Shown: positions 1 through 25,567 of the stretch, piece by piece
Numbering within the stretch: position 1 is the stretch's first letter
How the letters are laid out: the number at the start of each line of letters is the position of its first letter
IMG/VR virus record: IMGVR_UViG_3300024517_000102
Coordinates: 1-25,567 of that record
DNA from: a virus
DNA length: 25,567 nt
Reading direction: 5' to 3' (one strand)
Translations under genes and position numbers: made by a program
Notes under the pieces: model-generated
What the model was told of the DNA's origin: nothing
The model's input: the letters and a program-made list of their open reading frames with translations, nothing else
Database searches by the model: none

Positions 1-1
1 A

Positions 2-217
2 CCTGAAGGCTATCATATCAACCGAAGGTTTACTGATACGACTTCTTGGTTTGTTAAGACTGACGTACCAAACGGAACTAAAATGTTTGTACGTTCACCT
101 CTTCAAACTAAGATGGAACCTGACTTTGATACTGGCAATCTTCGATTTAAGGCAAGGGAACGATATAGTTTCGGTGTCTCAGATTGGCGAGGCTGGGCAG
201 GTAGTCAAGGAACGTAA
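2..217 (+). CDS. Major capsid protein, C-terminal 71 residues (partial)
   Basis: The reading frame is open from the left edge to TAA at 215-217, so only the C-terminal end of a longer gene is present. The translation contains FVRSPLQTKMEPDFDTGN and ends RERYSFGVSDWRGWAGSQGT. This Arg/aromatic ending, with a basic FVR..LQTK..PDFDTGN segment, is what I recognise from major capsid proteins of marine podoviruses (HK97-type fold); that identification is from memory, not from a search. The protein would form the icosahedral shell. An intrinsic terminator follows 10 bases after the stop, as expected after a very highly expressed capsid gene. Portal, scaffold and protease genes would be expected to the left, outside the window. 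Confidence 0.75.
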   Translation, partial: PEGYHINRRFTDTTSWFVKTDVPNGTKMFVRSPLQTKMEPDFDTGNLRFKARERYSFGVSDWRGWAGSQGT

Positions 218-227
218 GTCTAATTGT

Positions 228-260
228 GGGAGAGTACATAAAACTACTCTCCTACTTTTT
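228..260 (+). terminator. Intrinsic terminator after the capsid gene
   Basis: GGAGAGTA at 229-236 pairs perfectly with TACTCTCC at 245-252 around an 8-base loop (CATAAAAC). A T-run (256-260) follows two bases after a C-rich stem end. This is a standard Rho-independent terminator shape. It would partly separate the capsid message from downstream genes. The ribosome binding site of the next gene (AAGGAGG, 261-267) follows directly. Confidence 0.8.
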
Positions 261-276
261 AAGGAGGGTATCTAAT

Positions 277-471
277 ATGATGAAAAAAAGAATTAGAAAA
301 AAAAGAAGTGGATTAGAACCTATACGTGACAAGTCCCTTAGAATGGGATTAGGATCACCGCATATTCCTATATCAATTAGGAAAAAAACGCTTGGAAGGA
401 AAAAAAGATCAGGGGGAGGAAGAGTTATGACAGGGACAGAAGTAGTGCAAATTCTTGGTGGCTATAAATAA
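277..471 (+). CDS. Small basic protein with MGLG and GGG-R-V motifs (64 aa)
   Basis: The start is ATG 277 (followed by a second ATG), ten bases after a strong AAGGAGG at 261-267; an upstream in-frame start would run through the terminator hairpin. The protein is very rich in Lys/Arg (N-terminus MMKKRIRKKRSG). It contains RMGLGSPH in the middle and KKRSGGGRVMTG near the end, and finishes LGGYK. It resembles no enzyme I know. The internal MGLG and the GGG-R-V plus G-Y-K ending relate it to the other small basic genes at 1579, 1962, 2558 and 4139. A role binding DNA or packing inside the head is conceivable, but that is inference. Confidence 0.65.
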   Translation: MMKKRIRKKRSGLEPIRDKSLRMGLGSPHIPISIRKKTLGRKKRSGGGRVMTGTEVVQILGGYK

Positions 472-489
472 ATTCTATAAGGAGAAACT

Positions 490-855
490 ATGACTACAAA
501 TATTAAAGTCGCACAAAATGTAAGTAGTGATGGAGCGATTATAACAGGCTTTCGTTATGTTGAGACTAATACCAGTTTAGGAGATGAAGGAACAGGTTCT
601 AGTCCTACTCCATCAACAACCAGAGTTCTTGCCATGCATACTTATTCAACTCTTGCAGGTGAAATTGTTATTTCAGGATCGAAGCAGATTACAAATAGGA
701 CAGCTAAAGGAACAGCTATTCGATATCGTGTAGCAGCTTTAGATTCTAACGATCAATATATAGGAGATATGGGAGTAGGTGTTCACGGAATTGTAAGTGT
801 TGCGACATCTGGAACAGGAGCAATGCTTCCTACGATTACATTGTATTTGGGCTAG
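490..855 (+). CDS. Hypothetical beta-rich protein next to the capsid gene (121 aa)
   Basis: It starts at ATG 490 after AAGGAG (479-484) and stops one base before the adaptor start at 857. The sequence is rich in Ser, Thr, Gly and Val, with alternating beta-type stretches (AGEIVISGSKQITNRTAKG, AIRYRVAALDSNDQYIGDM) and no Cys. There are no catalytic motifs, signal peptide or membrane segment. Its size, composition and place between the capsid and the first adaptor would suit a capsid decoration, stabilisation or head-fibre protein, but I do not recognise the family and this is inferred from position only. Confidence 0.7.
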   Translation: MTTNIKVAQNVSSDGAIITGFRYVETNTSLGDEGTGSSPTPSTTRVLAMHTYSTLAGEIVISGSKQITNRTAKGTAIRYRVAALDSNDQYIGDMGVGVHGIVSVATSGTGAMLPTITLYLG

Positions 856-856
856 T

Positions 857-1537
857 ATGGTTGCCTACTCATACCTTAAAACAGATGTTATTCAAACTTC
901 TGAGAATGAGTCTACCGAATTTGCCAGTGCAATATCTTTCTTTGTGGATCGTACAGAACTAAGACTTCTGAAGGATCTGGATGATGTTGGACTAGACGAG
1001 TTTGGTAGTATAACTCTTAGTGTCAGTAATCCTGTTGTTAGTTTAAATGACAGAGTTCATATTATTCGTAATGTGAATTACACTACCAGTGTGTCTAGTC
1101 TTAAGACAAGCTTACTTCAAAGAACATATGAGTATGCCATAGATTTCTGGCCTTATGCCAGTGCTTCTGTAGGCACTCCCAGATACTATTCCAGAAAAAC
1201 TAATTCATCTATTTATATAGTACCAACTCCTGCATCTACTCTGACAGGAGAAATACAGACAGTTTCCAGACCGTTGCCTCTGTCTTCCGCTACAGGAACA
1301 AGTGTAACTACTGAGAATTATTTTAGTAATTATTGTTATGATGCTCTCTTTGCAGGATGTATGGTGGAAGCTACCATGTTTATGAAAGATTGGAACACAC
1401 TTCCGGTCTGGCAGACACAGTATCAAACAGCTATAGCAGCATTACGTAATCAGGCTAGAAGGACCAGACAGGATGATATGGAAGTTGCGGCTTCTCCTGC
1501 TGGCGGTCCCGATACTATAACACAAGGAGCAAGCTAA
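857..1537 (+). CDS. Head-tail adaptor, SU10-adaptor-like (226 aa)
   Basis: ATG 857 lies two bases after the upstream stop. The protein starts with a short helix-type segment (FASAISFFVDRTELRLLKDLD), followed by beta stretches typical of baseplate- and portal-ring adaptors (LSVSNPVVSLNDRVHIIRNV, YEYAIDFWPY). It then has a C-terminal helical region (YCYDALFAGCMVEATMFMKD). This order of N-terminal helix, beta middle and helical C-terminus containing a short Trp-rich stretch is what I associate with the phage adaptor family of SU10-like short-tailed phages. It would form a dodecameric ring beneath the portal. It is separated from the second adaptor-type gene (5267) by the basic-protein cassette, which is unusual spacing. 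Family assignment is moderate. Confidence 0.6.
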   Translation: MVAYSYLKTDVIQTSENESTEFASAISFFVDRTELRLLKDLDDVGLDEFGSITLSVSNPVVSLNDRVHIIRNVNYTTSVSSLKTSLLQRTYEYAIDFWPYASASVGTPRYYSRKTNSSIYIVPTPASTLTGEIQTVSRPLPLSSATGTSVTTENYFSNYCYDALFAGCMVEATMFMKDWNTLPVWQTQYQTAIAALRNQARRTRQDDMEVAASPAGGPDTITQGAS

Positions 1538-1563
1538 TGGGATTTAAACTTAAAAAAAAATGA
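1537..1563 (+). other. Eight-codon mini-ORF, possible coupling leader
   Basis: The ATG at 1537 overlaps the adaptor's TAA and is preceded by AAGGAG (1523-1528). It encodes only MGFKLKKK before TGA at 1561-1563, just ahead of the ribosome binding site of the next gene. It contains an A9 tract (1552-1560). It could be a leader that keeps ribosomes on the message, or the remnant of a gene that once began MG.. like its neighbours. Nothing shows that it is translated. Confidence 0.25.
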
Positions 1564-1564
1564 G

Positions 1565-1590
1565 AAGGAGTAGTTAAAATGGGATTAGGA
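1565..1590 (+). repeat. Duplicated translation-start module, copy 1
   Basis: The 26 bases covering the Shine-Dalgarno (AAGGAG), spacer and first four codons (MGLG) match 2332-2357 at 25 of 26 positions; only the base after AAGGAG differs. The proteins downstream are otherwise unrelated. A 12-base core (ATGGGATTAGGA) also occurs at 343-354. Confidence 0.8.
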
Positions 1591-1962
1591 AATATATTAG
1601 GACCGGGAGGACCGGGATCAATGAAAGAGATTACTGCTAAAGATATTAGGGCTGCTAATCGAGTATTAAAAAAAGGACGTAAATTTAACAAACCAAAAAA
1701 AGGAACTACCTCCTATGCTACTAGAAAACAATTTGTAGCTCCACCAAAAGGAAAAAAGAAACTAAAACAAGAAGAAAAAGATTTAAATTTAGTTTATGAT
1801 TATGGCACTGAAGCACAAAAAGCCAAGTCTTTTGGAAGAGGAAAGAGAAAAACTGCTCCTCTTCGTAATGTTAGAAAAGGAGGAGAGTTTCCTAAAAAAC
1901 ATGGCGGTAAGATTACCTATAAGATGACAGGTGGTCAGGTTGTAGCTGCTGGATATGAGTAA
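1579..1962 (+). CDS. Small basic protein with KKHGGKI and GGQV tag, ends AGYE (127 aa)
   Basis: It begins at ATG 1579, 8 bases after AAGGAG. The N-terminus is MGLGNILGPGGPGSM; the body is strongly Lys/Arg-rich with no enzyme motif. The C-terminal 20 or so residues carry two linked motifs, KKHGGKI (codons from 1894) and TGGQVVAAGYE at the very end. Closely similar endings occur in the next gene (KKHGGQVMAEGYD) and in the 522-residue protein (KKGGTVYRKTGGQV). I read this as a shared C-terminal tag on otherwise different proteins. The function is unknown; charge and setting make DNA binding or loading into the head reasonable guesses. TAATG overlap couples it to the next gene. Confidence 0.7.
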   Translation: MGLGNILGPGGPGSMKEITAKDIRAANRVLKKGRKFNKPKKGTTSYATRKQFVAPPKGKKKLKQEEKDLNLVYDYGTEAQKAKSFGRGKRKTAPLRNVRKGGEFPKKHGGKITYKMTGGQVVAAGYE

Positions 1963-2108
1963 TGTCTAAAAGTCCATTAAGAAAATATACGGATGAATTA
2001 AAAAATCCGAAGGCTACTCAAAAAAGTATTCAGCCGTTTCTAAAAGATTATCTTAAATCAATAAGAAAAAAACATGGTGGGCAAGTTATGGCAGAAGGAT
2101 ATGATTGA
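1962..2108 (+). CDS. Very small tagged basic protein, ends KKHGGQVMAEGYD (48 aa)
   Basis: Its ATG overlaps the previous stop (TAATG) and its own TGA overlaps the next ATG (TGATG), so translation is probably coupled on both sides. The sequence is basic (MSKSPLRKYTDELKNPKA...) with a helix-like middle (QPFLKDYLKSIRK). About a quarter of the protein is the tag KKHGGQVMAEGYD, nearly matching the end of the preceding protein. Since little else is present, the tag is probably the functional part or directs the peptide to a site. No known family. Confidence 0.65.
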   Translation: MSKSPLRKYTDELKNPKATQKSIQPFLKDYLKSIRKKHGGQVMAEGYD

Positions 2109-2344
2109 TGGTTAACAGATCAAGCATACAGCAACAGATTATGAAACCGGGATTGAGAAGAGGTGGTAAGATTAAGAAGAAACCTAAGTTAGGTACAGGT
2201 AAAAGATTTAAACAGCTTTCATCTAAATTAAAAAAGAAGGGAGCTAAAGATCCTAAAGCTCTTGCTGCTTGGATAGGCCGTAAGAAATATGGACCCAAAA
2301 AATTTGCTAAATTATCGGCAAAAGGTAGAAAAAGGAGAAGTTAA
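2108..2344 (+). CDS. Small basic protein with GWIGRKKYG-type C-terminus (78 aa)
   Basis: The start is ATG 2108, sharing one base with the upstream TGA; the in-frame TTG at 2105 is a weaker choice. The protein is about one third Lys/Arg. It contains RRGGKIKKKPKLGTGKRF near residue 18 (the GGK-I motif again, here internal), then KKKGAKDPKALAAWIGRKKYG and a K/R-rich tail ending RRS. The segment around AAWIGRKKYG is familiar from small proteins of marine phages, where Lys-rich ends are common; I cannot give it a function. DNA or RNA binding is inferred from charge only. Confidence 0.65.
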   Translation: MVNRSSIQQQIMKPGLRRGGKIKKKPKLGTGKRFKQLSSKLKKKGAKDPKALAAWIGRKKYGPKKFAKLSAKGRKRRS

Positions 2345-2357
2345 AATGGGATTAGGA
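2332..2357 (+). repeat. Duplicated translation-start module, copy 2
   Basis: The same ribosome-binding-site-plus-MGLG module as 1565-1590, with one mismatch. Here it overlaps the last codons of the upstream gene, so the duplicated bases are coding in a second frame as well. Confidence 0.8.
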
Positions 2358-2555
2358 CCACATACATTATTGCAACGTCCTCCAAAGCTGAATGAAATAC
2401 TTGGTAAACCTACAGGACAAGGATTTGGTGCTGCTCGTAAAGGACCATCAGTGGTAGGCAAGCCACAGGATGTCGTTGTAGATGAAGATTATGAACAGGG
2501 AAAAGCTTTTAAAATAGAAACATCTGATAAAGACAGTACTTACGGAGAATCTTAA
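2346..2555 (+). CDS. Small hypothetical protein beginning MGLG (69 aa)
   Basis: ATG 2346 follows AAGGAG (2332-2337); it begins one base after the upstream stop. The start MGLGPHTLLQ shares the gene-start module of the 1579 gene and resembles the inside of the 277 protein (RMGLGSPHIPI). Unlike its neighbours it is not strongly basic: the second half is acidic (DVVVDEDYEQGKAFKIETSDKD) and lacks the GG tag. No family recognised. It may be an unrelated gene that acquired the same start by duplication. Confidence 0.65.
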   Translation: MGLGPHTLLQRPPKLNEILGKPTGQGFGAARKGPSVVGKPQDVVVDEDYEQGKAFKIETSDKDSTYGES

Positions 2556-2557
2556 TC

Positions 2558-4126
2558 ATGGCTCCTCGATTTAAACCTAAACCTAAACCTAAAGTTAAAG
2601 TTAAAAGTACAGGAGTTACCAAACAGCTAAAGGCTGCTGCTAAAAGAGCAGGTTTTGTAAAAGCTAATGGAACAGCGGATGTAGCTGCTTACAGGAAACA
2701 TAAAGCAAAGATAGCAGCACTAGGAGGACTTCCTACAGGTCCATCCTCTAAAACAGATAAAACAGTAGCTGCTCGTCTAAATATTTCAGCAGCAGAGTTA
2801 GATAAACAACGGAAAGAAGCATTAACTAAAAGTTTAAATGCCGAAGCTAAAGCAAAAAATATATCTGTAGAAGAAGTTAAGAAACTTAGAGTAGCAAGAA
2901 AAATAAAAAGAGGCAAGACAGCTAAAAAAAGAGCATATACAGCAAATAAGGAAAATGTTAAAAAACTTACGGATATAGGAGTTGATGAATCATTAGCAAA
3001 ACAAGTGCTAGATCCTGACTTTACAAACTTACCTACAAAAAAACAAGTAGAATTAAAAACAAAAGTAGCAGAACAAAAAGCATCTTTTAAAAGGAAACCA
3101 ACAATTGTTTCTACTGCTGATAAACCTTTACATGTTGCAAGAGAGGCTCCTGAAGGACAAGATCCAGTTAGATTAAAGCAAATAAAAGAAACACGTAAAT
3201 TTAAAGATCAAAAACGAAAATTAGTAAGTGCTAGGAATAAAGTAAGGAGAGTTGAAACAAAACTTAAAAAATTAATTAGTAGTAAAAAGAATGTTAAAGC
3301 TAATCAAAATAAATTAAAAAATACACAGGAAGAACTTCAAGATCTTTCAGAAGCTATTTCAAATCAAACTCCTATTCCTGAAAGAAAATTGAGAGGATTG
3401 AATATAGCTTTAGATATAGTCTTAGAAGCTCCTGAACCAGTTAAAGTAGATGAAACTATACAAACTAAAGTTCCTCCTTCTATAAAAAGTGCTACAACTG
3501 TTACATCAAAAGTATGGCCTCTTAATAAAAAGATAATGAAAAAAGCTAAACAAAGTGATGCAGTTAAAAAAGATATAATAAGAACCCTTACTGATAAAAA
3601 AATTTCCTCAAGATTGGCTACTAAAGTAGCTAATGCTCAATCATTAACTAAGGCAGAGATAAATAAATTAAAAAAGATTGGAGTAAATTATACGTATGGT
3701 GAACCCGGATCAGCCCGTGCGCCTACTCCTCTAAAAAAATTAACAGCAAGAGAAAAAGATTTACAGAAAATTACTGGAGATCCTACTCCAGAAAAATGGC
3801 CTTCTTTAGAAAAGCTACAAACATTATTAGGACATGCCAAAGTAGGGCCAGTTAAAAGAGGTACTGGTAAAACTGGTGGAGGAAAAGGTAAAATACATAT
3901 CGGTAATTTAACTTCTACACAAGTTCAAGAATTAATAAGAGGAAAAGCTTTAACTAGAGAACAGGCAGATGAAATAGAAAAAATAATAAAAGATCCTAAA
4001 TCAGAATTATCAGTAAGAAAAAAAGGTGGTACTGTATATCGTAAAACAGGCGGTCAAGTTTCTAGAGGAACAGGGGCTGCTCTTCGTGGATTTGGTAAAG
4101 CTACTTATTCACATAAACTTTATTAA
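2558..4126 (+). CDS. Large Lys-rich protein with C-terminal KKGG/GGQV tag (522 aa)
   Basis: It starts at ATG 2558, two bases after the previous stop, with only weak ribosome-binding sequence (overlap of a TTAATC). The N-terminus is a KPKPKPKVKVK string, followed by long Lys/Arg/Ala helices of likely coiled-coil character, for example VRRVETKLKKLISSKKNV around residues 227-245. There is no Cys or membrane segment. The C-terminus has KKGGTVYRKTGGQVSRGTG (codons from 4019) and ends GFGKATYSHKLY. Similar endings occur in marine-phage proteins, as far as I recall. The strong positive charge and large size would suit a DNA-condensing, head-internal protein. That function is inference; nothing in it resembles a known nucleoid protein. 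Confidence 0.75.
   Translation: MAPRFKPKPKPKVKVKSTGVTKQLKAAAKRAGFVKANGTADVAAYRKHKAKIAALGGLPTGPSSKTDKTVAARLNISAAELDKQRKEALTKSLNAEAKAKNISVEEVKKLRVARKIKRGKTAKKRAYTANKENVKKLTDIGVDESLAKQVLDPDFTNLPTKKQVELKTKVAEQKASFKRKPTIVSTADKPLHVAREAPEGQDPVRLKQIKETRKFKDQKRKLVSARNKVRRVETKLKKLISSKKNVKANQNKLKNTQEELQDLSEAISNQTPIPERKLRGLNIALDIVLEAPEPVKVDETIQTKVPPSIKSATTVTSKVWPLNKKIMKKAKQSDAVKKDIIRTLTDKKISSRLATKVANAQSLTKAEINKLKKIGVNYTYGEPGSARAPTPLKKLTAREKDLQKITGDPTPEKWPSLEKLQTLLGHAKVGPVKRGTGKTGGGKGKIHIGNLTSTQVQELIRGKALTREQADEIEKIIKDPKSELSVRKKGGTVYRKTGGQVSRGTGAALRGFGKATYSHKLY
2576..2605 (+). repeat. Hexamer repeats encoding KPKPKVKVK
   Basis: Three tandem CCTAAA units (2576-2593) run into two GTTAAA units (2594-2605). 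The array lies inside the 522-residue gene's first codons and produces the alternating Lys-Pro/Lys-Val string, so it is explained by protein composition. It could vary in copy number by slippage. Confidence 0.7.
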
Positions 4127-4138
4127 AGGGAGTTAAAA

Positions 4139-4429
4139 ATGGCAGGTATGACAAGAGTAGGACTCTCACCAGCAGAAATGGCAAGGGCTGGTACGATGTC
4201 AGAAGAAGACCGTCTTCGTTACATGAAGAAGGGCGGTAAAGTCGGTAAGAAAAAACAAGGTTATAAAGCCCGGAAAGATGAATCGATTGCTATGAGGGTT
4301 AAGAAGAAACGTACCAAGAAACAACTCAAGGAAAGTCGAGATGAGTCTTACGGTAAGCCCGGTAAAGGTAAAGGTAAAGGAAAGATAAATCGTTCTGGGG
4401 CTGCTTTAGTTGCTTCCTCCTATGATTAA
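4139..4429 (+). CDS. Small basic protein with KKGGKV motif, ends ASSYD (96 aa)
   Basis: ATG 4139 has AAAGGGA (4125-4131) upstream. The N-terminus is MAGMTRVGLSPAEMARAGTM; the next part, DRLRYMKKGGKVGKKKQGY (motif at 4226-4243), carries the same K-K-G-G-K-V core as the other cassette proteins. A Lys-rich body follows with repeated GKGKGKGK, and the ending is SGAALVASSYD, like the AGYE/EGYD ends of its neighbours. No catalytic features. It overlaps the next gene by eight bases. Probable role as for the other tagged basic proteins, unknown. Confidence 0.7.
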   Translation: MAGMTRVGLSPAEMARAGTMSEEDRLRYMKKGGKVGKKKQGYKARKDESIAMRVKKKRTKKQLKESRDESYGKPGKGKGKGKINRSGAALVASSYD

Positions 4430-4613
4430 TAAAGAACTTTACGAGAAGTCTGTTAGAGAAGGTCTTAATGATTATTCATTAATAGATTATAGTATTTCTA
4501 AACCAAAAGAAGAAGATTACAAGACTTTTAATGAATATTTTCAAGATCTTTCTAATTATATATGTTTAAAATTTAGGTATACTTATGGCAGTAAAGCAGA
4601 AACGAAAACCTAG
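4422..4613 (+). CDS. Small hypothetical acidic/mixed protein (63 aa)
   Basis: ATG 4422 overlaps the end of the upstream gene, and the end overlaps the next gene by 29 bases. The protein (MINKELYEKSVREGLNDY...) has Tyr-rich helical segments with no Cys motif except one Cys near the end (NYICLKFRY). Its composition is unlike the basic cassette. The overlaps and the absence of a clear ribosome binding site make it less certain than its neighbours, but there is no other explanation for the open frame. Function unknown. Confidence 0.5.
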   Translation: MINKELYEKSVREGLNDYSLIDYSISKPKEEDYKTFNEYFQDLSNYICLKFRYTYGSKAETKT

Positions 4614-4884
4614 TAATATGAAGGGCATGACTATTAAGGGAGGACATAAGCGTCCTACTAAGTCAGGTGCAGGTCTTACCAAGAAGGGAGTAGCTAAATA
4701 CCGTAGGCAAAATCCCGGCTCTAAATTAAAGACTGCTGTAACTGAAAGTAAACCTACAGGTAAGAGAGCAGCAAGACGTAAAAGTTATTGTGCTAGGTCT
4801 GCTGGTCAAATGAAGAAGTTTCCAAAGGCTGCTAAGAATCCAAAGAGTAGACTTAGACAAGCTAGGAAAAGATGGAAGTGTTAA
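4585..4884 (+). CDS. DUF6321-like basic phage protein (99 aa)
   Basis: ATG 4585 has AGGTATACTT upstream and starts inside the previous gene. The middle reads GAGLTKKGVAKYRRQNPGSK, LKTAVTESKPTGKRAARRKS and CARSAGQMKKFPK..KNPKSRL, ending KARKRWKC-like (RQARKRWKC). The order LT.KGVAKYRR.NPGSKLKTAVT, then RRKS(F/Y)CARS, then (A)..NPKSRL..A.(K/R)RW.C is one I recognise from a small family found in many cyanophage and other marine phages (DUF6321), whose function is unknown. Both Cys residues sit in the conserved positions. It is very basic. It closes the basic-protein cassette. Confidence 0.75.
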   Translation: MAVKQKRKPSNMKGMTIKGGHKRPTKSGAGLTKKGVAKYRRQNPGSKLKTAVTESKPTGKRAARRKSYCARSAGQMKKFPKAAKNPKSRLRQARKRWKC

Positions 4885-4899
4885 TATATAGGAGATACT

Positions 4900-5097
4900 A
4901 TGATTGATTATAAACATTTAAAAGATGTTAAATTAAATTATATTAAACATCTTAGGTTTACATGGTTTGAAAGTATCAGAGGAATGTTGGTAATGATAGG
5001 ATTAATAATACATGGAGTATTCCCTTTTATCCTGACCAATATGTTTTCCTCTTATATTAAAAATGCTACAATAAGAATTAAAGAAATTGGTACATAG
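4900..5097 (+). CDS. DUF6356-like small membrane protein (65 aa)
   Basis: ATG 4900 follows AGGAG (4890-4894). The protein is MIDYKHLKDVKLNYIKHLRF, followed by one hydrophobic segment at about residues 26-48 (GMLVMIGLIIHGVFPFILTN). The combination of a short HL/R-rich lead, a helix and I-H-G-V-F-P-F is what I recognise from DUF6356, a small membrane family seen in marine phages and alphaproteobacteria; the function is unknown. It would be an inner-membrane protein with a small cytoplasmic N-terminus. The cysteine-rich gene follows five bases after the stop. Confidence 0.7.
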   Translation: MIDYKHLKDVKLNYIKHLRFTWFESIRGMLVMIGLIIHGVFPFILTNMFSSYIKNATIRIKEIGT

Positions 5098-5102
5098 GGA
5101 AA

Positions 5103-5255
5103 GTGGAAACAATAAGTCATGTTTGCATACATTGCGAACACTCCTGTCATTGCGATATGATGTGTTCTTTTCATGAAGATAGTAAAATGTGTAAATGTGA
5201 TGACTGTAATTGCAGACCCTCTGATTGGGGCGCACCTACAGAGTATATGGAATAG
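5103..5255 (+). CDS. Metallothionein-like Cys/His-rich protein (50 aa, GTG start)
   Basis: This short frame lies between the DUF6356-like gene and the tail adaptor. GTG 5103 is the only start that keeps all cysteines: the upstream in-frame stop is at 5079-5081 and the next ATGs are at 5157 and 5160. AGGGA (5096-5100) is a close Shine-Dalgarno. Nine Cys (8, 11, 15, 17, 21, 30, 32, 35, 37) and five His (6, 10, 13, 16, 24) fall in the first 37 residues. The cluster CKCDDCNC (30-37) is C-x-C-x-x-C-x-C, the spacing of the N-terminal cluster in the bacterial metallothionein SmtA. Expected role: binding Zn, Cu or other soft metals in the cytoplasm. Alternatives are a zinc-knuckle regulator or a structural zinc protein. 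The motif is directly visible; the function is inference. Confidence 0.65.
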   Translation: METISHVCIHCEHSCHCDMMCSFHEDSKMCKCDDCNCRPSDWGAPTEYME

Positions 5256-5266
5256 GAAGGAATAGA

Positions 5267-5944
5267 ATGGCAGTATCAGGTACATATAATTTTAATCTGG
5301 ATATAGATCAGGTTATTCAAGAAGCTACTGAAATGATTGGTGGTGAGGATACGCTTGGACATACCCCAGAATCTGCTAGACGTTCTATTAATCTGATGTT
5401 AAGGGATTGGCAGAATAGGGGCATTCTTCTTTGGACGACAAGTACTACGGCTGTTACAGTAGCTGCTTCCGTAGCAGACTATTCTTTAAGTAGCTCTACA
5501 ATTAATGTTATGGAAGCTACAACCCGTAGAGATAATACGGATATTAAAATTACTAGAATTACTCCTGAAGAATATCTACTTATCCCGGCAAAAACTCAGA
5601 CAGGAAGAGCTTCCCAGTATAGTATCAGGAGAGGAAGAGATAATCCTGTTATGTCTATATGGCCTATACCAGAAAATTCTACTGATATTCTTAGGATGGA
5701 AATTGTAAGTGAAGTTGAGGATGTGGATAAGTCTGCTATACAGAATGCAGATACTCCTAAAAGATTTCTACCTGCACTTACCTGTGGTCTGTCTTACTAC
5801 TTATCTATGAAAAGACCACTTGTACCAGATACTAAAATTGCAATGTTAAAAGCAAACTATGAGGAGATATTAGGAAGGGCAATGGAAGAAGACAGGGAAA
5901 GAGCTAGTATCTATCTTCTGCCCAGACTGACATTTTATAATTAG
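5267..5944 (+). CDS. Tail adaptor, P22 gp4-like (225 aa)
   Basis: The start is ATG 5267, with AGGAAGG (5255-5261) upstream. The N-terminal helical part (DIDQVIQEATEMIGGEDTLGH, then ESARRSINLMLRDWQNRGI) has the pattern of P22 gp4-like tail accessory factors: a helical bundle with a LN.ML.DW...G motif. The middle is beta-type (TTAVTVAASVADYSL), and the C-terminal half is helical (LPALTCGLSYYLSMKRPL, then EEILGRAMEEDRE). It would attach below the portal and join the nozzle to the head, completing the neck of a short tail. It is followed at two bases by the Cys-motif gene and further on by the nozzle. Confident of the class, less so of the exact family. Confidence 0.7.
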   Translation: MAVSGTYNFNLDIDQVIQEATEMIGGEDTLGHTPESARRSINLMLRDWQNRGILLWTTSTTAVTVAASVADYSLSSSTINVMEATTRRDNTDIKITRITPEEYLLIPAKTQTGRASQYSIRRGRDNPVMSIWPIPENSTDILRMEIVSEVEDVDKSAIQNADTPKRFLPALTCGLSYYLSMKRPLVPDTKIAMLKANYEEILGRAMEEDRERASIYLLPRLTFYN

Positions 5945-5946
5945 AT

Positions 5947-6222
5947 ATGGCAACACAACGAAGAGCATTAGCAATGTGTGATACATGTGGGTTTGTTTAT
6001 CCGCATAGAGTTATGAGATTAAATAGTTATGGAATGTTGGTATGCCCTCAAGACTTTGAAGGACAATATGATTTAAAGAATAATCCTCAGAATAAAGTAC
6101 CAAGAGTAAAAGATAACCCTGCTATTAGAAATCCCAGACCAGATAATGGTGGAAGAAATATTGCATGGAATAATGCTTCTACTACATGGGATGAGACAGA
6201 AAGGCTTTGGCAACAGATATGA
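5947..6222 (+). CDS. Small structural protein with zinc-ribbon-type CxxC (91 aa)
   Basis: ATG 5947 starts two bases after the adaptor's stop. The protein begins MATQRRALAMCDTCGFVYP and continues to VCPQDFEGQYD. C-x-x-C near residue 11 and a third Cys before PQDFEG match a small phage family (C..CG..y....R.....G..VCP.DFEG) that I have seen in tail regions of short-tailed phages. Only three Cys are present, so a classical four-Cys zinc ribbon is incomplete; a His (HRVM) could supply the fourth ligand. The C-terminal half is polar and Pro/Asn-rich. Its stop overlaps the fibre gene's ATG (ATGA). The likely role is an adaptor in the tail; that is inference. Confidence 0.65.
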   Translation: MATQRRALAMCDTCGFVYPHRVMRLNSYGMLVCPQDFEGQYDLKNNPQNKVPRVKDNPAIRNPRPDNGGRNIAWNNASTTWDETERLWQQI

Positions 6223-7898
6223 CAGATTTAACAGGAAAATTAATATCCAATACCTATAAGGATTTATTACAGGTTAACTCCAGTGCATCTAATGGTGGTA
6301 TTACAAATGCTCTGACGAACATACAATCAGGTAATGGAACTAATACGGCATTAAAACTTGCTACTAATAAAGGACAGATAACTGGAACATTCGGAGTATC
6401 AGGTAATACAAGTATTATAGGTGGTCTATATATAAGTCAGAATGTATGTGCTAGTGCTTTCTTTGGCGATGGCTCAAATATTACAGGCATTCCAATTAGT
6501 GGGAATATCTCAGTAGGTAATGCTACTATAGCTGGTAATCTTTATGTAAGTGGAACTACAAGTATTACTGGTGCTGCTGTTCTACATTCTACAGCTACTA
6601 TATCTGGAGCTACTGGCTTTCTAGGGACAGTCAGGGTAAGTGGAGCTACTTCTTTAGAATCTACTGTAGTAATGAAAGATACTGTTACTATTACTGGTAA
6701 CTCTGGATTTTTAGGAACTCTCAGGGTAAGTGGAGCTACCAGTTTAGAAGCGGCTGTTGTTATGAAAAGTACAGCAACTGTAAGTGGAGCCGCTGGATTT
6801 CTAAGCACAGTCAGAGTTAGTGGTAATACAACTATAGGCGGTACTCTGGATGTACTTGGGAATGTATGTCTGGGAGGAAACGTAACTGTAAAAGGAGATG
6901 TCCATGTAAGTAGTAAAGTTTGTGCCAGTGCTTTCTTTGGCGATGGTTCGAATATTACAGGTATTCCGATTAGTGGAAATATCTCAGTAGGTAATGCTAC
7001 TATAGCTGGTAATCTTTATGTGAGTGGGACAACAAGTATTACAGGAGCAGCAGTTCTTAAGTCTACAGCTACTGTATCAGGTAATGTAGGATTTCTTGGG
7101 ACAGCCAGAGTAGCTGGAGCTACTTCTCTTGAAGGTGCTGTAGTAATGGCTGATACTGCAACTATTACTGGTAATACAGGATTTCTGGGAACAGTAAGAG
7201 TATCTGGAGCTACTAGTTTGGAAGCAGCCGTAGTTATGAAAAGTACGGCTACTGTATCTGGAGCAGCAGGATTTCTGGGAACAGTCCGGGTAAGCGGTAA
7301 TACGACTATTGGAGGTACACTTGATGTATTAGGAAACGTATGTCTAGGCGGTAATGTAACTGTTAAGGGTGATGTACATGTAAGTAGCAAGGTTTGTGCT
7401 TCTGCTTTCTTCGGGGATGGCTCTAATATAACTGGAATACCTATATCAGGTAATATATCAGTAGGTAATGCTACCATAGGAGGAAACCTATATGTAGCAG
7501 GTACAGCCACAGTATCAGGTAATGCGGCTTTCTTGGGACAGATAGCTCTTTCTAAATCAGCAGCAGCCTCTATACACACAACAGCTATCAATGGTGTAAC
7601 TTCTGTATCCCTTAATTTTGGAACAGCACAGAATTTCCTGACTACAGTTACAGCAGCCCATACAATGGCTCAACCAACGAATTGTAGAAAGGGACAAGTA
7701 GGAAGTATTTTCTTTGTACAGTCAGGAGGAAGTGGAACTCTCTCTTGGAATGCTGCTTGGAAATTCCCGGCAGGAACTGATCCAACCTTTTCCACATCTA
7801 ATGGAGCAGTAGACAGACTCGATTATATTGTTGCTTCAATATCCAGTGATGGTGCTGGTGACAATATTCAGGCAATCTTATCACAGGAATATAGTTAA
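6219..7898 (+). CDS. Tail fibre protein with 158-residue repeats (559 aa)
   Basis: ATG 6219 overlaps the upstream TGA (6220-6222). After a short head (MTDLTGKLISNTYKDLLQVN), the protein is built from Gly/Ser/Thr/Val-rich beta repeats. Units begin at Cys 77, 235 and 393, exactly 158 residues apart: two full copies and a short third. Each begins CASAFFGDGSNITGIPISGN and contains two 30-residue sub-repeats beginning T[VL]RVSGATSLE. GDGSN-type motifs of this kind are common in marine-phage tail fibres and probably form a trimeric beta-stalk. From residue 452 a C-terminal domain (HTMAQPTN..KGQVGSIFFVQ, WKFPAGTDP) matches the end of the fibre at 9473. Function: host recognition. Confidence 0.8.
   Translation: MTDLTGKLISNTYKDLLQVNSSASNGGITNALTNIQSGNGTNTALKLATNKGQITGTFGVSGNTSIIGGLYISQNVCASAFFGDGSNITGIPISGNISVGNATIAGNLYVSGTTSITGAAVLHSTATISGATGFLGTVRVSGATSLESTVVMKDTVTITGNSGFLGTLRVSGATSLEAAVVMKSTATVSGAAGFLSTVRVSGNTTIGGTLDVLGNVCLGGNVTVKGDVHVSSKVCASAFFGDGSNITGIPISGNISVGNATIAGNLYVSGTTSITGAAVLKSTATVSGNVGFLGTARVAGATSLEGAVVMADTATITGNTGFLGTVRVSGATSLEAAVVMKSTATVSGAAGFLGTVRVSGNTTIGGTLDVLGNVCLGGNVTVKGDVHVSSKVCASAFFGDGSNITGIPISGNISVGNATIGGNLYVAGTATVSGNAAFLGQIALSKSAAASIHTTAINGVTSVSLNFGTAQNFLTTVTAAHTMAQPTNCRKGQVGSIFFVQSGGSGTLSWNAAWKFPAGTDPTFSTSNGAVDRLDYIVASISSDGAGDNIQAILSQEYS
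6447..7497 (+). repeat. 474-base coding repeat in the tail fibre (two full and one short copy)
   Basis: Copy boundaries taken at the TGT codon are 6447, 6921 and 7395. The protein copies 1 and 2 differ at roughly 13 of 158 residues by my count, while DNA differs mostly at third codon positions. Copy 3 covers about 35 residues before the sequence departs. This is a long in-frame duplication inside a fibre gene. Confidence 0.85.
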
Positions 7899-8554
7899 TG
7901 TTTCAAAATAATTTATTAATGGCAGCAACAAGTTTAAGTGCAGGGGGTGTCATATTAACCTACATAACAGCGGTTGGTGATGCTGTTAATCGAACGGTTT
8001 ACACTTTCTCGTCAGTAAGTTTTGGAGATGCGTCCAGCGGTCGTGTCATTGTCGTTAATGCCGGGGCCGGAACATCATCAGCTCGAACAATTTCAAGCGT
8101 TACCATCGGCGGTGTTACAGCTACTCAAGCGGCTCAGGCGGCCATGTCTGAAAGCTGCAATGGTACTTTTTATGCAGTCGTTTCAACGGGAACTTCAGGC
8201 GATATTGTAGTGACTTACAGTGGGTCATGTAACCGTTCAGGTATTGGAGTCTGGGGCTTGGCTGGGGCGGCTGCAACCGCTCATGATACTGTGAGTGATA
8301 GTGCCTCAAACCCCATTGCATTACCCTTGTCGATCCCCGCTTCTGGGGCCGCAATTGGTGGGTGCTACACCAACGGTGCAACCCATTCTTGGGCAAACTT
8401 GACTGAGAACTTCGAGCAAAATCCTGAAGCATCCCATTTGCATAGCGGTGCATCTGCAACATTTGAAGAGGAACAAACGGATCTTGCAATTGCCGTAACA
8501 TTGTCGAGTGCATCAATGGAAACGGGTTCGGCGGTATCGTTTGGCCCCATATAA
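7898..8554 (+). CDS. GC-rich cargo gene in the tail-fibre region (218 aa, hypothetical)
   Basis: ATG 7898 overlaps the fibre's TAA. The protein begins MFQNNLLMAATSLSAGG, a start I recall from fibre-region genes in related phages, then is beta-rich with Ala/Gly/Ser/Thr (SFGDASSGRVIVVNAGAGTS, VTIGGVTATQAAQA, GDIVVTYSG) and no membrane helix. It has three Cys, in SESCNG, GSCNRS and GCYTNG. By hand count about 50% GC over 7981-8520, against 33-38% in the two neighbouring lines I counted. The switch occurs after the first 14 or so codons, so the body appears to be a recently acquired module spliced behind a native start. Likely structural, perhaps a receptor-binding or fibre-associated protein. 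Confidence 0.7.
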   Translation: MFQNNLLMAATSLSAGGVILTYITAVGDAVNRTVYTFSSVSFGDASSGRVIVVNAGAGTSSARTISSVTIGGVTATQAAQAAMSESCNGTFYAVVSTGTSGDIVVTYSGSCNRSGIGVWGLAGAAATAHDTVSDSASNPIALPLSIPASGAAIGGCYTNGATHSWANLTENFEQNPEASHLHSGASATFEEEQTDLAIAVTLSSASMETGSAVSFGPI

Positions 8555-8607
8555 AGCGGTGATGGGGCGACTCCTGCTACAGCCTTTTAAATTTAAGGAG
8601 AGACTAA

Positions 8608-9117
8608 ATGTGGAAATATGGTAACAGAACAATAAGACCGGGAAAAGGCTGGGTTGATGATAATAAAGTCAGACATCCTTCTAACTGGCATATTTGGAGT
8701 GCAGAAGAAAAAGCTAAATATAATATTACAGAAGTTACAGAAGATACTCCTCCTGATTCCCGTCTTTATAACTGGTCGATGGATAACGATGGAAAGATAA
8801 CGTCTACTGCTAAAGCTCTTGATGATAGTAAAGGTGTGGTAGGTCTTAAAACTACCATGAAGAACGAAGTTAAAGTTCAACAAGGATCTCTTTTAAATCA
8901 AACAGATTGGGCATACATAAGACACTATGATGCTGGTACAGAAGTTCCTGCTAAGATTGAAACATGGCGCAATGCTATTCGTGTCAAAGCTACGGAGATG
9001 GAAAATGCTATTGACAATGCTACTGATACTGATGCAGTTGCCGCTCTTTTTATAAGTCACGATAAGGACGGTAAGAAAAGCGGAATACTTTATGATTGGC
9101 CTGAATTGGAGGAGTAA
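8608..9117 (+). CDS. Tail-fibre assembly-type protein (169 aa)
   Basis: ATG 8608 follows AAGGAG (8597-8602). The N-terminal part has repeated aromatic residues (MWKYGNRTIRPGKGWVDDN, WHIWSAEEKAKYNI). The C-terminal part, SLLNQTDWAYIRHYDAGTEVP followed by ETWRNAIRVKATEMENAID, is the LL..TDW..IR....G..VP..I..WR..IR segment typical of tail-fibre assembly and DUF4376-type proteins. This places it as a chaperone-like or minor tail protein for the fibres. It falls between two fibre-like genes, which supports this. It starts after a 53-base gap from the GC-rich gene and its stop overlaps the next ATG. Confidence 0.65.
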   Translation: MWKYGNRTIRPGKGWVDDNKVRHPSNWHIWSAEEKAKYNITEVTEDTPPDSRLYNWSMDNDGKITSTAKALDDSKGVVGLKTTMKNEVKVQQGSLLNQTDWAYIRHYDAGTEVPAKIETWRNAIRVKATEMENAIDNATDTDAVAALFISHDKDGKKSGILYDWPELEE

Positions 9118-9467
9118 TGTTTAAAAAAATATTAATTTCTAGTATCCTACTTTTTTTTATTTCTGGATTCGCATACGCTCAAGAACAAGAATCTGAATTA
9201 GTTTTAGGAACTATAATGACAACTCATAGAGCGCATTGCGCTCCATCAAAAGATATGTTGAAAGTATTTAAAAATGAACAGATAGTATTTACAGGAGTTG
9301 TAGATCAATCTAATATATTTAAAGTATATTTGAAAGAGGATGGGATTTGGACATCTATGTTAACTAATATATCAGGTGTATCCTGTATTTATTTTTCAGG
9401 AATGCCGGGAATATTAAGTCCTAAGAAGTCTATTAAAAAGGATACAAGTGTAAGGATATGGGAGTAA
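9117..9467 (+). CDS. Secreted small protein with signal peptide (116 aa)
   Basis: ATG 9117 overlaps the upstream TAA; GGAGG lies just upstream. Residues 1-21 form a clear Sec signal: KK, a hydrophobic core (ILISSILLFFISGF), then AYA followed by Q22, which fits a signal-peptidase I site. The mature part of about 95 residues has two Cys (41 and 90) that could form a disulfide, is beta-rich, and has no anchor or lipobox. It would be a periplasmic protein, placed among fibre genes. Possible roles are superinfection exclusion, receptor masking or envelope conditioning; the sequence does not decide. No family recognised. Confidence 0.7.
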   Translation: MFKKILISSILLFFISGFAYAQEQESELVLGTIMTTHRAHCAPSKDMLKVFKNEQIVFTGVVDQSNIFKVYLKEDGIWTSMLTNISGVSCIYFSGMPGILSPKKSIKKDTSVRIWE

Positions 9468-9472
9468 TATAA

Positions 9473-10402
9473 ATGGCTAGTACATATACAACAAATCTTC
9501 GCCTGACTAAACAAGGGGATGGAGACAATCCAAATACATGGGGTGAAGTTCTCAATAATGTTATTAGCCTTGTTGATCAGGCTGTAGCATCCTATACCAC
9601 AGTTTCTCTGGGATCTGCTGCTACCGTCACGCTTACTGAAAATCTGGGAAGTAGTGATCAGTCTCGCTCTGCTATACTGGAATTTAAAGGATCAATAGGA
9701 TCTGCTGCTACGTCTATCTTTGTTCTTATCCCTAACGCACCTAAAACTTATGCTATTAGAAATGTAGTTTCAGCTAACACAACAGCAACTGATGCTGTTA
9801 TTTTAAGAGTGGCAGGTAATGCAGGTGTAACAGTAGGAAGCGGAAGTGGTTACTATATAACAAATGGAACGTCTGTCTTTTCTGTAGTTACTCCTACAGG
9901 TACAGCCGCTTCCAGAAATGTAGGGGTTTGTGCTACTGAAATTCCTGATACATCTCTAGCTGATATAAGATATGTACAAACTTCCGTATCCAGTACTATT
10001 GTAGCTGAGAAAACATTTACAGCTTCGGTTATCTTTACCAGTGCAGTTAGAATGGAGGGACTAGTATCTTTATCAGGTGCTGTTAAATCCCATATAACAA
10101 CTCTTACAGATGCGGCTTCAGTAGCTGTAGATTTTAATGATGCTAATATATTTATGGTAACTCTGGGTGGTAACAGAACACTTGCTGCTCCCAGTAATGC
10201 TACTACAGGACAAACAGGAAGTATATATGTAATACAGGATGGTACTGGAAGTAGAACTTTAAGTTATAATAACGCTTGGAAATTCCCTGCTGGATCTGTA
10301 CCTGTTGCTACTACTACTGCTTCTGCTGTAGACCTTGTAGTTTACAGTGCCAGAAGCGCAACCACAATTGATGCTGTAATGTTGAAAAACTTTACGAGAT
10401 AA
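9473..10402 (+). CDS. Tail fibre or fibre-like protein (309 aa)
   Basis: ATG 9473 is preceded by GGAGTAATATAA. The N-terminus MASTYTTNLRLTKQGDGDN continues TWGEVLNNVISLVDQAVASY, a familiar start of marine-phage tail fibres (the virion-attachment part). The middle is beta-rich. Residues 206-309 match the end of the repeat fibre at 6219: shared positions include the P(S/T)N...GQ.GSI run, and WKFPAG (here in NNAWKFPAGSVP). It may therefore be a second fibre with the same tip domain, or a short fibre that shares an assembly or folding domain. It lacks the 158-residue repeats. Confidence 0.8.
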   Translation: MASTYTTNLRLTKQGDGDNPNTWGEVLNNVISLVDQAVASYTTVSLGSAATVTLTENLGSSDQSRSAILEFKGSIGSAATSIFVLIPNAPKTYAIRNVVSANTTATDAVILRVAGNAGVTVGSGSGYYITNGTSVFSVVTPTGTAASRNVGVCATEIPDTSLADIRYVQTSVSSTIVAEKTFTASVIFTSAVRMEGLVSLSGAVKSHITTLTDAASVAVDFNDANIFMVTLGGNRTLAAPSNATTGQTGSIYVIQDGTGSRTLSYNNAWKFPAGSVPVATTTASAVDLVVYSARSATTIDAVMLKNFTR

Positions 10403-10405
10403 TAC

Positions 10406-12556
10406 ATGACTGCCAAGCTTGCAAAATTTGATTTCAATCAAGGGTTTAATAGAGAAACTACTCAGTATGCTGAAGAAGGTAACTGGTTTGATGGTGATCG
10501 TGTAAGGTTTCGTGCTGGCAGGCCAGAGAATATAAGAGGATATGAAACAAAAGTATCGACTGCATTTGATGGATCAGCCAGAGATCTGATTGCATGGAAA
10601 GATAACAGCAATAAGAAGAGGGCTATCTTTGGTACACCTGATAAGTTATACGAACATAATGGAGATACTATTACTGATATTACTCCTATTACTACGATTG
10701 TAACCCTGACTAACTGTTTCGGTACAAGTGCAGGAACAACCAGAGTATGCTGTTCTGATGGATCACATGGAAGACAAAAGAATGATTGGGTTTTATTTAC
10801 TTCGGCAGCTACTTTTGGAAGTGATGTGAGCCTAACAGGGAATGTATATCAGATAACTTCTATTGTAAATACAAATGTTTTTACGATATCTATTACAAGT
10901 AATGCAGCAGCTACTTCTACTCAGGCAGGATCAGCCAGTTTTAATTACTATATTGCTACAGGAACAAGTGTAGCTGCACAAGGAGTAGGATATGGAGCTT
11001 CTGACTACAATGCGGCAGACCCTGTATCAGTGGGTCTTAGCAAGATTACAGCTACTGGTGGTAATGCGCTTGTTACTGTTTCCTGTGCTTCTGCTCATGG
11101 TGGTGTGGCTAATGATTTCGTAGTATTTAAAAATACTTCCATAGATTCTGTGGCTGCTACAATAGGCGGTAATCTAAATTTAACTAAGTCAGCAGCAGGA
11201 GGTCCAGAGTTTACTATTGTATCTGTTAATGGTACACAGGTTATTGTAAGTGCAGGAGCTAATGCAAGTGCCAGCGGAGATGTAACATCTTCTCTTAATA
11301 TGACAGCTCTGATCTATAAGCAGACAGATGGAGGAGGATCAGGAAGAGCTTGGGATACTGAAGCTTCAGCAGATGCTACTGATTTGGCTCTGGATATAGC
11401 GCAATGGAGTATGGATAACTGGGGAGAAGATGTCTTATTAAATCGTAGAGGAAGTAATATATATTATTTCCAGACTGCTCTTTCAACTACGCCAATGAGA
11501 GCAACAACTGTCACAACATCCCCTATCAGTGTAAACTCTCTGATTGTCTCTCCAAACGACAGACATGTAGTTGCATTGGGAGCAAATGAATTTAGTCCTA
11601 CTGCTACTGTAAGTGGAACATTTAATCCTATGGTTGTCAGATGGTCTGATCAGGATAATAGAACTAATTGGGTTCCCTCAGTAAGTTCTACGGCAGGTGA
11701 GGTTGTCCTGACAGACGGTACTCGTATTGTAGGAGCAGTCAGATCAAAGAATGCTATCAACATATGGACAGATAACTCTTTATGGCTGATGGAATTTACT
11801 GGTCCTCCCTTTACATTTAAGTTCCAACAGGCAGGAACAAACTGTGGACTGATAGGACCACATGCAGGGATCGATTATAATGGTGTAACTTACTGGATGG
11901 GATTTGATAACTTCTATGCCAATACAGGACAGGTAGAAGTACTGGATTGTACAGTCAGAAGGTTTGTCTTTGATAGACTTAATACAACCTATTATGATAA
12001 AGTATATACAGGAATTAATTCGGAGTTTAAGGAGATTATATGGCTTTATGTTTCTGATACTGCCACAGAATGTGATAGTTATGTAGTCTTTTCTCCTGAA
12101 GAAAACTATTGGGTATATGGAAATACATTCTTTACAACCTTCAGGGATAGGGAGATATTTGGTAATACAATAACTACGGGAGCAACAACAACAGGAAACT
12201 TCTTATTTAATAATGAACCAGCAGGAGTGTTTGATGGGGATGGGGAAACACTAATTTCTTTTGTAGAGTCTGCTGATTTCGATGTGGATGATGGTAATGC
12301 TATTATGTATATGAGTAGGATTATACCTGACTTTGATTTAAGTACAGGTAAAATCAAATTACATCTGACAAGTAAACAGTTTCCTGAAAGTACTGAGTCG
12401 ATAACAAAAGAGTTTGATATAACCAACACAACTAATAAAGTAGATTTTAGAGCTAGAGGAAGGCAAGCGAAGATTAGGGTATCTTGTGATTCTAACAATG
12501 CCAGTTGGAGGTGGGGATCTGTAAGGCTGGCATTACAAGGAGACGGTGGAAGATAA
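10406..12556 (+). CDS. Tail nozzle / stabilisation protein, P22 gp10-like (716 aa)
   Basis: ATG 10406 lies 3 bases after the fibre's stop. The N-terminus FDFNQGFNRETTQYAEEGNW, then DGDRVRFRAGRPENIRGY, has the widely shared phage signature G(i/f)...NT.Y..EG.W.D.D.VRFR.G.PE...G. Further in are KRAIFGTPDKLYEHNGD and IVGAVRSKNAINIWTDNSLW, typical of the beta-propeller-like nozzle (P22 gp10 or T7 gp12 type). At about 700 residues it fits the family. It would form the hexameric tube end beneath the adaptor ring, closing the packaged DNA. It follows both fibre genes, with two small tail-type genes after it. Confidence 0.75.
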   Translation: MTAKLAKFDFNQGFNRETTQYAEEGNWFDGDRVRFRAGRPENIRGYETKVSTAFDGSARDLIAWKDNSNKKRAIFGTPDKLYEHNGDTITDITPITTIVTLTNCFGTSAGTTRVCCSDGSHGRQKNDWVLFTSAATFGSDVSLTGNVYQITSIVNTNVFTISITSNAAATSTQAGSASFNYYIATGTSVAAQGVGYGASDYNAADPVSVGLSKITATGGNALVTVSCASAHGGVANDFVVFKNTSIDSVAATIGGNLNLTKSAAGGPEFTIVSVNGTQVIVSAGANASASGDVTSSLNMTALIYKQTDGGGSGRAWDTEASADATDLALDIAQWSMDNWGEDVLLNRRGSNIYYFQTALSTTPMRATTVTTSPISVNSLIVSPNDRHVVALGANEFSPTATVSGTFNPMVVRWSDQDNRTNWVPSVSSTAGEVVLTDGTRIVGAVRSKNAINIWTDNSLWLMEFTGPPFTFKFQQAGTNCGLIGPHAGIDYNGVTYWMGFDNFYANTGQVEVLDCTVRRFVFDRLNTTYYDKVYTGINSEFKEIIWLYVSDTATECDSYVVFSPEENYWVYGNTFFTTFRDREIFGNTITTGATTTGNFLFNNEPAGVFDGDGETLISFVESADFDVDDGNAIMYMSRIIPDFDLSTGKIKLHLTSKQFPESTESITKEFDITNTTNKVDFRARGRQAKIRVSCDSNNASWRWGSVRLALQGDGGR

Positions 12557-12831
12557 TGGCAAGATATCCTGCTCTTCCAAAAAGACTGAATGATCAAGAA
12601 CTCTTATCAATGTATAATCAAATACAGAGATGGGGATCAGTATTAATTAACGAACTGGATAGCAGGGACTTGGATGAACAAAACAGACCATCTACAAATA
12701 TACTGAGTGTCGTTACAATTACCAGTATAGGTAGACCTAAGAAGGGGGATATAACTTACTCAGCCAGCAGTGGAAAGTTTAGAGGGTATGTAAGTCTTGG
12801 AGCAGAAACATCTTGGCAGGATTTAAATTAA
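12556..12831 (+). CDS. Small tail-region protein (91 aa)
   Basis: ATG 12556 overlaps the nozzle's TAA. The protein, MARYPALPKRLNDQELLSMYN then WGSVLINELDSRDL, ends with a beta-rich IGRPKKGDITYSASSGKFRG motif. I recall similar small genes directly behind nozzle genes in related phages, with helix at the start and a beta C-terminus. Probably a tail structural or connector protein. Its stop overlaps the next ATG (TAATG). Function not established. Confidence 0.6.
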   Translation: MARYPALPKRLNDQELLSMYNQIQRWGSVLINELDSRDLDEQNRPSTNILSVVTITSIGRPKKGDITYSASSGKFRGYVSLGAETSWQDLN

Positions 12832-13067
12832 TGAAAACAATGGCAGAACATTTTGATTTAATAAACAATAGTACTTATCATCAGAATTTAACTAGGGGTT
12901 TGGTCTTAGATAAAAGTAGATACTCTATGCAACAAAAACAACGAGATCAATTCAGTAAAAATAAAAAATTAAATTATGGAATGGATACACCAAAAACTGA
13001 TGTTAGAGATATGGGTAATTTTGCAGCAGATCAATTACAACAAGTAGGTTATAAATATGGCAATTAA
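12831..13067 (+). CDS. Small hypothetical tail/head protein (78 aa)
   Basis: ATG 12831 overlaps the upstream TAA; ATG 12840 is an alternative, three codons later. The protein is polar and Gln/Asn-rich (DKSRYSMQQKQRDQFSKNKK), with no membrane or Cys features. It overlaps the next gene by 11 bases. No family recognised. Its place between tail and ejection genes suggests a minor virion component. Confidence 0.55.
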   Translation: MKTMAEHFDLINNSTYHQNLTRGLVLDKSRYSMQQKQRDQFSKNKKLNYGMDTPKTDVRDMGNFAADQLQQVGYKYGN

Positions 13068-13980
13068 TCCTAATGCACCATTACTTCCTGTTCCATCTCA
13101 AGGATTAGGAGTACCTGTAGCACCACCTCAAGGAGGAGGAATGCCTCAAGGAAGAGTACCTATACAACCTCAAGGAAGAATGTCTATGCAATCTCCAAGA
13201 GGAAGGTCTGTGACGGCCCCCAGATCTCGTCTAGAAGGAATACAGGACTATGCTAAGTTAGCTGATCGAGATCCTCAAAGGCTGGCTCAAGCTTTAAAAG
13301 GAGGAGTATCTCCAACATCTTTAGAAACACAACCAAATGCAGGTATTGGAAACTTGGCTTCTAATATGAAACTTATTCCTGAAGAATCAGCACCAAGAGA
13401 TTTTAGTTTACACAAGGTTTTACAACCTTTTAAGGAAGCAGCAGTATCAGCGTTAGCTAGTAATATAGATCCTGAAACAAAACAGGAATTAATAGAAAGT
13501 AAAGAACCTCCTGTACAAGAAACAATAGAAGAGACAGAGAATGTAACTATAGATAATAGTGGTATAGGTAATATAGCAAAGCAACTTATAGGAAATAATC
13601 TTTCTCAGTTGGATGGTAATATGTATGCAGGAATGGAAGAGAATGAGATAAGAAAAGCTGCCGGGGGAGGTTTAATGGGATTGGCAGTAGAAGATGAGTT
13701 TAGCGGTATGGTTGAGGGGGAAGGACATGGCATGGAAGATAATGTTCGTATGCCTATAAAGGAAGAGGGAGAAGATGTGGGAATATTAGCAGTAAGTCCT
13801 AAAGAATATGTAGTAGATTCCCATACAATGTCAGCATTGGGGAATGGTAATCCCGATGAGGGTGCTGATATAATGGATGAATTTGTCGAGAATATTAGAG
13901 AAGAAGCTTTTGGGACAAGAGAACAACCAAATGAAATTGATGGTTTAGCTTCTTTACAATCAATGTTGGAAAGGGTTTAA
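13057..13980 (+). CDS. Probable internal virion protein (307 aa)
   Basis: ATG 13057 overlaps the previous gene by 11 bases. The N-terminal 60 residues are Pro/Gln/Gly/Arg-rich and disordered (PPQGGGMPQGRVPIQPQGR). A long acidic linker follows. Towards the C-terminus are GGGLMGLAVEDEF and LAVSPKEYVVDSHTMSALGNG. The latter resembles the widespread LSPGE(F/Y)VV..hhh..hG.G motif of podoviral internal/tail proteins. This and its place ahead of two large ejection-type proteins suggest a head-internal or ejected protein. It lacks an enzymatic motif. Confidence 0.6.
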   Translation: MAINPNAPLLPVPSQGLGVPVAPPQGGGMPQGRVPIQPQGRMSMQSPRGRSVTAPRSRLEGIQDYAKLADRDPQRLAQALKGGVSPTSLETQPNAGIGNLASNMKLIPEESAPRDFSLHKVLQPFKEAAVSALASNIDPETKQELIESKEPPVQETIEETENVTIDNSGIGNIAKQLIGNNLSQLDGNMYAGMEENEIRKAAGGGLMGLAVEDEFSGMVEGEGHGMEDNVRMPIKEEGEDVGILAVSPKEYVVDSHTMSALGNGNPDEGADIMDEFVENIREEAFGTREQPNEIDGLASLQSMLERV

Positions 13981-13981
13981 A

Positions 13982-16291
13982 ATGGGTATATTATCTTCAT
14001 TATTTGGTATAGGAGGAAGTAAGCCTAGTACCTCCACTGTTGTTCAACAACAGAATATACCTCCAGAACTAGCTCCTTTTATAAAAGAAATACTGGGAGA
14101 AGCACAGACTTTATATAAGGCAGACCTAGAAAGAGGATATGATCCTTATACAGGTTTAACAACTGCTCCTTTTACTCCTGAACAAGAAGCTGCTCAAGAA
14201 GGAATTTCTGGATTAGTAGGAACTACTGCCCCATTTTTAGCAGAAGCTTTTGATATTTATAAAGAAGGAGCAGAGAAGTTTACTCCTGAAGTAGCCCAAG
14301 AATATATGTCTCCCTATCAAAGAGCCGTTACCGACATTGAGAAGAGAGAAGCTCAAATACAATTTGAACGTACTGCTCGCCCTGCCTTTGAAAAGAGGGC
14401 TGTAGATGCTGGTGGTATGAGTGGTCTGGGTACAAGAGCAGGAGTAGAAGCAGCGGAAATGCAAAGAGGACAGTCACAACTTCTGGCTGATATAGAAGCC
14501 AAGGGATTACAAAGTGCTTTCCAGAATGCCCAAGCACAGTTTGCACAGCAGAAAGCCAGAGAACAATCAATGGCTGGTAATATAGGTAGGACAGGACCAG
14601 CCCTATTCCAAGCAGGTTTGGCAGAGCGTGGGGCGCAGATGGGAGTAGGAGAACAGAAGAGAGAGGCTGCACAATCAGAACTGGATGAAGCATACTTTAA
14701 ATTCCTTGAGGAAAGAGGATTCCCACAACAAACCTTGGCTGACTATTCACAGACTGTTTATGGCAGTCCTCTTAGTAAACAACCTTTTGGAACAACAAGA
14801 ACAGAAACTGGAACTCCATTTGTTTCTAGTCCTGCTTCTCAGTTAATGGGATTAGGTCTGGGAGGTTTGAATATGTATGGTATGGCTGGTGGATGGGGTG
14901 CTGGTGGTCCTTCAATGCAAGGTCTTTATTCAGGAGGAAGGAATCCTTTGGCTAAAGAAGGAGGTCAAGTAATTCCTAGAGAAGAGGGAGGTCAGGTAAA
15001 TCCTAGAGGATTGTCTGGATTACCTGTAGTTCGTAGAAATGTTGGAAGTGGAATAGGTGGTCAGAAGTCATGGCATACACCACCAATTCAGAGAGACACA
15101 CAAAATACACCAACAAACTATACAGATATAATAAAAAGTTTATTAGGAGAATTAACAGGTGGGGGAGATTATAGTAATCCTAGTGCATTAAGAAATACAA
15201 TAGGAGCAGATATAAATCAGTTAGATTATTTTAATAAAGATAAGCGTTCAATACCTTATAAACTAAGAGATACGGAAATAAAAAATGCGGCAAAGCTAGC
15301 TAAAGAACGTAGAGAAAATATTAGAGATACTTCATCAGCAGCAACTCAAGAAGCTAGGAGTGATTATGTCACTAAAAGAAAAGAAGAAGCTGATAAAGTT
15401 AATATAGGAGGAGATGTCGGTACATTTTTAAAAGATCTAGCAGCAGGAAAACATAAGGAGGGTATGACACCTATAGAAATACTTGCTGGTACTTTATCAG
15501 CAGGTGCAGAATCTGCTGGAAGACAGATGGAAGAAGGTCGTAAAGAAAAAACTGAATTAGATAAAGAAATATATGCTGAAGAAAAGTCAGATCGTGTTAG
15601 AGCATCTGAAAATCTTTTGAAAGATTCGGAGTTAGAACATGCTGCTTCAGTTGACTTAATTAAAAGGGAGTTTGAGTTAGAAGAGATGATTGCAGAACTT
15701 CCCTTAAAAAAACAAGAGTACGTTAACAACAAAATTAATCAACAACTAAAGACAGAGAATTTAGGATTGGCAAAAATTAATACTGCGGCAACTTTACTAA
15801 AAGCATTAGGAGATATAAATACAGCTAAGGGAGGAGATAAAGGAGGCAAATCTTATGTAGCGGCTCAAAGAATAATGAATAATGGAGTTGCCAGAAAATA
15901 TGAAGTTCTTTTAAGTTATGATACACAGGGAAATATTACAGGAATATCTAAAAATAATCAAAGGTTGGATAATAATGATCCTGACTTTATAAGAGTAAAC
16001 AGAGAACTGTATGAAAAGAATAAACTTTTCTTGGATATGTTAAGTGTACAAGGAGTTAAAATAACTCAACAGGATATTGCAAAAGCTCAGAATGCAGCAA
16101 TGCAGTTAGCTGTATTCGATCCTCCCAGTAAAACTCTTGAAGCTCTCAGAGATAAAGCTCTTCCTTTAAAAAAATCAAATCCTGCAAAATTTAAATTCGC
16201 AATAGGAAAATTTGCTAACAACTTCTATAATAATGATGTGAGGGCTGCTGAAGCATTTCTTAAGTATTGGGTCAGTGAGAATCCGCAATAA
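13982..16291 (+). CDS. Internal virion / DNA ejection protein (769 aa)
   Basis: ATG 13982 follows AAAGGG (13970-13975). The start MGILSSLFGIGGSKPS, then PPELAPFIKEILGEAQTLY, followed by RTARPAFEKRAVDAGGMSGLG and long Ala/Gln helices, is typical of podoviral ejection proteins (a Gly-rich hydrophobic head and F..RA..AG..G..TR...EA pattern). Residues 324-343 hold a tandem EGGQVxPR motif. The C-terminal half is helical, charged, and has no membrane span. It would leave the capsid with the DNA to help build a channel across the envelope. It is paired with the 1965-residue protein. Confidence 0.65.
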   Translation: MGILSSLFGIGGSKPSTSTVVQQQNIPPELAPFIKEILGEAQTLYKADLERGYDPYTGLTTAPFTPEQEAAQEGISGLVGTTAPFLAEAFDIYKEGAEKFTPEVAQEYMSPYQRAVTDIEKREAQIQFERTARPAFEKRAVDAGGMSGLGTRAGVEAAEMQRGQSQLLADIEAKGLQSAFQNAQAQFAQQKAREQSMAGNIGRTGPALFQAGLAERGAQMGVGEQKREAAQSELDEAYFKFLEERGFPQQTLADYSQTVYGSPLSKQPFGTTRTETGTPFVSSPASQLMGLGLGGLNMYGMAGGWGAGGPSMQGLYSGGRNPLAKEGGQVIPREEGGQVNPRGLSGLPVVRRNVGSGIGGQKSWHTPPIQRDTQNTPTNYTDIIKSLLGELTGGGDYSNPSALRNTIGADINQLDYFNKDKRSIPYKLRDTEIKNAAKLAKERRENIRDTSSAATQEARSDYVTKRKEEADKVNIGGDVGTFLKDLAAGKHKEGMTPIEILAGTLSAGAESAGRQMEEGRKEKTELDKEIYAEEKSDRVRASENLLKDSELEHAASVDLIKREFELEEMIAELPLKKQEYVNNKINQQLKTENLGLAKINTAATLLKALGDINTAKGGDKGGKSYVAAQRIMNNGVARKYEVLLSYDTQGNITGISKNNQRLDNNDPDFIRVNRELYEKNKLFLDMLSVQGVKITQQDIAKAQNAAMQLAVFDPPSKTLEALRDKALPLKKSNPAKFKFAIGKFANNFYNNDVRAAEAFLKYWVSENPQ
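14957..15010 (+). repeat. Tandem EGGQVxPR peptide repeat
   Basis: Codons 14957-14983 encode EGGQVIPRE and 14984-15010 encode EGGQVNPRG, two nine-codon copies. This is the same GGQV core as in the C-termini of the small basic proteins at 1579, 1962 and 2558. Confidence 0.75.
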
Positions 16292-16296
16292 ATATC

Positions 16297-19200
16297 ATGC
16301 CAATAGATGACTCTGATATTTTTGAAGGATTTGAAACACAAACTGTAGTTCCTGTTTCTCCAATCGTTGACCACTCTGATATTTTTAAAGGATTTGAAGA
16401 GACATCTGAGCCAGTACCTAAGATTACTAAACCTATATCTGAAGTTACTGAAGATTACTCTGATATTTTTGAAGGATTTGAAGAGGCATCTGAGTCAGTA
16501 CCTGAAGTTGAAACTGAAGTTAAAACTAAAGTTACTGAAGATTACTCTGATATTTTTGAAGGTTTTGAAGAGATAGCTGTACCTGAATCTGTAGTTAAAA
16601 CTAAAGTTGAAACTGAACTTCCTACTAAAGCAAAAACATTTGTAGAGCAAATCACAGATCTGTTTACAAAAACTTCTGATGAAAAAAAGTCATTATATAA
16701 GTTTCCTCATGCAGAACATATGGCTAAGGCTTTAGGTGTGTACGAAGAGCCTGATGTATCTACAGCCGAACCCGAACTTGTAGGTTTTGATCCTTCTGGT
16801 ATGGATCGTTATGAAAAGTTAACTGTTAAACCTCGTTGGCAGACTAAAAAAAGAACTAAACAATCCCCATATGAAAGAACTATGGCTGAGTTAGCTATTG
16901 ATCCTGAATGGAATAAGTGGGGAAAAATTATCTATGACTACGAACAGAAAAATAAAGGTCCACTCTCTGCTCTTGAACTCCCGGCTGATATAGTTATAGA
17001 TAAAGAAACTTTTGGAGAGACTGCTCTTGTAGGATCTCCTACTGATATTAAAATGGGTACGAAGATGAATTACGGAGAGTGGCTTCAGGAAAGATTTTCT
17101 AAAGGATTCTTTGATCTTACTAGTCTAGGTATGACATTATCAAAAGCTAGTGAATTTCCTGATGAGATTAAAGATACATGGCGAAAAGCTATAAATATGG
17201 AAATGAGAACTGATTGGGATAAGGATTCTTTTAAGAGAGGTGCCTATCATACCATTTCAGATCCAACTATGCTTGCTCCTGCCGTTGCAATTAAAGTATT
17301 TCAATTACTTGCACGAACATTAGGAGGAAAGGCTGCTAGTCAAGCAGGTAAACATCTATTATTAGGACAGCTTAAAAAAAGTAAGATTAAAGAAGGTATT
17401 ATTGGTATTGCCAGTAAGTATTCTCCAGTAACTTCTGTTCAAAAGAAACTTATGTCTGAGTTTGATATTCCTAGAAAAGTAGCTCTTAAAGCAGCCAAGG
17501 GAAATGACGCAGCACTAAAAGAAATTTCAAATATCGTAAGTAGAGAAAGTGTAACTAAATTTTTAACTGATGCTCGTATCTTATCTAATAAATGGAGAGC
17601 CGCTATTGCTCCTCTTGGTGGAGCGTCATGGTCTACAACAGCAGATCTGCTTACACAATCTCTTCATATGCAATTACAAATGGCATCACCTAAATTAAAG
17701 GCAGAGTATGAGCAACAACTAGCTTTAGGACAGCCTGTTCCCAAAGCTATGCGTAAACACATGGAAGCTTTTATAAAATCTCCTGAAGAAATAGTAATGA
17801 ATAGGGATGTCATAGTTCGTATTGTAGATGACATGCTAAAATCTAAAGGGCCAGAAGCTCAAGGTTTTAGAACAGAAGCTAAGAAATCTGCTACAGAATT
17901 TTTTGCTAAGGAACACGGAAGAAAGCCTACACAAAAAGAGATAGATAAAATTTTTAAAGAGTCTATAATGGATGAATATATGAGCGATGCTTTGAAAGTA
18001 GCAGAAAAAGAAGGTCTATTTAATTTAGAAAGTCCTGCTAATTTCATGGAATGGTTTAAACAAATAGATTGGGAGCGTACTGGTGAAGCAACCTTAGTAG
18101 GATTAGGAGTTGGTGGAATTTTAGGTACTGGTGCTTATGTACTGGGAAAAGGATTTAATAGGTGGGCAGCAAGTAGAAGAGCAAAGAAAGATGAAATGGC
18201 TCTGTCAATAAAACACGCTAATATTTCAGATGAAATTGAAAAGTTAAAAAATAAGCCTGATACTAAACCAATTGTAACCAGAGTTATTGGAGAGATAGCA
18301 GATGAAGGACCAAGTTATTCTAATGAATGGACACCCCTCCCTCTAGCACCTACCTCTGATAAACTTATTATAAGTGGTTATATTCCTAAAGGATCTACTA
18401 AAGAATATATATTTAATGAAGCTGTTAAAATTAATAACGCATTAACTACTAAAGGTATTTTTAATTTAGGTCTTGAAGAAGGAACTACTAAAAGACAGAT
18501 AGCGGAAATAGTAAATAAATTTGAGTTGGCTAATATAAAATTAACTCCAATAAGTAAGACTTCTTTTGAAGGTAGAAAAATAAAAGAGAGAGAGTTATCA
18601 GATACTGGCAGACCTATAGAAGAAGGAGATCTACAGATTGAAACTACTACTGAAGTTACACCTTCTGAGAAAGTAGTTACTGAAGTTGAAGTTTCTCCAG
18701 AAGGAGGAGCTATGGAAGGCCCGATACCAAAGTTTCTAACTAATGAGGGAGATGCTCCTCCTCCACCTCCTCCAAAAGTAACTCCTCCCGGTGAAGATCC
18801 ACCTCCTGTTGGTGGTCAACCTCTTATACCACAAAGACATAAAGTAAAAGAACGACTAGGTAATGTTAATACTTTTGGTGCTAGGATGTTGACTACTACA
18901 GGATCATTACCAAAACCAATAGCTGAAGCAACTAAAGCAAGAATGAGAAGAGTAAGAGGAATAAGACTTGAGGTAAGAAAAGCTCTTAGAGATATTAAAA
19001 AAGCAAAAAGACTTACTCAGACAACTAATAAAGATTTTGATTTTGCTATTAATGAAGGGGTAATGGAGATAAAAGATACTGAAGGTAATGTACTAAGAAG
19101 AATACATCCTGAAATGCAAGAAAGTTTAAATAAACTATACGGTATAATACAGAGGAATGAAGATACTATGAATGATCTTCTAGGTTTAAAAGGAGATCAG

Positions 19201-22194
19201 AAAATTGGTTTGGGAATATCCAAGGGGGATGTCTACTTTACCAGAAATTATGAAGCCACATATAATGCTAAGTATTTAGAAAACATTAGAAAGGCATTAC
19301 AACCTCGACCTACACCTACTGCTAAAGATAGAGCAGCAGCAAAGCAAGCTAATATATCTATTCGAGATTATATGAATCAGAAATATACAAATGAGTTTAC
19401 TGAAAAGGTAGACAATGCAAGAAATTATTTTATAAATAAAGTTAAAGTAAAAAAAGAAAAGGGGGAATCTGAACAAGAGTATAAGAATAGAATAGATGGA
19501 GTTATTGAACATCTAGTTACTAATCTTACCAGAGAAGAGAAGGGATGGTTTACCCAAATTTTTGATGGGAAAGATATAGCTAAAGGATTGGGAGAGTACT
19601 CTTCTCAAGTATTAAGAAAAAGAAAAGTTATGGATAAGGAGATTCTTAATTTATTAGGAGAAATAAAAACTCCTTATACAAAGATTGTTAATACTCTGAC
19701 AAATCAAAATATGCTTATCTCAGAGATAGAGTTTCTTAAAAGTATAGAAAAGTTTGCAAATGAAAACTCAGATAAAGTTATAAATCTTGGAGGTTTAATT
19801 CCTTTACTATTCAAAAAGAGAACTGCTTTTTCTTCAAAGGGTCCAAGATCAGGGGGAGTGGATGCAAGTCTTGAAAAGATGGTTAACGAAACAATAGGAA
19901 AATTTGGGAGGCGACTTGCTGATCCTGATCGTAAGATTACAGCTAAAGACAGAGCCGCTGCTAAAAAAGAAGGGCTACCTATTAGTGAGTATATGAATAG
20001 AGAGTATGGAGAAAGTCTTATTCTCAAAGATATGTATACGACTCAACACATGGCAGATATTATTTCTAAAGGAACTGATCTATGGGCTGGAACATCTGGA
20101 AATTATCTTATGAAAATGATGGGAAAGGTAGCAGCATTTGGTCAGGCTGGTCAAACTATTTTAGATCACCCTGCGTATATGTTAAATTTAGGCGGTGCTG
20201 TTCAGGCAATGGCAATGAATGGCTACTTGCTAAGACCCAGTTCTTTAAAAGGGAATACTATAAAACATGCGTATGGTGGTGTTCGTCTATTAATACAACA
20301 AGCATTCGCTAATAATAAGGCTGCTGTAGATGAACTGGTAAAATTAAAAAATCAGGGAGTTATAGAAACTGATGTAGCAGCGGAGTTGATAGAAAGTAAT
20401 TTATCTATACCGGGGGTTCCTCCCGGCACAGGTCGAAAAGGTTCTAAAGTTGAAAATGTATATGATTCGGGAATGAGAGTATTTGGAACTGCATATGGTC
20501 TACCCGATAGCTGGTCAAAGATAGCTGCCCATAGAATTGAGAGAGATACATTGAAATGGATGTTTCCTAATTGGAGCGATGATAAAATATTTAGTGAAGC
20601 TTCTAAAAGAGTTCGGGCAGTGATGCCTAGTTACGGAGATGCCTTTCCAATTGCAAAAGCTTTAAGTAGATTTCCTGTAGGAACTTATGCATTGTTTCCT
20701 TCTGAGATTGTTAGAACATCTAAAAATATATTCATGCTTGGAGCAAATGATTTAGTAAGTGGAATTTTTAAAAATAAAAATATTAAACAAGCGGCTGGTG
20801 GTTTAACAAGATTGACTACAATGCTAACTACAGGAGGAGGTATAGCAGCTTTAATATACGCTAACAATGAAACTAACAATATTACAGATTCTAATGAAAG
20901 GTTTATAAATGCTGTTGCTCCTGATTGGGGTAAGTCATCTACCCGATTTCACTTACAGCCTTTTCAATTAGAAGATGTTAGTATAGAAGCACAGCTTATA
21001 CGTAAAGGAGTTGATCCAAAATTAGCTAAGGTAGTACAGCAAGAAGGTTTCTCTAAATTATTTAATAAAGAAATTTCTGAGTTACAGGATAAAGGAATAG
21101 ATGAAACTAAATATAAACAACTAGTAAAAATATCAAAAGGAAAACCAAGGATTCTTGCTAGATTTGTATCTTCTACTTCTTTTGATGCTTATGATTTTAT
21201 AAAAGCTCCAGTTAGACTGGCGTTAGCAACGGCTCTTGCAGGTAAGGGTCTATCACAGTTTGAAATAGATGAAGCTTTTAATGGAATGAGAGAGTCTATA
21301 ATGGGACCATACACTAACAGAAAATTTATATGGGAAGCCATTATGAATGTAGCTGCTAATCAGTCTGAATCGGGACGGCCTTTATGGGAAGAGATACCGG
21401 GAGAAGAGTGGGAAATAACATGGGATAAAATGAAGGCTGGTGGTAAAGAAATAGCATCAGCTTTAGCACCGGGAAGTGCTGAATGGTTTGATAAACGAGC
21501 GGATGCCCTATCTTCAGAAGATAAAAGAGGTTATGCTTTGGGAAGGACAGCTTCAGGCTTTCCTCTTAATTCAAATGATATAGAAATCTGGGGATGGACA
21601 GGGATGCGTCCTCAAACTATGGATGTTGAGAAAGCTATGGGATATAGTCTTTCTAAAGATATAAAAATAATTAATAATATACCTAAAGTTTTTAATAGAT
21701 TTGTAGATAAGTTAGGTGATAAAGAATATACTCCTGAAATAGGAAAGAAAATTGTAAACAAATATTTAGAATTACAGGAGCGAAAGTATTTTGGTCTGAA
21801 TAATTTATCAGATAAGATAAGATTATTTTCTAATGTATCTTATTATGATCTTGATAATAAGAAAGTAGACTTTGATATAACTGGAGTAGTACGTGCCGCT
21901 ACTGATGATTTTTGGTATGATCCTGATGATATGTTATTAATGTCTAGTACGAATAAGAGTATAAAAGAAGGTGTATTTCTTGCAGATAATCCTGCTCTAG
22001 ATGATCGCTTTATGAAAATAGTTATGAATAAATTTGGAAGAGATAAGTATCGTGAAGTACTTAATCCTTTAATGAAAGCTTATAAAACTTTTCAAGGAAC
22101 TCACAAAACTATAGGTAAAAAACCTGATCCTAATGTTTGGACACCAGAAACAGGATTAAAAGTTCGTGTTCCAGCAGAAGAAGAGAAAAAGTAA
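16297..22194 (+). CDS. Giant ejection-type / polyvalent virion protein (1965 aa)
   Basis: ATG 16297 starts 5 bases after the upstream stop, with no clear Shine-Dalgarno. The N-terminus is acidic, with four SDIF-x-GFE motifs in the first 92 residues. Two Gly-rich hydrophobic stretches occur at about 598-616 and 1503-1521. A Pro-rich hinge (P821-P826) precedes a basic helical half. Residues 1459-1478 read FPVGTYALFPSEIVRTSKNI, resembling a segment I associate with large polyvalent proteins of phages and plasmids. No lytic transglycosylase or protease motif was spotted. By place and size it is comparable to the large ejection proteins of podoviruses and would be injected with the DNA to form part of the trans-envelope channel. 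The last bases overlap the next gene (TAATG). Confidence 0.65.
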   Translation: MPIDDSDIFEGFETQTVVPVSPIVDHSDIFKGFEETSEPVPKITKPISEVTEDYSDIFEGFEEASESVPEVETEVKTKVTEDYSDIFEGFEEIAVPESVVKTKVETELPTKAKTFVEQITDLFTKTSDEKKSLYKFPHAEHMAKALGVYEEPDVSTAEPELVGFDPSGMDRYEKLTVKPRWQTKKRTKQSPYERTMAELAIDPEWNKWGKIIYDYEQKNKGPLSALELPADIVIDKETFGETALVGSPTDIKMGTKMNYGEWLQERFSKGFFDLTSLGMTLSKASEFPDEIKDTWRKAINMEMRTDWDKDSFKRGAYHTISDPTMLAPAVAIKVFQLLARTLGGKAASQAGKHLLLGQLKKSKIKEGIIGIASKYSPVTSVQKKLMSEFDIPRKVALKAAKGNDAALKEISNIVSRESVTKFLTDARILSNKWRAAIAPLGGASWSTTADLLTQSLHMQLQMASPKLKAEYEQQLALGQPVPKAMRKHMEAFIKSPEEIVMNRDVIVRIVDDMLKSKGPEAQGFRTEAKKSATEFFAKEHGRKPTQKEIDKIFKESIMDEYMSDALKVAEKEGLFNLESPANFMEWFKQIDWERTGEATLVGLGVGGILGTGAYVLGKGFNRWAASRRAKKDEMALSIKHANISDEIEKLKNKPDTKPIVTRVIGEIADEGPSYSNEWTPLPLAPTSDKLIISGYIPKGSTKEYIFNEAVKINNALTTKGIFNLGLEEGTTKRQIAEIVNKFELANIKLTPISKTSFEGRKIKERELSDTGRPIEEGDLQIETTTEVTPSEKVVTEVEVSPEGGAMEGPIPKFLTNEGDAPPPPPPKVTPPGEDPPPVGGQPLIPQRHKVKERLGNVNTFGARMLTTTGSLPKPIAEATKARMRRVRGIRLEVRKALRDIKKAKRLTQTTNKDFDFAINEGVMEIKDTEGNVLRRIHPEMQESLNKLYGIIQRNEDTMNDLLGLKGDQKIGLGISKGDVYFTRNYEATYNAKYLENIRKALQPRPTPTAKDRAAAKQANISIRDYMNQKYTNEFTEKVDNARNYFINKVKVKKEKGESEQEYKNRIDGVIEHLVTNLTREEKGWFTQIFDGKDIAKGLGEYSSQVLRKRKVMDKEILNLLGEIKTPYTKIVNTLTNQNMLISEIEFLKSIEKFANENSDKVINLGGLIPLLFKKRTAFSSKGPRSGGVDASLEKMVNETIGKFGRRLADPDRKITAKDRAAAKKEGLPISEYMNREYGESLILKDMYTTQHMADIISKGTDLWAGTSGNYLMKMMGKVAAFGQAGQTILDHPAYMLNLGGAVQAMAMNGYLLRPSSLKGNTIKHAYGGVRLLIQQAFANNKAAVDELVKLKNQGVIETDVAAELIESNLSIPGVPPGTGRKGSKVENVYDSGMRVFGTAYGLPDSWSKIAAHRIERDTLKWMFPNWSDDKIFSEASKRVRAVMPSYGDAFPIAKALSRFPVGTYALFPSEIVRTSKNIFMLGANDLVSGIFKNKNIKQAAGGLTRLTTMLTTGGGIAALIYANNETNNITDSNERFINAVAPDWGKSSTRFHLQPFQLEDVSIEAQLIRKGVDPKLAKVVQQEGFSKLFNKEISELQDKGIDETKYKQLVKISKGKPRILARFVSSTSFDAYDFIKAPVRLALATALAGKGLSQFEIDEAFNGMRESIMGPYTNRKFIWEAIMNVAANQSESGRPLWEEIPGEEWEITWDKMKAGGKEIASALAPGSAEWFDKRADALSSEDKRGYALGRTASGFPLNSNDIEIWGWTGMRPQTMDVEKAMGYSLSKDIKIINNIPKVFNRFVDKLGDKEYTPEIGKKIVNKYLELQERKYFGLNNLSDKIRLFSNVSYYDLDNKKVDFDITGVVRAATDDFWYDPDDMLLMSSTNKSIKEGVFLADNPALDDRFMKIVMNKFGRDKYREVLNPLMKAYKTFQGTHKTIGKKPDPNVWTPETGLKVRVPAEEEKK
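16306..16572 (+). repeat. Four SDIF-x-GFE(E) motifs in the giant protein
   Basis: Copies begin at 16306 (DDSDIFEGFE), 16369 (DHSDIFKGFEE), 16453 (DYSDIFEGFEE) and 16540 (DYSDIFEGFEE), spaced 21, 28 and 29 residues. The linkers are Val/Thr/Pro/Glu-rich and vary. The DNA copies are also alike, so recent expansion is plausible. Confidence 0.9.
19318..20007 (+). repeat. Duplicated TAKDRAAAK...YMN motif in the giant protein
   Basis: Two copies, at 19318-19386 (T1008 on) and 19939-20007 (T1215 on), span 23 codons, with pattern TAKDRAAAK..[NG][IL].I.[DE]YMN..Y. They are 207 residues apart. The codons differ at many synonymous positions, so the protein pattern is maintained rather than the DNA. Confidence 0.85.
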
Positions 22195-22556
22195 TGCTGG
22201 AACTAGGGCCAAGAGAACTTCTGACATTCGGTATAGTACTGGCTGGTGTAGCGACTACATGGGGTGTACTTAAAGCTACCATACGTTCTATTATAAAACA
22301 ACTGGATGGTACGAAAGAAAACTTAACAGAAATATTTACCCGGATAGATAAGGTAGAAGCAAGACAAGCTGTTGCCCTGTCTTCTATTGATGTCATGGCA
22401 AAGGACATACTCTCTCCCCAGATCCTGAAGGAAAGAAGTGAGAGAGATGGGGCTATTGAAATGAGACTAGCAGCTATTGAAAAAGATCTGGACAGGTTCT
22501 ATCGAATGCATAATGGAACACATCCTCCAATAGAAAAAGAAAAGGAAAAAAAATAA
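22194..22556 (+). CDS. Membrane-anchored coiled-coil protein beside endolysin (120 aa)
   Basis: ATG 22194 overlaps the giant's TAA. One hydrophobic helix at residues 10-30 (LTFGIVLAGVATTWGVLKA) is followed by a long charged helical region with heptad-like spacing (LTEIFTRIDKVEARQAVALS, MRLAAIEKDLDRFYRM) and a Lys-rich tail (EKEKEKK). The arrangement resembles small phage lysis-cassette proteins such as i-spanins or holin-associated proteins. The positive residues just after the helix (K, R, K) would favour the coiled-coil on the cytoplasmic side, so an i-spanin call is not safe. The endolysin follows with ATG overlap. Lysis-associated by place; exact role open. Confidence 0.6.
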   Translation: MLELGPRELLTFGIVLAGVATTWGVLKATIRSIIKQLDGTKENLTEIFTRIDKVEARQAVALSSIDVMAKDILSPQILKERSERDGAIEMRLAAIEKDLDRFYRMHNGTHPPIEKEKEKK

Positions 22557-22933
22557 TGTGGGATTATTTTAGTACTGAAGAACTTAAATGTAAAGGTACA
22601 GATGAATGTTTGATGGATACAGAGTTTATGAAAAAGCTGGAAGCTTTACGTAAAGAATTTAATCAGCCTATGATTATAACTTCAGGTTACAGACATGAGT
22701 CTTATAATCAGGTTATAGGGGGAGCCAAGAACTCTCCTCATCTATATGGAAAGGCAGTGGATGTCTTGGTCAGTGGGAAGGCTGCATATAGATTAATGAA
22801 ACTAGCTATTCAACACGGCTTCACAGGCATAGGAGTGTCTCAGAGAGGAGCGCATGAAGGCAGGTTTCTGCACATAGACACAATGGATAGTAGTAATACA
22901 CATCCCCGGCCTTGGATATGGAGTTATAAGTAA
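22556..22933 (+). CDS. Endolysin, peptidase M15-type (125 aa)
   Basis: ATG 22556 overlaps the previous TAA. The protein has the M15 fold markers in order: ITSGYRHESYNQVIGGA (residues 41-57), SPHLYGKAVDV (60-70) with the zinc ligands H62 and D69, and FLHID (104-108) with H106. Two Cys near the start (C12, C18) match the ELKCKGT.ECLMD stretch seen in the family. It would cut peptide cross-links of peptidoglycan (an L,D- or D,D-peptidase), releasing progeny. It has no signal peptide, so it needs a holin to reach its substrate. Its length is normal for single-domain M15 endolysins. Confidence 0.85.
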   Translation: MWDYFSTEELKCKGTDECLMDTEFMKKLEALRKEFNQPMIITSGYRHESYNQVIGGAKNSPHLYGKAVDVLVSGKAAYRLMKLAIQHGFTGIGVSQRGAHEGRFLHIDTMDSSNTHPRPWIWSYK

Positions 22934-24069
22934 TGGTTACTTTTAGAAGACCACCTAGAATACCACCACCCAAACCACCCAAAGGAAAAAACGTAATACC
23001 TTTTGATGTTAAGCGTACCAGACCGCCCGGAGGTACAAGACTTGGTGATATAGTACCTGACCCTCCTATTAATCTTGAACAGATTAGGAAAGCGAAGGAG
23101 CTAGAACTTCGTGATGCTATTCAATTAAAAGACTTACCAAAAGAAAATATATCTAGTCCAGAAGATCAACTAGAACAAGGAGTGTCTACTAAAGAACGAG
23201 AAGAGAGAAGAAGCTTACGAGAACAACAAGGACTGTCTGGATTAGGAGAAGAAGTTCCTGTAAAAACTGATATAGAAAAATATGTGGATGTCTTAACTCA
23301 ACAAAAACGATCAGAGGGAATGAAACATCTGCATAATTTTATGAGGGATGTAGTAATATTCTATAATGATCCTGACCTAAATCCACTTAAAAATCGATCT
23401 CTAGAAGCTTTAGTTAATAATGCAAACGATATAAGGGATCTACTTCTAACTGATCACGGTGTACCTATGTCAGTGAAAAGAATAGAGGAACTTCGTGCAG
23501 TCTATGATAAAATTTTTAAAGAGATAAAGGCAAGAAGACTTAAAAAGAAAACAAGGGGAAAAGAAGGAGAACTTGAGGAAGCTCTCATAAAACTTTCGGA
23601 AACAACAGAAGCTGCGAAAAGAAAGACACTTTTAAGGGATATTATTACAAAGTATTCGGGTGTATCTCCATCAAAACTTCAAGATGCATATGATGGAATC
23701 TATAAAAGTAAAGCAGAAGAAAAAGGATTGTCTGGATTAGGAGAAGATATTAAAAAGCGAGGGGAAAAAGCGGAGGGAGAATGGTTAGATAGTGTATTTG
23801 GATCTATAACTGATGTTATTAAACCTAAAGATATGTCTAAACAAAAATGGATAACTGAAATAGAAGATTATGGATTAAGTGTTGAAGAGATAAAGGAAAT
23901 TGTAATTCGCAACATTGCAAAGAAATGGGATAAAGATACTGAGCCTAGAGCTTTATCTAAAAAAGAATGGATAGAAGAATTAAAAGATTGGGAAGGTATG
24001 AAAGATGATCCTCATGAATTTCTTGGTCCTTGGTTTAGAGAGTGGTTGGAGAGCCTACAAAAAGAATGA
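22933..24069 (+). CDS. Charged hypothetical protein with two GLSGLGE motifs (378 aa)
   Basis: ATG 22933 overlaps the endolysin's TAA. The N-terminus is Pro-rich and basic (RRPPRIPPPKPPKGK); the rest is highly charged and helical. GLSGLGE appears at 23230-23250 and again at 23725-23745, at the end of long charged stretches. A related GLSGL is in the 769-residue protein (15008-15022). The C-terminal part repeats a helix theme: SKQKWITEIEDYGLS and SKKEWIEELKDWEGM. No known domain recognised. As the last gene of the + strand run it might be an accessory or a virion protein; nothing decides. Confidence 0.65.
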   Translation: MVTFRRPPRIPPPKPPKGKNVIPFDVKRTRPPGGTRLGDIVPDPPINLEQIRKAKELELRDAIQLKDLPKENISSPEDQLEQGVSTKEREERRSLREQQGLSGLGEEVPVKTDIEKYVDVLTQQKRSEGMKHLHNFMRDVVIFYNDPDLNPLKNRSLEALVNNANDIRDLLLTDHGVPMSVKRIEELRAVYDKIFKEIKARRLKKKTRGKEGELEEALIKLSETTEAAKRKTLLRDIITKYSGVSPSKLQDAYDGIYKSKAEEKGLSGLGEDIKKRGEKAEGEWLDSVFGSITDVIKPKDMSKQKWITEIEDYGLSVEEIKEIVIRNIAKKWDKDTEPRALSKKEWIEELKDWEGMKDDPHEFLGPWFREWLESLQKE

Positions 24070-24139
24070 GAGATGAGTAATGGGAAGAATACAGGTGGTT
24101 TGGTAGACTTATATTAGTAAATCCTTTGTGCGCTCCATA

Positions 24140-24174
24140 CAGCCTCACACAGAAGAAGTAGCTTCTTCAGGCTG
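24140..24174. other. Interrupted hairpin at the convergent gene junction
   Basis: CAGCCT (24140-24145) pairs with AGGCTG (24169-24174), and GAAGAAG (24152-24158) with CTTCTTC (24162-24168), with a three-base loop and a six-base one-sided bulge. It overlaps the end of the TerS gene and lies between the two convergent operons. There is no T-run on either side, so it is not a standard intrinsic terminator. Confidence 0.35.
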
Positions 24175-24657
24175 GGGTAGGTCCAGAGCATCTGGAGAAG
24201 GCTGCTCAGTGACGCTCTCTGTCCCTTCATTTTCCTCCTCCTCCTCATAAATAGTAAAGTCACACTTATCTAGAAGGTCATATACCTTTTCTTCACCTAA
24301 AACATTCAAACATCCTATGATTGCATTCTCTAAACTCTCTTCATCCATACTTATATTAAGATCAGAGTTAGCTCCTCTTACTCTGGATAAAAGTTCGAGT
24401 GCTTTGATAGCACTATTTGTATGTCCATTCGATTTGGCATATTCATATTGAGCTTCTATCTCTTCTATGACATTAACATTAGTTTCAAGTTCCTGTTCGA
24501 GGTTGTGTATTCTTTCTACCACCTCATCCATTTGAAGAAGTCTATAGCCTTGGTTGTTTGCTGATCGTGCTGCATATCCTGCTGCCTTGGCTGCTTCAGT
24601 AGCATTCCTGTGAAGGACATAAGCTTGAGCAAACTTTTCCTGTTTATCATTTAACAT
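24145..24657 (-). CDS. terS: Small terminase subunit, Terminase_2-like (170 aa)
   Basis: I chose ATG at 24657 because the LNDKQEKFAQAYV start matches the family; an in-frame ATG six codons earlier (24675) is possible. The start overlaps the upstream gene by 11 bases. LNDKQEKFAQAYVLHRNATEA, then AAGYAARSANNQGYRLLQ, is the N-terminal helix-turn-helix of Terminase_2-type small subunits. Coiled region follows (VERIHNLEQELETNVN), then an acidic, Ser/Pro tail. It would recognise the packaging start on phage DNA and load the large subunit (TerL), which is not beside it. It is the last gene of its operon. Confidence 0.8.
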   Translation of the reverse strand: MLNDKQEKFAQAYVLHRNATEAAKAAGYAARSANNQGYRLLQMDEVVERIHNLEQELETNVNVIEEIEAQYEYAKSNGHTNSAIKALELLSRVRGANSDLNISMDEESLENAIIGCLNVLGEEKVYDLLDKCDFTIYEEEEENEGTESVTEQPSPDALDLPQPEEATSSV

Positions 24658-24901
24658 AGTAAGACACCAATCCATTAATTAATAAGACAAGAGAGACAGC
24701 ATTGATAACTAGCAAAGCTCTGTCATTCCAGATGATAGCCACAATAAACCATCCAAACATTCCAATGGCATGAACCATCAGGTTATAAGGATAAATGTTA
24801 TTACTGGTCAGGATAACTCCTCCTACCAGTACAACCGAAGCTATCCATTTAATATACCAATCAAGAGTATGAGTTGGTGTTTGTTTATTTAATTTAGTCA
24901 T
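24647..24901 (-). CDS. DUF6552-like small membrane protein (84 aa)
   Basis: ATG at 24901 overlaps the Fe-S carrier's TGA (ATGA); the longer frame upstream has no better start. After MTKLNKQTPTHTLDWYIKW there are three hydrophobic helices: IASVVLVGGVILTS, LMVHAIGMFGWFIVAIIW and ALLVINAVSLVLLINGLVS. The DWY.KW entry plus W(N/R)(D/E).AL...N...S..L pattern is one I recognise from a small membrane family of cyanophages and other marine phages (DUF6552). The function is unknown. It is likely in the inner membrane. Confidence 0.7.
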   Translation of the reverse strand: MTKLNKQTPTHTLDWYIKWIASVVLVGGVILTSNNIYPYNLMVHAIGMFGWFIVAIIWNDRALLVINAVSLVLLINGLVSYYVK

Positions 24902-25227
24902 ACCTGAAAACTCTCTCCGCATCCGCACATGGATTCTACATTAGGGTTATCAATCATAAGACGCTGACCAAAGATATCCTTCTTATAGTCTACCGTCATT
25001 CCTGCTACATAAACACTGGAGATATTATCAATGACAAGCTTACCTGTATCCAGATCTATAATGAAGTCATCGATAATGTCATCGAACTCTTCCTCAGTGA
25101 CAAGCTGCCAATCATAGGTAAAGCCAGAGCATCCTCCGCTGTTAACTGCTAGTCGAATAGCAGCTACCTTATTCTCTGCAACAACAGAAGATAGATGTAT
25201 GTCTGCGTTATCAGTCAGCTTTATCAT
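24898..25227 (-). CDS. A-type iron-sulfur carrier, IscA/HesB family (109 aa)
   Basis: ATG at 25227. Three conserved cysteines are visible: C33 in SGGCSGFTYDW, and C101 and C103 in MCGCGESF at the end (C-x67-C-G-C), the ligand set of IscA, SufA and HesB proteins. The central beta sandwich is clear (LVIDNISSVYVAGMTVDYKK). Length is typical. It would receive an Fe-S cluster and pass it to host or phage apoproteins, acting in the cytoplasm. A-type carriers are known as accessory metabolic genes in marine phage genomes. It is cotranscribed with a holin and TerS, overlapping the 38-residue gene by 17 bases. Specificity (IscA, SufA or ErpA) cannot be told. Confidence 0.85.
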   Translation of the reverse strand: MIKLTDNADIHLSSVVAENKVAAIRLAVNSGGCSGFTYDWQLVTEEEFDDIIDDFIIDLDTGKLVIDNISSVYVAGMTVDYKKDIFGQRLMIDNPNVESMCGCGESFQV

Positions 25228-25327
25228 CTTTCTTACCTGAAAAATATTTAGGATTGCCTGTACCTGACAGCTTTTTATTCAGCCAGATACAGAACCTCCA
25301 TTGCAATTTATAAAGCCACTTAATCAT
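25211..25327 (-). CDS. Very small hypothetical protein between holin and Fe-S carrier (38 aa)
   Basis: ATG at 25327 overlaps the holin's TGA (ATGA); TGA at 25213-25211 lies inside the next gene. The product, MIKWLYKLQWRFCIWLNKKL then SGTGNPKYFSGKKDDKAD, has an amphipathic aromatic/basic front and a polar tail, the pattern of a peripheral membrane peptide. I think similar mini-genes occur beside marine-phage holins, but I cannot name a family. Coupling overlaps on both sides support translation. Confidence 0.55.
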   Translation of the reverse strand: MIKWLYKLQWRFCIWLNKKLSGTGNPKYFSGKKDDKAD

Positions 25328-25567
25328 CGCTTCATATTATTTCTTTGTACGCCTTTCCATTTCTCAGCAGTTCTCATACTACCAAGACCTAGTAAGGCTA
25401 GGGTTAAACTCATAAGACCTTCTGTTTGTATGACAGGAAGGACAAGATCTGCACCACTAACAGCAATACCCCATACGGCTACAGGTTGAAAGACAAACTG
25501 CCAACCTAATCCAAAGGCACATATCCACATGATGGCTGGTCTAGCCCCGGCAATGAACACAGAAGAA
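25324..25567 (-). CDS. Holin with three membrane segments (partial, N-terminus beyond window)
   Basis: The frame stays open to the right edge, so the N-terminus is missing; GTG at 25560 is probably internal. The visible 81 residues contain AGARPAIMWICAFGLGWQF, then a second helix (VAVWGIAVSGADLVLPVI), then LMSLTLALLGLGSMRTAEKWKGV. The RP..(M/G)W......W.F and (A/S)LLGLG..RT.EK..GV pattern is that of the three-TM holin family (Phage_holin_3-type, also found in gene-transfer-agent release). It makes the inner-membrane hole that lets the M15 peptidase out. It leads the minus-strand operon as far as the window shows. Confidence 0.75.
   Translation of the reverse strand, partial: SSVFIAGARPAIMWICAFGLGWQFVFQPVAVWGIAVSGADLVLPVIQTEGLMSLTLALLGLGSMRTAEKWKGVQRNNMKR

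Follow-up and report, generated by a model that had tools for sequence, protein, structure and literature searches.

We analyzed a 25,567-nucleotide stretch of viral DNA (IMG/VR record IMGVR_UViG_3300024517_000102; hereafter the window), in which two SU10-type adaptor paralogues flank a cassette of small genes (Table 1). The upstream adaptor is the conserved gene directly 5' of the cassette. Below, cassette proteins are named by the first position of their genes.

Table 1. Features of the cassette and its neighboring genes, with positions in the window
Feature	Position	Strand	Evidence
Orphan basic 64-aa protein, end EVVQILGGYK, only loosely tag-1-like	277..471	+	Profile score 2.1
SU10-type head-tail adaptor, 226 aa	857..1537	+	Pfam SU10_adaptor 4.5e-12; PHROG 2941 virion structural 4.6e-10
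Basic protein, 127 aa, tag 1 long form, C-terminal end PKKHGGKITYKMTGGQVVAAGYE	1579..1962	+	Translation
Tag 1 long form, last 22 residues of 1579 protein	1894..1959	+	AlphaFold2 beta-hairpin (predicted)
48-aa protein, end KKHGGQVMAEGYD, tag 1 in divergent short form (tag at ~2070-2105)	1962..2108	+	Homologues
Untagged conserved small basic cassette protein, family M-[IV]-NR-S-S-x-x-QQ	2108..2344	+	Recurrence
Untagged conserved small cassette protein, 69 aa, GPHTLLxxPxxLxEILGxPTGQGxGAARKGPxV	2346..2555	+	Recurrence
Basic helical protein, 522 aa, carries tag 2	2558..4126	+	Translation; helical body at residues ~20-180 (AlphaFold2)
Tag 2, RGTGAALRGFGKATYSHKLY, cationic, amphipathic if helical	4064..4123	+	Left disordered by AlphaFold2
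96-aa tagged protein	4139..4429	+	Matches C-terminal end of 520-536-aa sister-contig proteins
Tag 1 short form, RSGAALVASSYD, end of 4139 protein	4391..4426	+	Profile
Second SU10-type adaptor paralogue, far cassette boundary	5267..5944	+	Pfam SU10_adaptor 1.2e-8

Relatives of the 1579 protein resembled it either over the whole length or in the tail only. The closer homologue of the 1962 protein in L008 terminates in SGGQVKAEGYD, and remoter homologues terminate in GGQVIEGIYKNG or similar. The two untagged families, at 2108 and 2346, were present in 24 and 29, respectively, of the 32 cassettes with at least 3.5 kb of downstream sequence. A fold search with the 2558 protein found nothing at E<=0.001, the best E value being 4.0; other phages have SLT or LysM proteins carrying tag 2 in this position. 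Residues 4-96 of the 4139 protein are 71% identical to the counterpart in L005 and 70% to that in L108; the L005 protein has a LysM domain (2.2e-11), and the window's product corresponds only to its C-terminal end. Except for the window's own copy (L001), the 277 protein had no homologue among the 8,572 ORFs in the loci retrieved. Elsewhere, the window encodes an ejection-type protein (13982-16291, PHROG 4287) and an M15 peptidase (22556-22933, 2e-21) that is probably the endolysin. A DUF6321 sequence at 4585-4884 was considered as a third tag and rejected, as it is a domain of ~70 aa found alone or C-terminally in longer phage proteins.

The initial annotation held that five basic cassette proteins bear one common tag, which recurs in the ejection protein. 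The peptides that it quoted are present: GGGRV and a GGYK end in 277, KKHGGKI and TGGQV with a GYE end in 1579, KKHGGQV with a GYD end in 1962, KKGGTV and TGGQV in 2558, KKGGKV with an SYD end in 4139, and EGGQVIPR/EGGQVNPR at 14957-15010 in the ejection protein. Shuffling each of the 29 window proteins internally gives an expectation of 1.8 for GG[KQTR][VI]; the motif occurred 10 times, with eight occurrences in the cassette and two in the ejection protein. One of these eight, RRGGKI in the 2105/2108 gene, was absent from the original list. When scored with a 12-column C-terminal tag profile, without hold-out since L001 sat in the training set, the 1579, 4139, and 1962 proteins reached 32.8, 27.7, and 14.6, compared to 2.1 for 277, -1.0 for 2558, and -0.9 for the ejection protein. 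The single tag thus stands for 1579, 1962, and 4139 and fails for 2558, which carries a second tag, and for the orphan 277; the cassette peptides are two distinct C-terminal tags, not one set. The ejection-protein GGQV was likewise rejected as the same signal. All six homologous ORFs have an internal Gly-Gly at a similar place (residues ~316-336; GGKV, GGRV, GGPV, GGQV, or GGRL), indicating a separate feature and not a tag.

Beyond the window, tag 1 recurs as a C-terminal tag across a whole clade, in a long form, KKxGGKITY[KR]MxGGQVVDxxYD-COOH, and a short form, SGxxLVAxxYD-COOH. A DNA pattern for GGKITYxMxGG matched 70 loci in IMG/VR and none in GTDB genomes. In 49 of 49 distinct long-form proteins, the tag lay 19-21 residues before the stop behind bodies that were mostly unrelated, and the V...Y[DE] end was also conserved, though it lies outside the search pattern. 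An adaptor gene was found no more than 2.5 kb upstream in all 60 evaluable loci, the other 10 having too little upstream sequence to be counted. The tblastn searches of the phage collection with tags 1 and 2 returned nothing, which is weak negative evidence because the BLAST low-complexity filter may hide such queries.

Further counts used loci fetched by adaptor only, with greedy nonoverlapping ORFs standing for annotated genes and duplicates by the last 30 residues removed from the upstream and downstream sets. The tag was carried by 0 of 248 distinct upstream proteins and 59 of 280 downstream proteins, compared to a mean of 3.8 and a maximum of 11 for shuffled tails. One tagged gene (G001, 51002-51244) was missed by the greedy filter and read directly instead. 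Among first genes after the adaptor, 36 of 49 distinct proteins were tagged (shuffle mean, 1.0); 20 of 71 first-gene slots lacked a tagged score, some owing to regex limits. Tag 1 was present in 31 of the 32 cassettes of at least 3.5 kb, and 11 contained two or more copies. Among 441 proteins of six near-complete contigs, the top seven profile matches (20.2-40.8 bits; next best, 14.8) were all exactly C-terminal and all in the cassette; the test contigs and then also identical 12-mers were excluded from training, with whole lineages kept. Among the phages studied, tag 1 is restricted to this locus.

These proteins are rich in lysine and glycine, and short Gly-Gly peptides are common in such sequences, so the tag might have been convergent composition without function. 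This reading is refuted for tag 1 and retains next to no weight, given the ceiling reached by shuffled tails, the untagged upstream genes, and the strictly C-terminal placement of the long form. The recurrence in relatives far beyond chance for such ends, which the initial annotation had proposed as a test, is borne out.

The conserved end could instead reflect a nucleic acid or translation effect, either an overlap with the next gene start (TATGA) or a recombination site, and the TATG that includes the Tyr codon does open a downstream frame of 30 aa or more in 37 of 79 distinct tag DNAs. However, 42 of the 79 lack such an ATG overlap, and 14 (18%; background, 22.5%) use TAC, which removes the ATG and keeps the Tyr. 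Moreover, codon positions 1 and 2 are nearly invariant in 31 distinct tag DNAs but third positions vary, indicating selection on the peptide. We consider this explanation largely refuted and very improbable. Eight of the 14 TAC tag DNAs are still open framed there, and another start codon could serve.

AlphaFold2 modeled the 1579 protein with a mean pLDDT of only 61.7, with the tail blocks averaging 79 and 72. Tag 1 is predicted to form a beta-hairpin (KITYRM-TGGQ-VVDxxYD) or the last strand alone (SGxxLVAxxYD). Tag 2, RGxGxALRGFGKA..., forms the end of the 2558 protein and is unrelated to tag 1. Its DNA pattern was found in at least 120 contigs, and on the ORFs read it lay mostly no more than 11 aa from the stop of basic proteins. 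Since it also occurs at the N terminus of a family of 58-62 aa and within unrelated proteins, tag 2 is less specific than tag 1, and it was rejected as a clade marker. It is a cationic segment (RGxGKALRGFGKA) that is potentially amphipathic, with a helical moment for RGVGKALRGFGKAM of 0.80 versus 0.32 for shuffled sequences.

Cargo is replaced beneath a constant tag. In an alignment of 126 distinct tagged proteins, mean column identity was 6%, with conservation in the tail only. In three cargo-swapped pairs, adaptor and tag identities were 99% and 79%, 100% and 95%, and 99% and 89%, and BLASTP between the cargo of each pair detected no homology. Tag subtype changed 19 times on the adaptor tree (shuffled mean, 29.5), and changes this frequent imply that any receptor must tolerate wide variation. 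The cassette is absent from the cultured relative HTVC027P, as read across its capsid-to-adaptor block, indicating that it is dispensable for virions of this type. Pfam detected LysM in 9, SLT (transglycosylase) in 2, and dockerin in 14 of the 126 proteins, so that peptidoglycan-related domains were on only 11; the window's own tagged proteins have no LysM or SLT Pfam domain. LysM cargo was divided between tag 1-like ends (five) and tag 2 (four), suggesting that the tags may be interchangeable, and both SLT proteins carried tag 2. Bodies of tag 1 proteins were strongly basic, with a mean net charge of +14.5 per 100 aa (n=102). The earlier idea of a common tag on unlike cargo is upheld in that the tag is only C-terminal, is locked to the head-tail block, and is borne in part by cargo of types that virions are known to contain.

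Fast cargo turnover behind a constant tag is typical of arms-race genes, and the tagged proteins could act in the host against defence or other host functions, the tag then serving for binding or stability and having nothing to do with the particle. We regard this as decidedly improbable, as Pfam, PHROGs, and NCBIfam gave no defence- or host-directed domain with a convincing score, and the location in the head-neck block together with LysM and SLT cargo points to the particle or the envelope. Unpackaged late lysis or envelope helpers, with tag 2 as a membrane-active helix and tag 1 as a fold-capping or dimerising hairpin, would account for the high helical moment of tag 2 and its presence on peptidoglycan-related proteins. 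Against this stand the separate M15 peptidase, the absence of a tag 2 helix in the AlphaFold2 prediction, and the occurrence of LysM under both tags even though tag 1 is not of a membrane-helix kind, which make such a role improbable. The tags might also dock proteins on the virion outside or neck, at the adaptor or nozzle ring, as tail-associated lysins or accessory parts. The cassette's place between two adaptor paralogues and the LysM and SLT domains fit this arrangement, but the charge of the bodies fits DNA contact better; we judge exterior docking unlikely, though of appreciable probability. Tagged proteins with LysM or SLT domains could themselves belong to the tail exterior or assist in lysis.

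The best explanation, which we hold at about even confidence, is that the tag is an exchangeable C-terminal label that would load proteins into the virion. The cassette between the adaptor genes would serve as the dock at which exchangeable cargo is loaded for the virion, with cargo genes expressed in a late structural operon and each product ending in a short address peptide. A conserved part of the head or neck would bind this peptide, with the capsid protein, the scaffold, the portal-adaptor ring, and either of the two conserved untagged cassette proteins as candidates, and any tag-bearing protein would thereby be built into the particle. Lysine-rich cargo may pack with or beside the DNA and, at infection, would be released together with ejection proteins; LysM and lytic transglycosylase cargo may assist passage through the cell wall, and the rest may be active inside the host. 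We infer that the tagged proteins lie in the virion, that a receptor reads the tag, and that cargo is delivered, with loading into the procapsid the best inference. A wider proposal, tentative and held at somewhat below even confidence, is that a large, uncultured, probably short-tailed clade has its own C-terminal two-tag postcode, of origin independent of the T4 capsid-targeting sequence (CTS), that would load hypervariable, lysine-rich cargo into the virion for delivery to the host. Cargo kinds under that proposal are cell wall binders, transglycosylase, Ca-binding modules, and many unassigned proteins, with interchangeable tags.

The T4 leader served to list the T-even internal proteins. 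If the tag loads cargo, it would similarly permit a sequence-only listing of injected proteins in uncultured phages, and proteins of choice could be brought into phage particles by means of a short C-terminal extension. It would also follow that address tags at protein termini evolved for virion cargo on more than one occasion. The tag makes a concrete question testable, namely, which head or neck component reads it.

Among known systems, the tags are best likened to the N-terminal T4 CTS and the encapsulin cargo-loading peptide, although they appear to belong to neither. The T4 CTS is removed by the gp21-type prohead protease. Among the L012 head-region proteins scanned, none gave a hit to a separate prohead protease family of the T4 type; a 'major head and protease' profile aligns through its C-terminal part with the L012 capsid protein. 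T4-type internal proteins are unrelated and hypervariable, and their common feature is only a short conserved terminal CTS (PMC3012670). The system described here similarly has several unrelated, hypervariable proteins per phage that share only a short terminal signal. In contrast to the N-terminal T4 signal, this one is C-terminal and predicted to be a beta-hairpin or strand, and it occurs in phages with SU10-type adaptors, in which the virion presence of tagged proteins is putative.

The encapsulin cargo-loading peptide, too, first stood out as a C-terminal sequence conserved on differing cargo (PMC7355545), and both systems have a short C-terminal peptide common to differing cargo and encoded beside an HK97-fold shell gene. 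Two genes upstream of the adaptor, L012 has a capsid gene (Phage_capsid_4, 4.3e-11) of putative HK97 fold. Unlike in encapsulins, the peptide sequence is another one, the particle is a phage with DNA inside, the tag genes come after the adaptor instead of the shell gene, and shell binding is putative. The short-tailed phage SU10 has a transglycosylase among its head proteins (PMC9509320). The case of its gp20-24 ejection proteins resembles the present system in SU10-type adaptors and, at the domain level, in a transglycosylase (SLT). It differs in that the window's ejection-type protein lies elsewhere, with the tagged genes forming an extra cassette that is basic and hypervariable.

The window is a linear viral contig of 25,567 bp. 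The peptides that the initial annotation had listed for the basic proteins of the cassette were each found at their positions in the window. The motif GG[KQTR][VI] was over-represented, occurring 10 times among the 29 window proteins compared to 1.8 expected from shuffles. Eight of the ten occurrences were in the cassette and two in the probable ejection protein, where an internal Gly-Gly element follows the conserved N-terminal region; all six homologous ejection-protein ORFs of relatives carried such an element at a similar site (about residues 316-336).

With the protein encoded from position 1579 as query, we detected 35 relatives in IMG/VR. Most of these aligned across only the last 22-26 residues (73-86% identity): the C-terminal tail, termed tag 1, moves independently of the protein body. 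The proposal of a common tag on differing cargo held among relatives. The DNA pattern for GGKITYxMxGG, characteristic of the long form of the tag, identified 70 loci, with chance matches across the collection estimated by hand at well below one. When every ORF of the loci collected by then was considered, the motif was present in 100 ORFs representing 49 distinct proteins, in all 49 of which it lay 19-21 residues from the stop. Tag 1 proteins ended in V...Y[DE], now and then followed by one or two residues, and since this ending was absent from the search pattern, its conservation is independent evidence. AlphaFold2, given this protein together with 44 tagged sequences, modeled the body at low confidence and predicted that the C-terminus forms a hairpin, with strands at residues 112-117 and 120-126 (mean pLDDT of the two blocks, 79 and 72). 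The query protein here was again the one encoded from position 1579.

We also analyzed an unbiased sample of 80 loci retrieved through the adaptor alone, 71 of which had at least 350 bp downstream. Relatives' genes were ORF-based calls, and subtypes were scored with handmade regular expressions. The first gene after the adaptor was scored as tagged in 51 of the 71 loci, or in 36 of 49 distinct first-gene C-termini (shuffle mean, 1.0; maximum, 5). Over all distinct C-termini of these loci, tags were found on 0/248 upstream and 59/280 downstream (shuffle mean, 3.8; maximum, 11). The downstream sequence reached 3.5 kb or more in 32 loci; tag 1 was present in 31 of these, with two or more in 11, and tag 2, described below, was present in 14. 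In six near-complete contigs (441 proteins; 94,438 positions), the top seven tag-profile matches were exact C-termini of cassette genes, the lowest scoring 20.2 bits versus 14.8 for the next match. The single contig without a match (G001) had lost its tagged gene to the ORF filter, and the gene was then read directly.

Features of the window and of one relative (L012)
Feature	Position	Context	Match or observation
SU10-type adaptor	857-1537	upstream of cassette	Pfam, 4.5e-12
DUF6321 protein	4585-4884		4e-13
Small cysteine-rich protein	5103-5255		CxCDDCNCRPSDWG close to its end
Second SU10-type adaptor	5267-5944	after cassette	1.2e-8
Gly-Gly element	14957-15010	ejection protein
Start of 1965-aa protein	16297-16650		four SDIF(E/K)GFE copies
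Terminase small subunit and Fe-S cluster biosynthesis gene	24145-25227	minus strand, contig end	Terminase_2, 1.3e-14; Fe-S_biosyn, 4.8e-16
GroES-like co-chaperonin	L012:4999-5424	amid head genes	PHROG 3188, 2.4e-14

In relatives, the portal gene was followed by small genes, a probable scaffold gene, and the genes for the capsid protein and a protein of 113-121 aa; next came the adaptor, then the cassette, and after it the second adaptor and the fibre genes. An adaptor lay no more than 2.5 kb upstream of tag 1 in 60/60 loci with sufficient upstream sequence to judge, from the 70 tag loci in all. Tag-like tails were absent from the capsid-to-adaptor block of the cultured relative HTVC027P and from the stretches of HTVC023P and DSL-LC04 covering just part of that block. 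The phage records searched included no cultured clade member (best adaptor identities, 24-33%); the nearest named relatives indicate that the host is likely an aquatic bacterium.

PHROG profiles of several lengths matched the DUF6321 protein via their C-terminal ends, indicating that this domain caps longer phage proteins too; most of its 303 matching phage records were cyanophages. Small Cys-rich ORFs with a KTDWG end, resembling the small window protein, occurred near the cassette end in three relatives (L084, L103, and L160). The 1965-aa protein had no match in Pfam or PHROG, and the Fe-S_biosyn gene is a possible auxiliary metabolic gene.

Homologous first-gene cargo was detected by BLASTP in only 47% of 234 locus pairs with adaptors at least 85% identical. 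The window and L109 shared 99% adaptor and 79% tag identity, L104 and L034 shared 100% and 95%, and L167 and L170 shared 99% and 89%, all three pairs without BLASTP cargo homology. The region preceding the tag averaged 9% identity in ungapped comparison. Over all pairs, mean tag identity by adaptor-identity class was only 27-44%, due to differing subtypes and unaligned extra C-terminal residues. Tag subtype clustered on the adaptor tree yet switched frequently (19 changes versus a shuffled mean of 29.5). The 48 distinct long-form proteins had 31 distinct 39-nt tag DNAs, with codon positions 1 and 2 near-invariant save two or three variable residues and position 3 variable at all residues except Met. 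This codon pattern indicates that selection acts on the tag 1 peptide. The last tag codons overlapped the start of the next gene in 37/79 distinct tag DNAs, but TAC, which abolishes the overlapping ATG, occurred in 14/79 (near the 22.5% background), and 42/79 in total had no ATG overlap. The tail is therefore not accounted for by a translation artefact.

The initial annotation grouped the protein encoded from position 2558 with the others. Its listed peptides were present, but its C-terminus, RGTGAALRGFGKATYSHKLY, was a distinct ending, tag 2. Tag 2 was frequent in the same slot of relatives, on 42/485 distinct downstream proteins versus 0/379 upstream in a locus set that includes loci retrieved by tag; its pattern has matches elsewhere too. 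As a helix, the peptide would be strongly amphipathic by its moment, but AlphaFold2 modeled it as disordered. A separate family of 58-62-aa phage proteins (L201, L205, L220, and others) has a tag-2-like N-terminal RGVGAAIKGFG.

Among 126 distinct tagged proteins, a non-redundant choice from 276, Pfam domains included dockerin (14), LysM (9), and SLT (2). All nine LysM proteins, found with a small profile, exceeded the Pfam cut-off on rescan; five had tag-1-like ends (L005, L109, L115, and the divergent L102 and L046) and four had tag 2 (L080, L100, L103, and L160). The 96-aa protein encoded from position 4139 matched the C-terminal ends of two longer sister-contig proteins, 520 and 536 aa in length (71% and 70% identity), and its counterpart in L005 contains a LysM domain. 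The SLT domain of L065 begins ahead of the first ATG, contains an IESGG motif, and scored 9.4e-20 when scanned from there; 4/86 distinct tag-2 proteins were SLT-like by motif. In 13 of 14 regular-expression matches, a dockerin-like loop immediately preceded tag 1, at 39-45 residues from the C-terminus; in the remaining match it lay farther upstream.

One constant peptide on many bodies, at one locus in the head-neck block and with basic, sometimes cell-wall-acting cargo, points to a putative address label, with a predicted location in the virion. Our searches of open-licence PMC papers brought up no prior description of tag 1 or tag 2 that we recognised. SU10 and this clade share the adaptor family, and the SU10 head is described as containing a transglycosylase ejection protein (PMC9509320). 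As described, the T4 leader works as proposed for the tags here but is N-terminal (PMC12373910, PMC3012670), and the encapsulin peptide works alike and is C-terminal (PMC7355545); the tag system has the full defining features of neither.

Follow-up and report, generated by a model that had tools for sequence, protein, structure and literature searches.

Does the short frame at 5103-5255 of this viral DNA encode a protein, and what might so cysteine-rich a product do for a phage? We analyzed the frame within the window, by which we mean the whole 25,567-nucleotide stretch. The features at and around the locus are as follows.

4900..5097, plus strand: upstream neighbour, a 65-aa protein with one hydrophobic stretch
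5103..5255, plus strand: putative gene for a 50-aa metallothionein-like protein, from a GTG start through the TAG stop; backed by its own relatives and pN/pS
5124..5165, plus strand: N-terminal Cys/His cluster, residues 8-21, C-I-H-C-E-H-S-C-H-C-D-M-M-C
5166..5189, plus strand: linker with H24, residues 22-29; length and sequence vary among relatives
5190..5213, plus strand: C-terminal Cys cluster, residues 30-37, C-K-C-D-D-C-N-C (CxCxxCxC)
5214..5252, plus strand: C-terminal tail without Cys, RPSDWGAPTEYME
5267..5944, plus strand: downstream neighbour, phrog_12985; Cys-independent anchor

A small gene in the gap between two others

Translation of 5103-5255 (plus strand) gave METISHVCIHCEHSCHCDMMCSFHEDSKMCKCDDCNCRPSDWGAPTEYME, with Cys at positions 8, 11, 15, 17, 21, 30, 32, 35 and 37 and His at positions 6, 10, 13, 16 and 24; the nine Cys and five His that an earlier note had counted in residues 1-37 are thus present. 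Cys makes up 18% of the 50 residues and 30% of residues 8-37, and the N-terminal cluster holds C8, C11, H13, C15, H16, C17 and C21, and also H10. The frame fills the gap between its neighbours, as the same note had observed, starting 5 bases past the upstream stop (5097) and ending 11 bases before the likely downstream ATG at 5267. The downstream gene was listed from a TTG at 5225, but the ATG at 5267 is the likelier start since relatives align only from about that Met. The 65-aa upstream product is probably a membrane protein, judging by its hydrophobic stretch. Further upstream, the window carries four basic ORFs (1579-1962, 1962-2108, 2558-4126 and 4139-4429) with similar short motifs at or near their ends, such as K-x-GGQVxxxGYE/D or AALVASSYD. 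On the other side, the product of 6207-7898 is fibre-like, contains long repeats (VCASAFFGDGSNITGIPISGNISVGNATIAGNLYVSGT...) in its interior and ends in a domain that resembles the C-terminal part of 9473-10402.

A frame this short, with a GTG start and a weak ribosome site (GGGAAA), might be open by chance. The eight-Cys DNA pattern occurred once in the window and in none of 100 dinucleotide shuffles, in keeping with the earlier claim that random sequence would hardly produce it. Scanning IMG/VR with the window protein as a peptide query recovered 18 loci at 66-90% identity, and a profile scan recovered 26. The frame was open and all nine Cys were present in all of these loci, and C8, C11, H13, C15, H16, C17, C21 and the C-terminal cluster were invariant in 16 window-type sequences; the linker carried a 5-residue insertion in one type (L033/L036/L037), and H24 was replaced by Tyr in two sequences (L010 and L031). 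We also sampled the site independently of Cys by fetching 80 loci through the neighbour gene (5225-5944) and inspecting the upstream sequence. The gene was carried by 17 of the 80, all open with nine Cys, and no such motif was seen at the site in about 34 loci for which 1 kb or more of upstream sequence was available. The gene is therefore accessory: a phage either keeps it whole or does not have it. Two outcomes that the earlier note had said would count against it, homologues lacking the Cys pattern and frames broken in close relatives, did not occur among the homologues found.

Substitution patterns were evaluated by pairwise Nei-Gojobori pN/pS for ten window-type sequences and four sequences of a 47-aa type. 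The window type gave 0.31 in frame; its other plus frames gave 0.85-1.16 and its minus-strand frames 0.46-1.36. The 47-aa type gave 0.16 in frame, versus 0.72-1.47 for its other plus frames. Silent TGT/TGC switches were seen at five of the nine Cys codons, and Cys was never lost. These sequence comparisons indicate that 5103-5255 is a real protein-coding gene under purifying selection. Homologues, which are intact in at least three phage groups, already refute a chance frame, the probability of which we consider negligible.

At seven loci (L279-L285) the site of the window gene was occupied by a different 36-aa frame (2695-2805 in L280) with nine Cys and two His, MCNNEECSNSHCTCDPCICRIENLCECCNDHQAVGP. 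In L280 this frame has a good AGGAG site upstream and is preceded by another Cys-rich frame at 2543-2683 (MITCKNCGYDSHCG...CKYCRCGKCTIPDW). The 36-aa frame may encode an unrelated metal-binding peptide that has taken the place of the window gene.

A wide family in marine phages

With the window protein, tblastn against phages returned noise alone (E 2-4). With one of its relatives as query, the search reached Pelagibacter phage HTVC041P at E 3, and that match proved real through its own relatives. The HTVC041P site (OR420753.1), flanked by gp29 and the capsid gene, holds an unannotated TTG frame at 17805-17975 (LAQKSRKCKQCHHDCHCKMPLHADEYGTCVCDECKCKP...). Used as a query, this ORF recovered gp42 of Gjalp EXVC020P and a match in Eyrgjafa EXVC018P (E 8e-7), together with 16 IMG/VR loci. 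Pattern scans for the Cys spacing brought the family to at least 136 unique proteins, at least 131 of them complete with a start codon, and thinning at 88% identity left a non-redundant set of 104 members. The shared pattern is C-x2-C-x-[H/C]-x-C-H-C-x(11-17)-C-x-C-x2-C-x-C. Cultured or named members matched the family profile at E 1e-16 to 7e-16, and a close relative of the window gene (G001) matched at 4e-12. The window gene belongs to a large phage family, in which it forms an outlying branch, a point absent from the earlier note.

Members are 32-72 residues long (median 51 aa, 19% Cys), and this small size is probably why so wide a family is missing from Pfam, PHROGs and NCBIfam. The window protein has three aromatic residues; 44 of the 104 members have one. 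The C-terminal tails, which differ by branch (ECxxCQ, ENEV, FWKxMS or none), are modular. In most members the genes immediately upstream encode DNA polymerase A and a 216-aa protein, and the polymerase gene was within reach in 60 of the 104. A second branch lies ahead of the capsid gene in Autographiviridae pelagiphages. The window type has a membrane-protein gene and a structural gene as neighbours, and the L013 type reverses the order, with the Cys gene before the membrane-protein gene. The earlier note expected default annotation to skip such a frame, which holds for the relatives in HTVC041P and KT997847, where no CDS is given, but not for Gjalp gp42, which is annotated as a hypothetical protein.

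Gjalp gp42 (QLF88234.1) and the HTVC041P ORF share with the window protein the family profile (E 1e-16), the eight Cys, H13, H16 and a linker His; unlike it, they have no C21, directly precede the capsid gene and end in an FWKxMS tail where the window has DWGAPTEYME. An unannotated ORF of the uncultured phage Deep1-GF2-KM23-C739 (KT997847.1) also belongs to the family (E 7e-16), and differs from the window protein in having Cys at position 13, an ECESCQ tail and 11 Cys.

Two further loci were observed alongside the family. The 216-aa gene that adjoins the DNA polymerase in most members (L183, 4886-5536) has a relative in many cyanophages; its HTVC027P relative bears a PurM (phosphoribosylaminoimidazole synthetase) annotation, seemingly a doubtful one for a protein of that size that cyanophages also carry widely. 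A pelagiphage-type locus (L055, 2324-2563) has seemingly lost the N-terminal half of the family and kept one CxCxxCxC (AKKCKCKKCKCKKSKKKITEKEFWKIMSKRFYK).

The recorded host of HTVC041P, Gjalp and Eyrgjafa is Ca. Pelagibacter ubique, and HTVC041P and Gjalp are complete cultured phages. The family search found no member in phages HTVC023P and HTVC027P. Scanning 84,980 species genomes for the Cys/His pattern gave 23 matches, two of them real. One lies on a contig of a Pelagibacteraceae single-cell genome that carries a helicase, DNA polymerase A, phage-like genes and a gene whose product shares 61% identity with a protein of HTVC023P/HTVC027P; the other lies on a 16-kb contig of a Parcubacteria metagenome-assembled genome with matches to phage genes. 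Among 397 Pelagibacterales genomes two matched at E<=0.01, one being the same single-cell genome and the other marginal at E 0.008. Since the clear bacterial matches are limited to these two contigs, the family is essentially viral. A different protein of the window, encoded at 10406-12556, is about 30% identical both to HTVC023P/HTVC027P and to a gammaproteobacterial phage.

Ligand-like conservation and a possible role in metal handling

Most of the 104 members had been fetched with His in the pattern, and a fair test of His conservation was therefore provided by a scan that fixed the eight Cys only. Among the matches listed, 35 loci gave 34 distinct cores with 8-9 Cys; other matches were rejected as low-complexity frames of repeat DNA with 13-29 Cys or stops. 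Position 13 was Cys in 20 cores and His in 14, and nothing else. The middle residue of the CxC and linker position 5 were each His in 34/34. The remaining free positions varied, except for an invariant Gly and a near-invariant Asp. In the set of 104, position 13 was His in 54 and Cys in 50, and the Cys and His at ligand sites totalled 11 in 97 members and 12 in seven. C8, C11, C15, H16, C17 and the CxCxxCxC were invariant in 102 members, most of which had been fetched by their Cys. A C-terminal CxxCQ accompanied Cys at position 13 in 40 of 50 members, versus 10 of 54 with His there. The window type reaches 11 sites through C21 in the linker together with H13 and H16, with H10 and H24 as extras. 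The family core thus holds about 11 potential ligands, near the number in SmtA. Only 17% of it is hydrophobic and its net charge is mostly negative, so that the fold probably comes from metal and binding to nucleic acid is unlikely.

Binding of a metal cluster is, on this pattern of conservation, highly probable, and the soft-metal binding that the earlier note had inferred appears by far the best reading of it. A secreted or virion-borne disulfide-rich peptide would also be rich in Cys, and Pfam profiles run against 105 family members, which gave no match of weight, came closest with GASA (best E 0.042, in 3 of 105 members). An interchange of Cys and His at position 13 and an invariant His make no sense for disulfides, Cys numbers are both odd and even (8, 9, 10, 11), and we found no signal peptide; we consider such a peptide very improbable.

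Zinc might instead only hold the shape of a small finger-like protein whose partner in take-over of the cell would be a nucleic acid or another protein, such as host RNA polymerase. The conserved non-ligand residues of the main-branch linker (Gly always, Asp in 31/34, Tyr in 23/34) offer a possible contact surface, the modular tails could be others, and most members adjoin replication genes. Against this, the core gives 11 of its roughly 30 residues to ligands and has little surface to spare, and the ligands are conserved together, where a finger would use one zinc per four ligands. CxC pairs typify clusters and not single-zinc fingers, the core charge is mostly negative, the window-branch linker varies in length and sequence, and genomic place varies by phage group. 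No Pfam zinc finger or zinc ribbon matched at cut-off (zinc_ribbon_16 reached E 0.4 in 1/11 members). A finger-like role is accordingly unlikely, though less so than a disulfide peptide, and we favor a phage protein that probably holds zinc or another soft metal in a thiolate cluster and works like a metallothionein.

In the mechanism we propose, the product, which has no signal sequence, would be a cytosolic peptide with its Cys and His folded around a small metal-thiolate cluster. The ligands would be the eight Cys common to the family, two His, and either a ninth Cys (C21 in the window type, position 13 in other branches) or a His standing in for it. SmtA binds four Zn (PMC10612145) and PflQ2 MT forms Zn3Cys9His (PMC7387436), and the expectation for the phage protein is therefore 3-4 Zn(II) (or Cd/Cu) on some 11 ligands. 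Metal, Zn preference and stoichiometry are inferred, zinc being preferred as the main metal because of the His ligands.

Less certainly, the peptide may act during infection as a buffer, storing zinc freed from dismantled host proteins and ribosomes and passing it on to phage zinc proteins as these are made. SAR11 cells infected by pelagiphages can end up with no ribosomes that can be detected, and HTVC027P makes such cells (PMC11066056); ribosomal L31/L33 form a mobilisable bacterial zinc store (PMC5007448). Together these reports suggest that infection may free zinc. HTVC027P yields ribosome-deprived cells without a family member, and the gene is thus not needed for that effect. Genomic context singles out no role, given that the gene adjoins DNA polymerase, capsid or tail genes depending on the phage. 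Buffering of zinc or other metal during infection we hold to be a tentative idea, with the balance slightly against it.

The earlier note had also tied the gene to an Fe-S carrier. We rejected this link, for the IscA-like gene (TIGR00049) is present in the window and one close relative and in none of the remaining 14 phage records searched for it, the majority of them carriers of the Cys gene. The carrier itself, at 24898-25227 on the minus strand, is of A type (94.6 bits against a cut-off of 58.8) and, among 16 records, was seen in window-type phages only.

Metallothioneins are known from cells, and SAR11 are among the most abundant bacteria of the sea. We found no paper on a phage or viral metallothionein among the open-access papers searched, with preprints and subscription journals outside that scope and priority accordingly uncertain, and no phage metallothionein family in curated family libraries. 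If metal binding holds, phages of SAR11 possess peptides dedicated to binding metal, and the handling of metal can be tested as a part of infection, directly so in the cultured carriers HTVC041P, Gjalp and Eyrgjafa (Ca. Pelagibacter). The broader proposal is a large phage-specific metallothionein family, distinct in its Cys/His architecture and lacking homologues in bacteria, found in abundant pelagiphages and related marine phages that actively manage the zinc of infected cells, possibly zinc from dismantled host ribosomes; for this we put the chances at about even.

Comparison with known metallothioneins

Single-sequence searches of Pfam, PHROGs and NCBIfam with the window protein gave no match. 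For the family, NCBIfam gave none, PHROGs gave scattered marginal matches only (best E 0.002), and a PDB sequence search with the broad profile gave none. The bacterial metallothionein profile PF02069 (Metallothio_Pro) matched 0/105 members at E<=1 and nothing in the window at E<=10; 4 of 14 control genomes matched, including Synechococcus elongatus, one of them above cut-off. Alignment by hhalign with the SmtA/PflQ2 MT sequences gave a probability of 9.0% for the broad family and 1.6% for the window type, with only the CxCxxCxC aligned; the PflQ2 MT sequence used there matches the PDB chain across the aligned stretch. Membership of, or descent from, the SmtA family is therefore not borne out, and we describe the protein as metallothionein-like in working and do not place it in the bacterial family.

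AlphaFold2 gave the window protein no confident fold (pLDDT 58.6), a low value that may also reflect limits of the method. A natural 32-aa member was modelled at pLDDT 74.0 without helix or long strand, and a Foldseek search of that model against the PDB found no match. The lack of a confident fold fits a fold made by metal and is not evidence by itself.

Like metallothioneins as a functional class, in which Cys makes up about 15-35%, the phage proteins are small, cytosolic and Cys-rich with CxC/CxxC clusters, and their CxC and CxxC are invariant. SmtA (PDB 1jjd) and PflQ2 MT (PDB 6gv6/6gv7) resemble the window protein in length (50-56 aa), in nine Cys plus His, in the CxCxxCxC, in cytosolic location and in a ligand number of nine Cys plus 1-2 His. 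The spacing noted earlier is exact, C30-x-C-x2-C-x-C37 corresponding to C9-x-C-x2-C-x-C16 of SmtA (sequence from 1jjd). The order of clusters is the inverse: the phage protein has C-x2-C-x3-C-x-C first and CxCxxCxC last and lacks YCxxxC, whereas the SmtA-type layout is an N-terminal CxCxxCxC, then YC(S)xxC and C-x(3-4)-CxC (YCSEAC and CGHTGCNC in SmtA). Classic animal metallothioneins differ from the phage protein in Cys content (18% here) and His content. SmtA is a host gene with an SmtB repressor, and the window gene is a phage gene. Convergence would be the simpler reading of the likeness to bacterial metallothioneins.
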